From contig NZ_LXTQ01000001.1 in the NCBI RefSeq assembly GCF_001645185.1, positions 372,001 through 436,000 of the forward strand: a stretch of 64,000 nt of DNA, in the 5' to 3' direction. Each line of letters begins with the position of its first letter. Position 1 is the stretch's first letter. A program made the position numbers and the translations under genes. Below, in pieces: positions 1 through 64,000 of the stretch. The stretch comes from Methylobacillus sp. MM3 (GTDB lineage: Bacteria; Pseudomonadota; Gammaproteobacteria; Burkholderiales; Methylophilaceae). The notes under the pieces were generated by a model. It saw only the letters and a program-made list of their open reading frames with translations, did no database searches and had not been told where the DNA came from.

Positions 1-27
1 AAAAAAGCCCGGAACGAATTCCGGGCT
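1..27 (-). terminator. Rho-independent terminator after the distal fae paralog
   Basis: A perfect 9-bp stem (6-14 with 19-27) closes a CGAA tetraloop. On the minus strand it is followed by a run of six T (positions 6-1). It lies 24 bases beyond the stop codon at 51, so it ends the fae-fae transcription unit. Confidence 0.85.
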
Positions 28-50
28 CTTGATCGATCCGATGAAGTCTC

Positions 51-686
51 TTACTTCGCCTGGAAAGGATGAGCGTTCGTCGGATCCTTGTACATGCGCA
101 CGACATCGGCAGCCTTGGGCTCGCAAGCAACAGCGCTCTTGATCGCCTGCTTGGTCGCCTGGTAGTTCCAGTCCTGGATGCGCTCGTCGATGTCTGCCTT
201 ATGGTCGATAAACACGCCCACGCAGATGAACACATCGTCAGCCTCGTTCGCCGGGATCGTGCCGTCGGCGACGCAATCCATCACCGCCATCGATACGCCG
301 CGCTGTGCCGGACCGAACATCTGCACCGCCTGCTTGCCGTTCTTGATGGTGACCTTGTTGAACATCACCGTCGCCGGCTTCGCCATCAGGTTGGGAGCCA
401 CCACCGCCAACAGGCCATTAACACCTTCTCGCTGATTGGTCACGGTACGGGTAAATGCCCGCTCCGCTGCGCTACCACGAGGACCGATAATCAAATCAAT
501 GTGGGCGACATTCAGTAAATCCAGCCCGCTGCCGTCAGGACGGCTGTCAATGACAAGAGCCTCGCCCACCAGTACGCGGTCAATGACGCGACCGCCAGAA
601 TTTTTTGCTACGGGAGTTGCGACGGGGGCTGGGGAAGCGTCTTTACCGCTACCGAACAATCCAAAAATTTTATCCAGAATAGACAT
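51..686 (-). CDS. fae2: Formaldehyde-activating enzyme paralog with N-terminal extension
   Basis: This is a 211-residue homolog of Fae, which condenses formaldehyde with tetrahydromethanopterin (H4MPT) to methylene-H4MPT. The core from about residue 35 carries NVAHIDL with the catalytic-type histidine, then GPRGSAAE and [10 protein letters not shown]. It matches the adjacent fae almost residue for residue. Unlike that copy it begins with about 34 extra residues: a short amphipathic segment ([12 protein letters not shown]) followed by an Ala/Pro/Val-rich linker. The ATG at 686 is preceded by AGGGG, so the extension is probably translated. The nucleotide sequence is also very similar to the upstream copy, which points to tandem duplication or gene conversion. 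Fae chemistry is expected. The role of the extension (localisation, partner binding or oligomer control) is unknown. Confidence 0.9.
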
Positions 687-723
687 ACTTTAACCCCTGC
701 TTGGTCTTTTTATCAGTCAGAAC

Positions 724-759
724 TTAGCCGCTCCGAGGCATAGTGCCAGGAGCGGCTAA
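724..759 (-). terminator. Intergenic hairpin between the two fae genes
   Basis: A perfect 11-bp stem (724-734 with 749-759) surrounds a 14-base loop, 7 bases past the stop of the upstream fae. There is no T-run after it on the minus strand. It is therefore more likely a partial terminator or mRNA-stabilising structure that makes the upstream fae the more abundant product. Confidence 0.55.
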
Positions 760-766
760 TACAACT

Positions 767-1306
767 TTAGTTCTTTGCTGCGAACGGGTGAGCGGATTGC
801 TTGTACTGCGCTACCACGTCCTTGGCCTTGGGCTCGCGAGCGACAGCGCTCTTGATCGCCTGCTTGGTCGCCTGGTAGTTCCATTCCTGGATGCGCTCGT
901 CGATGTCCGCCTTGTGGTCGATGAACACGCCCACGCAGATGAACACGTCGTCCGCTTCTTCCAGCGGGATCGTGCCGTCGGCGACGCAATCCATCACCGC
1001 CATCGATACGCCGCGCTGCGCCGGGCCGAACATCTGCACCGCCTGCTTGCCGTTCTTGATGGTGACCTTGTTGAACATCACGGTCGCCGGCTTCGCCATC
1101 AGATTGGGAGCCACCACGGCCAACAGGCCGTTGACGCCTTGCTTCTGGTCGGTCAGGGTGCGGCAGAAAGCTTCTTCCGCCGCGGAACCACGCGGACCCA
1201 TGATGAGGTCGATGTGGGCGACGTTCAGCAGATCCAGCCCGCTGCCGTCAGGACGGTTGTCAATGACGAGGGCTTCGCCTACCAGAACGCGATCGATTAC
1301 TGCCAT
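767..1306 (-). CDS. fae: Formaldehyde-activating enzyme
   Basis: This is a 179-residue Fae, the cytoplasmic enzyme that joins formaldehyde to H4MPT at the entry of the dissimilatory C1 pathway. Visible hallmarks are VAHIDL with His31, [24 protein letters not shown] and [15 protein letters not shown]. The ATG at 1306 was chosen because AAGGAG sits six to seven bases upstream. An in-frame start further upstream at 1357 would add residues unlike the family. Between VGEALV and VAHIDL there are about nine more residues than in the Methylobacterium Fae I remember, and the paralog has the same insertion. It is followed by a hairpin and then by the extended paralog. The pathway partners mtdB, mch and fhc are in this window. 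Confidence 0.95.
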
Positions 1307-1421
1307 TCTTTTCTCCTTATTCAAATCGGAAACGATATTGGGGCGGATACGTGCCAAATTAAATACATTGCTACAAATTCAAATAAATGGCACAAGACTG
1401 AGTGCCCCGCACATCAGTCAA

Positions 1422-1445
1422 TGCACTGCCAAAGAAGGCAGTGCA
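1422..1445. promoter_or_regulatory. Inverted repeat upstream of fae
   Basis: A perfect 9-bp inverted repeat (1422-1430 with 1437-1445, spacer AAAGAA) lies 116-139 bases before the fae start in the AT-rich gap to the globin gene. It could be a weak terminator for the globin transcript or an operator. It has no T-run on the minus strand. A second, weaker stem (1508-1512 with 1519-1523) overlaps the end of the globin gene. Confidence 0.35.
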
Positions 1446-1524
1446 ATAATTTCCGCGCATTATACTCGGACAATAAATAAAAGGCTGCTTATTCCCGATA
1501 TTTTCTGCCGGACTTAAATCCGGT

Positions 1525-2097
1525 TTAGCCCAATACGTCCGTCCGAACACTCTCGCAGAATTTTTCCAACTCTTCGATCAGCGGATGCGGCATGTTCTGA
1601 CCGCGGAGAACAGCACCAAGATTTTCTGATACTGCGTCGAAATGAGATGCGCCAAGACCCAGCGTTGCCAAGTGGGTACGCGCCTTGCGCATATCCATCC
1701 CCTCAAAGGCAGATCCTCCAAGCGCAGCAGAAATAAAGGCAATCTGCATCTTGATTTGGGTTTCCATCTCAGCCGCCGTATCAAAATCGAAATATTTCCT
1801 GATGCGCGGGTCAACCAGGGCCTTGCCGTAAAATCCCCGAACAATCGAGGAAACAGCAGCATCACCGCCAATGCGACTGAACAGGCTGGCGTTCCTGACA
1901 AAAGCATCGGTTTTTATACTGCCCAGACGACTCACATTTACGCGGCCGGAATAAGGGCTCGCAGTAGATGCCCCGCTAGCCAGGCTCAACCGGCTGACAT
2001 TAGCCCGGTCTGAATAACTGCTGGTTTTTGATTCGGTCTTTGCGAGACTTAACCGGCTCACATTATCTTTGTTTGCAAATGCAATCACCTTGTCCAT
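1525..2097 (-). CDS. Group 1 truncated haemoglobin with repeat-bearing N-terminus
   Basis: The 190-residue product has a truncated globin domain from about residue 71. It starts LFSRIGG, has FY at 89-90 (the usual B9-B10 pair, Tyr B10 contacting ligand) and THLATLGL around His142, the expected proximal haem ligand, followed by SHFDAV. Family members bind O2 or NO. The first 70 residues are unusual: NVSRLSLA appears at 12 and 33 and a decayed copy at 54, giving a 21-residue period in a Ser/Ala/Thr-rich, probably disordered stretch. The ATG at 2097 has AGGAGG six bases upstream; a start at 2154 would lack such a site. It sits between the hexuloisomerase and fae genes on the same strand. Why a globin belongs there is not known. 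Confidence 0.85.
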   Translation of the reverse strand: MDKVIAFANKDNVSRLSLAKTESKTSSYSDRANVSRLSLASGASTASPYSGRVNVSRLGSIKTDAFVRNASLFSRIGGDAAVSSIVRGFYGKALVDPRIRKYFDFDTAAEMETQIKMQIAFISAALGGSAFEGMDMRKARTHLATLGLGASHFDAVSENLGAVLRGQNMPHPLIEELEKFCESVRTDVLG

Positions 2098-2342
2098 GCT
2101 CCGCCTCCTATATAAAAAAACTTCAGGATTTTCCAAACAAAACCACTCCCGCATGTATTACAGGTTCAACAAGCGGCGTCACTAGGTTTAAAGGAACTTC
2201 CGAGGCGCAATTATCATGCGCACTATTTGATTCATACTCATCCAGTCAACCATTTCACGACTGGTCAGGATTAATAATATACACAAAGAGGTCGACAAGC
2301 AAAGCCAAGCATTCATTAAGCTTTAAACCAGCCTTATTAAAA
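2098..2342. other. AT-rich intergenic stretch before the globin gene
   Basis: About 245 bases between the globin start and the hexuloisomerase terminator contain no convincing gene. It is AT-rich compared with the coding regions and must hold the globin promoter. I could not pick confident -35/-10 boxes. Confidence 0.5.
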
Positions 2343-2379
2343 CAAAAAGGGCCTAGTCCTTAATCTGAACCAGGCCCTT
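2343..2379 (-). terminator. Terminator after hexuloisomerase
   Basis: An 8-bp stem (2347-2354 with 2372-2379) with a 17-base loop is followed on the minus strand by a T-rich tract. It separates hxlB from the globin and fae genes, which therefore need their own promoter. Confidence 0.75.
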
Positions 2380-2407
2380 GCTGCTACAAACGCGAACCAG
2401 CAGAAAA

Positions 2408-2947
2408 TTACTCCAGATTTGCGTGAATTGCACGCATACCTTCTTCCGTCAGACCCTTGTCGTGCACGATCTTGGAGACGATTGCCTCCAAGAAAACCAG
2501 CGTAGACAATTCAAATACAGTACCCATTGGCATGCCGTGAACAATGCCGAAGCTGTTTTCGTTACCGCTACCCATCGGGCAAACCAGATCGGCCAATTCA
2601 GCCATCGGTGATTTGCTCTTCATGGAGATCACGGCCACTTGCGCGCCAATCGATTTAGCCTTCTTGACCAGCGGCAGCAAGGTTTCAGTACCGCCGGAGC
2701 CGGAAATCACGATAAACAGATCGCCAGCTTGGATACTGGGCGTAACAATCTCGCCAACCATGTATACCTTATAGCCGCTGTGCATCAGTCGCATTGCGAA
2801 GAAACGCGAAACCAGACCGGAGCGGCCTGCGCCGGTGATGAAAATACGATTGGCTTTGTCTACGATCTCGACAATCTTGTCGACGAGGCTGTCGTCGGTA
2901 GCCTGAAGAACATTGGAAATTTTATTTAGGATAAGTTCCTGATGCAT
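2408..2947 (-). CDS. hxlB: 6-phospho-3-hexuloisomerase
   Basis: This is a 179-residue SIS-domain sugar-phosphate isomerase that converts 3-hexulose-6-phosphate to fructose-6-phosphate, the second step of the RuMP cycle. The phosphosugar-binding loop GAGRSGLV lies near residue 40 and is followed by ISGSGGTETLLP and a C-terminal FELSTLVFLEAIV helix, all typical of PHI. The ATG at 2947 is preferred with AGGG about eight bases upstream. A GTG at 2956 is the alternative. It lies downstream of two hps genes, which confirms the assignment. It has its own terminator at 2343-2379, and the hps terminator lies just upstream. Confidence 0.93.
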   Translation of the reverse strand: MHQELILNKISNVLQATDDSLVDKIVEIVDKANRIFITGAGRSGLVSRFFAMRLMHSGYKVYMVGEIVTPSIQAGDLFIVISGSGGTETLLPLVKKAKSIGAQVAVISMKSKSPMAELADLVCPMGSGNENSFGIVHGMPMGTVFELSTLVFLEAIVSKIVHDKGLTEEGMRAIHANLE

Positions 2948-3004
2948 GATATTCACCCTATCGAATCATCAATCACTCCCCACAAAGAGAAAGTGAGCGC
3001 TATA

Positions 3005-3052
3005 AATAGAAAATCCACCAAGTCGGATCAGAACTGAACCGAAGTGGTGGAT
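3005..3052 (-). terminator. Terminator after the hps pair
   Basis: The stem ATCCACCA/TGGTGGAT (3045-3052 with 3013-3020) is followed on the minus strand by a T-rich tract. It lies 19 bases past the stop of the second hps gene and separates it from hxlB. Confidence 0.7.
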
Positions 3053-3071
3053 ATTTTGCTTACGTTATCGC

Positions 3072-3716
3072 TTAAGCAGCGGAACGTGCCAGACCAGTGA
3101 TCTCAGCAGCAGCAGCAGCCGGATCAGCAGCGCCGTAGATGGCAGCGCCAGCAACCACGATGCTAGCACCTGCCTTGACAACTTGCTGAACGGTTGCGGG
3201 CTTGATGCCGCCAGCGACGGAAACCTTCACGTTCAGGCCGAGGCTGGCAACCAGACCCAGGTCGACGAACGGAGTTTGACCAGCAGCTTGTTGATCCAGA
3301 CCGGTATGCACGCCGATGATGTGAGCGCCCAGAGCAGCCACTTCCTTGGTGCGTTGGCCCTTGTCAGCAACGTTAATCAGGTCAACTTGAGCTTCCTTGC
3401 CGTATGCGTTGGCAACATCGATCACACCCTTGATGGTACCGATGTCTGCAGTGCCAAGAACGGTGCAGATGTCTGCGCCGGCCTTGTAGAACGGCTCAGC
3501 TTCGTAGTAACCAGCGTCCATGGTCTTCAGATCGACCAGGATCTTGTTGTTCGGGAACTTGGCGCGCAGCGTCTTCAGCAGGTTGATGCCGTTGTGCTTG
3601 ATACAGGGAGTGCCGATTTCCAGGATGTCAACGTGCGGAGCAACTTTCTCTGCCAGCGCTACGGTTTGATCGAAATCCAGGGAATCCAGTGCCATTTGAA
3701 CTAATGGTTGTGCCAT
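3072..3716 (-). CDS. hxlA: 3-hexulose-6-phosphate synthase, copy 1
   Basis: This is a 214-residue TIM-barrel aldolase that joins formaldehyde to ribulose-5-phosphate, the fixation step of the RuMP cycle. It belongs to the orotidine-phosphate-decarboxylase/KGPDC superfamily. The hallmark DLKTMDAG is at about residues 62-69 and is followed by VLGTADIGTIKG, GVHTGLDQQ and VSVAGGIKP. The C-terminus is unusually Ala-rich. It lies 70 bases downstream of a second, closely similar hps. The ATG at 3716 has a GAGGATAAC-type site upstream. Two HPS paralogs could differ in expression or kinetics, or raise dosage against formaldehyde. Confidence 0.95.
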   Translation of the reverse strand: MAQPLVQMALDSLDFDQTVALAEKVAPHVDILEIGTPCIKHNGINLLKTLRAKFPNNKILVDLKTMDAGYYEAEPFYKAGADICTVLGTADIGTIKGVIDVANAYGKEAQVDLINVADKGQRTKEVAALGAHIIGVHTGLDQQAAGQTPFVDLGLVASLGLNVKVSVAGGIKPATVQQVVKAGASIVVAGAAIYGAADPAAAAAEITGLARSAA

Positions 3717-3786
3717 GATGTTATCCTCTAATTGATAAGGTTATGATTGTGTTGCAGGTTGATGAATAAATTACAAATCCCTGGGC

Positions 3787-4431
3787 TTAAGCAGCTGCGT
3801 CGACCAACTCGCGAATCTCGCGGGAAGCCAACTCTGCTGCGGGGGAACCGGTGATCGCACCTCCGATCACAACGATATCCGGACCAGCCTTGACGACTTG
3901 CTGCACCGTAGCTTGCTTGATACCGCCAGCCACGGAAACCTTGACGTTCAGACCCAAGGCGACCAGCGCCGCCAGATCGGCAAACGGGGTCTGGCCAGCC
4001 AGTTGCTGGTCGATTCCGGTATGGATGCCGATAATGTGCGCGCCCAGCTTTGCAGCTTCGGTTGCACGGGTTGCCTTGTCCTCAACGTTGATCAGGTCGA
4101 CCTGCGCCTGTTTGCCATAAGCATTGGCCACGTCGACCACTCCCTTGATGGTACCGAGATCAGCAGTGCCCAGAACGGTCGTGATATCGGCACCAGCCTT
4201 GAAGAATGGTTCCGCTTCGTAGTAACCGGCATCCATCGTTTTCAGATCGACAAACAACAGCTTGTCCGGATGTGCCGCCTTGATGGCCTTCACCAGCGCG
4301 AGACCGTTGACCTTGAGGCAAGGCGTACCGATTTCGATAATGTCGACATAAGGAGCAGCCTGACGGGCAAGCGCCAGCGTTTGTTCATAATCCAATGAAT
4401 CCAATGCGACCTGAATTAATGGTTTTGCCAT
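3787..4431 (-). CDS. hxlA2: 3-hexulose-6-phosphate synthase, copy 2
   Basis: This is a second full-length 214-residue HPS, colinear with the downstream copy without gaps over almost its whole length. It has the same DLKTMDAGYYEAEPF and AGGIKQATVQQ segments but many conservative changes, so it is an older duplicate than the fae pair. It has the same role as copy 1: formaldehyde plus ribulose-5-phosphate to hexulose-6-phosphate. It lies downstream of tal with a strong hairpin in between, and a GGAGG-type ribosome site precedes the ATG at 4431. Confidence 0.95.
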   Translation of the reverse strand: MAKPLIQVALDSLDYEQTLALARQAAPYVDIIEIGTPCLKVNGLALVKAIKAAHPDKLLFVDLKTMDAGYYEAEPFFKAGADITTVLGTADLGTIKGVVDVANAYGKQAQVDLINVEDKATRATEAAKLGAHIIGIHTGIDQQLAGQTPFADLAALVALGLNVKVSVAGGIKQATVQQVVKAGPDIVVIGGAITGSPAAELASREIRELVDAAA

Positions 4432-4511
4432 GGTGTTCCTCCGAAAAGGTATATAGGATAAATATTTTTTATCAAAAACTCCAACAGCATTCTATAGTGC
4501 CGATTGGAAAA

Positions 4512-4551
4512 AAAACAGACGTCTAGCCAACCGGACTAACTCCGGTTGGCT
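4512..4551 (-). terminator. Terminator after transaldolase
   Basis: A perfect 11-bp stem (4525-4535 with 4541-4551) closes a 5-base loop. On the minus strand a T-rich run starts about eight bases after the stem. It lies 24 bases beyond the tal stop and should limit read-through into hps. Confidence 0.7.
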
Positions 4552-4574
4552 TGTCCGTAAAAAATATCCTCTGA

Positions 4575-5528
4575 TTAGAGCTTTTCTGCCAGAGCTTTTT
4601 CCAGCTTAATCTGGTCAACGACGAATCCGCGGATACCTTCAGCCAGCTTTTCGGTGGCCATGGCATCTTCGTTCAGCGCGAAACGGAACTCTTCTTCCGT
4701 CATCTTGGCCGACGGAGTCTTGGTGGCACCGTTATCTTTCAGCACCTGGGTCAGCGTGCCTTCGGTAGCAGCCAGATCCTGCAGCAGGTTCGGGGATACG
4801 GTCAGGCGGTCGCAGCCAGCCAGAGCGATCAATTCGCCGGTGTTACGGAAAGAAGCGCCCATGACCACGGTCTTGTAGCCGTTTTCCTTGTAGTAGGCGT
4901 AGATGTTACGCACGGAAACCACACCCGGGTCGGTTTCCTGGGTGTATTCGGTGCCTGGATTCTTGGCCTTGTACCAGTCGAGGATACGGCCGACGAACGG
5001 GGAGATCAGGAACACACCTGCTTCTGCACAGGCACGTGCCTGGCCGAAACCGAACAGCAGGGTCAGGTTGCAGTTGATGCCTTCCTTTTCCAGTTGTTCA
5101 CCAGCCTTGATGCCTTCCCAGGTGGAAGCCAGCTTGATCAGCACGCGATCCTTGCCGACACCGGCTTCTTCGTACAGTTTGATCAGCTTGCGACCCTTGG
5201 CGAGCATCTTGTCGATATTGAAGGACAGACGCGCATCAACTTCGGTGGAGATACGGCCCGGAACAACCTTGGAGATTTCAATGCCGATCAGTACAGCCAG
5301 CTTGTCAGCGGCGTTTTCGATTTGTGCTTCTTTGCTGCCGCCTTGCGCCTTGGCGTATGCGATGGACTCATCGATCAGGTGCGCATATTGCGGCATAGTG
5401 CTCGCCTTCAGCAGCAGGGATGGATTGGTGGTCGCATCGACAGGCTTGACGCTCTTGATCGCTTCCACGTCACCAGTATCGGCGACGATGGTGGTCATAG
5501 CCTTCAATTGTTCGAGCAAACTTGCCAT
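4575..5528 (-). CDS. tal: Transaldolase (TalB type)
   Basis: This 317-residue transaldolase transfers a dihydroxyacetone unit between sugar phosphates and serves the rearrangement branch of the RuMP and pentose-phosphate cycles. [12 protein letters not shown] lies at residues 31-42. The Schiff-base lysine is Lys132 in [10 protein letters not shown], followed by [18 protein letters not shown]. Length and motifs match the E. coli TalB class. AAGGAG precedes the ATG at 5528. Its place directly upstream of the hps pair indicates regeneration of ribulose-5-phosphate for formaldehyde fixation. A hairpin follows it, so tal may be transcribed separately from hps. Confidence 0.96.
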
Positions 5529-5623
5529 GGGTTTCTCCTTGGGAATTTGTAATTGCGAAAAACTGAAAATCTTGTTGTTGAATTTCGTGAACTGGGGATA
5601 TTACTACGAGCAAGCGAAATCAG

Positions 5624-6478
5624 TCACCCCATTTTTTCCAACTCGAACAGCAGCAGGCTCGCCACCGTCAGGTCCGCACTCGTCCCGGGATTCAATCCCC
5701 GGGACTTGAGATCGCGGTCAAATTCAAGCAAAGGCCTTTGATATTTCTTTGGATTTTCCTGCTCAAGCAACAGCTTGCGATGGTGCGCAGCTTCGTCGCG
5801 CACCTGTCGTGCAACCTCTTCCCCATATTTTCGAAGTAGATGGGTGTCACTGATTTCCGCCAGAAAATCCAGATAGAGGACTGTCGTTGCCCAACCTGCC
5901 CGGCCCCATTGCTGATAGGCATTTTTGTAAACTTCCGCGCCACGGTATACATCTTCGTAGTTGTTCGCATACTGCAGCGCGATCCTGTCACGAGCCGCCG
6001 CCTCTCGCATTGCGTCCAGCAGCGAAACATCGGGCACGCCATGCACGTCATGCTGTGCACTTGCTCCCAGGCCGGCAGGCGACGCCTGAAGAATCGCACG
6101 ATAAGCCATCGCTGCATCCTCGACAGTCAACTCCTGCAACACCTCCTTCAACCGCCCCCTCAAGGCAATTTGAGGGCTTTTGAATGCTGCATGAATCAAC
6201 GGAGCCGATAACAGGATGATTCCAAGGTTGGTATTGCACCCCACCGCCAGCCACGTCGATTCGACCGCATAAAAAATACGCTGCCCGACCGTCAATCCCG
6301 GCTTGGCAATTTCCTGCGATGCAGCTTCTGCACTGTGAATGAAATCCTGCACCACCATGCCATGACCATCGGCAAAAATGTGCACGTTTCCCGGCTTCAG
6401 CGCTTCAAGTTCGGACAGGCAGGCAGTCTTGAATACCGCGGCAAGCTGCGATGAAAGTTCAGTTTGACTGAGACTCAT
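5624..6478 (-). CDS. CitG/MdcB-family protein of the H4MPT gene cluster
   Basis: This is a 284-residue, mostly helical protein resembling the triphosphoribosyl-dephospho-CoA synthase (CitG) family. Landmarks are CLSELEALKPGNVH near the N-terminus, NTNLGIILLSAPL around residues 82-94, and a C-terminal LNPGTSADLTVASLLL segment. The family joins an adenosine nucleotide derivative to a ribosyl unit. No citrate or malonate lyase genes are nearby, so the usual role is unlikely. It overlaps the upstream ATP-grasp gene by four bases (ATGA) and shares an operon with mch, mtdB and mptG. I infer a role in making the methanopterin or methylofuran cofactor, perhaps a phosphoribosyl-type transfer, but this is not shown by sequence. 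Confidence 0.75.
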   Translation of the reverse strand: MSLSQTELSSQLAAVFKTACLSELEALKPGNVHIFADGHGMVVQDFIHSAEAASQEIAKPGLTVGQRIFYAVESTWLAVGCNTNLGIILLSAPLIHAAFKSPQIALRGRLKEVLQELTVEDAAMAYRAILQASPAGLGASAQHDVHGVPDVSLLDAMREAAARDRIALQYANNYEDVYRGAEVYKNAYQQWGRAGWATTVLYLDFLAEISDTHLLRKYGEEVARQVRDEAAHHRKLLLEQENPKKYQRPLLEFDRDLKSRGLNPGTSADLTVASLLLFELEKMG

Positions 6479-7440
6479 GAGGCAATGGCGAGAATGCTTT
6501 GCGCATCGCTGATCTTGGAAAGAAAATCATCTACCAGGGTCTGAGCAACATCATGATCGACGACACCTTGCAGCCCTTTCCAGGCCGGAATGCTATTGAC
6601 TTCGAGCACGTAAAGCCTGTCCTGCCTGTCGCGTATCACATCCACACCGCAGTAATCGATATCGACAGCGCGAGCGGCAGCCAGAGCCAGCTCCGCCACA
6701 TCGCCATCAGGCGCCAGAAACTCGCAGCGGCCGCCCTGTGCGACATTATTCACCCAACTGCTACCGTGCCGCACCATGGCCCCTGCCACCTGGCCATCAA
6801 TAATGAATACACGGTGGTCATGCCATGCGCCCTCGCCGCTATCCACATAATGCTGTAGATAATAAAGACCATCGACGTGCTCTTCCATTGGCACCGGGAA
6901 TGGTGACTCCCGTGTCAGCAGGCGCACTCCCTGGCCTTGAGATCCGAACAAGGGTTTGATTACCAGGGATCGCCCCGCCATCGTTTCACGCAGAATCACA
7001 CTGTGAGCATGCTCGCGCGATTCGCACACCCAGGTAGGCGGCGTTGGCACATGGTGGTGATGTAGCAGAAAGCTGGTCATCGCCTTATCGACAGTACGTT
7101 CAACAGCGCGGCCATCGTTGTATACGACTACCCCCAGCATTTTCAACGCATGGAGTACATCGAGACGTACGATGACCTGTTGCAATGTGCCGCCAGGCAC
7201 GCCGCGCACAAAGGCGCCATCCGGCAAGCCATCCTCGAAGCCGGGAATGTGCACGCCCGGACGGCCTTGCATCAACTCAAGATGACAATCCTTGAGGGAA
7301 ACGAATACTGCTTCCCGGCCACGCGCGGCAAACGCTTCCTTGAGGCGCTTGCCATGCCAGCCGGGATCGTCGGTAAAGACCGGGATGCGGCGATTCAACT
7401 TAGGCGGAATAACCGAAGGATTGATCGAGCAGCGCTGCAT
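6475..7440 (-). CDS. RimK/MptN-like ATP-grasp ligase
   Basis: This roughly 320-residue ATP-grasp protein has [18 protein letters not shown] (the ATP-lid region, about residues 165-182) and a C-terminal metal-binding [16 protein letters not shown]. These resemble RimK and MptN, which add glutamate to a carboxylate. In archaea MptN glutamylates H4MPT. Position between mch and the CitG-like gene supports a cofactor-tailoring role here (inference). The ATG at 7440 would overlap the end of mch by 41 bases. A TTG at 7398, just past the mch stop, is an alternative that keeps the conserved [13 protein letters not shown] start. Downstream it overlaps the CitG-like gene by ATGA, so the two are translationally coupled. 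Confidence 0.8.
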
Positions 7441-8383
7441 CCAGCTTGCCGCCGGTGAAGCTCTTGCCGGACTCGACTGCAGTAACGGTCACGGCCGCCG
7501 GGCTGAACAGCATCGGGTCGATTTTGTAGAAATCCATGTTGACGCTCTTGAACACTTCGGCGAAGGGACGGCCGTAATCGCGTGAAGCGCTGCTCGGCAG
7601 TTCCTTCGCCAGCTTGGCTGCATCATCGTCGCTGCCGGTAACGAACACATGCGCATGGCCGCCAAACAGAATGGCGTCGTTGGTACGTCCCATGCCGGTC
7701 AGGAAGTCGGGAGAAGGCGGCGGCACCGGAGCGCTCGCCATGCCGTCGACGACGTTTTCCAGCGGAAAATGAAGGGTATGAATCTTGTGCATTGCCACTT
7801 CCAGTACGCGGCCGACAATCTGTACCGCACCCGCCAGACTGCGCGTCGGGGTCAGGATGAAGGTGAGTTTATCCGGACTCAAACCGGTATCGCGCGCAAT
7901 CTTTTCAATCACTTCCTGCGGAGGAGCCTTTTCGCTCTCCAATACCAGGCAAGCGGACTCCGCCTGATCCTTGTAATTCAGTTCCTTGTACAACTCTTCA
8001 CGGCCAGCCATGGCGCGGCCCGGGCCGGAGCCAAGCGAAAAGAACTTTTCATGCGCCAGGCTCCAGCCAGCGTATTGGCTGCCCAGGCAAGACAGAATGG
8101 GATTGCAGGAATGGACCGACAGTTGCCATGGCCAGTGCGGAAAGGACGGATTCGAATGCAAGGATACGCGGCCCAGGCCACCCATGCAGATTTCCGTAAT
8201 CAGTCGACCGGCTTCAAGTCCGCCGGCTACCTTGATGCCTGCATCGATTATCGTCGCGCCACTGGGATGCTTTTCCACGCTTAGACGCAGTGATTTGGCA
8301 TTTGCCAACAGATTGGCCACCAAGGGTGCCGTCAATGCATTAACGCTAGGCCAGTTGCCGGTATCGAGTTTGCTCTCGTTCAT
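7400..8383 (-). CDS. mch: Methenyl-H4MPT cyclohydrolase
   Basis: This 327-residue enzyme hydrolyses methenyl-H4MPT to formyl-H4MPT in the oxidation of formaldehyde. Family signatures are [22 protein letters not shown] (residues 39-60), [29 protein letters not shown] and [19 protein letters not shown]. Length matches known bacterial and archaeal Mch. It lies between mtdB, which makes its substrate, and the fhc genes, which use its product. The ATG at 8383 lies 18 bases after the preceding ATP-grasp gene. Its end overlaps the next gene. Confidence 0.95.
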
Positions 8384-8401
8384 TTGTAATCCATATTCCG
8401 T

Positions 8402-9484
8402 TCAAAAATTATTAACAAGCCGCGTCAACGCTTCGACGCGAGTACGCGCAAGCGCCAAGGCCTGACCTGCTCTCGCCGCCGATGCCGACACGGTGCAAAG
8501 AGGCTCCTCCGCCTCAATCCGGGAAGCGGGCTCAGGTACGTCCGCCACCCAGTCCGGCCACTCCATTGCCGCCGGCACTGTCAAATCGAAAGGGGCATAG
8601 TATATCAAATGCGCCTGCGATGGCTCCTGTGACAAGGGCTCGGGCATTACGCCCATGCTTGCCTGCATGTGCCCCTCGAACAACATTGCGCCAGCGTGAT
8701 CGGCATCATAAAGCGCAAAGGTGGCGCTCAATCGCGGATTGACCTCCAGCACCCAGAAATTTTCTTCATTTGCAATACAGTCCAGGCTATTCAGCCCGCG
8801 CAAACCCATCTCTGCTGTGATTTTCTCTGCGGCCTGCAACATGGAGTTGCATATGTTTTCCGGCAACGGAAAGTGACTCACCGCCCCACCATAGCGATAT
8901 GGCATGGTCGGCACAGGCGCCAATAGCTGCAAGTTATACCCGACAACGTTAGCCTTGCTGCCATCCGCCAGAAATAGCAAAGAGACTGGCTGTCCGCAGA
9001 CCTTACGCTGATAGTAACGCCCTGCCTCATGGCGTTCCATTACGGGTAAGACATGTGTGCCGCCGGAACCACCGACAAGCTTTGTCAACCACTCGGCCGA
9101 GGCCGTTGGCAACGCCATCGAAACTTCAGGAGCGGGAATGCCGAGGCGGGACAACATCGAAAAAAAACGGCCCGGATCCTTGATGATCCTGACCGTTTCT
9201 GGCTGATTTCCAATGAGCTGGAAATTCAGTGCAAGCTCTTCCAACAATTCCGGCTGTGTCTCGAATCCGCTGCCGTAGACCAAGCTTGTGCCTTTTGAGG
9301 CAACGAAAAGCAACTGAGCCCGTACATCCTCCGCATCGAACCCTCCATGCCGGTAAGCCAGTTGAATGGCTTTACCCGCGGCATGACGCGTATCGATATC
9401 GCAAAAAACGTCCGCCGCGATAACGTGGCGGCCGGATGCCGCAGCCGCCCGGACAAACGGCCGGGCGCAAGCAGCGGCAATAAT
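8402..9484 (-). CDS. ATP-grasp protein of the H4MPT cluster, start codon unclear
   Basis: An ATP-grasp-type protein of about 360 residues. An N-terminal Rossmann-like stretch (IIAAACARPFVRAAAASG) leads to the nucleotide region (ADVFCDID), and a C-terminal SLDCIANEENFWVLEVNPRLSATF binds metal and ATP. It lies in the mtdB-mch operon, so a role in dephospho-H4MPT or methylofuran synthesis is likely (inference). No in-frame ATG, GTG or TTG exists near the start of homology. The frame runs back through the end of mtdB to an ATG at 9706, but those residues are an out-of-frame copy of mtdB. An ATT at 9484 just after the mtdB stop (9492) is the best candidate. A base error or coupled re-initiation could also explain this. 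Confidence 0.7.
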   Translation of the reverse strand: MIAAACARPFVRAAAASGRHVIAADVFCDIDTRHAAGKAIQLAYRHGGFDAEDVRAQLLFVASKGTSLVYGSGFETQPELLEELALNFQLIGNQPETVRIIKDPGRFFSMLSRLGIPAPEVSMALPTASAEWLTKLVGGSGGTHVLPVMERHEAGRYYQRKVCGQPVSLLFLADGSKANVVGYNLQLLAPVPTMPYRYGGAVSHFPLPENICNSMLQAAEKITAEMGLRGLNSLDCIANEENFWVLEVNPRLSATFALYDADHAGAMLFEGHMQASMGVMPEPLSQEPSQAHLIYYAPFDLTVPAAMEWPDWVADVPEPASRIEAEEPLCTVSASAARAGQALALARTRVEALTRLVNNF

Positions 9485-9491
9485 GAGCGGC

Positions 9492-10388
9492 TTAGGCGAG
9501 ATCCTTGCGCGCCATTTCGAATGCGGACAGGAAATCCAGATACACGTGCGTCTGGCCTTCCAGCATTTTCTTGAACAGATTTTGCTGCAACTGATATTTG
9601 TTGTTACCGATGGCCAGAGCACCCATGCCGAAAGCATTGGTGCCTTCGATTTGAACGCCATCGGCCATCGCGGTAACGCCTTCAGCACCGGTCGGTGGAA
9701 CCGCATTGACGTCGGCGACCACCTTTAGTGTCGGCGAGCCGGCCATTTGTTCCAGCGTAATCACGCGCACGCCCGCTGCAGCGCAGCAGAGAGCAACATC
9801 GGCACTATGCAGTATCTTTTTCTTGAGTTCGTCCGTGCTGCCGTCGGCGTAGCCGATGTCGGTGCCGTAACGCTTATTGTAAGCCGCAGCCTTTTCCTGA
9901 ACATCCGCGAGAGAGCGGTGGGCCACAAGCTCAACGGTCGCACCGTGCTTGGCTGCGATGACTGCGGTACAGCCGCCAACCGGGCCGGTAGCGCCAAAAA
10001 TGGCGATCTTGCGGCCGGAGAGATCGCCACCGAATTGACGTTTCAACTGCCGCTCGACCATGGCCATCATTGCCGCGGCGGTCGTGAATGCGCCGGAAGG
10101 ATCTGCAAATACGGAAATCTCAAAAGGAGGAAACATTGCCTTTCTGGCAGCTTCCAGCATATCCATCGCCAGGTCGATATCGCGACCACCGATCAGCATG
10201 CCGGTACGCCATACGCCACGAGGCCCGCGCGAGAAAATGGCGTCTTGCACAAGGCCGGTCACTTCGTTCAACTGAACATTGGTGTAAGGAGCGATGGCGT
10301 CATAACCGGCGTCATAGGCCATGTTCACGTCGAACGGGCTGGCATTCTTGGCCGGCGTAATGAAATGAAGAACGTATGGCTTTTCCAT
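9492..10388 (-). CDS. mtdB: NAD(P)-dependent methylene-H4MPT dehydrogenase
   Basis: This 298-residue dehydrogenase oxidises methylene-H4MPT to methenyl-H4MPT with transfer of hydride to NAD or NADP. The N-terminal substrate half contains NAYDAGYDAI-like and RGPRGVWRTGMLIGG segments. The Rossmann fingerprint FGATGPVGG at residues 131-139 starts the nucleotide half, followed by DVNAVPPTGAEG. Length and order fit MtdB, not the folate enzyme FolD. It lies 32 bases after mptG and runs directly into the ATP-grasp gene, with mch next, so three successive pathway steps are co-transcribed. Confidence 0.93.
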   Translation of the reverse strand: MEKPYVLHFITPAKNASPFDVNMAYDAGYDAIAPYTNVQLNEVTGLVQDAIFSRGPRGVWRTGMLIGGRDIDLAMDMLEAARKAMFPPFEISVFADPSGAFTTAAAMMAMVERQLKRQFGGDLSGRKIAIFGATGPVGGCTAVIAAKHGATVELVAHRSLADVQEKAAAYNKRYGTDIGYADGSTDELKKKILHSADVALCCAAAGVRVITLEQMAGSPTLKVVADVNAVPPTGAEGVTAMADGVQIEGTNAFGMGALAIGNNKYQLQQNLFKKMLEGQTHVYLDFLSAFEMARKDLA

Positions 10389-10420
10389 TGTTGTTACCCT
10401 TATTAAATAATGAATAGAAC

Positions 10421-11431
10421 TTAATTCACCGCACAGGCCTTGTCAACGAGATCGCCCTCGTACGCCACCCGTACTTCACTACCTTGATTTCGCGCCTGGC
10501 AAAGCATGAAGCTCATGCCCTGCCTGTGGGCGCATCTCGCTTCGAGCGCAGCCGCCATTGCCTGCGCTTCGAGTTCGTTTTCCAGCACTGCAAAACCCGT
10601 GGGGCCCCAGGAACTCTGGCCCACGCACCGGACGCCTTGCGTGCGCATCCATTCGAGCGCATCACCGACAGCGGCACTGGTATATCGCTCCCCGCCCTGG
10701 GCAGAAGCGAAGTAATCCCCTATCCGGCACTGGATTTCATAAATTGCCGATCCAAAAGCATCAAGATTCTGCTCGGCCACAGCCGGCAAGGCCTGCATCA
10801 GTACGCGGCGGCACAATGCCGCTGCGATTTCTTCAGGAAACTCCGGCAACGTCCGGAACGCTTCCACTTCCTCGTTCCCATGCACACCGGCACCGGAGCG
10901 ATCAAAAATCAGCAGCACCCTCCACGCGTCGGGAAAGTCCATGCGTGACAGCAAAGGGGGAACCAGCGTATTCGCGCCGCGCCCTCCGTCCAGCAACAAT
11001 CCGCCTTGCTCGAAAGCACCAATACCGATCCCGGAGCGTGCCCCTCTGTCCGTCAACGCGGCTATCTCGCGAACGGAAAGCGACGACTCGTACAATTTTG
11101 CCAGCGCAACGCCTACAGCCAACGACATTTGCGTACCCGATCCCAAGCCCGCATGCTCTGGAATGGTGCTTTGCAGCTCCAGACTCACCCCATGCGAGAG
11201 CTGAGCGCGCTCCATGAAGCGCCTTGCGCAAGCCAACGCACGCTCAGCGCCGAGCCCCTGAGCTATAAACTCTGTGGATCGCGTTACCGTCAGGCGGGTG
11301 TACGGCTGCTCCAGAGCCAGGCCTATGCTGCCGAACCGGCGCCCGAGTCCACCGTGCAAATCGAGGAACCCCATGTGCAGGCGCGCCGTCGTCACAACGC
11401 TAACTCGTTGCGGAGTATTACAGCCAGACAT
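10421..11431 (-). CDS. mptG: Beta-ribofuranosylaminobenzene 5'-phosphate synthase
   Basis: This 336-residue GHMP-fold protein catalyses the first committed step of methanopterin synthesis: p-aminobenzoate plus PRPP gives beta-RFA-P with loss of CO2 and pyrophosphate. An early TTARLHMGFLDLHGGLGRRFGSIG segment and the GHMP loop PEHAGLGSGTQ (about residues 90-100) are typical, as are GVHGNEEV and VGQSSWGPTGFAVL. As the first minus-strand gene it heads the cofactor and oxidation operon, and its promoter must lie in the 358-base divergent gap before fhcB. The start at 11431 has only a weak ribosome site. Confidence 0.92.
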   Translation of the reverse strand: MSGCNTPQRVSVVTTARLHMGFLDLHGGLGRRFGSIGLALEQPYTRLTVTRSTEFIAQGLGAERALACARRFMERAQLSHGVSLELQSTIPEHAGLGSGTQMSLAVGVALAKLYESSLSVREIAALTDRGARSGIGIGAFEQGGLLLDGGRGANTLVPPLLSRMDFPDAWRVLLIFDRSGAGVHGNEEVEAFRTLPEFPEEIAAALCRRVLMQALPAVAEQNLDAFGSAIYEIQCRIGDYFASAQGGERYTSAAVGDALEWMRTQGVRCVGQSSWGPTGFAVLENELEAQAMAAALEARCAHRQGMSFMLCQARNQGSEVRVAYEGDLVDKACAVN

Positions 11432-11588
11432 GCCGATAAATTCGATTCAGGGAATAAACCCGTCATTTTAGCCTAGCAAATGTATTTATTGAAATTCAAT
11501 CCAAAAAATTCTGCCCTGTCGGAGAGCCCGCAACAATTCATGGCGGAACCCCTGCCTGCATAAGGGCTTCATAGAACACCCCTTTATA

Positions 11589-11617
11589 TTGACGACCCGT
11601 TTTTTTCACTTGATAAT
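11589..11617 (+). promoter_or_regulatory. Sigma-70-type promoter for the fhc-fdh operon
   Basis: TTGACG at 11589-11594 and GATAAT at 11612-11617 are separated by 17 bases, close to consensus. Transcription would start near 11624, about 165 bases before fhcB. Confidence 0.6.
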
Positions 11618-11619
11618 GC

Positions 11620-11789
11620 GCAGTGAAGTTTTTGGTTGCCGCTTTTGGTTGCATGCATTCGATCTAGTCCCCTGCACAACCCCGCCGCGCCGTCTGGTGA
11701 ACCCGGTGTTGCTGCAATCTCAAATTTCCGCAAAGCTAACGTAGGTGCGCATCCAGAAGCGCGCCAAGATTTGGAACGAGAGAATCCGA
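11620..11789 (+). other. Long untranslated leader before fhcB
   Basis: Between the predicted promoter and the fhcB ATG lie about 165 bases without a convincing gene. It contains a short direct repeat (TTTTGGTTGC twice, near 11630-11653). The stretch could carry post-transcriptional control of the formyl-oxidation operon. The rest of the divergent gap (11432-11588) holds no gene that I can support. Confidence 0.4.
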
Positions 11790-13085
11790 ATGGATAATTT
11801 TGCTCAGGCGGGCACCGTTGAATCGGTAGCCTGTCCTTTCTGCGGCTTGCTTTGCGACGATCTGACCGTCCAACGCGACTCCGCAGGTAACCTTAAAGTC
11901 ATGGAAAACGGCTGCGCCCGCGCCGTGACTTTTTTCGAACGCCCTGTTGCCGCGCCCAGCCCTCGCATTCAAGGCAAGCCTGTCGCATTGCAGGAAGCGC
12001 TTGCCAAAGCAGCTGAAATTCTCGGCAAAGCCCGGCAGCCTCTTTTGGCCGGCCTGGGCACCGAGGTCTTCGGCATGCGCGCGGTGATGAATCTTGCCGA
12101 AAGCAGCCGGGCTACGCTGGACCACATGAATTCCAATGGGTTCATGCGCAACATCCATGTGCTCCAGAACTCCGGCTGGTTTACCACGACACTGAGTGAA
12201 GTACGCAATCGCGTTGACTTGCTGGTCGTGGTTGGTACCGATATCAGCAGCGTCAACCCGCGTTTTTTCGAGCGCGAAATCTGGAACACCGAAACGATGT
12301 TCGACCAGAATACGAGTCAGCGCGAGATCGTTTACCTCGGTGGACGCGACCTAGACACCTCCGCCGGCGTTTCGCCGGACGGACGCCAGCCCGATGTATT
12401 TGCATGCGATCTCGACCGCATCCCGGAGGTCGTTGCGGCTTTACGCGCGCTCATCATCGGCAAGAAACTTCACGCTTCTGAAATTGCCGGCATCGCCACC
12501 GCAGACCTCGAGCGACTTGCACAGCGCCTGCTTGCCGCCAAGTACGCCGTGGTTGCCTGGGCAGCCGGCCCGCTCGCCTTCCCGCATGCGGAACTCACAG
12601 TGCAGAACATCACCGAGCTGGTCATCGCCATCAACAAGACCACGCGCGCTGCAGGCCTGCCGCTCGGCGGCAGCGACGGCGATACGAGTGCCAACCAGGT
12701 GAGTGCATGGATCAGCGGTTATCCGATGCGCAACTCCTACCAGCGTAATTACCCGGATTTCGATCCTTATATCTATGCTGCCGACCGTCAGCTGCAAAGC
12801 GGCGAAGCGGACGCGCTCTTCTGGGTTTCGACGTTCAATCCCGAGCGTACTCCGCCGGCCGCCGACGTACCGACCGTGGTATTCGGCGACGCGCACATGG
12901 AATTCGAAAAAGAACCGGACGTGTACATCCCGGTGGGAACGCCCGGCATCGACCATAAAGGCATCATGTTCCGCAGTGACAACGTCGTAGCGCTGCCATT
13001 GCAGCAATTGCGCAGCAGCAGCCTGCCCACGCTGGGCGAAGTATTGCGCGCAATCGAACAAGCTCTGCAACCGGCAGTCCAGTAA
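11790..13085 (+). CDS. fhcB: Formyltransferase/hydrolase complex subunit B
   Basis: A 431-residue subunit of Fhc, which transfers the formyl group from H4MPT to methylofuran and hydrolyses it to formate. It descends from the molybdenum/tungsten subunit of archaeal formylmethanofuran dehydrogenase. Near the N-terminus CPFCGLLCDD plus a later NGCARA keep a four-cysteine pattern (CX2CX3C...C) like that holding an Fe-S cluster in archaea. In the region GWFTTTLSEVRNR, archaeal enzymes as I recall them have Cys (TCTLGE) as metal ligand; here it is Thr, consistent with loss of redox function. The ATG at 11790 fits the homology better than the GTG at 11745. It is first in fhcBADC. Confidence 0.92.
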   Translation: MDNFAQAGTVESVACPFCGLLCDDLTVQRDSAGNLKVMENGCARAVTFFERPVAAPSPRIQGKPVALQEALAKAAEILGKARQPLLAGLGTEVFGMRAVMNLAESSRATLDHMNSNGFMRNIHVLQNSGWFTTTLSEVRNRVDLLVVVGTDISSVNPRFFEREIWNTETMFDQNTSQREIVYLGGRDLDTSAGVSPDGRQPDVFACDLDRIPEVVAALRALIIGKKLHASEIAGIATADLERLAQRLLAAKYAVVAWAAGPLAFPHAELTVQNITELVIAINKTTRAAGLPLGGSDGDTSANQVSAWISGYPMRNSYQRNYPDFDPYIYAADRQLQSGEADALFWVSTFNPERTPPAADVPTVVFGDAHMEFEKEPDVYIPVGTPGIDHKGIMFRSDNVVALPLQQLRSSSLPTLGEVLRAIEQALQPAVQ

Positions 13086-13103
13086 GATTTCAAGGAAACC
13101 CAC

Positions 13104-14780
13104 ATGCTGATCAAACTGAGCGGCGGCACCATTTACGATCCGGCGCACGGCATCGATGGCAAAGCCATGGACATTTTCGTCCGTGACGGCCGCATTGTCG
13201 AAAAACCGCGCGACGGCGAACGCATCGACCAGGAATACAATCTCGCAGGCAAAGTCGTCATGGCCGGCGCCATCGACATGCATACCCATATCGGTGGCGG
13301 TAAAGTCAACATCGCCCGCACGATGTTGCCGGAAGATCATCGCCACGACCCGGCAGCGCATAGCGATTTGTGCCGTGCGGGCTGCGGCCATGCCGTGCCT
13401 TCCACGCTCACCGCGGGTTATCGTTACGCCGAAATGGGCTACACCGCAGGTTTCGAACCTGCCGTGCTGCCAATGAACGCACGCCAGGCGCACCTTGAAA
13501 TGGGCGATACGCCCATGATCGACAAGGGTGGCTACGCGATGCTGGGCAGCGACGATTTATTCCTGCGCATGCTTGCCGCCAAGCAAGACCAGAACGCAAT
13601 CAACGATTACGTCGCGTGGACCATTGCCGCAAGCCAGGGCATCGGTATCAAGGTGGTAAATGCCGGCGGCATCAACGCATTCAAATTCAACCAGCGCTTC
13701 CTTGATCTGGATGAACAAAACTCGTATTACGGCATAACGCCACGCGAAGTACTGAAAACGCTGGCGCGTGCCGTGCATGAGCTTGGCGTACCCCATCCGC
13801 TGCATGTACACGGCAATAATCTCGGCGTACCGGGCAACGTGGAAACCACGCTGAACTCGATGGCGGGTGTCGAAGGTTATCCGATGCACCTCACACACAT
13901 CCAGTTCCATAGCTACGGTACGGAAGGCGATCGCAAGTTTTCCTCGGGTGCCGCACGTATTGCCGAAGCGATCAACAAGCAAAAGAACATCTCAGCGGAC
14001 GTCGGCCAGATTCTGTTCGGCCAGACCGTGACCGCCTCCGGCGACCAGATGTCGCAATTCCGCAATGCCGGTGCTGGCAGCCCGCACAAGTCGGTATGCA
14101 TGGATATCGAATGCGATGCCGGTTGCGGCGTAGTACCGTTCAAGTACAAGGATCAGAATTTCGTCAATGCGCTGCAGTGGGCGATCGGTCTGGAAATTTT
14201 CCTGCTGGTGGACGATCCATGGCGCATTTTCCTGACTACCGACCACCCCAACGGCGCGCCCTTCACCAGTTATCCGCACCTGATCAAACTGCTGATGGAC
14301 AAGACCTTCCGTAACGACATGTTCGCCAGCCTGAACCTGGATGCTCAGAAAATGAGCACACTGGCGTCCATCGACCGCGAATATTCGCTCTACGAAATCG
14401 CGATCATGACCCGCGCCGGTGCTGCCAAGCTGGTCGGTCTGCATGACCGTGGGCATCTGGGCGTGGGCGCAGCAGCCGACATCACGGTGTATACCGATAT
14501 CGCTGACCGCGAAAAAATGTTCGAGAAGCCGGATTACGTATTCAAGGACGGCCAATTGATCGTCAAGGACGGCAATATCGTCCGCGTAGTCTGGGGGGCG
14601 ACGCATACCGTCAAGCCCGAGTTCGACCGCGGCATCGAAAAGGAAATCAAGCAGTACTTCGACAAGTATCTCACGATAAAAATGGATCATATGAAGGTAA
14701 GCAACGACGAGATCGAAGGCGACGGTCGCGGCAAGGTCATCGTGCAGGAATGCAAGGGTCGCCGGGAGAAGACGGCATGA
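13104..14780 (+). CDS. fhcA: Formyltransferase/hydrolase complex subunit A
   Basis: A 558-residue amidohydrolase-fold subunit carrying the formyl-methylofuran hydrolase site that releases formate. The metal-binding HxH occurs in GAIDMHTHIGGGK (about residues 55-67), and other ligands lie in PHPLHVHGNN and LTHIQFHSYGTEGDRKFSSGA. A conserved late segment reads FLTTDHPNGAPFTSYP. Length fits the bacterial FhcA/archaeal FwdA family. It starts 18 bases after fhcB with AAGGAAA upstream and overlaps fhcD by four bases. Confidence 0.95.
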   Translation: MLIKLSGGTIYDPAHGIDGKAMDIFVRDGRIVEKPRDGERIDQEYNLAGKVVMAGAIDMHTHIGGGKVNIARTMLPEDHRHDPAAHSDLCRAGCGHAVPSTLTAGYRYAEMGYTAGFEPAVLPMNARQAHLEMGDTPMIDKGGYAMLGSDDLFLRMLAAKQDQNAINDYVAWTIAASQGIGIKVVNAGGINAFKFNQRFLDLDEQNSYYGITPREVLKTLARAVHELGVPHPLHVHGNNLGVPGNVETTLNSMAGVEGYPMHLTHIQFHSYGTEGDRKFSSGAARIAEAINKQKNISADVGQILFGQTVTASGDQMSQFRNAGAGSPHKSVCMDIECDAGCGVVPFKYKDQNFVNALQWAIGLEIFLLVDDPWRIFLTTDHPNGAPFTSYPHLIKLLMDKTFRNDMFASLNLDAQKMSTLASIDREYSLYEIAIMTRAGAAKLVGLHDRGHLGVGAAADITVYTDIADREKMFEKPDYVFKDGQLIVKDGNIVRVVWGATHTVKPEFDRGIEKEIKQYFDKYLTIKMDHMKVSNDEIEGDGRGKVIVQECKGRREKTA

Positions 14781-15673
14781 TCATCAACGGCGTCGTCATT
14801 GACGATACTTTCGCCGAAGCCTTCGGCATGCGCGGCACGCGCGTCATCATCACCGCGCAGAACCTGAAATGGGCGTATAACGCCGCCAACGCAATGACCG
14901 GTTTCGCGACCTCGGTCATCGCCTGCGGCGTGGAAGCCGGCATCGAACGCGAACTGGATTCCTCCGAAACGCCTGACGGCCGCCCCGGCGTAGCCGTATT
15001 GCTGTTCGCCATGGGCAGCGCGGTGCTGATGAAGCAACTCGAAACCCGCATGGGCCAATGTGTGCTGACCTGCCCCACCGCTGCCGCATTCTCGGGCATT
15101 GAAGGCGGCGACCGCATCAACCTCGGCAAAAACCTGCGCTTTTTCGGCGACGGATTCCAGATTTCGAAACAGTTCGGCGGCAAGCGCTACTGGCGCGTGC
15201 CGGTAATGGACGGCGAATTCCTGACCGAAGAAAAAACCGGCATGGTACGTGCCGTCGGCGGCGGCAATTTCCTGGTGCTGGCCGAATCGCAACCGCAGGC
15301 ATTGGCGGCATGCGAAGCGGCGATTGAAGCCATGAAGAAAGTACCCAATGTGATCATGCCCTTCCCCGGCGGCGTCGTACGCTCCGGCTCCAAGGTCGGA
15401 TCCAAGTACAAGACACTGATTGCGTCGACCAACGACGCGTTCTGCCCAACTCTGAAAGGCATTACCAAGACCGACCTGTCGCCGGAAATCGAATCGGTGA
15501 TGGAAATCGTCATCGACGGTTTGACGGATGAAGACGTGCGCAAGGCTACGCGTGCCGGCATCGCTGCCGCGTGCGAACTCGGCGCCAAGAACGGCATCAA
15601 ACGGATTTCTGCCGGTAATTACGGCGGCAAGCTCGGCCAATTCCAGTTCCACTTGCGGGAGATCATGGCATGA
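14777..15673 (+). CDS. fhcD: Formylmethanofuran:H4MPT formyltransferase subunit
   Basis: A 298-residue Ftr-type subunit that moves the formyl group from formyl-H4MPT to methylofuran within the Fhc complex. It starts MIINGVVIDDTFAEAFGM, the usual Ftr beginning. Later landmarks are QCVLTCPTAAAFSG, FPGGVVRSGSKVGSKYK and the C-terminal ISAGNYGGKLGQFQFHLRE. The ATG at 14777 overlaps the fhcA stop as ATGA, and an upstream GTG at 14750 is less likely. The last four bases overlap fhcC in the same way, giving tight coupling of subunit synthesis. Confidence 0.95.
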   Translation: MIINGVVIDDTFAEAFGMRGTRVIITAQNLKWAYNAANAMTGFATSVIACGVEAGIERELDSSETPDGRPGVAVLLFAMGSAVLMKQLETRMGQCVLTCPTAAAFSGIEGGDRINLGKNLRFFGDGFQISKQFGGKRYWRVPVMDGEFLTEEKTGMVRAVGGGNFLVLAESQPQALAACEAAIEAMKKVPNVIMPFPGGVVRSGSKVGSKYKTLIASTNDAFCPTLKGITKTDLSPEIESVMEIVIDGLTDEDVRKATRAGIAAACELGAKNGIKRISAGNYGGKLGQFQFHLREIMA

Positions 15674-16476
15674 GCGCCCTGACCCTTACCCTGAAAAGCA
15701 TTCCCCAACAACGTATCGACTGTTCGCCGCTTACCCCGGACAAGCTTGCCGGGAAGTCCGTTGCCGAAATCGGCGCCATCGAATTGCAGTCCGGCAAACT
15801 TACGCTGCGCACCGATGCGGTATTCGATATTTCCGGTGACGACGCCAGCGATCTCGTCTTCATGAACTGCCGCGACAAGCTGGACTATATCGGCAACGCG
15901 ATGCAGAGCGGCCGTATCATCATTCACGGTGATGCAGGCTGGTATCTCGGCTTCCATATGAAGAAGGGCAATATCGTGCTACATGGCCATGCCGGCGGTT
16001 TTGCCGCCAGCGGCATGAGTGGTGGCACCCTGCACATTCATGGCAGCGTCGGTGACTATCTGGCATCCGCAATACCCGGCGACCGCAAGGGCATGAAGGG
16101 CGGTCTGGTGATTGTCACTGGCAACGCCGGTGATCGCGTCGGCGACCAGATGCGTCGTGGCATTGTGCTTATCGAAGGCAACGTCGGTGCATATTGCGCC
16201 TCGCGCATGCTGGCTGGCACGATAGGCGTGATGGGCTCGGTCGGCGATTACGTCGGCTACGGCATGCGCCGCGGAACCCTGCTATTGTTCAGCCAACCCA
16301 GATTACACGCCACCTTGCAGGATTGCGGCTCGCATACACTGCCTTTCCTCAAGCTGATGTTCAAATCTTTTAGCGGCTTGCCCAGCAAGTTCGCGGCAAT
16401 CCATCTGAATCGCGTGCAACGATACGCAGGCGATCTGGCCAACGATGGCAAGGGAGAGATTCTGATTTTCATGTAA
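15670..16476 (+). CDS. fhcC: Formyltransferase/hydrolase complex subunit C
   Basis: A 268-residue beta-helical subunit with repeated glycine-containing turns, like the GXGXG domain of glutamate synthase and archaeal FwdC. The turns include GNIVLHGHAGG, GTLHIHGSVGDY, GLVIVTGNAGDRVG, GIVLIEGNVGAY and GTIGVMGSVGDYVG. In the Fhc complex it is structural and links the two active sites. It is translationally coupled to fhcD. The formate dehydrogenase genes follow 39 bases later on the same strand, so formate made by Fhc can be oxidised by the product of the same transcript. Confidence 0.94.
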   Translation: MSALTLTLKSIPQQRIDCSPLTPDKLAGKSVAEIGAIELQSGKLTLRTDAVFDISGDDASDLVFMNCRDKLDYIGNAMQSGRIIIHGDAGWYLGFHMKKGNIVLHGHAGGFAASGMSGGTLHIHGSVGDYLASAIPGDRKGMKGGLVIVTGNAGDRVGDQMRRGIVLIEGNVGAYCASRMLAGTIGVMGSVGDYVGYGMRRGTLLLFSQPRLHATLQDCGSHTLPFLKLMFKSFSGLPSKFAAIHLNRVQRYAGDLANDGKGEILIFM

Positions 16477-16515
16477 GAGATCAGAATCGGAATCAAACTA
16501 ATCGAGGTTTACTGC

Positions 16516-18204
16516 ATGTCCGAGCAAAAAGCCGCATCTATTCCGATTGCATTTACAAAAAAACAGGGCAAGCCCAAAGGCCGCCCTGTTGACCCTGCCG
16601 CACGCACCGAGATCGAGGCACTGATCCAGGGAGAGTCCTGCGCGCCCGATATGCTCATCGAGCATCTTCACAAGATTCAGGACAAGTTTGGCCATATCTC
16701 CAGCAAGCATATCGCGGCGCTTGCTGCGGTGATGAAGATGTCCCAGACCGAAGTCTATGAAGTCGCCACGTTTTACCATCACTTCGATGTCGTCAAGGAA
16801 GGGCAGACTCCGCCTCCCGCACTGACCGTTCGCGTATGCGAGTCGGTTTCGTGCGACATGGCCGGCGCGCATGAACTGATCGATGCATTGAAGCGCGGCC
16901 TGGGAGACCATATCCGCGTACAACCCGTGCCCTGCGTGGGCCGCTGCGACACCGCTCCGATTGCAGTGGTCGGACAGAACCCCATCGATCATGCGGATGC
17001 TGCGGCCGTAATCGATATCGCCAATGCCGGCGACATCGAGGCTCCGGTAACAGCCTACATCCCTTTCGACCAATATCTGAGCCACGGTGGCTATCAGCTT
17101 TACCGCGACTGTATTGAAGGAAAGCGCACTTCAGAAGAACTGATTTCCATCATGGAAAATTCCGGCTTGCGCGGTTTGGGCGGCGCAGGCTTTCCGGTCG
17201 GCCGCAAGTGGCGCATCGTCAGCGGCCAGCCCGCTCCACGCCTGATGGCGGTCAATATCGATGAAGGCGAACCGGGTACATTCAAGGATCGCTACTATCT
17301 CGAACGCGACCCGCACCGTTTCCTGGAAGGCATGCTGATCGCGGCCTGGGCCGTCGGCATCCAGAAGATTTACGTCTACCTGCGTGACGAATACGCGGGC
17401 TGCCGCAAGATATTGACCAAGGAGCTGGCCGCACTCCAGGCTAATCCGCCTGCCAATCTGCCGGAAATCCATCTGCGGCGCGGCGCCGGTGCCTATATTT
17501 GCGGTGAAGAATCCGCCATGATCGAATCCATCGAAGGCAAGCGCGGCATGCCGCGTCTGCGTCCGCCGTTCGTGGCGCAGGTTGGTCTCTTCGGTCGCCC
17601 GACGCTGGAGCACAACATGGAATCCGTGTTCTGGGTGCGCGACATCGTCGAAAAGGGCCCGGAATGGTTCACCGCGCATGGCCGGCACGATCGCAAGGGC
17701 CTGCGCTCCTTCTCGGTCAGCGGCCGCGTCAAGAAGCCGGGAGTGCATCTGGCCCCGGCCGGCATCACCATGCGCGAGTTGATCGATGAGTACTGCGGTG
17801 GCATGCTGGACGGCCACGAATTCTATGGCTATTTCCCCGGAGGCGCATCGGGCGGCATCCTGCCGGCGAGCATGGGCGACATTCCGCTGGATTTCGATAC
17901 GCTGAATCAGTACGGCTGTTTCATCGGCTCGGCAGCGATCATCGTGTTTTCGGACAAGGACAAAGCCAAGGATCTTGCCCTCAACGCGATGAAGTTCTTT
18001 GAGGATGAATCCTGCGGACAGTGCACGCCTTGCCGCGTGGGTACTGAGAAAGCAGCAAAACTGATGGAAAAACCACAATGGAATCAATCATTGTTGGAGG
18101 AACTTTCCGTGGCCATGATAGACGCATCCATATGCGGTCTCGGTCAGGCAGCCCCCAACCCGCTGCGTTCCGTAATGAAATACTTCCCTGACGAACTGAA
18201 GTAA
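16516..18204 (+). CDS. fdhB: NAD-dependent formate dehydrogenase, fused beta/gamma subunit
   Basis: The 562-residue protein joins two modules usually encoded separately. The first (to about residue 165) is NuoE/FdsG-like, with a thioredoxin-fold [2Fe-2S] site (CESVSC near 108 and CVGRC near 140). The second is NuoF/FdsB-like, with RGLGGAGFPVGRKW for FMN/NADH, GAGAYICGEESAMIESIEG, and ESCGQCTPCRVGTEKA for a [4Fe-4S] cluster near 498. It passes electrons from the catalytic subunit to NAD. The layout matches the two-subunit Fdh1 of Methylobacterium. GAGG precedes the ATG. The catalytic subunit starts 12 bases after its stop. No small accessory subunits are adjacent. Confidence 0.93.
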   Translation: MSEQKAASIPIAFTKKQGKPKGRPVDPAARTEIEALIQGESCAPDMLIEHLHKIQDKFGHISSKHIAALAAVMKMSQTEVYEVATFYHHFDVVKEGQTPPPALTVRVCESVSCDMAGAHELIDALKRGLGDHIRVQPVPCVGRCDTAPIAVVGQNPIDHADAAAVIDIANAGDIEAPVTAYIPFDQYLSHGGYQLYRDCIEGKRTSEELISIMENSGLRGLGGAGFPVGRKWRIVSGQPAPRLMAVNIDEGEPGTFKDRYYLERDPHRFLEGMLIAAWAVGIQKIYVYLRDEYAGCRKILTKELAALQANPPANLPEIHLRRGAGAYICGEESAMIESIEGKRGMPRLRPPFVAQVGLFGRPTLEHNMESVFWVRDIVEKGPEWFTAHGRHDRKGLRSFSVSGRVKKPGVHLAPAGITMRELIDEYCGGMLDGHEFYGYFPGGASGGILPASMGDIPLDFDTLNQYGCFIGSAAIIVFSDKDKAKDLALNAMKFFEDESCGQCTPCRVGTEKAAKLMEKPQWNQSLLEELSVAMIDASICGLGQAAPNPLRSVMKYFPDELK

Positions 18205-18216
18205 GAGGACACGGTC

Positions 18217-21000
18217 ATGAATGCTCCTTCTACATTGCCCGCCACCATCGGCTTCTCGCTCAATGGCGAGAAGATCGATGCCTTTGAGGGCGAAACCATC
18301 ATCCAGGCCGCCAAGCGTAACGGCGTGGAAATTCCTCATTTGTGCTACATGGACGGCATGCGTCCGGACGGTAACTGCCGCGCCTGCGTTGTCGAGATCA
18401 AGGGCGAGCGCGTATTGGCACCTTCATGCTGCCGCGCGCCCGCTCCCGACATGGAAGTCCAGTCCACCAGCCCGCGAGCAACCGCCGCGCAGAAGATGGT
18501 GCTGGAACTCCTGCTGTCGGACATGCCGCCCAAGGAATACAAGCTCGATAACGAGCTGACCCAATGGGCGAAGAAAATGAATCTTGGCAAGCCGCGCTTC
18601 GAGCCACGCATGTCGCCCAATGCCGACCTTTCCAACCCGGCGATTGCGGTCAATCTCGACGCTTGCATTCAGTGCACCCGCTGCGTACGCGCCTGCCGCG
18701 AAGAGCAGGTCAACGATGTCATCGGCTATGCGTTCCGTGGCCATCACTCCGAAATCGTGTTCGACCAGGGCGATCCGATGGGCGACAGCACTTGCGTCAC
18801 CTGCGGCGAATGTGTGCAGGCCTGCCCTACCGGCGCACTGTCGCCCGCCAAGAATGCCGCGCTGGTGGTACCGGACAAAAAGGTGGACTCGGTCTGCCCG
18901 TATTGCGGTGTCGGCTGTCAGCTCACCTATCACGTCAAGGAAGACAAGATCATCCAGGTGGTCGGCCGCGACGGTCCTGCCAACCATGGCCGCCTGTGCG
19001 TCAAGGGCCGCTACGGCTTCGACTACCCGCGCCATCAGCACCGCCTGACCAAGCCGCTCATACGCAAGCCGGGCGTGCCAAAGAATGCCGAGATCGACAT
19101 GGATCCGGCCAACCCCTACGCCGCATTCCGCGAAGCGACCTGGGAAGAAGCGCTGGATTTTGCCGCCAACGGTCTGAAAAACATCAAGGAACGCGACGGC
19201 AAATACGCACTGGCGGGCTTCGGCTCGGCCAAGGGCAGCAATGAAGAAGCCTACCTGTTCCAGAAACTGGTGCGCACCGGTTTTGGCACCAACAACGTCG
19301 ACCACTGTACCCGCCTCTGCCACGCATCGAGCGTGGTCGCGCTGCTGGAAGGCGTCGGTTCCGGCGCGGTATCCAACCCGGTGGCCGACGTGCAGTACTC
19401 CGAAGTCATCGTGATCATCGGTGCTAACCCCATCGTCAACCACCCGGTTGCCGCGACCTTCATCAAGAATGCAGTCAAGGATGGCGCCAAGCTGATTCTG
19501 ATGGATCCGCGCCGCACCGAACTCGCACGCCATGCGGCGTACCATCTGCCATTCAAGCCCGACACCGATGTGGCCATGCTGAATGCAATGCTGCATGTGA
19601 TTGTGGAAGAGGGCCTGGTGGACGAAGAGTTCGTCAAGAACCGCACGGAAAACTACGAAGCGCTCAAGGAAAACGTCAAGGGCTTCTCGCCGGAAGCGAT
19701 GGCGCCGATCTGCGGCATCGACGCCCAAACCCTGCGCGAGGTGGCGCGTCTGTACGCCAAGTCCAAGGCTTCCATCATCCTGTGGGGCATGGGCGTGTCA
19801 CAGCACGTTCACGGTACCGACAACTCGCGCTGCCTGATCGCGCTATCCATGGTCACCGGCCAGATCGGACGCCGCGGCACCGGCCTGCATCCGCTCAGAG
19901 GCCAGAACAACGTGCAAGGCGCTTCCGACGTCGGCCTGATTCCGATGGTGTTCCCCGACTATCAGCCGGTGAACGATCCCGTGATTCACGCCAAGTTCGA
20001 GAAACTGTGGGGTAGCGAGCTCGATGACAAGCCGGGGCTGACCGTCGTCGAGATCATGGAAGCGGCCTACGCAGGCAAGATCAAAGGCATGTATGTGCAG
20101 GGCGAAAACCCGGCGATGTCGGACCCCAACAGCAACCACGCCCGCGAAGGCTTGGCCCGACTCGAGCATCTGGTGGTGCAGGACATCTTCATGACCGAAA
20201 CCGCCTATCTTGCCGACGTGATACTGCCGGCCAGTGCGCATGCTGAAAAGCTCGGCACCTTCACTAATACCGACCGCCTGGTGCAGATCGGCCGCCCGGC
20301 GATCACCCCACCAGGCGAGGCACGCCAGGATCTGTGGATCATCCAGGAAGTCGCGACCCGCCTTGGCGTGAACTGGCATTACCCCGGCCCCAAGGAAGTG
20401 TTCAACGAAATGCGCTTGGCAATGCAATCTATCGCCGGCATGACGTGGGAACGTCTGGAGAACGAAGCCGTTTGCTATCCGTGCGAACACGAGGGCGACC
20501 CCGGCGAGGAAGTCATATTCCACGACGAGTTCCCGCGCCCTTCTGGCCGTGCCAAACTGGTGCCGGCAGATATCATTCCTGCGGACGAACGCCCGGATGC
20601 CGAATATCCGATGGTGCTCATCACCGGCCGCATGCTGGAACACTGGCATACCGGCAGCATGACGCGCCGCGCCAGCGTGCTGGACGCCATTGAACCGGCG
20701 CCGACGGTCAGCATTCATCCGCTCGACCTGGATGCGCTCGGCGCCAAGCCTGGCGACATCCTGACGGTAGAATCGCGACGCGGCGAAGTGGCCTTGATTG
20801 CGCGTGCCGATGACGGTATCCCGCGCGGCTCGGTGTTCATCGCCTTCTGCTACTACGAAGCGGCAGCAAACAAGCTGACCAATCAGGCACTCGACCCGTT
20901 CGCGAAGATTGCGGAGGTCAAGTACTGCGCCGTGCGGCTGAAGAAAGGCGGCACGATGCCGACCGAACTCGGTTACCACAGCGAGTTGGCACCCGCCTGA
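18217..21000 (+). CDS. fdhA: NAD-dependent formate dehydrogenase, catalytic subunit
   Basis: This is a 927-residue molybdenum- or tungsten-bis-MGD enzyme that oxidises formate to CO2. The N-terminal 230 residues are NuoG-like: a [2Fe-2S] ferredoxin (IPHLCYMDGMRPDGNCRAC), then CIQCTRCVRAC and CVTCGECVQACPTGA for two [4Fe-4S] clusters, then CPYCGVGC around residue 227 for the cluster next to the active site. DHCTRLCHASS around 364-370 carries the likely metal-ligand cysteine, not selenocysteine. The C-terminus holds MGD-binding motifs such as MLEHWHTGSMTRR. With fdhB it completes formaldehyde oxidation and makes NADH. Whether the metal is Mo or W cannot be read from the sequence. Confidence 0.95.
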   Translation: MNAPSTLPATIGFSLNGEKIDAFEGETIIQAAKRNGVEIPHLCYMDGMRPDGNCRACVVEIKGERVLAPSCCRAPAPDMEVQSTSPRATAAQKMVLELLLSDMPPKEYKLDNELTQWAKKMNLGKPRFEPRMSPNADLSNPAIAVNLDACIQCTRCVRACREEQVNDVIGYAFRGHHSEIVFDQGDPMGDSTCVTCGECVQACPTGALSPAKNAALVVPDKKVDSVCPYCGVGCQLTYHVKEDKIIQVVGRDGPANHGRLCVKGRYGFDYPRHQHRLTKPLIRKPGVPKNAEIDMDPANPYAAFREATWEEALDFAANGLKNIKERDGKYALAGFGSAKGSNEEAYLFQKLVRTGFGTNNVDHCTRLCHASSVVALLEGVGSGAVSNPVADVQYSEVIVIIGANPIVNHPVAATFIKNAVKDGAKLILMDPRRTELARHAAYHLPFKPDTDVAMLNAMLHVIVEEGLVDEEFVKNRTENYEALKENVKGFSPEAMAPICGIDAQTLREVARLYAKSKASIILWGMGVSQHVHGTDNSRCLIALSMVTGQIGRRGTGLHPLRGQNNVQGASDVGLIPMVFPDYQPVNDPVIHAKFEKLWGSELDDKPGLTVVEIMEAAYAGKIKGMYVQGENPAMSDPNSNHAREGLARLEHLVVQDIFMTETAYLADVILPASAHAEKLGTFTNTDRLVQIGRPAITPPGEARQDLWIIQEVATRLGVNWHYPGPKEVFNEMRLAMQSIAGMTWERLENEAVCYPCEHEGDPGEEVIFHDEFPRPSGRAKLVPADIIPADERPDAEYPMVLITGRMLEHWHTGSMTRRASVLDAIEPAPTVSIHPLDLDALGAKPGDILTVESRRGEVALIARADDGIPRGSVFIAFCYYEAAANKLTNQALDPFAKIAEVKYCAVRLKKGGTMPTELGYHSELAPA

Positions 21001-21017
21001 GTATCCTGAAGGCAATA

Positions 21018-21045
21018 AAAAGGCCGGCTTATGCCGGCCTTTTTA
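21018..21045. terminator. Bidirectional terminator between fdhA and cbbR
   Basis: An 11-bp stem (21018-21028 with 21033-21043) closes a TTAT loop, with A-rich sequence before it and T-rich sequence after it. It serves fdhA on the plus strand and cbbR on the minus strand. Confidence 0.88.
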
Positions 21046-21058
21046 TTTGCAGGGATGG

Positions 21059-21970
21059 CTACTCGCTAGTTTCAGGAGACTTCATCATGCGTCTTAAAAG
21101 ATAATCCAGGAAGGCGCTCGCCACCACGGACAATTGCTTGCCGTGCGGATGGCCGATATGCCACTGATTGACGACGGGAAAACCTTCGACATCCAGTACC
21201 ACTGGCTCGCCCATTCCATCCATACCCAAGGTGTGGCGTGACAATATGGAAATTCCCAGTCCGCCGATGATGGCCTGCTTGATGGCTTCGTTGCTCCCCA
21301 ACTCCATACGGATGTTGGGTTTCAGGCCCTGGCTGCCAAAAATCCGTTCCACGCTAAGACGCGTGCCAGATCCCTCCTCCCGCATCAGGAAAGGCTCTTG
21401 GGCAATACGTTGCAGCGGAATATTGCGTTCATGCGTGAGAGGATGTTCAGGGTGCGCCATGACCAGCAGCGGATTTTCCATGAACGATTTTGCCACCAGT
21501 TCGATATGGCCGACCGGCTGGCTCAGAATATAGAGATCGTCCAGATTTTCCGCTGCACGCTCCAGCACGCGCTGGCGATTGGTCACCTTGAGGGAAACCT
21601 CAACGCCGGGGTGCTGGCGTAAAAACTCACCGAGTATGCGCGGTACGAAGTACTTGGCGGTCGAGACCACCGCCAATCGCAGTTTGCCTTTTTTCAGCCC
21701 CCGCATTTCAGCGATGGACATATCGCAGCGCTCCAGGGATTGCATGATCTCGCGCGCAGCAATGGCGAGTTCCTTGCCGGCCTCGGTGAGATGAATGCGC
21801 CGGCCGACTTGTTCGAACAACGGCAATCCAACCGCATCGGTCAGTTTTTTCATTTGCATGGAAACCGTGGGCTGGGTGAGATGCAATTCTTCGGAAGCGC
21901 GCGTAAAACTGCCCAGGCGGGCAATCGCCTCGAAAACTTCAAGCTGGCGAAATGTTGCGTGGCTCATCAT
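21059..21970 (-). CDS. cbbR: LysR-type regulator of the RuBisCO operon
   Basis: A 303-residue LysR-type transcription factor. The N-terminal winged helix-turn-helix is RQLEVFEAIARLGSFTRASEELHLTQPTVSMQMKKL, and a C-terminal effector domain contains LRLAVVSTAKYFVPRILGEF. It is divergent from cbbL with 144 bases between, the standard CbbR arrangement. CbbR proteins activate cbb operons in response to metabolites such as NADPH or RuBP; the effector here is unknown. Adjacent ATG codons at 21970 and 21967 cannot be separated. Confidence 0.93.
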   Translation of the reverse strand: MMSHATFRQLEVFEAIARLGSFTRASEELHLTQPTVSMQMKKLTDAVGLPLFEQVGRRIHLTEAGKELAIAAREIMQSLERCDMSIAEMRGLKKGKLRLAVVSTAKYFVPRILGEFLRQHPGVEVSLKVTNRQRVLERAAENLDDLYILSQPVGHIELVAKSFMENPLLVMAHPEHPLTHERNIPLQRIAQEPFLMREEGSGTRLSVERIFGSQGLKPNIRMELGSNEAIKQAIIGGLGISILSRHTLGMDGMGEPVVLDVEGFPVVNQWHIGHPHGKQLSVVASAFLDYLLRRMMKSPETSE

Positions 21971-23590
<1,620 letters not shown>

Positions 23591-23601
23591 AGGAGAATGC
23601 C

Positions 23602-24021
23602 ATGAGAATCACTCAAGGCCAGTTTTCATTCCTGCCCGATCTCACCGACGAGCAGATCACCAGCCAGATCAAATACGCGCTCAAGAACAACTGGGCAGTC
23701 AATGTTGAATACACGGACGACCCGCATCCGCGCAATACCTATTGGGAAATGTGGGGCATGCCGATGTTCGATCTGCGCGATCCGGCGGGAATCATGATGG
23801 AGGTCCAGGACTGCCGCAAAACCTATCCGGATCAATACATCCGGGTCACCGCGTTCGACAGCACCCGCGGCTGGGAAACGCCGCGCATGTCATTCATCGT
23901 CAACCGCCCCAAGGAAGAGCCGGGTTTCCAGCTACTTCGTCAGGAAAGCGATGGACGGCATATCCGCTATACCTTGCACTCTTATGCCACGGACAAACCG
24001 GAAGGTCAGCGTTATCGTTAG
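23602..24021 (+). CDS. cbbS: Ribulose-bisphosphate carboxylase small subunit
   Basis: A 139-residue small subunit of form IC RuBisCO. It begins [19 protein letters not shown] and carries [19 protein letters not shown] and a C-terminal extension ending [15 protein letters not shown], as in red-type enzymes. AAGGAG precedes the ATG at 23602. It forms the L8S8 holoenzyme with CbbL. A hairpin terminator follows, before cbbX. Confidence 0.97.
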
Positions 24022-24031
24022 CGTGAATCAC

Positions 24032-24071
24032 AGCCGTATCCTGTCCTCCCCTTGCGGGGTACGGCTTTTTA
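24032..24071 (+). terminator. Internal terminator between cbbS and cbbX
   Basis: AGCCGTA (24032-24038) pairs with TACGGCT (24060-24066), with an inner CCCC-TTGC-GGGG hairpin (24048-24059). TTTTT follows. It probably lets only part of the transcripts reach cbbX, so that RuBisCO is made in excess of its activase. Confidence 0.75.
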
Positions 24072-24086
24072 TGCGAGTCAGCCGCC

Positions 24087-24983
24087 GTGAATGACATTCC
24101 CGACAGCACACCCGTCGACCTCAACAAGGTTTACGAGGAATCCAACATCCAGGAGGTGCTCGACCAACTGGACCGGGAGCTGATTGGCCTCAAGCCGGTC
24201 AAGAGCCGCATTCGCGAGATCGCCGCCCTGCTGCTGGTAGACAAACTGCGCGAGCAGGTGCAATTGAGAGCGCAATCGCCCTCGCTGCATATGTGCTTTA
24301 CCGGCAATCCGGGGACCGGCAAGACCACGGTCGCCATGCGCATGGCCGAGATACTTCATCGGCTGGGTTACGTTCGCGAAGGACACGTGGTGGCCGTCAC
24401 GCGCGACGATCTTGTCGGCCAATACATCGGCCACACCGCACCAAAAACCAGGGAGGTACTAAAAAAAGCCATGGGAGGCGTACTGTTCATCGACGAGGCC
24501 TACTATCTCTACAAGCCCGAAAATGAACGCGATTATGGCGCAGAAGCCATCGAAATCCTGCTCCAGGTAATGGAGAATCAGCGCGAGGATCTGGTAGTGA
24601 TCCTCGCCGGATACAAGGATCGCATGGACAGGTTTTTCCTAAGCAATCCCGGCATGTCGTCGCGCATTGCGCATCACATCGATTTTCCGGATTACACCCC
24701 GGATGAATTGCTTGAGATCGCCAAGCTGATGATGGCCGGGCTCAACTACCGTTTCAGCCCGGAAGGCGAAAAAACGTTTGCCGAATATATCGTCAAGCGC
24801 ATGGAGATGCCGAACTTTGCCAATGCACGCTCCATACGCAACGCGCTGGACCGTGCGCGGCTACGGCAGGCCAACCGCCTGTTCGCCAGCCACGACAAGG
24901 CTCTGACGCGCCAGGATTTGTTGACGATAGAAGCCGACGACATTCTTGCCAGCCGGGTGTTTACGCAGTCATCTAACCAATAA
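24087..24983 (+). CDS. cbbX: Red-type RuBisCO activase
   Basis: A 298-residue AAA+ ATPase that pulls on the CbbL C-terminus to free inhibited active sites. Walker A is GNPGTGKTT (73-81), Walker B is [10 protein letters not shown] (from about 132), the pore-loop region is YIGHTAPKT, and [17 protein letters not shown] lies in the C-terminal helical lid. The start is a GTG at 24087; the nearby ATG at 24091 is out of frame. It follows the hairpin after cbbS. CbbX pairs only with red-type RuBisCO, in agreement with the large subunit. Confidence 0.95.
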
Positions 24984-25053
24984 AGCACACAAGCAGTGAA
25001 TAACAAGGCTGGTTATGGCAGCTCTTTAACTATCGCCTTTCGAGGAGTTTATC

Positions 25054-25548
25054 ATGCGAAACCTTACCATTACGCTGGCTATCCTTCTTACTGCCGGTAC
25101 CATCGCCGCCGCTCCGTCCGCCCTTGCCGCCAGCAAGGAATTCGTGGACACCAAGGACGGCAAACCGCTGGGGATCAAACCGGAGCTGTTCGATACACCG
25201 CAAGCCAAGAAATTCCAGGAAACCGGAGAAAATCCCTACAACGGCAACAAGGAAGCCAGCGCACGCGGCAAGAAACTGTTCCAACTCTACTCCTGCACGC
25301 AATGCCACGGTGGCAATGCCCAAGGGCAAACGGGCCCGGCGCTCACCGGGCCGAATTATCACTATGCCAAGAACACCACCGACAAAGGCATGTTCGAGAC
25401 CATCTGGGCAGGCACCAATGGCGGCATGGGCGCCAAGGGCAAGGGGCTCATGGACCCGACCGACCCCAACAACGGCATGACGCCGGATGAAATCCTGAAA
25501 GTCATTGCCTGGGTGAGAAGCCTGAGCGGCGGAGGGGCGGTAAACTAG
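25054..25548 (+). CDS. Cytochrome cL-like c-type cytochrome, copy 1
   Basis: A 164-residue periplasmic cytochrome. A signal peptide (residues 1-26, ending ALA) precedes a single haem motif, CTQCH at 81-85, with GTNGGMGAKGKGLM as a likely source of the sixth-ligand Met. The segment DTKDGKPLGIKP...TPQAKKFQETGENPY resembles the start of cytochrome cL (MxaG) and XoxG, which take electrons from PQQ methanol dehydrogenases. The assignment is by pattern, so another partner is possible. It starts 70 bases after cbbX with GAGGAG. A close paralog follows, and pqq genes occur at 39-42 kb. No mxaF or xoxF is visible in this window. Confidence 0.8.
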   Translation: MRNLTITLAILLTAGTIAAAPSALAASKEFVDTKDGKPLGIKPELFDTPQAKKFQETGENPYNGNKEASARGKKLFQLYSCTQCHGGNAQGQTGPALTGPNYHYAKNTTDKGMFETIWAGTNGGMGAKGKGLMDPTDPNNGMTPDEILKVIAWVRSLSGGGAVN

Positions 25549-25570
25549 TTCGCTTCGTAACCACAAGAAA

Positions 25571-25601
25571 CTGCTCCCGCAAGCCGCGCTTGCGGGAGCA
25601 G
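25571..25601. repeat. Strong hairpin between the two cytochrome genes
   Basis: A perfect 13-bp inverted repeat (25571-25583 with 25589-25601) has a 5-base loop. There is no T-run on either side, so it may be a weak terminator or a 3'-end stabiliser rather than a full stop. Confidence 0.6.
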
Positions 25602-25715
25602 TTGGGTCAGGCAGCAGGGAACTTCATCCTCTGACATGATTCTTATAAAGAGTGAGGGCGCTTTTCCTCATTTCCGATGCAAACCCTCCATTCCCAAACT
25701 CCCCTGGAGGTTATC

Positions 25716-26195
25716 ATGCAAAGCTACCCTGTCAGAATGGCAATACTCGTTACATCCAGCCTCGTTTGCCTGAATGCCTTACCGGCAAGCGCAGCCGAGC
25801 AGTTCGTCGATACCAAGGACGGTAAACCGCTCAATATCCAGCCTGATACCGAACAAGCAAAGAAATTCATGGCAACCGGACAGAACCCTTACATTGGCGA
25901 TCAGGCAGCCATTGCCGAGGGTAAAAAGCTGTACCAGCTTTATTCATGCGCGCAGTGCCACGGCGCTCAGGCGCAGGGCCAAACGGCGGGCGGATTGACC
26001 GGGCCCAAACTGAACCACGCCAAGAGTGCGACCGATAAAGGCATGTTTGAAATCATTTGGGCGGGCACCAATGCCGGCATGAGCGGAAAAGGCAAAGGCG
26101 TAATGGACCCGAACGATCCCAAGAATGGCCTGTCGCCGGATGAAGTATTGAAATTGATTGCCTGGGTCAGGAGTCAGGGCGGGGGAGCAAAATAA
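25716..26195 (+). CDS. Cytochrome cL-like c-type cytochrome, copy 2
   Basis: A 159-residue paralog of the preceding gene, with a signal peptide to about residue 27 (ASA) and a haem motif CAQCH at 78-82. The shared framework includes FVDTKDGKPL, AKKFMATGQNPY, GLTGPK and DPKNGLSPDEVLKLIAWVRS. The GGAGG before the ATG at 25716 sets the start. Sequence and tandem order show a duplication that has since diverged. The pair may serve different alcohol dehydrogenases or conditions, for example metal-dependent switching, but this is inference. Confidence 0.8.
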   Translation: MQSYPVRMAILVTSSLVCLNALPASAAEQFVDTKDGKPLNIQPDTEQAKKFMATGQNPYIGDQAAIAEGKKLYQLYSCAQCHGAQAQGQTAGGLTGPKLNHAKSATDKGMFEIIWAGTNAGMSGKGKGVMDPNDPKNGLSPDEVLKLIAWVRSQGGGAK

Positions 26196-26206
26196 ACTCC
26201 GAGCCG

Positions 26207-26455
26207 TCAACCGAAACGGATTTTCATCACTAATACCGCACCCGCCAGAACCAGGGTGATGCAATTGGCGATGATGACCGGCCAGGAGGCGATCATCACG
26301 CCATAAATCGCCCATAACGCCACCCCGGCGGTGAAGATGGCGTACATGCCGAGCGAAATGTCCTTTGTATGGCGCGTACGCCAGACCTGCCACGCCTGCG
26401 GGATAAATGCCGTCGTTGTCAGCGTGGCGGCAATACTGCCTATCCAATCATGCAC
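26207..26455 (-). CDS. SemiSWEET family transporter
   Basis: An 82-residue membrane protein with three predicted helices and the PQ-loop motif FIPQAWQVWRTRHTKDIS, the signature of SemiSWEETs, which dimerise to form a sugar pore. Length fits the family. The start is a GTG at 26455, since an overlapping ATG at 26451 is out of frame. It lies six bases downstream of the MliC-like gene on the same strand. Its substrate cannot be told from sequence. Confidence 0.85.
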   Translation of the reverse strand: MHDWIGSIAATLTTTAFIPQAWQVWRTRHTKDISLGMYAIFTAGVALWAIYGVMIASWPVIIANCITLVLAGAVLVMKIRFG

Positions 26456-26461
26456 GACGGG

Positions 26462-26827
26462 CTATTTCCCGGCAGACTTGCAGCCGGTGTAGGCAATTGC
26501 CGGCCCATCCTTCAGCGTGGCTTCCGTACCATTGATTTCCAGCACTGCGATGCCGTTGGTATAGCGAGCGGCAGAAGCCTCCTTGGCCAGCGAGACTTCC
26601 CGGTCGGGATAAATCAGCCAGGCAGTGTTGCCGTTATCTGCATAGCGTACATAAAAACGCTTGCCGCCTTCGCATTGATATTCGATAGCATTGGCCAAAC
26701 GCTTGGGCTGGTCAGGCGAGGCCTTGTCGCCAAATGGCCAGACCTTGTCCATACTCATGCTGCTGCAAGCAGACAGGGATAGGCCCATCGCGGCCGACAA
26801 CAAAACAGTTACAAATTTATTTCCCAT
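26462..26827 (-). CDS. MliC-family lysozyme-inhibitor lipoprotein
   Basis: A 121-residue lipoprotein. A signal peptide ends in the lipobox LSAC (Cys near 21), and the mature part has EYQCEGGKRFYVRYADNG, then a Tyr/Asn-rich sheet and a terminal YTGCK cysteine. This resembles the MliC/PliC fold, which blocks c-type lysozyme. Family members protect the cell wall against host or predator lysozyme. That activity is inferred. It may share a transcript with the SemiSWEET gene. Confidence 0.75.
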   Translation of the reverse strand: MGNKFVTVLLSAAMGLSLSACSSMSMDKVWPFGDKASPDQPKRLANAIEYQCEGGKRFYVRYADNGNTAWLIYPDREVSLAKEASAARYTNGIAVLEINGTEATLKDGPAIAYTGCKSAGK

Positions 26828-26853
26828 CTCTTACCCTTCAATCTTAAGTTTTG

Positions 26854-28338
26854 TTAGCGGCGCTTGCTGCCGCCCAGCAGCGAACCCAGTACACCGCGTA
26901 TGATCTGCCGGCCCAGTTCCGAACCGATGGCGCGTGCGGCATTCTTGGCAGCGGCTTCGATCACGCCTTCGCGCTTGCCGCCACGCGGCCCCGTGGAACC
27001 ACCGAGCAACTCGCCCCAATTGAATCCCTTGTCCTGCTCCGCCGGAGCCTCCGTTGCCGACTCGGCCGCCCGGCTCTTGAGGATTTCGTAGGCAGACTCG
27101 CGATCCACCTGCTTTTCGTAATGTCCATACAGCAAGGAACTTCGTATCGTCTGCAGCCGCTCGTCATCTGTCGTCGCACCCAGGCGGCTGCCCGGCGGGC
27201 AGATAAATGCGCGCTCGACCGGATTCGGCCGGCCTTTTTCATCCAGGAACGATACCAGTGCCTCGCCTACGCCCAACTCGGTAATCGCAGACTCCACATC
27301 GACTTCAGGATTCGGCCGGAAAGTTTCTGCCGCGGACTTGACCGCTTTCTGATCGCGCGGCGTAAATGCGCGCAACGCATGCTGCACGCGGTTGCCCAGC
27401 TGACCCAGCACCATATCGGGAATATCCAGCGGATTCTGGCTGACGAAATACACGCCTACGCCTTTGGAACGAATCAAGCGAACCACCTGCTCGATCTTGG
27501 ACAGCAGCGCCGGAGGGGCATCGGTGAACAACAGGTGTGCTTCATCGAAAAAAAACACCAGTTTGGGCTTGTCGAGGTCGCCGACCTCCGGCAGATTCTC
27601 GAACAGTTCGGCCAGCAGCCACAGCAGCAAGGTGGCATAAGCCCGCGGCGAATTATACAGCGCGTCGGCAGCCAGGATATTGATGACACCCCGCCCTTTT
27701 TCGTCCGTCTGCATCAGATCGTCGAGATTCAGCATCGGCTCGCCGAACAGTTGCTCGCCTCCCTCATGCTCCAGCTGCAGCAGGCCGCGCTGGATCGCGC
27801 CGACGCTGGCGGTCGAGATGTTGCCGTACTCGGTGGTGAATTGCGATGAATTCTCGGCTGCATGCTGCAGGATCGCGCGCAGGTCTTTCAGATCGAGCAG
27901 CAACATGCCATTGTCGTCGGCAATCTTGAATACCGCCGTCAGTACGCCGGTCTGGGTCTCGTTCAGATTCAGCATGCGCGACAGCAGCAACGGCCCCATG
28001 TCCGATACGGTTGCGCGCACCGGATGGCCTTTTTTGCCGAACACATCCCAGAATACGACAGGCGTCGCGCTGTAAACGAACCCATCGAGGCTCAATTCGG
28101 CCACGCGTGCCTCTACCTTGGCGTTACCGCCGCCCGCCTGGCTCATGCCGGAAAGATCGCCTTTCACATCGGCCATGAACACCGGCACGCCAATGTGGGA
28201 AAACTGCTCGGCCAGCGCCTGCAGGGTGACAGTCTTGCCTGTACCGGTCGCGCCGGCAATCAAGCCGTGGCGATTGGCCATGCGCGGCAATAGATAAAGC
28301 GGATTTTTGCTTTTGGCGATCAATAGGGGTTCGGTCAT
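26854..28338 (-). CDS. HerA-like ATPase (YjgR/DUF853 type)
   Basis: A 494-residue P-loop ATPase of the HerA/FtsK superfamily. Walker A is GATGTGKT (29-36), Walker B is [12 protein letters not shown] in the middle, and an arginine-rich region around [16 protein letters not shown] is typical of the family. A glycine- and basic-rich tail ends LGGSKRR. The exact role of YjgR proteins is unknown. No NurA nuclease or defence gene is adjacent, so I do not propose a phage-defence role. It stands alone between a lipoprotein gene and a DUF302 gene. Confidence 0.85.
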
Positions 28339-28392
28339 GGGGCTTTCCTGATGGGCAACGTAAGGTATGGTACCTGCGATGCGGACGGTGAG

Positions 28393-28884
28393 CTAGATAT
28401 CCCCTTTGCGCGCCTTGTCCATCATCCAGATCAGCGTATCCTCGATTTCCTTCGCAGCGTCGCGCGCGCGCTGATTGACTTCGCCCAAATACCGCAAGGC
28501 ATAAGTGGGACGATCCAGCGCCATGTACAGCGCCCCCTGCTTTTCGTAAATCGCGATACGGCACGGCGCAAAGGCGGCGAATTCGGGATAGTCGCGCAGC
28601 ACTTCGGCGCCGATGCTCAAACTGCAATAGGTACGCACTTCAAGTATGCCTTGGAGTTCCTGCCCACGCTGCCTGATATGTTCGCCAATCGGGAATACGG
28701 CCGGGCTAACGAAATTCTTGCCTTCGGCAGCCACCTTGAGGCTGGTCACGACATCGTCATACGTCACGCCGGGCTCGACCTTGACGATATAAAGCGCTGA
28801 ATCGGGGTTGATCGGCGGCATCGGGCCGGCACTGGCGCAGGAGATCAGAAAAACTCCCACGATGAAAGCGTATAAACGTTGCAT
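28393..28884 (-). CDS. DUF302 domain lipoprotein
   Basis: A 163-residue exported protein. The N-terminal hydrophobic segment ends in LISC, a possible lipobox, and the start at 28884 places this correctly. The body (YDDVVTSLKVAAEGKNFV through LEVRTYCSLSIGAEVL and FAAFAPCRIAIYEKQG) matches the DUF302 fold, whose function is unknown. Family members occur near sulfur and redox genes in many bacteria. It is divergent from the FNT channel gene, with 68 bases between. Confidence 0.7.
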   Translation of the reverse strand: MQRLYAFIVGVFLISCASAGPMPPINPDSALYIVKVEPGVTYDDVVTSLKVAAEGKNFVSPAVFPIGEHIRQRGQELQGILEVRTYCSLSIGAEVLRDYPEFAAFAPCRIAIYEKQGALYMALDRPTYALRYLGEVNQRARDAAKEIEDTLIWMMDKARKGDI

Positions 28885-28890
28885 GTTCAA

Positions 28891-28918
28891 TTCCTTACTC
28901 ACCCGTATCCGATATAAT
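28891..28918 (+). promoter_or_regulatory. Candidate promoter for the FNT channel
   Basis: A perfect -10 box TATAAT lies at 28913-28918, with a weak TTCCTT at 28891-28896 upstream (16-base spacer). The gap to the ATG at 28953 fits a short leader. Confidence 0.4.
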
Positions 28919-28952
28919 ACGCGCCCCCGAATAATCACGGATACGCATTACC

Positions 28953-29840
28953 ATGGCCGACGACACGCAACAAGGCTCTATCGACGCCTATACCCCTGCC
29001 GAAATGGCCTACCGGGTGGAAACCGTCGGAACCTACAAAGCCAGCATGAGCATCTATCGCATGCTGGTACTCGGCATCCTCGCCGGCACCTTCATTTCGC
29101 TAGGCTCGATGAATTACCTGACCGGCATGGCGCAGGGCCTACCGAAACTGGTCGGATCGATGCTGTTCTGCCTCGGCCTGATCCTGTGCATTGTCGGCGG
29201 CGCGGAACTATTCACCAGCAACAACCTGATCGCCATGGCCTGGGCACAAGGCAAGGTGCGGACGCGCGCCGTCGTGCGCAACTGGTTCTGGATCTATTTC
29301 GCCAACCTGATCGGCTGCCTTGGCACTGTTGCGCTCGCCTATGCTTCCGGCATTCTGCATACCGTCGATCTTGCCTTCGGTGCGCAGGCGCTCAAGGTCG
29401 CCGTGACCAAGACCAGTCTGCCGTTCAATGAAATCTTCTTCAAGGGCATTCTGTGCAATGTACTGGTCTGTCTTGGCGTCTGGCTGTGCTATGCAGCGCG
29501 CAGCGTCACCGATCGCATCATGAGCCTGATCCTGCCGATCTCGGCTTTCGTCAACATGGGCTTCGAGCACTGCATCGCCAACATGTTCTTCATTCCGCTG
29601 GGTTTTCTGGCAGCACAGGATCCGGCTGTGGTCGCCGCGTCGCATATTGCCCCTGAAGCGCTGGCACACCTCAACGCATCCAGCTTCCTCAATAATATTG
29701 TTGCCGCCACCCTGGGCAATATCGTAGGCGGCTCGGTATTCGTGGCCGGCATGTATTACCTGGTTTACATGCGCGGCGATCACCGCATGCGCGGCGTCGC
29801 CATCATGACCGGCTTCGGCGAAAACGCCAGCAAAGATTAA
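28953..29840 (+). CDS. Formate/nitrite transporter (FNT) family channel
   Basis: A 295-residue membrane protein with six predicted helices and the FNT signatures GGAELFTSNN and NMGFEHCIANMFFIPLG, the latter with the central histidine of the pore. Family members move formate, nitrite, hydrosulfide or lactate. Formate is plausible because Fhc makes it in this cell. Its position next to cysB and the sulfite reductase operon makes hydrosulfide or nitrite possible too. It ends five bases from the cysB stop, convergent. Confidence 0.88.
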   Translation: MADDTQQGSIDAYTPAEMAYRVETVGTYKASMSIYRMLVLGILAGTFISLGSMNYLTGMAQGLPKLVGSMLFCLGLILCIVGGAELFTSNNLIAMAWAQGKVRTRAVVRNWFWIYFANLIGCLGTVALAYASGILHTVDLAFGAQALKVAVTKTSLPFNEIFFKGILCNVLVCLGVWLCYAARSVTDRIMSLILPISAFVNMGFEHCIANMFFIPLGFLAAQDPAVVAASHIAPEALAHLNASSFLNNIVAATLGNIVGGSVFVAGMYYLVYMRGDHRMRGVAIMTGFGENASKD

Positions 29841-29845
29841 TCCAG

Positions 29846-30772
29846 CTAGGTCGACTGCTTCAACGCCGCATCCACCGCCTTGCGGTCCAGGTGTGGCGCC
29901 AGCATCTGGATGAAGCCGTAAATATAGCCGCGCAAATAGGAATCGCGGCGGATGCCGATATACGTGGTGCTGGGCGGGAATAGATGGCTGGCATCGAGCA
30001 TTTCCAACCCGACGTCGCGATCGGAGTCGTAGGCCATCTTGGCCAGCAAGCCGATTCCCAGCCCGAGCGTCACATAGGTCTTGATCACGTCGGCGTCGAT
30101 AGCAGTGAGAACGAAATTCGGATGCAGGCCTTTTTCGGAAAAGGTCCGCGTCATCAGTGAGCCGCCGGTAAACGCGAAGTCATAGGTCACCACCGGATAG
30201 CGCGCGATTTTCTCCAGCGTCAGCGGGGTATCCTTGAGCAGCGGATGCCCTTTGGGCACGACCACGCAGCGATTCCACTGATAACACGGCAGGCAAACAA
30301 GCTCGGGATAATCGGTAATCGCCTCGGTGGCGATGCCGATATCGGCCTCGGCAGCCACGACTTGCTCCGCTACTTGCGATGGGCTGCCCTGATGGATGGT
30401 CAGCCGTACGCCAGGATATTTTTCGATAAAGCCCGTTACTGCCGGCGGCAAGCGGTAGCGCGCCTGGGTGTGCGTCGTGGCGATGGTCAAACTGCCGGTA
30501 TCGTCGTGCGTGAACTCCTCGCCGACGCGCTTGATGTTCTCCATCTCGCGCAGCACCTGTTCGGCGCGTTCGAGAATAATCCGGCCAGGTTCGGTCACTC
30601 CGATCAGCCGCTTGCCGTTGCGTTTGAAAATCTGTAGATCGAGTTCTTCCTCGAGCAACTGGATCTGCTTGCTGACACCCGGCTGAGAGGTATGCAGGGC
30701 TTCCGCCGCCAGAGAAACATTGAGTCCCTGGCGCGCCACTTCACGGATATATCGGAGCTGATGAAGTTTCAT
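29846..30772 (-). CDS. cysB: CysB-type LysR regulator of sulfur assimilation
   Basis: A 308-residue LysR-type factor. The N-terminus MKLHQLRYIREVARQGLNVSLAAEALHTSQPGVSKQI and the inducer-domain segment TTHTQARYRLPPAVTGF are characteristic of CysB/Cbl, whose inducers are acetylserine or sulfur intermediates. It is divergent from the TSUP-cysI-DUF934-cysHDN operon, which it probably controls. It lies five bases from the FNT gene end. Confidence 0.93.
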   Translation of the reverse strand: MKLHQLRYIREVARQGLNVSLAAEALHTSQPGVSKQIQLLEEELDLQIFKRNGKRLIGVTEPGRIILERAEQVLREMENIKRVGEEFTHDDTGSLTIATTHTQARYRLPPAVTGFIEKYPGVRLTIHQGSPSQVAEQVVAAEADIGIATEAITDYPELVCLPCYQWNRCVVVPKGHPLLKDTPLTLEKIARYPVVTYDFAFTGGSLMTRTFSEKGLHPNFVLTAIDADVIKTYVTLGLGIGLLAKMAYDSDRDVGLEMLDASHLFPPSTTYIGIRRDSYLRGYIYGFIQMLAPHLDRKAVDAALKQST

Positions 30773-30886
30773 TTTGACGAACTCCTATATAACCAAAGTT
30801 GAGTATTTATAGAATAACATATTATTTTGTTGATATATTTTCCTGATATAGTGCCTCATCCCCTTTAGTTACCTGGATTTTCTCGC
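30773..30886. promoter_or_regulatory. Divergent cysB-sulfur operon control region
   Basis: A strongly AT-rich 114-base gap (ATAACATATTATTTT around 30822-30836) lies between cysB and the TSUP exporter. CysB-type sites are AT-rich, so an operator is expected here. No exact site is assigned. Confidence 0.45.
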
Positions 30887-31669
30887 GTGGACCTCGGTTT
30901 TATAATTTCGGGCTTTCTGGTCGGCATGCTTGTCGGCGTGACGGGCGTGGGCGGCGGCTCGCTGATGACGCCATTGCTGGTATTCCTCTTCGGATTCAAG
31001 CCGGTAGTGGCTGTTGGCACGGACCTGCTGTTCGCGGCCATCACCAAAACCGGCGGCGTATTCGTGCATCACGGCAATCACAAATCCGTGGAATGGCGCA
31101 TTGTCGGCCTGCTGGCTGCAGGCAGCCTGCCGGCTGCGGTCGCGACCTTGTTCGTGCTCAACCACTTTGCCAGAATAGGCAAAGAAACCTCCGGAATAAT
31201 CACCTTCACTCTGGGCATCGCGCTCATCCTGACCGCGCTCGCGCTGATTTTCCGCACCTATTTGCAAAAGGCCGGAAAATCCAGCGAGGAACACCAGCCC
31301 GGCCGCTTCCATCATTTGCAGGCGCCGGCCACGGTGCTGACCGGCCTGATGCTGGGCGTATTGGTGACGATGTCTTCCGTAGGCGCGGGTGCCTTGGGCA
31401 CCGTCGCCCTGCTGTTCCTTTATCCGCGCCTGCCGACCCTCAAGGTCGTTGGCACTGACCTCGCCCACGCGATTCCGCTGACCGCGATCGGCGGCTTCGG
31501 CCATTGGCAGCTCGGCCATGTCGATTTTACGCTGCTCGGTAGCCTGCTGGTCGGATCCCTGCCCGGCATCTGGATAGGTAGCCACCTGAGCGCAAAAATA
31601 CCCGAGAAGGTCTTGCGCCCGGTTCTGGCCGGCGTACTGATGCTGATCGGCTTCAAATTTGTTCTGTAA
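30887..31669 (+). CDS. TSUP/TauE-SafE family anion exporter
   Basis: A 260-residue membrane protein with about eight predicted helices. The two TSUP repeats appear as GVTGVGGGSLMTPLLV and, in the second half, VTMSSVGAGALGTVALLFLYPRLP. The family moves sulfur oxyanions or sulfonates. The start is a GTG at 30887. As first gene before cysI it probably exports sulfite or imports sulfate; the direction is not known from sequence. Confidence 0.85.
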   Translation: MDLGFIISGFLVGMLVGVTGVGGGSLMTPLLVFLFGFKPVVAVGTDLLFAAITKTGGVFVHHGNHKSVEWRIVGLLAAGSLPAAVATLFVLNHFARIGKETSGIITFTLGIALILTALALIFRTYLQKAGKSSEEHQPGRFHHLQAPATVLTGLMLGVLVTMSSVGAGALGTVALLFLYPRLPTLKVVGTDLAHAIPLTAIGGFGHWQLGHVDFTLLGSLLVGSLPGIWIGSHLSAKIPEKVLRPVLAGVLMLIGFKFVL

Positions 31670-31693
31670 CGGTTTTTACTAAGTACTCATACC

Positions 31694-33367
31694 ATGTATA
31701 TCTATGACGACATCGACCAACGTATTGTTGACGAACGCGTGGCGCAATATCGCGATCAGACACGGCGCTATCTGGCCGGCGAACTGAGCGACGATGAATT
31801 CCGCCCGCTGCGCCTGCAAAACGGCCTTTATATTCAGCGCCATGCGCCCATGCTGCGCATTGCGATCCCCTATGGCCTGCTGGCTTCACGGCAGTTGCGC
31901 AAGCTAGCGCATATCGCCCGCGTCTATGACCGCGGCTACTCGCACTTCTCCACGCGTCAGAACGTCCAGTTCAACTGGCCGGCACTGGAGCGCGTGCCCG
32001 ATATTCTCGCGGAATTGGCGACGGTACAGATGCACGGTATCCAGACTTCCGGCAGTTGCGTGCGTAACATCACCACCGACCAGTTTGCCGGCGTTGCGCC
32101 GGACGAAGTGGTGGATGCGCGCCCCTACGCGGAAATCCTGCGTCAGTGGAGCACCTTCCATCCCGAGTTTGCCTATCTGCCTCGCAAGTTCAAGATCGCC
32201 GTCAACGGCGCCGAATCCGATCGCGCCATCATCCAGATGCATGACATCGGCCTCGGTTTCTACCTTGACGAACAGGGCGAAGTCGCCCTGGAAATCTGGG
32301 TGGGCGGCGGCATGGGCCGCACGCCGGCCATCGGCGCAATGATACGCAAACATTTGCCGTGGCAACACGCGCTGAGCTATTGCGAAGCAATCCTGCGCGT
32401 TTATAACCGCTATGGCCGTCGCGACAACGCATTCAAGGCCCGCATCAAGATTCTGGTGAAGGCACTGGGTGCGGAGGAATTCGCACGCCAGGTCGAGGCC
32501 GAATGGGCGCAGATCAAGGACGGCCCGTCCACGATCACCCAGGAAGAACTCGACCGCGTGGCCAGCTTCTTCCGCAACCGCACCTACGAAACATTGAGTG
32601 ACGACGTGCCGGCATTCAATGAGAAGCTTGCTTCGGACAAAGCCTTCGCCAACTGGGTAAAACGCAATGTGCATGCGCACAAGGTGCCGGGTTACCGCGC
32701 GGTAACACTGTCGCTCAAGCCCACCGGTACCGCTCCCGGCGACGCCACGGCCGACCAGATGGACAGCGTGGCTTTCCTTGCCGACCGCTACAGTTTCGGC
32801 GAACTGCGTGTGTCGCACGAGCAGAACCTGATCCTGGCCGACGTCAAGAAATCCGATCTTTACCAGCTATGGCAGGAAGCCGTGAGAGTCGGCTTCGCCA
32901 CGCCCAATATCGGCTTGCTCACCGACATCATCTGCTGCCCCGGCGGCGATTTCTGCTCGCTGGCCAATGCCAAGAGCATCCCGATTGCGCAAGCGATCCA
33001 GCAGAAGTTCGACGACCTCGACTACCTGCACGATATCGGCGATCTCGACCTCAACATTTCCGGCTGCATGAACTCCTGCGGCCACCATCACGTCGGCCAT
33101 ATCGGCGTGCTGGGCGTCGACAAGGACGGCTCCGAGTGGTACCAGATCACCATCGGCGGCAACCAGGGCAACTCCGCCAGCATCGGCACCGTCATCGGCC
33201 CGTCCTTTGCGGCCGATGAAGTGCCGGGCGTGGTGGAGAAGCTGATCGAAACCTATATCGAACAACGTACCGATGAAGAGCGCTTCATCGACACCGTTCG
33301 CCGCATCGGCGTCGCGCCGTTCAAGGAGCATGTCTACGGCGAAAAGAAGGAGGCCGCCCATGTCTAA
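31694..33367 (+). CDS. cysI: Sulfite reductase haemoprotein (CysI type)
   Basis: A 557-residue sirohaem/[4Fe-4S] enzyme reducing sulfite to sulfide with six electrons. STRQNVQFNWPAL is the first half-site motif, and CCPGGDFC followed by NISGCMNSCGHHHVG holds the cluster cysteines. It resembles the ferredoxin-linked nitrite/sulfite reductases of betaproteobacteria. No flavoprotein CysJ is adjacent, so electrons probably come from a ferredoxin or from the DUF934 neighbour. The surrounding genes point to sulfite rather than nitrite. The last eight bases overlap the next gene. Confidence 0.9.
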   Translation: MYIYDDIDQRIVDERVAQYRDQTRRYLAGELSDDEFRPLRLQNGLYIQRHAPMLRIAIPYGLLASRQLRKLAHIARVYDRGYSHFSTRQNVQFNWPALERVPDILAELATVQMHGIQTSGSCVRNITTDQFAGVAPDEVVDARPYAEILRQWSTFHPEFAYLPRKFKIAVNGAESDRAIIQMHDIGLGFYLDEQGEVALEIWVGGGMGRTPAIGAMIRKHLPWQHALSYCEAILRVYNRYGRRDNAFKARIKILVKALGAEEFARQVEAEWAQIKDGPSTITQEELDRVASFFRNRTYETLSDDVPAFNEKLASDKAFANWVKRNVHAHKVPGYRAVTLSLKPTGTAPGDATADQMDSVAFLADRYSFGELRVSHEQNLILADVKKSDLYQLWQEAVRVGFATPNIGLLTDIICCPGGDFCSLANAKSIPIAQAIQQKFDDLDYLHDIGDLDLNISGCMNSCGHHHVGHIGVLGVDKDGSEWYQITIGGNQGNSASIGTVIGPSFAADEVPGVVEKLIETYIEQRTDEERFIDTVRRIGVAPFKEHVYGEKKEAAHV

Positions 33368-34025
33368 GCTGATCCGCAACAATGCCATCGTCCAGGACGA
33401 CTGGGCCGTCGTGCAATTGGCCTCCCCGGCCGAGGAAACCGTACGCAAGCAGGCTGGCAAGGTCGTGATTTTCAAGCTGACCGGCGAACAGGCCGCCAGC
33501 GCGGAACAGATCGCCGGCACCAACATTCCTCCCGGCGGCAAGGTCATCGTACCCCTGGCCGTGTGGCAGGCACGCAAGGAAGAGCTTGCTCCGCGCCTCG
33601 CGGCCGGTGAAGTCGGCCTGTGGCTGGAAACCTTCGAACTGGTCGAGGACCTGGTGGCGAGCGTGCCGGACTTGAACAGCCTGCCAGTGATCGCCGTCCA
33701 TTTCCCGCGTCCGGTGGACGGTCGCGGCTTTACCATCGCCACGATGCTGCGCACGCGTTTCGGTTACCGCAATGAAATCCGCGCGATCGGCGACGTGCTG
33801 CGCGACCAGCTCTTCTACATGAAGCGCTGCGGTTTCAATGCTTACGCGATTCGTGCCGACCGCTCCGCGGAAGAAGCGCTGGCCAGCCTGCGCGATTTCT
33901 CCGAACCCTATCAGGGCGCGGTGGATAACCCATTGCCGGTATGGCGCCGCCACGCGCGCGTCGCTGCCGCGCATGCCGTCACCGTAGGCCGCACTCCGGC
34001 CAGCCATGAAGACGAGGTGGATTGA
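33360..34025 (+). CDS. DUF934 protein of the sulfite reduction operon
   Basis: A 221-residue cytoplasmic protein, starting MSKLIRNNAIVQDDW at the ATG at 33360 behind AAGGAGG. The conserved core GKVIVPLAVW, GLWLETFE and FPRPVDGRGFTIATMLRTRFGYRNEIRAIGDVLRDQLF is typical of DUF934. The family consistently sits between cysI and cysH and is annotated as an oxidoreductase probably involved in sulfite reduction, but no reaction is proven. It is coupled to cysI (8-base overlap) and cysH (1-base overlap). Confidence 0.88.
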   Translation: MSKLIRNNAIVQDDWAVVQLASPAEETVRKQAGKVVIFKLTGEQAASAEQIAGTNIPPGGKVIVPLAVWQARKEELAPRLAAGEVGLWLETFELVEDLVASVPDLNSLPVIAVHFPRPVDGRGFTIATMLRTRFGYRNEIRAIGDVLRDQLFYMKRCGFNAYAIRADRSAEEALASLRDFSEPYQGAVDNPLPVWRRHARVAAAHAVTVGRTPASHEDEVD

Positions 34026-34750
34026 TGAGCCTGGATGCAAAAATCGCCGCCGTTGCGGTATTGCTGGAACGTATCCAGAACGAATTCAGCCCGGCCACAC
34101 TCGCCAGCAGCCTTGGTGCGGAAGACATGGTCCTGACCGACCTCGTCGCCAGATATGCGCCCGGCATCAGCATTTTTTCGCTGGATACCGGCCGCCTCAA
34201 CCCCGAGACCTACGATCTGCTGGCAAAAGTACAGGAAACTTACGGCGACAAAGTGGAACTGCGCGTGTTCTATCCGCAGGCCGATGCCATCCAGCAATAC
34301 GTGCAGGACAATGGCATCAATGCCTTCTACAACAGCGTCGACCTGCGCAAGGCCTGCTGCGGTATCCGCAAGGTCGAGCCATTGAAACGCGCCCTGGCCG
34401 GCCAAAAAGCCTGGATCACCGGCATGCGCCGCCAGCAGGCCTCCACCCGCGCCAACATGCCGGTGGAAGAGTTCGATGCCGACCACGGCCTGACCAAGTT
34501 CAATCCTCTGGCAGACTGGACCGAGAAGGAAGTGTGGGAGTACATCCGCGCCAACGACGTTCCTTATAATGCGCTCCACGACAAGCACTACCCCAGCATT
34601 GGCTGTGCCCCTTGCACCCGCGCCATCGCCGTCGGCGAAGACGTCCGTGCCGGACGCTGGTGGTGGGAAGACGAGGCCGGCAAGGAATGCGGCTTGCACG
34701 TCAAGAATGCCAGTGCTGTAACGCCTATCAAGTTTGAGACAACGAAATGA
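34025..34750 (+). CDS. cysH: Adenylylsulfate (APS) reductase
   Basis: A 241-residue assimilatory reductase that makes sulfite from activated sulfate. The four cysteines CC at 111-112 and CAPC at 194-197 form the [4Fe-4S] site that marks APS reductases as opposed to PAPS reductases. The catalytic cysteine is Cys222 in KECGLH. SSLGAEDMVL is the substrate P-loop. The lack of an APS kinase gene (cysC) here agrees with APS as substrate. The ATG at 34025 shares one base with the DUF934 stop. Confidence 0.92.
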   Translation: MSLDAKIAAVAVLLERIQNEFSPATLASSLGAEDMVLTDLVARYAPGISIFSLDTGRLNPETYDLLAKVQETYGDKVELRVFYPQADAIQQYVQDNGINAFYNSVDLRKACCGIRKVEPLKRALAGQKAWITGMRRQQASTRANMPVEEFDADHGLTKFNPLADWTEKEVWEYIRANDVPYNALHDKHYPSIGCAPCTRAIAVGEDVRAGRWWWEDEAGKECGLHVKNASAVTPIKFETTK

Positions 34751-35682
34751 CTACCCTGACACGCCAAACTCTATCCCATCTGGATTGGCTCGAAGCCGAG
34801 GCCATCCACATCCTGCGCGAAGTGGCCGGCCAATGCGAACGCCCGGTATTGCTGTTTTCCGGCGGCAAGGATTCCGTCTGCCTGCTGCGTCTGGCCGAAA
34901 AAGCCTTCCGGCCGGGTAAATTCCCCTTTCCGCTGATGCACATCGACACCGGCCACAATTACAAGGAAGTGGTCGAATTCCGCGACAAGCGTGCCGCCGA
35001 ACTGGGCGAACGCCTGATCGTCCGCTCCGTGGAGGATTCGATCAAGCGCGGCACCGTAGTGCTCAAGCATGAAGGCGAATCACGCAACAAGCACCAGTCT
35101 GTGACGCTGCTGGAAGCCATTGCCGAGTTCGAGTTCGATGCCTGCATCGGCGGCGCTCGTCGCGACGAGGAAAAGGCCCGCGCCAAGGAACGCATCATGA
35201 GTTTCCGCGACGAATTCGGCCAATGGGATCCGAAAAACCAGCGCCCGGAATTGTGGAACCTGTACAACGCCCGTTCGCACAAGGGCGAAAACATCCGTGC
35301 CTTCCCGATCTCCAACTGGACTGAAATGGACGTGTGGCAGTACATCGAGCGCGAAGGCCTGGAATTGCCCAGCATCTATTTTGCGCATCAGCGTGACGTG
35401 GTGCTGCGCGGCGGCGCCATAGTGCCGGTCAATGTTCCGTTGGCCAGCGGTGAAGTCATCAATCTACCCAAACCCGGCGAAGAAATCGTCGATATGCAGG
35501 TGCGCTTCCGCACCGTCGGCGACATCACTTGCACGGCTCCAGTCGTGTCCGATGCCGATAACGTCGCCAAGATCGTGCTGGAAACCGCAACTACTACGAT
35601 TACCGAGCGCGGCGCGACCCGTCTGGACGACCAGACCTCCGACGCCTCCATGGAACAACGCAAGAAGGAAGGTTACTTCTAA
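34747..35682 (+). CDS. cysD: Sulfate adenylyltransferase small subunit
   Basis: A 311-residue PP-loop enzyme that makes APS from ATP and sulfate together with CysN. The PP-loop SGGKDSVCLLRLA lies near residue 39, and SMEQRKKEGYF ends the protein, both standard for CysD. It overlaps cysH by four bases (ATGA) and cysN by one base. Confidence 0.96.
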   Translation: MTTLTRQTLSHLDWLEAEAIHILREVAGQCERPVLLFSGGKDSVCLLRLAEKAFRPGKFPFPLMHIDTGHNYKEVVEFRDKRAAELGERLIVRSVEDSIKRGTVVLKHEGESRNKHQSVTLLEAIAEFEFDACIGGARRDEEKARAKERIMSFRDEFGQWDPKNQRPELWNLYNARSHKGENIRAFPISNWTEMDVWQYIEREGLELPSIYFAHQRDVVLRGGAIVPVNVPLASGEVINLPKPGEEIVDMQVRFRTVGDITCTAPVVSDADNVAKIVLETATTTITERGATRLDDQTSDASMEQRKKEGYF

Positions 35683-36968
35683 TGAATGCCCCGATTAACC
35701 ACCAGGACAATGGCCTGCTGCGCTTCATGACCTGCGGCAGCGTCGACGACGGCAAGAGCACGCTGATCGGTCGCCTGCTGTTCGATACCAAAACCATCCT
35801 CGCCGACACGCTGACGCAGATCGAAAAGACATCCAGGAAACGCGGCATGGAAGCGGTCGACCTTTCATTGCTCACCGACGGTCTGCAAGCCGAGCGCGAG
35901 CAAGGTATCACCATCGACGTCGCCTACCGCTATTTCAGTACCGGCACGCGCAAGTACATCATTGCCGATGCGCCGGGGCATGAGCAGTACACCCGCAACA
36001 TGGTGACGGCAGCTTCGACTGCCAACCTCGCTATCATCCTGATCGATGCGCGCAAGGGCGTGCTGACGCAAACCCGCCGCCACTCCTTCCTGGCGCATCT
36101 GGTCGGTATTCCGCATATCGTTGTCGCGGTGAACAAGATGGATCTGGTGGACTACGACCAGGCCGTGTTCGACCGCATTCGCGCCGATTACCTGGCGTTT
36201 GCGAAAGAAATCGGCCTGCAGCGCGAAGGCCATGACATTCGTTTCATTCCGATGTCGGCATTGAATGGCGACATGATCGTGGATCGCAGCGACGAGATGA
36301 ACTGGTACAACGGCCCCACCCTGCTCGACGTGCTGGAAGCAGTTCCTGCCGCGCATACAGAAAAAGCCGAGAGCTTCCGCTTTCCGGTGCAATATGTCTG
36401 CCGCCCGCAGGCCTCCGACGATCCTGAACTGCACGATTTCCGCGGCTTCATGGGCCGCGTGGAATCCGGCGAAATTGCCGTCGGCGATGCCGTCACCGTG
36501 CTGCCGTCCGGCCGTGCCAGCAAGGTCAAGGCCATCCAGCTCGGCAATGACAAGCTGGACCGGGCGATTCATGAGCAATCGGTCACTTTGTTGCTGGAAG
36601 ACGAGATCGATATTTCGCGTGGCGACATGATCGTCAAGAGCAGCGAAGCCAGGGAGCCGGTGAAACAACTCGATGCCATGCTGTGCTGGCTCTCGGAAAC
36701 GCCGCTCTCCCCGGCCCGTACCTATATCATCCGCCACACCACGCGCGAATCGAAAGCCAAGGTCGGCGCCATCGAATATCGCATCGACGTGAACACGCTG
36801 GAACAGCAGTCGGTACAAGGTCTGGGCATGAATGACATCGCCAGGATCAGTTTCCGCCTCGCACAACCGCTATGTGTGGATGCTTATGCCGAAAACCGTG
36901 CCACGGGCGCTTTCATCGTCATCGACGAAAGCACCAACAATACCGTCGGCGCCGGCATGGTCGCCTGA
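35682..36968 (+). CDS. cysN: Sulfate adenylyltransferase GTPase subunit
   Basis: A 428-residue translation-factor-like GTPase that powers APS synthesis with CysD. G1 is GSVDDGKSTLIGRLL, G3 is DAPGHEQYTRNM, and G4 is NKMD. It ends without the APS kinase (CysC) domain often fused in other bacteria. The ATG at 35682 shares one base with the cysD stop. It is the last gene of the sulfur operon. Confidence 0.96.
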   Translation: MNAPINHQDNGLLRFMTCGSVDDGKSTLIGRLLFDTKTILADTLTQIEKTSRKRGMEAVDLSLLTDGLQAEREQGITIDVAYRYFSTGTRKYIIADAPGHEQYTRNMVTAASTANLAIILIDARKGVLTQTRRHSFLAHLVGIPHIVVAVNKMDLVDYDQAVFDRIRADYLAFAKEIGLQREGHDIRFIPMSALNGDMIVDRSDEMNWYNGPTLLDVLEAVPAAHTEKAESFRFPVQYVCRPQASDDPELHDFRGFMGRVESGEIAVGDAVTVLPSGRASKVKAIQLGNDKLDRAIHEQSVTLLLEDEIDISRGDMIVKSSEAREPVKQLDAMLCWLSETPLSPARTYIIRHTTRESKAKVGAIEYRIDVNTLEQQSVQGLGMNDIARISFRLAQPLCVDAYAENRATGAFIVIDESTNNTVGAGMVA

Positions 36969-36992
36969 GCGACTGGGAATGCAAATATCTAT

Positions 36993-37007
36993 CTGATAAA
37001 ATATCAG
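36993..37007. promoter_or_regulatory. Short dyad before the ferredoxin gene
   Basis: CTGATA and TATCAG form a perfect 6-bp inverted repeat around AAA, 22 bases before the ferredoxin start. It is AT-rich and could overlap a -10 element or be an operator. Confidence 0.3.
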
Positions 37008-37028
37008 GCTAAATTTCTGGAGTAGATC

Positions 37029-37352
37029 ATGACTTACGTCGTTACCGAAAACTGTATCCAATGCAAGTACACCGATTGCGTGGACGTATGCCCGGTCGAT
37101 TGTTTTGTGGAAGGCCCGAACTTCCTCGCCATCGACCCGGACGAGTGTATCGATTGCACGCTGTGCGTCGCAGAGTGCCCGGCCGAAGCGATTTTCGCCG
37201 AGGATGATGTACCCGCCGATCAGCAGGAATATATCGAGCTGAATGCCCGTCTCGCCAAGGTCTGGCCGACGATTACCAGCAAGAAGGATGCGTTGCCGGA
37301 AGCGGATGAAAACAACGGCAAGACCGGCAAACGCGATCTGCTCGTAGAATAA
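37029..37352 (+). CDS. fdxA: 7Fe ferredoxin (FdxA type)
   Basis: A 107-residue soluble ferredoxin with [18 protein letters not shown] near the N-terminus and [15 protein letters not shown] after it, which hold one [3Fe-4S] and one [4Fe-4S] cluster. The length and acidic C-terminal tail match the FdxA class. It carries low-potential electrons and could feed the sulfite reductase upstream, which has no CysJ partner. That link rests on proximity only. Confidence 0.93.
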
Positions 37353-37380
37353 ATCCGACGCCGAGTTGGGCAATAAATAA

Positions 37381-37408
37381 AAAAGGGAGGCAATCGCCTC
37401 CCTTTTTG
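37381..37408. terminator. Bidirectional terminator after fdxA
   Basis: An 11-bp stem (37381-37391 with 37396-37406) closes an AATC loop with A and T runs on both sides. The MFS gene on the other strand ends at 37526, so it may also serve that gene. Confidence 0.88.
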
Positions 37409-37525
37409 TTTTCCAGAATCGTGCAAGCCGATGGCGAGCAAGTCCTTTTTTGCAGCAGTCAATTTCTGCACCTATTGCAGGGCGACATGCGTAATGCCGG
37501 TGCAAACTGCCGATTCTTCCATTTC

Positions 37526-38728
37526 CTACTTCCCTATTGCGATCTCTCCTCGTTCCATGAGCGAGGAATTCCTGACATTAAGCCATCCCAATAGCAAATA
37601 AGCTCCCATACCCAACGCGAGTCCCAAAGGATGATGCCAGAGCAACGGAATGATCAAACCAGCCGAAACGGTCGACAATACCATCTGGATAAATGCCTGC
37701 CCCGAGGCAGCGGTACCGCGCAAACGGGGGTGACGATCCAGTGCGGCGACGGATAAAACCGGCATTGCGAAAGCCATGCCGACGTTATAAAGGGCAATCG
37801 GAAAAATATTGAATAATGGCTGTGGAGGAGCCCAGATACATACGGCGACATTGATCAATACCGCACCTGCCATCCAGCCGTACGCCAAGCGGATTATGCT
37901 GGCCGTCGGGAATCTCCCGGCGTAGTGTCGCGCAAACCAGGAGCCGGTCACCATGCCGAGAACCGTAGGTATGAACATCATGCCGAACTGATGTTCATTC
38001 AGCCCAAGATGCTCGATCAGGAATACAGGCGCTGCCAGGACGTAAATAAAAAACCCTGCGAAATTTGCACCGAAGGCCGTTACCAGCAGACGAAATTCCT
38101 CATCGGAAAATACCTTGCGATACCCACCCATTACCGCAGATGCTGATAAAGGCACGCGTCGCTCAACAGGAACCGTCTCCGGAAGAAAGCGATAAGCGGA
38201 AGCCAGAACAACCAGCGCATACAGAAACAGGAAAACAAAGATTACCTGCCAGTGAATGCCGAGCAGCAAGCCGCCGATAATGGGCGCAACAGCCGGCGCA
38301 AGACCGAAAATCATCTGGACCTGGGCCATCACGCGCTGTGCCGCAACGCCTTCAAACAGATCGCGCACCATCGCGCGCGCCACGACATTGCCGGCCCCGG
38401 CCGAAAAACCTTGCAGGGCCCGGAAAAACCATAGCGTTTCGACATTGGGTGCGAGCGCACAGCCGATGGAAGCCAGCGCAAACACGATCAGCCCCCAACG
38501 TATCGCAGCCAGACGGCCGATGGCATCGGAAATCGCGCCGTGCCATAAGGTCATCGCCGCATACGGAAGCAGATATGCCGTCAGGCTTTGCTGCAAGCCG
38601 AGCGTGGTTGACCCGAGATCGTGCGCCATTACTGGAAAAGCCGGCAAATAGGTATCGATTGCAAATGGAGCCAGCGCCGCAAGGCTGGCCAGAACAAACG
38701 ACATGAGAAATGAGGAGTGCTTATGCAT
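37526..38728 (-). CDS. Bcr/CflA-family MFS drug exporter
   Basis: A roughly 400-residue membrane protein with about 12 predicted helices. The early PAFPVMAHDLGSTTLGLQQSLTAYL segment and the loop GAISDAIGRLAAIRWG are typical of Bcr/CflA exporters of bicyclomycin, sulfonamides or similar drugs. The ATG at 38728 is preferred to a TTG at 38740. It stands alone, convergent with fdxA. Substrate unknown. Confidence 0.87.
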   Translation of the reverse strand: MHKHSSFLMSFVLASLAALAPFAIDTYLPAFPVMAHDLGSTTLGLQQSLTAYLLPYAAMTLWHGAISDAIGRLAAIRWGLIVFALASIGCALAPNVETLWFFRALQGFSAGAGNVVARAMVRDLFEGVAAQRVMAQVQMIFGLAPAVAPIIGGLLLGIHWQVIFVFLFLYALVVLASAYRFLPETVPVERRVPLSASAVMGGYRKVFSDEEFRLLVTAFGANFAGFFIYVLAAPVFLIEHLGLNEHQFGMMFIPTVLGMVTGSWFARHYAGRFPTASIIRLAYGWMAGAVLINVAVCIWAPPQPLFNIFPIALYNVGMAFAMPVLSVAALDRHPRLRGTAASGQAFIQMVLSTVSAGLIIPLLWHHPLGLALGMGAYLLLGWLNVRNSSLMERGEIAIGK

Positions 38729-38740
38729 CAGCAGGTACAA

Positions 38741-39123
38741 CAGGGAATTGCATCATGAAAGTCTATTTTTCTCATTTGTGATAGTGCCCTATTCGTAAAA
38801 ATGCAGGCAACTATCTTCTTCTTATGACGATGGATAAGCTTCTTGGCTTGCAGCGATCATTTAGAGTTTCTTTTTGCCGGAGAATCTCGCGTAAACCGCA
38901 GCAATTGTACACGGCTCCAGGCAGCAATGACGCTGCCGAAAATCCAACGCATCAATGCGCGGCCTGATATTACCGTGAAGCGGCCCCGCCTAATGTTGTT
39001 GTGATAATAGGACTGAATCGGTCAACGGAGGCAAGCCCGATTTGCTCCGGAATTCATTCATACTCGCGCCTCGGGCAGGGATACGGCGCAAGGCGCGAGT
39101 ATGTGAAAAGATTGGCTTATGGT
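38741..39123. other. Non-coding stretch between the MFS gene and pqqE
   Basis: About 380 bases without a gene that I can support. Near the pqqE end it has a perfect 13-bp inverted repeat (39059-39071 with 39091-39103, 19-base loop), 21 bases past the pqqE stop. This is probably the 3' end of the pqq operon, although no T-run follows. The promoter of the MFS gene should lie in the first part. Confidence 0.5.
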
Positions 39124-40296
39124 TTATGGCAAGGCGTGGAATTGCTCCACCCGCTCGCGCTCGCCCTCGACCAGTTTGTGAGAGTTCTTGTCTGTGCGGA
39201 ACACAATGGGCTGCGAAGCGATCTGCGGATTCTTGGCATCCTCGATGGCTTGCAGGATCACGTCGTGGTTGGGGGATAGCGAGCATACCGGATCGGCGCT
39301 TTCCGCGTCGCCCGTCAACAGGAAGGCCTGGCAGCGGCATCCGCCCAGATCCTTTTCTTTTTCCGGACAGGTACGGCAAGGCTCCTTCATCCAGCTGTCG
39401 CCGCGATACTTGTTGAACGCGGGCGATTCCGTCCATGCCCATTCCAGGCCGTGTTCGCGGACATTCGGGAAGGTCATGTTGGGCAACACGCGCGCGGAAT
39501 GGCAAGGGAGCACGGTGCCATTGGCGGTGACGATCATGAAGACTTCGCCCCATCCATTCATGCATTTCTTGGGGCGGTCGGAGTAGTAATCCGGCACCAC
39601 GAAGAACACGCGCATCTTGTTGCCGACGCGCTCGCGGAACTTGTTGGTCACGGCTTCAGCTTTTTCCAGTTGCTCGCGGGTCGGCATCAGCTGCGCGCGG
39701 TTGATCAGGGACCAGCCGTAATATTGCGTGTTGGCCAATTCGACGTATTCCGCGCCCAGCGCCTCTGCCATCTCCAGGATTTCGCCGATATGCTCGATGT
39801 TGTAGCGGTGGATCACTACATTCAGCACCATGGGATAACCGTAATCCTTGATCATTGCCGCTACCTTCTTTTTCAACTCAAAGGTGTTGGTATCGGTAAT
39901 GAAGTTGTTGATTTCCTTGGTGATGTCGTGCATCGAAAGCTGGATATGGTCCAGCCCGCCGCGCTTGAATTCGGCGATGCGCTTTTCCGTCAGGCCGACA
40001 CCGGAGGTGATCAGGTTGCTGTAATAACCGAGGCTGCCAGCTTCCGCGACGATTTCCTCGATATCGTCGCGCAGCAAGGGCTCGCCGCCGGAAATGCCGA
40101 GTTGCAGCGCGCCCATCTTGCGCGCTTCCCGCAACGACCGAATCCATTCATCGGTCGTCAGCTCATTCTGCGTATGGCTGACGTAATCCGTCGGGTTATA
40201 GCAGAACGCGCAATGCAACGGGCAGCGGTAGGTCACCTCCGCCAATAGCCAGAGCGGCTTGGGAGTGCTTTGTGCTGCAACACCGTTATTCAACAT
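39124..40296 (-). CDS. pqqE: PQQ biosynthesis radical SAM enzyme
   Basis: A 390-residue radical SAM protein that cross-links the Glu and Tyr side chains of PqqA, the first step of PQQ formation. The SAM cluster motif CPLHCAFC is at residues 25-32, GISGGEPLL follows, and a SPASM-type cysteine-rich C-terminus (CMNGWG, CHSARVLP, CRTCPEKEKDLGGCRC) binds auxiliary clusters. It is the last gene of pqqABCDE and starts one base after pqqD ends. Confidence 0.97.
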   Translation of the reverse strand: MLNNGVAAQSTPKPLWLLAEVTYRCPLHCAFCYNPTDYVSHTQNELTTDEWIRSLREARKMGALQLGISGGEPLLRDDIEEIVAEAGSLGYYSNLITSGVGLTEKRIAEFKRGGLDHIQLSMHDITKEINNFITDTNTFELKKKVAAMIKDYGYPMVLNVVIHRYNIEHIGEILEMAEALGAEYVELANTQYYGWSLINRAQLMPTREQLEKAEAVTNKFRERVGNKMRVFFVVPDYYSDRPKKCMNGWGEVFMIVTANGTVLPCHSARVLPNMTFPNVREHGLEWAWTESPAFNKYRGDSWMKEPCRTCPEKEKDLGGCRCQAFLLTGDAESADPVCSLSPNHDVILQAIEDAKNPQIASQPIVFRTDKNSHKLVEGERERVEQFHALP

Positions 40297-40297
40297 G

Positions 40298-40579
40298 TCA
40301 GTTCCTCACGATCCAGATTTTTTCAAGGCCGAGCTCCAGCATGGCCAGTACATCGCTTTCCAGATCCGGCGCATCGGGAAATGCGGCCTTTAATTCTTCG
40401 ACAAGCGCAGCCACGGTCTTGTTTCCATCCAGACGGCTCAATACTTCGCCGGCGCCGCCGTTGAGCTTCACCATGCCCTCAGGAAACAGCAGCACGTAGC
40501 AGCCTTGCGCCTCTTCCCATTGAAAGCGGAAGTGCGGATTACGGCGAAAAACTTCTTCAGACCTGATCTTGTCGGACAT
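40298..40579 (-). CDS. pqqD: PqqA peptide chaperone
   Basis: A 93-residue RiPP-recognition protein that binds PqqA and presents it to PqqE. It contains [34 protein letters not shown], the usual PqqD core. The ATG at 40579 overlaps the end of pqqC by 23 bases. Confidence 0.93.
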
Positions 40580-41309
40580 ATTGCACGCCATCCTCTATTT
40601 TTACGTCACAACACGCCAGCATGATGGAATCCGCCAGCGCCCATAGCACATCCAGCTTGAACTGCAGGATTTCGCAGGCACGTTCCTGCATTTCACGGCT
40701 CTGGCTGAAATATTCCAGCGTCACGTCCAGGCCCTGTTGCACATCCCGGCGAGCCTGGGTGAGGCGGTTCTTGAAATATTGCATGCCTTCCGGCTTCACC
40801 CAAGGGTATTTGTCCGGCCAGGAATCGATGCGCTGCTGGTGAATGTGCGGTGCAAACAGCTCCGTCAACGAAGAGCAAACGGCTTCCTGCCACGGACGCT
40901 GGCGAGCGAAGTTGATATAGGCATCCACCGCGAAACGCGCACCCGGTACCACATATTTCATCGAGGTCACGTCCTCGCGCGTCAGCCCTACCGCATCGCC
41001 AAGGCCGATCCAGGCTTCGATTCCGCCGTCGCCGCCCTCGGCAATACTGCCTCCGCCGTCATGATCGATAATGCGCTGTATCCAGCCGCGACGAATCTCA
41101 CGATCCGTGCAGTTGGAGAGTATGGCGGCATCCTTGATCGGGATCGCGGTCTGATAATAGAAGCGATTCGCCACCCAGCACTGCATCTGCTTCTGCGTCA
41201 GCTTGCCCTCATACATCAGGACGTGAAACGGATGGTAAATGTGATAGCCGCGACCACGCTCACGCAGTTTCTGTTCGAATTCCTCGCGGCTCCAGGGTGC
41301 GTTGCTCAT
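40557..41309 (-). CDS. pqqC: Pyrroloquinoline-quinone synthase
   Basis: A 250-residue cofactor-free oxidase that carries out the final ring closure and oxidation to [20 protein letters not shown] and [19 protein letters not shown] are at the N-terminus, and IDHDGG follows. The length matches PqqC. It is 12 bases downstream of pqqB and overlaps pqqD. Confidence 0.97.
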
Positions 41310-41321
41310 GCCTTGCTTCTC

Positions 41322-42236
41322 CTAAAGAATGATGTCCATACCGTCGTAGGAAACCTCGATGCCCTTCGCTTCCAGCTCTTTGCGCTGCGGGGATTCCTCG
41401 TTCAGGATGGGATTGGTATTGTTGATATGAATCAGCACGCGGCGTGCTTCGGGATAGGCGGAGAGCACCTCCATCATGCCGCCTTCGCCGGATTGCGGCA
41501 GGTGGCCGATGGAGCGTGCGGTCTTGGTCATCAGGCCCATGTCGATCATCTCGGTATTGGTCCAGAACGTACCGTCCACCATGATGCAGTCGGCCTGCTC
41601 GAACAGAGGCGGAAGGTGGGGTTCGATTTCGCCCAGGCCCGGCGCGTAAAACAGCTTTTTGCCATTGCTCATGTCTTCGACCAGCACGCCGATGGTGTCG
41701 CCGGGATGCGGGTTATTACGATGCGGCGAATACGGCGGCGCGGCGCTCTTGAGCGGGTAGGCCGTGAAGCGCAGGTTGGCGGCACCCGGAACTTCGAACG
41801 ATTGGCCGTCGGTCGGCACTTGATGCCAGTTAACGCCGCAATAATGGCCGAGAATATTGAACAAGGGATTACCGGTGGTCAGATCCTGCTGCACCATGTC
41901 GGTACAGTAGATTTCGCGTTGCTGCTGGCCTTCGCGCAGCATCAAGAGGCCGGTGGTGTGATCGATCTGTGCGTCGATCAGCACGATGCCCGCAATACCG
42001 GTGTCGCGAATCGCGCGACCGGGCTGCAGAGGGGCGAATTCCTGTATTTGCTTCAGCACGTCGGGCGAAGCATTGAAAAGCACCCAGTTAACGCCGTCGC
42101 CGCTGACGCAGATCGAAGACTGGGTACGTGCGCGGGCTTTGATTGTCCCTTTGCGCAGGCCATCGCAGTTATGGCAATTGCAGTTCCATTGCGGGAACCC
42201 TCCACCTGCGCCGGCACCTAAAACGTGAATATGCAT
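41322..42236 (-). CDS. pqqB: PQQ biosynthesis hydroxylase PqqB
   Basis: A 304-residue metallo-beta-lactamase-fold protein that hydroxylates the PQQ precursor. It starts MHIHVLGAGAGGGFPQWNCNC, and metal-binding segments include DAQIDHTTGLL and a final LIHINNTNPIL. It follows pqqA across an 83-base gap holding a stable hairpin. Confidence 0.96.
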   Translation of the reverse strand: MHIHVLGAGAGGGFPQWNCNCHNCDGLRKGTIKARARTQSSICVSGDGVNWVLFNASPDVLKQIQEFAPLQPGRAIRDTGIAGIVLIDAQIDHTTGLLMLREGQQQREIYCTDMVQQDLTTGNPLFNILGHYCGVNWHQVPTDGQSFEVPGAANLRFTAYPLKSAAPPYSPHRNNPHPGDTIGVLVEDMSNGKKLFYAPGLGEIEPHLPPLFEQADCIMVDGTFWTNTEMIDMGLMTKTARSIGHLPQSGEGGMMEVLSAYPEARRVLIHINNTNPILNEESPQRKELEAKGIEVSYDGMDIIL

Positions 42237-42282
42237 GAGATCATCCAGACTGCTAAGGGCATAAGAGCCCTGGAGAGTTAAG

Positions 42283-42308
42283 CGGGGCCGCCTTGCGGCG
42301 ACCCCGCG
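42283..42308 (-). terminator. Attenuator hairpin between pqqA and pqqB
   Basis: A GC-rich 11-base stem (42283-42293 with 42298-42308) with one mismatch and a 4-base loop lies 12 bases past the pqqA stop. It probably raises pqqA mRNA over the enzyme genes, since the peptide is consumed in stoichiometric amounts. Confidence 0.65.
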
Positions 42309-42319
42309 ACGTCACAACC

Positions 42320-42391
42320 TTAGCGGTTGCAAACGTACATGGTCACTTCAAAGCCGAAACGCATTTCGGTAACTTGAGGCTTGGTCCACAT
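42320..42391 (-). CDS. pqqA: PQQ precursor peptide
   Basis: A 23-residue peptide, [20 protein letters not shown] followed by CNR. It has the conserved Glu and Tyr in EVTMY that become PQQ. AAGGAG precedes the ATG. It is the first gene of the pqqABCDE operon and is too short for many gene finders. Confidence 0.97.
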
Positions 42392-42525
42392 GGCATATCT
42401 CCTTAAGATAATAATTTGTAATTCGTGAAACTCACCGCCAGCCTCGAAAAAGACTGTCCGCAAGTCCGGTATCCATTCTCCTCAGCATGGCTATCAGGCA
42501 ACAGCGCAAATATCAGGAAATTCTG

Positions 42526-42542
42526 CTCATGATTATCATGAG
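42526..42542. promoter_or_regulatory. Dyad operator candidate between pqqA and the acyl-CoA synthetase gene
   Basis: CTCATGA and TCATGAG form a perfect 7-bp inverted repeat around TTA in the 230-base divergent gap. The symmetry suggests a dimeric repressor site for one or both genes. The regulator is unknown. Confidence 0.45.
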
Positions 42543-42621
42543 GCCTTATTCCAAGCCATTTCGGGGCAACCTGCATCTTAAAAAATGCGTGCTTTCGCCG
42601 TTTTGAGTACCATGGATCCCC

Positions 42622-44445
42622 ATGATGAAGAATTTACATACCGACCCGATTCCCCCGGCACTTGCTATGACGCTGGATGGCCTGTTTCACGAGCGCGCCC
42701 GCCGCACTCCCGATGCGCTGGCATATCGCTATTTCAACGAAGCCCAGGATATCTGGCAGGACCTGACCTGGTCGCAAATGCAACAGGAAGTCATGCGCTG
42801 GCAAAAGGCGCTGGCGCGAGAATCGCTGCAGCCCGGCGACCGCGTTGCCATCATGCTGAAAAACTGCCCGCAGTGGGTGATGATGGATCAGGCCGCGCTG
42901 GGGCTGGGCCTTGTCACCGTGCCGCTCTACACCTCGGATCGCCCGGACAACGTAGCCTATGTACTGCAGGATAGCGGTGCGCGACTTCTTCTGACCGGCA
43001 GCGCCGAACAATGGCAGGCGATTCACGATACCGGCCAGCCGCTGCCAGAGTTACAGCGGATCATCTGCATCAGGGATGTTACGCATGACAATGACAACCG
43101 CTTATGCCCGCTGTCGTCCTGGCTTCCCGAAAATGTGGCAGAGCCTCCTTCTCCAAGCCATCACGATCCAGACCGGCTTGCATCCATCATCTACACCTCG
43201 GGGACAACCGGCAAGCCGAAAGGCGTCATGCTCTCGCATCGCAACATGCTGGAAAACTGCCGCAGCGTGCTGCAAAGCTTCGATGTCTACCGCGAGGACC
43301 GCTTTCTCTCCTTTCTGCCGCTATCGCACACCTTCGAGCGTACCGCCGGTTATTACCTGCCGCTGATGGCGGGCGCCACCGTTGTCTATGCCCGCTCCTT
43401 TCAGCAATTGCAGGAAGATTTATCGATTGCACAGCCGACCATACTGATGTCGGTACCACGCATTTATGAACGCATACATGTCGCACTGCGCGCAAAGCTG
43501 GCGGATGGTCCGGCGTATGCCGCGCGGCTATTTGATCTTGCAGTAAATGTAGGTTACAGCCGCTTCGAATATGCCCAAGGGCGAGGGCCCTGGCGATTAA
43601 GCCATCTGCTCTGGCCGATTCTCAAATATCTGGTGGCAAACAAGCTGACACAGCGATTAGGCGGCAGCATACGACTTGCGGTTTCTGGCGGGGCAGCCTT
43701 GCCTCCAGAGACCGCGCGCATATTCATCGGGCTGGGAATAACCGTGTTGCAGGGCTACGGACTGACGGAAACCAGCCCGGTGATCAGCGTCAACCGCCCG
43801 GAAGATAACGTACCGGCAAGCGTTGGAACCGCGCTGGCGGGCGTCGAAACGCGAGTTGGGGCCAATGGCGCACTTCAGGTGCACGGCCCGACCGTCATGC
43901 TGGGCTATTGGCGTGACCCTGCAGCAACGCGAGCAATGGTAGACGATGAAGGTTGGCTCGATACGGGCGACGTCGTTCGCATCGACCCGGCTGGACATAT
44001 CTTTATCACAGGCCGCATCAAGGAAATCCTTGTGCTTTCCAATGGCGAGAAAGTGCCTCCGGCGGAGATCGAGGCTGCAATAGGCGCCGATCCGCTATTC
44101 GACCAGGTCATGGTCGCAGGGGAAGGCTGCGCCTACTTAAGCGCTCTGGTTGTCATCAATGAGGAGCAGTGGCAACTGGCAATGCAGGAGAAAGGCATTC
44201 AGGCCGCGTGGCCTGGGAGCCTGCAACACCCCGACGCCGAAAGCCTTGTCCTGGAAAGAATGGCCCGGCAGATGCGGACATTTCCGGGCTATGCCAGAAT
44301 TCGCCGCGCTGCGTTACTGATCGATCCGTGGACCATCGAAAATGGATTGCTCACTCCGACGCTCAAGCTGAAACGTCCCGCGGTGCTCAAGCGCTATGCA
44401 GAAGAGTATCGAAAAATATGCGGGACAAAGAACCTATTTCAGTAG
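42622..44445 (+). CDS. Long-chain acyl-CoA synthetase (AMP-forming)
   Basis: A 607-residue adenylate-forming enzyme that activates fatty acids to acyl-CoA. The ATP motif LASIIYTSGTTGKPKGVMLSH lies near 190-210, QGYGLTETSPVISVN in the middle, and GWLDTGDVVRIDPAGHIFITGRIKEILVLSNGEK near the C-terminus. It resembles the FadD15-like group. Divergent from pqqA and convergent with der. No beta-oxidation genes are near, so its substrate and use are unclear. Confidence 0.92.
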   Translation: MMKNLHTDPIPPALAMTLDGLFHERARRTPDALAYRYFNEAQDIWQDLTWSQMQQEVMRWQKALARESLQPGDRVAIMLKNCPQWVMMDQAALGLGLVTVPLYTSDRPDNVAYVLQDSGARLLLTGSAEQWQAIHDTGQPLPELQRIICIRDVTHDNDNRLCPLSSWLPENVAEPPSPSHHDPDRLASIIYTSGTTGKPKGVMLSHRNMLENCRSVLQSFDVYREDRFLSFLPLSHTFERTAGYYLPLMAGATVVYARSFQQLQEDLSIAQPTILMSVPRIYERIHVALRAKLADGPAYAARLFDLAVNVGYSRFEYAQGRGPWRLSHLLWPILKYLVANKLTQRLGGSIRLAVSGGAALPPETARIFIGLGITVLQGYGLTETSPVISVNRPEDNVPASVGTALAGVETRVGANGALQVHGPTVMLGYWRDPAATRAMVDDEGWLDTGDVVRIDPAGHIFITGRIKEILVLSNGEKVPPAEIEAAIGADPLFDQVMVAGEGCAYLSALVVINEEQWQLAMQEKGIQAAWPGSLQHPDAESLVLERMARQMRTFPGYARIRRAALLIDPWTIENGLLTPTLKLKRPAVLKRYAEEYRKICGTKNLFQ

Positions 44446-44473
44446 GTTCTAAGCTGCACTCGCCAGTACACCC

Positions 44474-45907
44474 TCAACGCTTGTTGCGTTCCTCGTCCTT
44501 GCGTTCCTTGAGCTTGGCGCGCTGTTCGTTCTTGCGCTTGCGCATGCTGACGATACCCTCGCCCGCCTTGCGCTTTTCCGGTTCGGCAAACGGATTTGCG
44601 CCCTGCTTGAACTGCACACGCAGCGGGGTGCCGGAAAGCTCGAACGCGGTACGGAAAACCCCTTCCAGAAAGCGTACGTAGCTTTGCTTGATGCCATCCA
44701 CATGGTTGCCATGGACCACGATGATGGGAGGATTGCTCCCGCCCTGGTGGGCATAGCGCAGCTTGGGGCGTATCCCCTTGGAAACAGGCGGCTGATGTTG
44801 CTGGATCGCATCTTCGAGCACCCGCGTCAGTTTGGGCGTAGGCAATTTGGCCATCGCCGCCTTGAAAGCAACGTCGACCGATTGCAGCAAGGGCGTCAAG
44901 CCGCTGCCCTTCAGCGCGGAAATGTAATGGAATTTGGCGAAATCCAGGAATTGCAGCTTGCGGTCGATTTCGCGCTTGATCCACTCGCGCTTGTCGGCAT
45001 CGAGGCCATCCCACTTGTTGACCGCCACCACCAGCGCGCGGCCGGTTTCGAGGATGAAAGCGGCAATGTGCGCCTCCTGCTCGGTCACCCCATCCTGCGC
45101 GTCCACCACCAGAATCACCACATTGGCATCGTCGATGGCTTGCATGGTCTTGATCACGGAGAACTTCTCGACGGCTTCGAATACCTTCCCGCGACGGCGC
45201 ACGCCGGCGGTATCGATCAGCGTGTAATGCTTGCCGTTGCGCTCGAGATCGATGTAAATGGAGTCGCGCGTGGTTCCCGGCTGATCGAACGCGATCACGC
45301 GCTGCTCGCCCAGCAGGGCATTGACCAATGTGGATTTGCCTACGTTGGGGCGGCCGACGATGGCAACCTTGGGCGGCTCTTTCGAGTCGCTAGCGGCTTG
45401 CTCCGGTTCTTCGGGCGCAAAATCCTGCAGCACCAGATTGACCAGATCCTTGACGCCTTCGCCATGTGCGGACGAAATCGAAAGTGGATCGCCCAGACCC
45501 AATTCATGGAATTCGGCCGCGGCAATGCCTCGGTTCATGCCTTCGGTCTTGTTGACCGCCAGGAAAACCGGACGATTGCTTCGACGCAGACGGTCGGCAA
45601 TCACCTTATCTTGCGGCGTCAGGCCCTGCCGGCCATCGACCATGAAAACAATCACATCCGCTTCGTCGATAGCCAGCAGCGTTTGCCGGGCCATTTCAGC
45701 GAGAATGCCGGTGTCGACCAACGGTTCGAAACCGCCGGTATCCACGACCAGATAAGGAAATTCGCCCACAACGCCGCGGCCATAATGGCGATCGCGCGTC
45801 AGGCCGGGAAGATCCGCAACCAACGCATCGCGCGTCTTGGTCAGTCGATTGAATAGCGTGGATTTGCCGACATTGGGACGGCCCACCAATACGAGGGTCG
45901 GTAACAT
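44474..45907 (-). CDS. der: Ribosome-assembly GTPase Der (EngA)
   Basis: A 477-residue protein with two tandem GTPase domains, [14 protein letters not shown] near residue 9 and again [15 protein letters not shown] in the middle, and a C-terminal KH-like domain with a basic tail. It matures the 50S subunit. The ATG at 45907 shares one base with the bamB stop (TAATG). An upstream in-frame extension has no homology and was left out. Confidence 0.97.
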
Positions 45908-47073
45908 TATTTCAGGCTGACTGCATACAAGCCGCCGCCGCTGGTCTGCACCATCAGCGTAGATTCGCCGAGGCTGACAGGTTGCGCCATGACGGAAGTC
46001 TTGTCGGTCTGGATGCGCGCAGCGAATGCGCCATCTTCTTTGGCAAGAAAATGCACATAGCCTTCGACATCGCCGACGGCGACATACTCGCCCATGGGCA
46101 ACGGTGCGCTGACCAGTCGATTCAGCAGGCCGCCTTGCCGCCAATAGCTCTTGCCGCTGCTGTTATCCAGCGCATAAACAGCGCCGCCGCTGTGCGTTAC
46201 GAAGACTTTTCCGTCGTCGGCAGCCAGACCGGTATAACTGGAGATGTCGCGGTTCCATAACACACGGCCGTTGGTGCGATCCACCGCCGCAACGCGACCC
46301 TGGAAAGCCACGGCGTAAACGTAACGACCGTCCACAACCGGCAGGCTGGTAATGTCGGCGATGCGCTCGATTTCGGTGACGCCCTTGGGCAGAGCCACAG
46401 AAGCCTCCCACAGCAGTTTCCCGTCATCCGCCTTCAGCGCGACCATCTTGCCGCCGGCAAAGCCGACATAGGCAGCACCATCCGCCAGCGTCACGCCCGC
46501 GCTGCTGCGCAGAGTCAAGGACGGCGTTGCGCGCTCATAAACCCATTTGCGCTTGCCGTCCGCAGTGCTCAGCCCGAATATGCGGCTGTCGCCGCTACGC
46601 ACGACAACGACGCCGGAAGCGACTTTGGGCGCGCTCAGCACTTCACTGCTGATCTTGGATTTCCAGAGCGCCTTGCCGTTCTGGTCGTAAGCCAGCACCA
46701 TGCCTTTCGGAGTACCGACCAGCACCAGGTTTTCGCCTGCGCCCACCCCGCCCGAAATGCTTTCTCCGGCATTGATGCGCCAGATCTGTTTGCCGGTTGC
46801 GGCATCGACCCGAGTGATTTCACCCTTGGTGTTGACAGCGAATACCGAACCGGCATCGACTGCCGGGGTATAGATGTAACCCTCCGCCTCGCCTACCGAG
46901 GTACTCCACAGCAGCTTCGCCGCTGCCTTCTGCTTGAAATCCGCCAGGGGCATCGGCGGCTCCTTGACCTCAGGCCCGAACATACGCTCGGAGATGTCTG
47001 TCTTGAGATCGGTGAGCGAAGAACAGCCGGCCAGCAGGGCAAAGGCAAGTATGGTGAGATAGCGTAACGACAT
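45907..47073 (-). CDS. bamB: Outer-membrane assembly lipoprotein BamB
   Basis: A 388-residue beta-propeller lipoprotein of the BAM complex, which inserts outer-membrane proteins. The lipobox is LAGC (Cys near 16), and repeated blade motifs such as [19 protein letters not shown] and GKLLWEASV appear. It overlaps der by one base and yfgM by one base (TGATG). Confidence 0.95.
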
Positions 47074-47699
47074 CAGCTGCCCAATGCGTCAAGTTTATGC
47101 TGGGTATAACCGCGGAGGCGTCCATCGGCTTGCAGTTTGGTCAGTGCGTCCGCATAAGCGGTTTTCGCTTCGGCCTTTTTGCCCTGTGCCGCGTAGATAT
47201 CGCCCTTGAGATCGGCGATGAGGCCATCGAACGCAGCCTCATGTTTTGCATCCAGCGTCTTCAAAGCGGCATCGTAGGCCTTTTCTTCAAGCTGGATCGC
47301 GGCCAGTTGCAATTGGGCGATCGAGCGGATGGAGTCTTCCTTGGCATTGCCCATCGCCCACTCCAGTTGCGCCTTGGCGCTCTTGGCATCGTTGTTTGCA
47401 TAATTCGCCTTGGCGGCGATCAGCGCGGCGCGGCCTGCGTACGACGTACCCGCGTGCTTATCGATAATCTGGCCGGAAGCTGCGCGGATATCCTTGATAT
47501 CCTTCACGCTCATCTTGGCCAGCGCTTCGTACTGCACCGACGCCTGCAATGCCTCGCTGCGCTGGTAGTATTTCCAGCCTTGGAATCCAGCGAAAACGGC
47601 AAGCACAGCAATCAGACCCCACGTTACCATGTTGCCGTTGCGCTTCCACCACGCCTTGAGTTCGTCCAGTTGTTCCTGTTCTTCCAGATCGTATGCCAT
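47073..47699 (-). CDS. yfgM: YfgM-family tetratricopeptide protein
   Basis: A 208-residue protein with an N-terminal cytoplasmic segment (MAYDLEEQEQLDELKAWWKR), one transmembrane helix (about residues 22-42) and a periplasmic TPR-like domain. YfgM is linked to the SecYEG translocon and periplasmic chaperones. Its neighbour bamB is conserved. Nine bases separate it from the ABC ATPase gene on the same strand. Confidence 0.9.
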   Translation of the reverse strand: MAYDLEEQEQLDELKAWWKRNGNMVTWGLIAVLAVFAGFQGWKYYQRSEALQASVQYEALAKMSVKDIKDIRAASGQIIDKHAGTSYAGRAALIAAKANYANNDAKSAKAQLEWAMGNAKEDSIRSIAQLQLAAIQLEEKAYDAALKTLDAKHEAAFDGLIADLKGDIYAAQGKKAEAKTAYADALTKLQADGRLRGYTQHKLDALGS

Positions 47700-47707
47700 A
47701 TCTCTTC

Positions 47708-48511
47708 CTAATGCGCCAAACGGTGTTGGCCGGGTATTGAATTCAGTAACTTACGCGTATATTCCTGTTGCGGCTCGGCATAAATCCGCGCCACGTCGCC
47801 TTGCTCAACGACGCGCCCACGATGCATCACCGCGATTTCATCGGCCATATGACGCACAACGCGCAAATCATGGCTGATGAAAAGGTAGCTGAGCCCCATT
47901 TCCTGTTGCAACTCCTTCAGCAACAAGAGAATCTGCGCCTGGATGGAAACATCCAGCGCGGACACCGGTTCGTCGCATACCACCAGTTTCGGCTCCAGCA
48001 CCAGCGCACGGGCGATGCCGATGCGCTGCCGCTGTCCGCCGGAAAATTCGTGCGGGTATTTTTCCATGTCCGTAGCCAAGAGGCCAACACGCTGCAGCAT
48101 GCGTACCACCCTCTCGCGCCGCTCGGACGCATTGCCGAGCTTATGTATCAGTAATCCCTCGCCGACGATATCGCCGACTTTCATGCGCGGATTCAACGAT
48201 GCAAACGGGTCCTGGAATACCATTTGCAAATGACGTCGCGCGGCTCGCAACTCGCTGCCGTTCAGCCCGGCAAGATTGCGGCCTTCGAAATGCACTTCGC
48301 CCGCATCGAGGGGCTGCAATTGTAGCAGACAACGCGCCAGGGTGGACTTGCCACTGCCGGACTCGCCGACGACAGCCAGCGTACGGCCCTGCCGCACGGA
48401 AACGGCTACGTCGTCCAACGCCTTGATCGTCGTGGAGCCGAAGCCGAACTTGCCGCTGCGCTGCTTGTAAATCTTGGTCAGGCCTTTGGCGGTCAGGATG
48501 AAATCGCTCAT
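47708..48511 (-). CDS. Peptide-type ABC transporter ATPase (DppF/OppF class)
   Basis: A 267-residue ABC ATPase with Walker [14 protein letters not shown], signature HEFSGGQRQRIGIARAL, Walker B LVVCDEPVSALD and an OppF-like C-terminal segment. The ATG at 48511 overlaps the stop of the preceding gene as ATGA. The pair would energise an oligopeptide or nickel-type importer, but no permease or binding protein lies nearby. It sits inside the hisS-yfgM block, which is usually contiguous. Confidence 0.92.
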   Translation of the reverse strand: MSDFILTAKGLTKIYKQRSGKFGFGSTTIKALDDVAVSVRQGRTLAVVGESGSGKSTLARCLLQLQPLDAGEVHFEGRNLAGLNGSELRAARRHLQMVFQDPFASLNPRMKVGDIVGEGLLIHKLGNASERRERVVRMLQRVGLLATDMEKYPHEFSGGQRQRIGIARALVLEPKLVVCDEPVSALDVSIQAQILLLLKELQQEMGLSYLFISHDLRVVRHMADEIAVMHRGRVVEQGDVARIYAEPQQEYTRKLLNSIPGQHRLAH

Positions 48512-49341
48512 TGCGCGCTCTCGTTCAGCCAGGCGTAATCGATGGGCTTGAGGGGCTTGCTGCCCTCCGCATCCGGCACGCAATCGAGCAAGGCGCGGGT
48601 ATAAGGATGCTGCGGGTTACCCAGAACATCGCTCACAGGGCCGCTCTCGACAACCTGGCCGCGGAACATGACCACGACATCGTCTGCGATATCCGCTACC
48701 ACGCCAAAATCGTGGGTGATAAACAGCATGCCCATGTTCATGCGCTGTTTGAGTTCCGCCAGCAATGCCAATATCTGCGCCTGCACCGTCACATCGAGGG
48801 CCGTTGTCGGCTCGTCGGCGATCAGCATGGCCGGCTCGCACGCGATGCTCATCGCTATCATCACGCGCTGGCGCTGACCGCCGGAAAGCTCATCGGGATA
48901 GCTGGACACACGCGCGGCCGGAATCCCAACCTGCTCCAGCAATGCAGAGACCTTGCTCTTGAGCGCCTTGCCGCTGAGGCCGAGATGCACGGCCAGGCTC
49001 TCGCCGATCTGGTAGCCGATGTTCAACACCGGATTCAGCGAGGTCATCGGTTCCTGGAAAATCATGCCAATGCGCTTGCCGCGAATGTCGCGCATTTGTG
49101 CCGGAGTAAATGTGGTCAGGTCATGCCCCTGGAAGACCACGTGCCCGGCTTGGCGCTGCAACGCCGAAGGAAGCAGACCCATGATCGCCAAGGCGCTCAG
49201 GCTCTTGCCGCTGCCGGATTCGCCGACGATACAGGTCGTTCTGCCCGCTGCCAGCGCAAAGGAGACGTTATCGACCAGCAGACGCTGCGGATTTGCAGCC
49301 GGCGTAACGGTCAGTCCCTCGATGCGCAGCAGGTGGCTCAT
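48508..49341 (-). CDS. Peptide-type ABC transporter ATPase (DppD/OppD class)
   Basis: A 277-residue ABC ATPase: [19 protein letters not shown] for Walker [22 protein letters not shown] for the signature, [13 protein letters not shown] for Walker B, and a C-terminal [13 protein letters not shown] as in OppD. It overlaps hisS by ATGA, so it is translated with it. The permease partner must be elsewhere or be absent. Confidence 0.92.
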
Positions 49342-50597
49342 TCCGCCAGGTATTCCGCCGCTTGCACCAGGTTCATGCGGCTCTGCTCGCCGGATGTGCG
49401 CAGGGGCTTGATGCTCACCTCTCCTGCCGTGGCTTCATCGTCGCCGATGATCACCGCGTAGCGTGCACCGCTGGCATCGGCCTTCTTCATTTGCGACTTG
49501 AAACTGCCCCCGCCGCAATGCAGGACCACGCTCAGGCCGGAGTCGCGCAACTGCTCAGCGGCCAGGATAGCCATGCGATCGGCTTGTTCGCCAAGATGCA
49601 GCATATAGGCATCCGGCATCAGGGCTGGCGGGACAAAGGATTGCTCCTGCAACAGCGCCAGCAAACGTTCGACGCCCATCGCAAACCCGCAGGCCGGAGC
49701 CGACTTGCCGCCAATCTGTTCGATCAAGCTGTCGTAGCGGCCGCCGGCACAGACCGTGCCCTGCGCACCCAGGCGGGTGGTTACCCATTCGAACACCGTC
49801 GCGTTGTAGTAGTCCAGCCCGCGCACCAGACGTGGATTGATGCGGAATGGAACGCCTGCTGCGATCAGCATCTCCTGCAACTCCTCGAAGTGCTTGCGCG
49901 ATTCCTCATCGAGATCTTCCGCGAGTTTGGGAGCGGCCTCGATGATGGCCTGCATCGCTGGGTTTTTCGAATCCAGGATGCGCAGCGGATTGCTGTGAAG
50001 GCGGCGCTTCGCGTCTTCATCCAGTACATCGGCATGGCCTTCAAAATAACTGATCAGGCGACTGCGATAGCGTGCCCGCGCTTCCAGCGAACCCAGCGTG
50101 TTGATTTCCAGCGCCACATCGTCCAGGCCAAGCAGCTTCCACAGCCTGGCCGTCATGACGATGTGCTCGGCATCCATATCCGGGCCGGCAAATCCCAGCG
50201 CTTCCACGCCAACCTGGTGGAATTGACGATAGCGGCCCTTTTGCGGGCGTTCATGGCGGAACATCGGCCCCTTGTACCACAGACGCTGTGGAGCGTTGTA
50301 CAGCAGGTTGTGCTGAATGACTGCACGCACGCAGGAAGCGGTACCTTCCGGGCGCAACGTGAGTTGCTCGCCGTTCAGCCGGTCTTCAAAGCTGTACATT
50401 TCCTTTTCGACAATATCCGTCACTTCGCCGATCGAACGCACGAAAAGATCGGTGCTTTCAACGATGGGAGTACGAATCTGCGTATAGCCGTAGGCGCGCA
50501 GCCAATCGGCCACGGTATCCTCGAAAAACTCCCACAGGGCGGCGTCGGCCGGGAGTATGTCGTTCATGCCGCGCACGGCTTGTATGGTCTTGCTCAT
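49338..50597 (-). CDS. hisS: Histidyl-tRNA synthetase
   Basis: A 419-residue class II synthetase that charges tRNA-His. Motif 1 region is RGMNDILP at the N-terminus; [15 protein letters not shown] is motif 2-linked; [15 protein letters not shown] and [13 protein letters not shown] are the histidine-specific segments; [10 protein letters not shown] is motif 3. Length is typical. It overlaps the ABC ATPase gene by four bases. Confidence 0.98.
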
Positions 50598-50634
50598 GTT
50601 ATCTTTGTTGATTCTGTTATTGGTATGTGATTGC

Positions 50635-51909
50635 TCAGCCCACGGCTTTGAGCGGAATCACTTTGTGCTCGCGGCGCAGCGCGCCGCCTGCGGAATAATG
50701 TGTTTTCACGTAGTTCTCGACGATCGCCTGGAACTCCTCGGCAATCGCATCGCCTTTCAGCGTGACGGTTTTTTCGCCGTCGACGAACACCGGCGCCACC
50801 GGCACTTCACCGGTTCCCGGCAGGCTGATGCCGATATTTGCCAGCTTGGACTCGCCCGGGCCGTTGACCACGCAGCCCATCACCGCGACGTTCATGGTTT
50901 CCACACCGGGGTATTCGTTGCGCCATGCAGGCATTTGCTCGCGCAAATAACGCTGGATCTTCTGCGCCAATTCCTGGAAAAAGGTCGATGTGGTGCGGCC
51001 GCAGCCCGGACAAGCCGTCACCAGCGGCGTGAACGAACGGATGCCCATGGTTTGCAGGATTTCCTGCGCAACAATCACTTCGCGCGTCCGCGACTCGCCA
51101 GGCTCGGGCGTGAGGCTGATGCGAATGGTGTCGCCTATGCCTTCCTGCATCAGCACCGACAGCGCGGCCGTGGAAGCCACGATGCCCTTGGAGCCCATGC
51201 CTGCTTCGGTCAAACCCAAGTGCAAGGGATAATCGCAACGACGTGCAAGCTCGCGATAGACCGTGATCAAGTCCTGCACATCGCTCACCTTGCAGGAAAT
51301 AATGATGCGATCGCCGGGCAAACCAATCGCCTCGGCCTGCTGCGCGCTTTCCAGCGCGGACTGGATCAGCGCCTCGCGCATCAGCGCTTCGGCCGACAAC
51401 GGCTGCGCACGCTGGGCATTTTCATCCATCATGCGTGCCATCTTGGCCTGATCCAGGCTGCCCCAGTTGACGCCGATACGCACCGGCTTGTTGTATTGAA
51501 TCGCCGCCTCGATCATCGCGGCAAACTGTTCGTCGCGCTTGGCGCCCTTGCCGACATTGCCCGGGTTGATCCGGTATTTGGCAAGCGCCTCGGCGCATTC
51601 TGGATATTGCGCCAGCAGTTTGTGGCCGTTGTAATGGAAGTCGCCGATCAACGGAACGAAGCACCCCATCGCATCCAGCTTGCGGCGAATTGCACCCACT
51701 TGCGCTGCGGCTTCCGGCGAATTGACAGTGATGCGCACCATTTCCGAACCGGCTTGCCACAACGCGAATACCTGCTGCGCCGTTGCTTCCGCATCGGCGG
51801 TGTCGGTATTCGTCATCGACTGCACGACCACGGGTGCATGACCGCCCACGGCGATATCGCCGATCATGACACAACGGGTCTTATGGCGATGAATATGCTG
51901 TTCGATCAA
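50635..51909 (-). CDS. ispG: 4-hydroxy-3-methylbut-2-enyl-diphosphate synthase
   Basis: A 424-residue [4Fe-4S] enzyme of the MEP isoprenoid pathway. [16 protein letters not shown] is near the N-terminus, and [12 protein letters not shown] with a later [10 protein letters not shown] carries the cluster cysteines. The start is a TTG at 51909 with GGAG eight bases upstream. An ATG at 51867 would remove 14 residues. It lies three bases past the rodZ stop. Confidence 0.95.
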
Positions 51910-51912
51910 GAC

Positions 51913-52773
51913 TTACTCCAGAGTCAGACGCGCGACGTTGCCACGAATGTGCGGCGCGAGGTCAACCGTGCTGCCGTTGAAGGTCAGTTGCATGCCGGCG
52001 GCATTGCCTATGACGAGCTTGAGAGGTGGCGTTCCGGAAATGGTTTCACTGCTGCCGGTCAGAACGTTTCTGTTGAAAAGTTCCTTGCCATCGCGGTCGG
52101 TCACGCTGACCCAGCTGGTTTGGGTAGGCGTCAGCACCAGTTTGGCTGTATTCGCTGCCACAGCCGGCTCTGCAACCGCGCCCTGCGGTGCCGCAGGCAC
52201 TGCCGGTGCCGGTAGAACACCTTCCGCCAATGGGGCCGGCAACACATCAAGAGACTGCGGAGCAACCGCTGTATCAGGCAGCTCATGCGGAATCGTTGCG
52301 GGGTCTGGCTGCGGGGAGGTGCTTTTTTCGCTCGCAAAATCCATGTATGCGAACCAGGCAACGAGAGCCAGAATTACAATTACAATCGCCGCGAGATATA
52401 TCGTCCAGCCCTTGCGTTCACGGCCGGCAATCAGGATATTTTCCGAGTGCAGGCTGATCTGGCCTGGGGACAATTCGGGGCCATGCACCCGGCAAGCTTC
52501 CAGTAAAGGCTCCACATCGATTTGCAGAAGCTTGGCGTAATTGCGCAAGAAACCGCGTACAAATGCCGGGCCCGGCAATGCATCGACATTTCCCGACTCA
52601 AGCGCTTGCACCTGGCGCGGCATCAAACGCAAGCGGGATGCGACCTCGTCCACGCTCAGGCCCATGTTTTCCCGCGCTTCGACAAGCAAATGGCCGACCG
52701 CCTGCAGGGACAATGTAGAAGCCGGTGTCGTCAATTGCGCGATTTTTTCGGTGTGATCGGATTGTTGTGTCAT
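51913..52773 (-). CDS. rodZ: Cell-shape protein RodZ
   Basis: A 286-residue bitopic protein that anchors MreB and sets rod shape. A cytoplasmic helix-turn-helix (about 25-85, with LSVDEVASRLRLMPRQVQALE) is followed by a transmembrane helix (122-143), a Pro/Ala-rich linker and a C-terminal periplasmic DUF4115 domain with SWVSVTDRDGKELFNRNV. It sits between pilW and ispG as in many proteobacteria. Confidence 0.94.
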   Translation of the reverse strand: MTQQSDHTEKIAQLTTPASTLSLQAVGHLLVEARENMGLSVDEVASRLRLMPRQVQALESGNVDALPGPAFVRGFLRNYAKLLQIDVEPLLEACRVHGPELSPGQISLHSENILIAGRERKGWTIYLAAIVIVILALVAWFAYMDFASEKSTSPQPDPATIPHELPDTAVAPQSLDVLPAPLAEGVLPAPAVPAAPQGAVAEPAVAANTAKLVLTPTQTSWVSVTDRDGKELFNRNVLTGSSETISGTPPLKLVIGNAAGMQLTFNGSTVDLAPHIRGNVARLTLE

Positions 52774-52812
52774 CTTGAATATCGTATCTATGGCCTGTTG
52801 CCGGTTTTATGC

Positions 52813-53556
52813 TTATTCCGCCAACATGGCTTTGGTTTCGTCGGAGTTCGGGTATTTTCTGCGTAACAGCAGACGATAACTCGCTTCTGCATCCTTGCCG
52901 CCCAGAATACGTTCGTTACGAACGCCCAGCCACAGCATTTCCGGCGTCGGGTCGATGTTCTTCATTGCCTGCTCCAGATGAGCACGCGCCTGCAGATGCT
53001 CTCCCTTGCCGAAATACAGCTGGGCAAGCTGATAGGAAGCCGCGCGCATATTGGGCTCGACGCGCAATGCATTCTGAAAATAGGTTTCGGCGTTCCTGAT
53101 ATCTTTTTTCTTGAGCGCGCAGATGCCGGCATTCAGATAGGCCGACTCCGGAGTCGCGTACAAAGGATTCTTAACCGCGGTCATGAACTCGCTGATGGCT
53201 TCGTCCACGCGATTGCGCACGCACAGGAAAGTACCGTAATTGTTGTGCGCTTCCGAGTTCTCGGGTTCGAGCTGCAAAGCGCGCTTGAAATTGCTCTCGG
53301 CCTTGGCATCCTGCTTCAGCGCCGCATGCACCAGTCCAAGCCCGGTATAAGCAGGGGCATAGGAAGAATCGAGTTCGGTAGCCTTGGTGAACTCGTCCAG
53401 CGCAATCGCCATCTGCCCTTGCGAGTAATAGGCGGCAGCGAGTTCGGTATGCAATTTTGCACGGTTGCGGCTGTGGGAATCCTCACCGGTTCTGACACCC
53501 TTGGCGGCGCAAGCAGCCAGAACCAGCGCCATCAGGATTACGAGTAGTTTTTTCAT
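52813..53556 (-). CDS. pilW: Type IV pilus assembly lipoprotein PilW/PilF
   Basis: A 247-residue lipoprotein with lipobox LAAC (Cys near 17) and about six TPR units, for example [20 protein letters not shown], then [14 protein letters not shown]. PilF/PilW is needed for secretin assembly in the outer membrane. It overlaps rlmN by ATGA. Pilus genes are otherwise not visible here. Confidence 0.92.
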
Positions 53557-54659
53557 GCAACGGCCTTGAGAGTGAACTTATGGGTGCGGCGCGTTTTGTC
53601 TTCTACCTTGCCGGCGAGCTGGCCACAAGCCGCATCGATATCGTCGCCACGCGTCTTGCGAGTCGTCACGACATAACCCGCCTGCATCAGCACGTCACGG
53701 AAACGACGGATGTTATCCGGCCGGGAAGTCGCGTAACCGCTGTTCGGGAAAGGATTGAACGGAATCAGGTTGAATTTGCAGGGCACGCTTTTCACCGTTT
53801 GCAGCAGTTGTTTGGCGTGTTCGACCGTGTCATTGACGCCGTCCAGCATCACGTATTCGAAAGTCACGAAGTCGCGCGGCGCTTTTTCGAGATAGCGTAT
53901 GCAAGCGGCCATCAACTCGGCCAGCGGATACTTCTTGTTGATCGGGACGATTTCGTCGCGAAGCGCGTCATTCGGCGCATGCAGCGACACGGCCAATGCC
54001 ACCGGGCAGGCATCGCGCAAGCGATCCATCGCCGGAACGAGGCCGGAAGTGGACACGGTCACGCGGCGGCGACTCAATCCGTAGGCGCTGTCATCCAGCA
54101 TGATATTGAGCGCAGTCACGACATTGTCGAAGTTGGCAAGCGGTTCTCCCATGCCCATCATGACCACATTGGAGATAATGCGTTCGCTGCGCGGCAACAT
54201 ATCGTAGCCGTCGACCTGGCGCAGAGACTGGTTGGCGCGCCAAAGCTGGCCAATGATTTCGGAAACCTGCAGATTGCGGTTGAATCCCTGGCGGCCGGTG
54301 GAGCAAAAGGTGCATTCCAGCGCACAGCCAACCTGGGACGACACGCACAGCGTACCGCGGTCATCCTCGGGGATGAAAACGGTTTCCACGCCATTATTGG
54401 GCCCGACATCGACCAGCCATTTACGCGTACCGTCATCGGAAATCTGTTCGACCTTGATTTCAGGCGGGCGAATCTCGGCCACCGCGGCGAGTTTCTCGCG
54501 CAGCGGCCGGGCAATGTCCGTCATCTGCTCGAAGTCAGTCACGCCGAAATGGTGCATCCAGCGCATCAACTGCTTGGCGCGGAATGGCTTCTCGCCGAGT
54601 TCAACAAAGAATTGGGCGAGTTTCGGCTGATCGTAATCGAGCAGATTGACGAGCGACAT
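53553..54659 (-). CDS. rlmN: Dual rRNA/tRNA adenine-C2 methyltransferase
   Basis: A 368-residue radical SAM methyltransferase that methylates 23S rRNA A2503 and some tRNAs. Its cluster motif is CX3CX2C at 112-119 (CALECTFC). [13 protein letters not shown] and a C-terminal [16 protein letters not shown] hold the catalytic cysteine. It shares one base with ndk and overlaps pilW. Confidence 0.96.
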
Positions 54660-55084
54660 TAGCGGGAATACACCTGTGACGCAGGGAAGAAATAAGCGAT
54701 TTCGATCGCTGCATTTTCAGCGGAATCGGAACCGTGCACGGCGTTGGCGTCGATGCTTTCAGCGAAATCGGCGCGAATGGTGCCAGGAGCGGCCTTCTTC
54801 GGATCGGTCGCACCCATCAGGTCACGGTGAGCCAGCACGGCGTTTTCGCCTTCCAGCACCTGGATCACCACCGGACCGGAAACCATGAACTTCACCAGAT
54901 CGGCAAAGAAAGGACGCTCACGGTGAACGGCGTAAAAACCTTCGGCCTCTGCCTGGGACAGATGCGCCATGCGGGAAGCGACGATCTTCAGGCCGGCACC
55001 TTCGAAACGCGAATAGATCTTGCCGATTACGTTCTTGGCAACTGCGTCGGGTTTGATGATGGAAAGGGTGCGTTCAACAGCCAT
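54659..55084 (-). CDS. ndk: Nucleoside diphosphate kinase
   Basis: A 141-residue kinase that balances NTP pools. The start [21 protein letters not shown] and the phosphohistidine motif [12 protein letters not shown] are diagnostic. Its stop shares one base with the rlmN start. It is separated from rlmB by a 70-base AT-rich gap that should hold its promoter. Confidence 0.98.
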
Positions 55085-55154
55085 TTTGACTCCAAAAGTT
55101 AAGTTTATGAAAAGCCCGATAAAATACCATTTTAACGGCCTAAAATAAACCTTT

Positions 55155-55901
55155 TCAGGCTAGGTTTCTTTGCCTTCTGGCCTCGTAGAGACAGATTCCG
55201 CTGGCAACGGAAACGTTCAAACTCTCCACTGTGCCGAACATCGGAATGCTCACCAGCTGATCGCAGGTTTCGGCCGTCAGGCGGCGCAGGCCGGTGCCTT
55301 CGGCGCCGAGCACTATGGCAATGGGGCCAGAGAATTTTGCGGTAAACAGGTCATCCTCGGCTTCGGCTACTGCGCCCACCAGCCATACGCCGGCCTCTTT
55401 CAACTCGCGCAATGTACGCGCCAGGTTGGTCACGGCGATGAAAGGCACGGTTTCCGCCGCTCCGCAGGCAACCTTGCGCACTGTCGCATTCAGCCCGGCG
55501 GCACGATCCTTGGGAGCAATCACCGCATGCACGCCCATTGCATCGGCGACGCGCAGGCAGGCGCCGAGATTGTGCGGGTCCTCCACACCGTCCAGCACCA
55601 GGAAAAACGGCGGCTCGGCGAGATCGGACTCGAGAATATCGTGGATGTCCTGGTACGGCAGCGGCGTATCCGCCACGCGCGCCAGCACGCCCTGATGGCG
55701 GCCGTTGGCGGCCAAGCCATCAAGGCGCTCCTTCTCCATCTGCATCACGCGCACGTCCTTTTGCTCGGCCAGTTGTAGCAGATCCTGCATACGGGCGTCC
55801 TTACGTGTCTTGTCGACACAAACCTCCTGCACGCTGGCGGGGTTCTGACGTATGCGGCTCAATACCGCGTGAAAGCCGAATACGATACGGGTGATGCTCA
55901 T
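55155..55901 (-). CDS. rlmB: 23S rRNA 2'-O-methyltransferase RlmB
   Basis: A 248-residue SPOUT methyltransferase acting on G2251. An N-terminal substrate-binding domain is followed by the knot with [29 protein letters not shown] and [18 protein letters not shown]. It overlaps rnr by ATGA and is translated with it. Confidence 0.96.
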
Positions 55902-58312
55902 TTCTTTTTAGTGCCTTTCCTGCTACGGGTGGATTTTGACTTGCTTTTGCCGCGCGTGCTGCTGGGCTCGCTGGATTTGCGTTTGGACGAATCAGACAGA
56001 GCAATCCTGGGACGCGCTCCGCCGGCAGCCTTGCCTGCCGGTTTGGCGGTCGATTTTGCTGCGGGCTTCACAGCCCTTTTCGCCACTGGATTCGTGGCCG
56101 GCATTTTGGCCGGTTTCTCGCCCGGCGTCGACACCGCCGTTGCCGGCAATGCATCCAGCACGAAATCGATTTTGCTGGTTTCCATGTCGACGCGCGCCAC
56201 TTTCACGCGCAGCCGGTCGCCCAGGCGGTAACGCACGCCGGTACGTTCGCCCGCCATTTCATGCCGCATCGCATCGAAATTGAAATAGTCGTTGCCAAGC
56301 TCGGTGACGTGCAGCAGGCCCTCGACATAGACTTCGTCCAGCGCCACGAACAGGCCGAAGCTGGTGACGCCGGCCACGGTACCGTTGAATGTTTCGCCGA
56401 CCTTGTCCTGCATGTAGAAACACTTGAGCCAGGTTTCCACGTCGCGCGTCGCATCGTCGGCGCGGCGTTCGGTCATGGAGCAATGCATGCCCAGCGCATG
56501 CCAGTCGCCGGCCTTGTATTTCTTGCTTTCCAGCACTGCATTGATCGAACGGTGGATCAGCAGGTCGGGATAGCGGCGGATAGGCGAGGTGAAATGGGTG
56601 TAATGCTCGTATGCCAGGCCGAAGTGTCCGACATTGTCCGGACTGTACACCGCCTGCTGCATCGAGCGTAGCAGCACGGTCTGCAACAGCTGTTCGTCCG
56701 GACGCCCCTTGATGTGCTCGAGCAGCTTGCCGTAATCCTTGGCATGGGGCGTATCGCCGCCGCCCAGCGCGAAGCCGAACTCCGCCATGAAACCGCGCAC
56801 CTTCTCCAGTTTTTCCGGCGTCGGGCCTTCGTGGATGCGGTACAGGGCCGGGTGATCATGCTCTTTGAGAAAATCCGAAGCGCAGACGTTGGCCGCCAGC
56901 ATGCACTCTTCGATCAACCGGTGCGCGTCATTCCGCACCACCGGCACGATACGGTCGATCTTGCCCTGGTCGTTGAACATCATCAGCGTTTCGGTGGTTT
57001 CGAACTCGATGGCGCCGCGCACGGCACGCGCCACAGCCAATGTCTTGTAGAGCGTGTACAGGTGCTGAACATGCGGCATCAGCCACGCGTATTCCCTGGC
57101 CGTTTCGCCTTCCGGATTGACGATCATGTCGTACACCTTGGTATACGTCATGCGCGCCTTGGACAGCATTACCGACGGGTAGAACTTGTAGCGCTTGATC
57201 TTGCCCTTGGCATCGATCTGCATGTCGCACACCATGCACAGCCGCTCGACATCGGGATTGAGCGAGCAAAGACCGTTGGACAACGCTTCCGGCAGCATCG
57301 GGATGACGCGACGCGGGAAATACACCGAGTTGCCGCGGTCGTAGGCGTCCTTATCCAGCGCTTCGCCCGGCCGCACATAGAAGCTCACATCGGCAATCGC
57401 CACCACCAGCCTCCAGCCCTTGCCCTTGCCCTGCGGCTCGCAAAAAACGGCGTCGTCGAAATCGCGCGCGGTTTCGCCGTCGATGGTCACGAGCGGCAAC
57501 TCGCGCAAGTCGACACGGCCCGCCCAGTCGGATTTGCGGACCTTCTTGGGATAGGCCTCGGCCTGTTTCACGGCCTCAGGGTTGAACAGATAAGGCAATT
57601 GATGCTTGCGCAACGCAATTTCGATTTCCATGCCGGGATCGGCATAGTTGCCGAGGATTTCGACGACCTTGCCGATAGGTTTGGCATAGGCGGAAGGTTG
57701 CTCAATCAGTTCCACCATCACCACCTGCCCGGCTTTGGCCTTCATCTCCTGGCCTGGGGGAATCAGAATATCCTGCGGGATGCGCCTGTCTTCCGGGGCA
57801 ACCAGCACAACGCCGCTTTCCACCAGCAAGCGTCCTACCAGGCGCTTGGTCACGCGCTCCAGCACTTCGACGATCTTGCCCTCCGGGCGTCCGCGCCGGT
57901 CCAGGCCGGACTGGCGCACCAGCACGCGGTCGCCATGCATCACCTGCGCCATCTCTTTGGGCGAGAGGAAGAGATCGTCACCGCCGGCATCCGGGATCAG
58001 AAAACCGAAACCATCCTGGTGGCCGTGCACCTTGCCCGGAATGAGATTAACTTTCTCGGCGATGCATAATGCATCCTTGCGGTTGCGAAAAATCTGGCCG
58101 TCGCGCTCCATCGCGCCGAGACGGCGATTGAAAATGTCATGCTCGGCCTTGCGGATGCCCAGCAGCTTGTAAAGACGCTCGATGCTGAGCGGCGCCCCCT
58201 CTTCCTCCATGATTTGCAAGATGAATTCCCTGCTGGGGAGCGGGTTCTCATAATTGGCGGCCTCACGGCCGGCATGCGGATCTTTTGCTCTTTGTTTTTT
58301 GATCGTTGACAA
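55898..58312 (-). CDS. rnr: Ribonuclease R
   Basis: An 804-residue 3'-5' exoribonuclease. An N-terminal helix-turn-helix and cold-shock domains precede the RNB catalytic domain ([20 protein letters not shown]) and an S1 domain ([28 protein letters not shown]). The last 90 residues are rich in Ala, Lys and Ser and are probably disordered and RNA-binding. It starts at 58312, back to back with the tRNA-Leu promoter. Confidence 0.96.
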
Positions 58313-58333
58313 GTTCGAATTTTCCTCTAAAAT
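58306..58333 (+). promoter_or_regulatory. Sigma-70 promoter of tRNA-Leu
   Basis: A consensus -35 TTGACA (58306-58311) and TAAAAT (58328-58333) have a 16-base spacer. The tRNA begins at 58349, a usual distance. The -35 overlaps the rnr start codon on the other strand. Confidence 0.8.
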
Positions 58334-58348
58334 GGCGCTCTTTTCGTT

Positions 58349-58435
58349 GCCCAGATGGCGAAATTGGTAGACGCGCTAGGTTCAGGTCCTAGTGGTGGAA
58401 ACACTGTGGAGGTTCGAGTCCTCTTCTGGGCACCA
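58349..58435 (+). tRNA. tRNA-Leu (anticodon CAG)
   Basis: An 87-base tRNA with a 7-bp acceptor stem (GCCCAGA/TCTGGGC), discriminator A and encoded CCA. The anticodon stem CTAGG/CCTAG encloses TTCAGGT, giving CAG. A long variable arm (GTGGTGGAAACACT) and GGTTCGAGTC confirm a class II leucine tRNA. Confidence 0.97.
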
Positions 58436-58449
58436 GACGAATCTCCGGA

Positions 58450-58487
58450 AACCGCATCATGCTCAAGCAGATGCGGTTTTTTTGTTT
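58450..58487 (+). terminator. Terminator of the tRNA-Leu gene
   Basis: A 9-bp stem (58450-58458 with 58470-58478) with an 11-base loop is followed by a T-run interrupted by one G. Confidence 0.85.
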
Positions 58488-58747
58488 TGTGCGCTCGCTT
58501 GCAGTTGAAAGGCATGTGAGGCATTTTACCCTACTCACTCGCGCGTTCATTGCTATTTGCGATGAGAGTTGAGACAACCGTATAAACAAATACGTTTAAT
58601 CGGGCCGATAAAAACGCCATTGCTCGGCGTCAGTATTTTCCTACATCGCCCCACTGCATATCCTATAGATAAATTTGCAGCGCGTCCGATACCCATCATC
58701 CGCCAGGCGCACGACAATGTCAGAGTCCTGATTTACGGGAGAGCGCG

Positions 58748-59224
58748 ATGTTGCAGGAACTGGTGGCATTCAGCGTCAGTCCATGGGAAATCGTGCTGCG
58801 CGGTACGCTGATGTACTGGTTTTTGTTCGCTGTGTTCCGGTTTTTGTTGCGACGCGATATCGGTAACGTCGGCATAAGCGATTTTCTTTTCGTCGTTATC
58901 GTGGCGGACGCCTCGCAAAGTGCGATGAGCGGCGATTCGAAAACGGTTGCCGACGGCATTCTGCTCGTGAGTACGCTGATTTTCTGGAATTACCTGTTCG
59001 ATTATGTCAGTTACAAATCCTCATTCATTCGTCGCTTTACCGAACCTTCTTCGATCATGCTGGTAAAAAACGGCAAACTCATACTCCGCAACATGCAACG
59101 CGAATACATCACAAGAAGCGAGGTGCAGGCCAAAATGCGCGAAGAAGGAATCGAGGATATCAATAAAATCAAGGAAATGCGTCTTGAATCGGACGGCTCG
59201 ATCAGCGTCATCCAGCAAGACTAG
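58748..59224 (+). CDS. DUF421 membrane protein
   Basis: A 158-residue protein with about three predicted membrane helices (roughly residues 10-35, 42-60, 70-92) and a small C-terminal soluble domain from FTEPSSIMLVKNGKLI to the end. That domain resembles the YetF/DUF421 fold, including MQREYITRSEVQAKMREEGI. Function is unknown; YetF proteins are linked to spore or envelope properties elsewhere. GGGAGAG precedes the ATG. It leads into the antiporter gene 11 bases later. Confidence 0.78.
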   Translation: MLQELVAFSVSPWEIVLRGTLMYWFLFAVFRFLLRRDIGNVGISDFLFVVIVADASQSAMSGDSKTVADGILLVSTLIFWNYLFDYVSYKSSFIRRFTEPSSIMLVKNGKLILRNMQREYITRSEVQAKMREEGIEDINKIKEMRLESDGSISVIQQD

Positions 59225-59235
59225 CGCCCTTCGCC

Positions 59236-60543
59236 ATGGCTGCCCAACACGAGAATTATGCGGCACAGGAGCTTCTGCGCAGCACGGATCTCGGCTTCTT
59301 CAACATCGAGCTTTATGACGTTCAACTTTTGCTGGTGGCGACCGTCATTCTCGCGGCCGCAATCGCTCCGCGCTTGACGGTCAATCGGTTTCTGAGCGCG
59401 CCCATGGTATTCATGCTGATCGGCATGACGCTCTTTGCTCTGCCGGTGGACATCCATCTGCCCAACCTGGTTGACGCGCGCTGGCCGGAACGCCTGACCG
59501 AAATTGGCTTGCTGATCGCTCTCACGGCCGCGGGACTCAAGATCAATCACCCTTTTGCATGGACATCCTGGGAGCTTAGCTGGCGGCTGCTGGCTTATAC
59601 CATGCCGCTGACCATTGCCGCCACGGCACTGCTCGGCTGGTGGGCTCTGGGCATGGTGCCGGCCACAGCGCTGCTTCTCGGTGCCGTAATCGCGCCTACC
59701 GACCCGGTGCTGGCTTCCGAAGTCCAGACGACCGCGCCCGATTCGCCGGATTATTCCCGCACCCGCGTCGCACTGACAACCGAAGCGGGATTGAACGATG
59801 GCCTGGCTTTCCCTTTTACCCATCTCGCCATCGCCGTTGCTGTTGTCGGCCTGAATCCTGCAGACTGGTTTGCAGGCTGGCTGGTGATGGACGTTTTCTA
59901 TCGCATCGCGGCCGGTGCCTTGATCGGGGCGGCATCCGGCTGGCTGCTGGCAAAAATCCTGTTCGGATTCAAATCGGCTGACTTCTTCACAACCGGCAGC
60001 ATTGCCCTCAGCCTGACGCTCATCCCTTATGCACTGGCGGAATTGGCATCCAGTTATGGCTTCATTAGCGTATTTGTTGCCGCCTGCACGTTCCGGCAGC
60101 AGGAATCACGCCATCGCTACCAACAGATCCTGCACGATTTTTCGGAAGAAATGGAACGTATCCTCATCGCTTTGCTGATGTTTCTGATCGGTGCATACAT
60201 CGCAAGCGGAGCGTTGGCGCCGTTGACATGGGCAGGCATGACGGTCGCTCTGGCAGTGATTTTCGTGGTGCGTCCGCTGGCCGGCATGATTTCATTTATC
60301 GACCATCCGTTGCCGCCCTGGGACAAATGGGTGTTGTCCTTTTACGGCATCCGCGGCATCGGTTCGCTTTATTACCTCGGGTATGCGCTGCACCGCACCG
60401 AATTCCCGCAGGCGAAGGAATTATGGGCGGTGGTTCTGCTCGTCATCGTGATTTCCGTTATTGCCCATGGCTTGTCCGCCAAGCCCGTCATGGCGGCACT
60501 GGATCGGCATACGCAACGCAGGAATGCAACCAAACGCGCATAA
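59236..60543 (+). CDS. Cation/proton antiporter (CPA1 type)
   Basis: A 435-residue membrane protein with about 12 predicted helices. The core APTDPVLASEVQ near residue 155 and a later TTEAGLNDGLAFPF are the paired motifs of Na+(K+)/H+ antiporters. It should exchange cations for protons and adjust pH. It is 11 bases after the DUF421 gene. Confidence 0.88.
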   Translation: MAAQHENYAAQELLRSTDLGFFNIELYDVQLLLVATVILAAAIAPRLTVNRFLSAPMVFMLIGMTLFALPVDIHLPNLVDARWPERLTEIGLLIALTAAGLKINHPFAWTSWELSWRLLAYTMPLTIAATALLGWWALGMVPATALLLGAVIAPTDPVLASEVQTTAPDSPDYSRTRVALTTEAGLNDGLAFPFTHLAIAVAVVGLNPADWFAGWLVMDVFYRIAAGALIGAASGWLLAKILFGFKSADFFTTGSIALSLTLIPYALAELASSYGFISVFVAACTFRQQESRHRYQQILHDFSEEMERILIALLMFLIGAYIASGALAPLTWAGMTVALAVIFVVRPLAGMISFIDHPLPPWDKWVLSFYGIRGIGSLYYLGYALHRTEFPQAKELWAVVLLVIVISVIAHGLSAKPVMAALDRHTQRRNATKRA

Positions 60544-60673
60544 CTGCATCCAAACATTGTGGATAACACTTCATGAATTCCTACAGCCAAATCAGCATTT
60601 GCGTGATTAACCCGAGATGACAATATGAAGATGCTTTGGTTAATTGGTCATTCACACTAACGAGAATAATCTC

Positions 60674-62401
60674 ATGAGCGCTTCCACTCCTCCCAGCCGG
60701 CCCGATCGCGTACTGGTTTTTGCCGTTCATCCCGATGACGAGACGCTGGGCGCCGGCGGTCTGATACAGAAGGCCCTCAAGTCCGGTTCGGAAGTTCGCG
60801 TCATCCTGGTCACCAACGGCGACAACAATCCCTGGCCCCAACGCTTCGTTGAACGTCACTGGAAAATCACGGCGGAAGATAAGCAACGTTGGGGAAAACG
60901 CAGGCGGGAAGAGGCGCTGGCCGCGCTCGCCTTGCTTGGGGTACAGGCCGATCAGGTGTTTTTTCTGGGGCTGCCCGACCAAGGCCTGACCAGCCTTCTC
61001 AATCTCGGCAGCGACAGCATCGAAGAGCGCATCGTCGCGGAAATCGCCGAGTGGCAGCCTAGCTGCATCGTCGTCCCGGCACTACAGGACAAACATCCCG
61101 ATCACAATGCATTCGGATTGATGGTGGAACTGGCCTTGGATCGGCTAAGTCCCGAGCAGACTCGTCCGCAAATACTGTATTACCTGATACACGGAAAGCC
61201 CTTGTATGCCCCCGCTTGCAGCATCGAGCTGAGCGACGACGAATTGGAGCGCAAGCGGGAAGCGACCGTGTGCCACGCAACCCAGATGGCCTTATGCCGC
61301 AGCCGCTTCATGCGTTATGCGGTGCGGCGTGAAAACTATCTGGGCGCGCCCATGCTCGATTCCTACCAGTTGCAGCATCCTGTCAGACTCGTATCCGCGA
61401 TGCCGCCGCTATTGACACTGCATGTGCACCTCTCCGCCTGGGTTCGCCGTATGGGCAAACCGACGTTAACCATCATGACGGGGCCTGCCGCCTACCGGAT
61501 CGATCTCGGTTCCCGCGGTACCGCCGAAATCCATGACAGCACCACCAATGCCGTCATCGGGCAGGCCTATATCGTCGACATCGATGAAACGCTCGAGCTT
61601 TCGATGCCAATCTCCCTGTTCGAGGAAGTCGAGCGGTTTTACTTCAAGGTGGAACGTCGCTGGGCATTTTTTGACCCTGCCGGCTGGCGCGGCGCGAACC
61701 TTGTCAACCCAAAGGTGCAAGCTGGCGTGATCGGCCTCATGCCGTGCTACGACGTCGAGGACTTTTGCGAGCAAGTCATGCTGGGCACCTTGAAACATGT
61801 CGATCACCTGATCGTCATCGACGACGGCTCCACCGATAATACTGCGCAGATCGTGCGCCGCATGGCCGTGCAACTGCCCGGAAACATCAGCCTGATCCGC
61901 TTCGACAAAAACCAGGGCAAGGGTGTGGGGCTGATGGCCGGTTTCATTCATGCGCTCAACCATTTCGATTTCGAGACGATGGTCACGCTGGATGCGGATG
62001 GCCAGCACCCGCCGGCACGGATTCCGGAACTGGTCGAGAGTATCCACCAAGGCGCGGAAATGGTCATAGGCGAGCGCCTTCTCGCCGAAATGCCGGGACG
62101 CAGCCGCGTGGGCAACACGCTGGCAACGCACGCGATCCGCTGGCTGTACCCGCATGCGCCGTCCGACACGCAATCCGGCATGCGTGCTTTCAGCCGTGAA
62201 CTGGTCGAAGAGATCGCGCGCCGGATTTCCGGCAGCCGCTACGAAACGGAATTCCAGATTCTGTTGCTCGCGCTTTCCAAGGGTAAACGCATCGCCACGG
62301 TGTCTATCCCGACGATATATATCGATAACAACCGCTCTTCCAAGTTCCGGCCGGTGATCGACACCTTGCGCATTGCGCGGGCGATGATCCACTGGCATTA
62401 G
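60674..62401 (+). CDS. PIG-L deacetylase fused to a GT2 glycosyltransferase
   Basis: A 575-residue, probably two-enzyme protein. Residues 10-240 form a PIG-L/LmbE-type deacetylase with the metal motifs HPDDE (19-23) and HPDH (141-144). Residues from about 350 form a family-2 glycosyltransferase like DPM1/ArnC, with VIDDGSTDNT near 383, LDADGQHPPARI near 439 and a C-terminal TQSGMRAFS...RYETEFQ segment. A link of about 100 residues of uncertain fold (RLVSAMPPLLTLHVHLSAW onwards) joins them. Such a protein could deacetylate a GlcNAc-lipid and add a sugar, or act on a sugar of its own making. Neither substrate is known. The ATG at 60674 was chosen over one further upstream. Confidence 0.85.
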   Translation: MSASTPPSRPDRVLVFAVHPDDETLGAGGLIQKALKSGSEVRVILVTNGDNNPWPQRFVERHWKITAEDKQRWGKRRREEALAALALLGVQADQVFFLGLPDQGLTSLLNLGSDSIEERIVAEIAEWQPSCIVVPALQDKHPDHNAFGLMVELALDRLSPEQTRPQILYYLIHGKPLYAPACSIELSDDELERKREATVCHATQMALCRSRFMRYAVRRENYLGAPMLDSYQLQHPVRLVSAMPPLLTLHVHLSAWVRRMGKPTLTIMTGPAAYRIDLGSRGTAEIHDSTTNAVIGQAYIVDIDETLELSMPISLFEEVERFYFKVERRWAFFDPAGWRGANLVNPKVQAGVIGLMPCYDVEDFCEQVMLGTLKHVDHLIVIDDGSTDNTAQIVRRMAVQLPGNISLIRFDKNQGKGVGLMAGFIHALNHFDFETMVTLDADGQHPPARIPELVESIHQGAEMVIGERLLAEMPGRSRVGNTLATHAIRWLYPHAPSDTQSGMRAFSRELVEEIARRISGSRYETEFQILLLALSKGKRIATVSIPTIYIDNNRSSKFRPVIDTLRIARAMIHWH

Positions 62402-62421
62402 CGCCAGACCGGAGAATGCCG

Positions 62422-63852
62422 ATGTTCGATCTCAGCGCACTGGAACTTGCCCGCATACAATTCGGTTTCACCATCTCGTTCCACATCATTTTTCCGGCGA
62501 TCACGATCGGGCTTGCCAGTTACCTGGTCGTGCTCGAAGCCTCCTGGCTTCGCAGCGGACGCCAGCTCTATCTCGATCTCTACCACTACTGGCTCAAGAT
62601 CTTTGCCGTCAACTTCGGCATGGGCGTGGTGTCGGGCATCGTGATGTCCTATCAGTTCGGCACCAACTGGAGCCGGCTTTCCGACTATGCCGGCAGCATC
62701 CTCGGGCCACTGCTCACCTATGAAGTGCTGACTGCATTCTTTCTCGAGGCAGGCTTCCTCGGCGTGATGCTGTTCGGCCGCAACAAGGTCGGGCCTGGAC
62801 TGCATTTTTTCTCGACCCTGATGGTCGCGCTCGGCACGCTGATTTCCGCGACCTGGATACTGTCTGCCAACAGCTGGATGCAGACGCCCACCGGCTATCT
62901 GGTTGCCGATGGCCGCCTGATTCCTAACGACTGGTGGCTAATAATCTTCAACCCGTCTTTCCCCTATCGCCTGGCTCATATGGTCGCGGCGGCTTTCCTC
63001 GCGACAGCGCTGTTCGTGGTGGCATCCGCCGCATGGCACCTGCTGCGGAAAAATGACAACGCCATGGTGCGCCGCATGTTTTCGATGGGCTTGTGGATGA
63101 TCCTGCTGGTAGCGCCCATTCAGGCAGTGATCGGCGATTACCACGGGCTGAACACGCTGGAACACCAACCTGCAAAAATCGCCGCGATCGAAGGCCATTG
63201 GGAAAACAAGGGTGACGAAGCCGTGCCCTTGATACTGTTCGGGCTGCCCGACATGCAGCGCGAGGAAACGCGCTTTGCCCTTGAAGTGCCTCATCTCGGC
63301 AGCCTGATCCTGACCCATAGCTGGAACGACCAGTTTCCGGGGCTGAAGGAGTTTCCGCCCGAGTACAGGCCTAACTCGGCGATCGTTTTCTGGAGTTTCC
63401 GCATCATGGTCGGCCTTGGGGTGTTAATGATTTCACTCGGCCTGTGGAGCGCATGGCTGCGCTGGCGCAGGAATCTCTTCCATTACCGGCCTTTTCTGCA
63501 TTTTGCCTTGTGGATGGGGCCGTCCGGCCTTGTTGCGATACTCGCCGGATGGTTCACGACCGAAATCGGCCGCCAGCCATGGACGGTTTACGGCTTGATG
63601 CGCACGGCGGATTCTGTCTCAGCCCACGGCGCAACGGAAGTTGGCGTGACCTTGCTGTTATTCATTCTGATCTACACGGCTGTATTCGGCACCGGCATCG
63701 GCTATCTGCTGCGGCTGGTGCGTATCGGGCCGCAAACCGGCGAAAGCCATGCTCCCGATACGGGCGGGCCGGGACAAGAGCGGCAGCCGATGCGGCCCTT
63801 GTCCGTGGTGACCGGTCCGGATGAAAACACCTCAACCCGGCTGGAGAATTGA
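62422..63852 (+). CDS. cydA: Cytochrome bd-type quinol oxidase subunit I
   Basis: A 476-residue membrane subunit with about nine helices. It has the N-terminal histidine ligand region FGFTISFHIIFPAI, the conserved TYEVLTAFFLEAGFLGVMLFG, and GWFTTEIGRQPWTVYGLMRTAD. The quinol loop is short, which points to the CioA-like, cyanide-insensitive group. GGAG before the ATG at 62422 sets the start. It oxidises quinol and reduces O2 with high affinity. cydB follows two bases later. Confidence 0.94.
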   Translation: MFDLSALELARIQFGFTISFHIIFPAITIGLASYLVVLEASWLRSGRQLYLDLYHYWLKIFAVNFGMGVVSGIVMSYQFGTNWSRLSDYAGSILGPLLTYEVLTAFFLEAGFLGVMLFGRNKVGPGLHFFSTLMVALGTLISATWILSANSWMQTPTGYLVADGRLIPNDWWLIIFNPSFPYRLAHMVAAAFLATALFVVASAAWHLLRKNDNAMVRRMFSMGLWMILLVAPIQAVIGDYHGLNTLEHQPAKIAAIEGHWENKGDEAVPLILFGLPDMQREETRFALEVPHLGSLILTHSWNDQFPGLKEFPPEYRPNSAIVFWSFRIMVGLGVLMISLGLWSAWLRWRRNLFHYRPFLHFALWMGPSGLVAILAGWFTTEIGRQPWTVYGLMRTADSVSAHGATEVGVTLLLFILIYTAVFGTGIGYLLRLVRIGPQTGESHAPDTGGPGQERQPMRPLSVVTGPDENTSTRLEN

Positions 63853-63854
63853 AC

Positions 63855-64000
63855 ATGGAAACCGCCCTCCCCTATATCTGGGCCATTGTCATTCTCTTCG
63901 CGATCATGATGTACGTGGTGATGGATGGGTTCGACCTGGGCATCGGCATCCTTTACCCTCTTTTCAAGGATAAGGAAGACCGCGATCTGATGATGAACAG
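63855..64000 (+). CDS. cydB: Cytochrome bd-type quinol oxidase subunit II, partial
   Basis: The first 48 residues of CydB are visible before the window ends. The start METALPYIWAIVILFAIMMY leads into VVMDGFDLGIGIL, a strongly conserved N-terminal motif of this subunit. The rest lies beyond the right edge. Confidence 0.93.
   Translation, partial: METALPYIWAIVILFAIMMYVVMDGFDLGIGILYPLFKDKEDRDLMMN

Follow-up and report, generated by a model that had tools for sequence, protein, structure and literature searches.

A fae-adjacent protein of predicted truncated-globin fold with a repeat-motif tail and without the haem-ligating histidine in methylotrophs

The window, by which we mean the whole stretch of 64,000 nt of DNA that was analyzed, contains a gene for a 190-residue protein in which an N-terminal tail of repeated motifs precedes a domain of predicted truncated-globin fold, followed directly by fae and then by a second fae gene, faeL (Table 1). 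The extent of the gene agrees with that given in the first-pass annotation, which had left the strand unsaid; the gene lies on the minus strand. Upstream of it, genes for SIS/PHI, HPS and TAL are found in the window genome, in its sister species and in a second genus. GGAG-type sites occur at corresponding positions of all seven genes (that of the window and six orthologs), ahead of the ATG that precedes the motifs, and all seven frames are open. Because every ortholog has its ribosome-binding site in front of an ATG that includes the repeats, we read the tail as translated and as part of the protein; a start of translation after the repeats, which the first-pass annotation had named as counting against its reading, is not supported.

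Table 1. Features of the repeat-tailed globin locus, with positions in the window and the evidence for each
Feature	Position	Strand	Evidence
faeL, the second fae gene, whose product carries a 33-residue N-terminal extension	51..686	(-)	Pfam Fae, distribution
fae, adjacent downstream gene, proposed partner	767..1303	(-)	Pfam Fae E=1.3e-63
Gene for repeat-tailed protein of predicted globin fold, 190 aa	1525..2097	(-)	ORF and translation, Pfam Bac_globin, orthologs
Predicted truncated-globin domain, residues 71-186	1540..1887	(-)	Pfam Bac_globin E=2.9e-7; PDB sequence matches to cyanoglobin; Foldseek matches to TrHb1 structures
Codon of residue 140 (Arg) at globin F8, the haem-ligating His in ordinary TrHb1	1678..1680	(-)	Alignment
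Codon of residue 117 (Met) at globin E10, Lys or His in ordinary TrHb1	1747..1749	(-)	Alignment
Motif copy 3, NVSRLGSI, residues 54-61	1915..1938	(-)	Sequence, self-alignment; N54, R57 and L58 unchanged across six orthologs
Motif copy 2, NVSRLSLA, residues 33-40	1978..2001	(-)	Sequence, self-alignment; helix 29-38 in low-confidence tail model
Motif copy 1, NVSRLSLA, residues 12-19	2041..2064	(-)	Sequence, self-alignment; short helix 10-18 in low-confidence tail model
Shine-Dalgarno AGGAGG, 6 nt ahead of the ATG at 2097	2104..2109	(-)	Sequence
Terminator-like hairpin separating the SIS/PHI gene from the globin gene	2347..2379	(-)	13 pairs plus T-run; similar one in the same place in L035

Residues 1-64 of the protein contain three units of 21 residues, with motif starts at 12, 33 and 54 in an exact 21-residue period. 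The self-alignment of the tail scores 85 at an offset of 21, a score reached by none of 5000 shuffles (mean 20, maximum 48), which confirms the three N-terminal repeats, with NVSRLSLA at the first two starts, that had been noted at first pass. Across copies the motif follows a consensus of roughly Y-x-x-R-x-N-[VAL]-S-R-L-S, and the third copy proved not to be "worn", as it had been described: its core, Y-x-x-R-x-N-x-S-R-L, is preserved in close orthologs, the difference being confined to its end, where the linker to the globin domain begins. The units are identical at just 30-37 of 63 nt in pairwise DNA comparison, from which we conclude that the duplication of the unit is, on the sequence evidence, old and maintained at the protein level, not a product of recent slippage. 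Between the window protein and its closest ortholog, that of the sister species, dN is 0.10 in the NxSRL cores, a value resting on a small count of three differences, and 0.25 in the spacers, with synonymous sites near saturation; the lower core value at near-saturated synonymous sites points to selection on the motif. In the models of both the window protein and the Novimethylophilus protein the tail is of low confidence, with short helices over motifs 1 and 2 in the former and over motifs 1 and 3 in the latter, and we regard it as a disordered region whose motifs form helices, although these helices are modelled with low confidence.

The protein is present in 7 of the 187 family genomes searched. 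These belong to four genera within a single family of methylotrophs, probably Methylophilaceae, and comprise the window genome, that of its sister species (76% identity), three genomes from the second genus, one from a third genus, and Novimethylophilus kurashikiensis La2-4. Every one of the seven orthologs retains the tail, the motif counts being 3, 3, 3, 2, 2, 3 and 1, and the single motif (in L037) is diverged. Close orthologs retain the repeats beside fae, the reverse of the pattern, repeats absent while the cluster is conserved, that the first-pass annotation had named as counting against its reading. Most fae-bearing genomes of the family are without a repeat-tailed globin, and we therefore call it accessory. 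A species-wide scan with strict patterns, which may miss distant relatives, returned five loci, all matching genomes already found. When a profile of the tail was searched against the other proteins of the seven genomes, the globin alone was found (other matches E>0.05), and against the family plus 369 genomes of the class it found no other convincing protein, the weak matches there having E of 1e-4 to 1e-1; four of these that were inspected (L124, L131, L133, L138) hold at most one NxSRL-like word each. The phages searched contained no repeat-tailed globin and the plasmids searched contained ordinary TrHb1 alone, of which the one in Methylocystis heyeri is not near fae within the 8 kb examined.

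In a phylogenetic tree the seven proteins cluster together with moderate, uneven support (84/0) and on long branches. Such branches, together with the patchy presence among the family genomes, would be expected of a decaying globin pseudogene or a neutral passenger whose repeats are functionless left-overs of slippage. We consider this explanation very improbable, since each of the seven frames is open and has its ribosome site, amino-acid change has stayed low although synonymous sites are close to saturation, the motif is conserved across genera although the DNA of the units has diverged, and the neighbour gene is kept.

Bac_globin is the sole domain match of the protein, in which we found no DNA-binding, STAS or kinase domain; searches of NCBIfam gave no meaningful family match and searches of Rfam no match. 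Its nearest solved relatives by sequence are group 1 truncated globins of cyanobacteria, algae and ciliates. The globin domain is modelled fairly in the window protein (mostly 70-85 per ten-residue block, lowest 62) and much better in the Novimethylophilus protein (pLDDT mostly >90), and both AlphaFold models match TrHb1 structures in Foldseek, the best PDB matches lying at 2.2-2.8 Å rmsd with TM 0.79-0.83 over the target. Sequence and models together predict a truncated-globin (2-on-2) fold of group 1 type. The protein thus resembles TrHb1 of the GlbN/HbN type in its predicted fold, its nearest sequence and structure relatives, its GG motif and its TyrB10, GlnE11 and PheE14, and differs from it in a repeat tail of up to about 65 residues, in a gene adjacent to fae and, across the orthologs, in having neither HisF8 nor a basic E10.

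This last difference was examined in an alignment of the seven orthologs with 34 ordinary TrHb1 (33 from related genomes, plus cyanoglobin 2ksc). The proximal F8 position is His in 34 of 34 ordinary TrHb1 and in none of the seven, which have R, R, Y, Y, Y, V and T; E10 is Lys or His in all 34, against M, S, Q, Q, N, S and Q in the seven. There is no alignment column in which all seven share a His. HisF8 has been described as a strictly conserved residue and the typical hallmark of truncated globins, and a basic E10 as a residue that supports haem binding (PMC4720485). The alignment shows that the haem-ligand residue is lost in all seven, and haem itself has probably been lost from this globin-fold protein. 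The name "truncated haemoglobin" given at first pass consequently holds for the group 1-type globin fold and fails for the haem ligand, and "haemoglobin" should not be used for the protein unless a spectrum bears it out. Without its haem ligand the protein is a poorer fit for the accompanying suggestion of O2 or NO sensing, and with HisF8 and the basic E10 gone in all seven and no His conserved, such sensing appears unlikely.

The distal side of the pocket has fared differently. TyrB10 and GlnE11 are kept in six of the seven proteins and PheE14 in at least six, which indicates continued selection on the core or the distal pocket, and a pocket with its distal residues so kept may still be holding something. 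Gln E7 is kept in four, among them the window protein, which also carries Tyr B10 and Gln E11. These retained distal residues could also mean that haem is still bound through another ligand, either Tyr or Arg at F8 or His142, making an unusual O2, NO or peroxide protein. His142 lies two residues after F8 in the window protein, L003 and L007, and could in principle shift into place. Tyr at F8, as in L004-L006, could hold ferric haem, as it can in the HisF8Tyr variants known as haemoglobin M. We nonetheless regard continued haem binding as quite unlikely, since no single candidate ligand is conserved, with F8 varying among R, Y, V and T, and since the basic E10 that supports haem (PMC4720485) is lost in all seven. 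Elsewhere in the window genome there is a second, distant globin (L002), which keeps an AH motif at the F8 place.

The first-pass placement of the globin in a formaldehyde cluster is borne out by fae, which adjoins it downstream, and on the same strand, in each of the six genomes that could be read at this point, the contig ending in the seventh. The stretches read in L036 and L037 (Novimethylophilus among them) yielded no HPS, PHI or TAL, which makes fae the constant neighbour. No terminator was seen between the globin gene and fae in L036 or L037, nor on the forward strand in L035, and the two genes are likely to form one unit. Weaker hairpins with T-rich stretches do lie between globin and fae, at about 1390-1412 (-) in the window and at 13202-13231 (-) in L032; they occur in both species of the window's genus and are possibly an attenuator before fae. 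Comparison of Fae from globin-bearing genomes with other Fae gave no clear residue change specific to the former, with one weak position, V164. In the readable globin-bearing genomes except L037, fae is followed by faeL, which we rejected as an obligate partner because it is also present in G049 and G174-G176, genomes in which we found no repeat globin. The extension of the faeL product opens with an amphipathic helix-like stretch followed by a linker, and may tether Fae to a membrane or a partner.

Fae is oligomeric, and because its gene directly follows that of the globin we propose it as the docking partner of the tail. The explanation to which we give tentative preference, and which we hold to be plausible though somewhat short of probable, is a haem-less truncated-globin fold with a multivalent tail that docks to an oligomeric enzyme from the formaldehyde unit, with Fae the most likely one. 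Under this proposal, a truncated-globin fold that has lost its haem-ligating residues, and probably no longer carries haem, has gained a disordered tail with one to three copies of the motif (three in the window protein), each of which likely forms a short helix once bound. The first-pass idea that the repeats recruit the globin to an enzyme is plausible in this light. As a multivalent docking element, the tail would then tie the globin domain to the enzyme, and the globin domain would act as a spacer, dimeriser or non-haem sensor, clustering or regulating it. Fae accelerates the reaction in which formaldehyde condenses with H4MPT (PMC8879981). A narrower form of the idea, in which the haem-less globin is either a scaffold that gathers Fae, and perhaps the faeL product, into an assembly for capturing formaldehyde where it is released, or a formaldehyde sensor with an emptied pocket, seems to us unlikely.

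We infer docking, the choice of Fae and the clustering or regulation by analogy with the linkers of carboxysomes and pyrenoids, in which short motifs in disordered tails bind Rubisco and are repeated in CsoS2 and EPYC1 (PMC10614612). Like the N-terminal repeats of CsoS2, EPYC1 and the N-terminal peptide of CsoSCA, the protein described here appears to have a disordered short-motif tail, and its putative tie to an enzyme is suggested by the synteny with fae. The trait typical of CsoS2 and EPYC1, a disordered region with repeated conserved short motifs, is found here in a tail that both models give at low confidence. Unlike those linkers, it has one to three motifs and a globin domain that follows the tail, and no sequence relation to them is shown.

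The same features can be read as those of a haem-less globin sensor, in which the pocket or Cys181 would sense formaldehyde, redox state or a small molecule and the tail would signal to fae expression or Fae activity. TyrB10, GlnE11 and PheE14 have stayed although the haem ligand was lost, six orthologs share an invariant C181, and conserved cysteines are used by several formaldehyde sensors (PMC8879981). A precedent exists in the globin domain of the stressosome protein RsbR, a haem-less globin fold that works through protein contacts as a sensory turret (PMC6614362). The protein here is like RsbR in its predicted globin fold and in the probable absence of haem, and differs in having no STAS domain (Bac_globin alone was found), in its derivation from TrHb1, in its gene context and in its repeat tail. 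The absence of DNA-binding, STAS and kinase domains speaks against a signalling role, and a Cys at the place of residue 181 is also seen in some ordinary TrHb1 and is missing from L037. We therefore view the sensor as possible, if fairly unlikely, and give preference to docking on Fae.

The repeat-tailed protein is a genuine and conserved feature that known families do not explain; haem-less globins as such are already known. Our literature search returned no paper joining Fae and truncated haemoglobin. Formaldehyde is a toxic branch point of methylotrophy, and to our knowledge there is no known scaffold for Fae, so that if the tail does dock to Fae, the protein would be the first spatial organiser of the formaldehyde-capture step and could be used in engineered methylotrophs. 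The protein also offers a clear example from nature of a truncated globin minus its haem ligand that retains the fold, much of the distal pocket and the gene neighbourhood, which makes the role of globins without haem testable. It carries a warning for annotation too, in that Pfam reports a bacterial globin despite the missing ligand.

The fae gene of the window and a further copy at G000:C20:53287-53817 (L123) are identical at 531 of 537 nt, with similarity ending at the ends of the coding sequence, and by this comparison the pair is the product of recent duplication or gene conversion. Two HPS-like genes stand in tandem at 3072-4431 (-) of the window; they are about 69% identical and are kept in the sister genomes.
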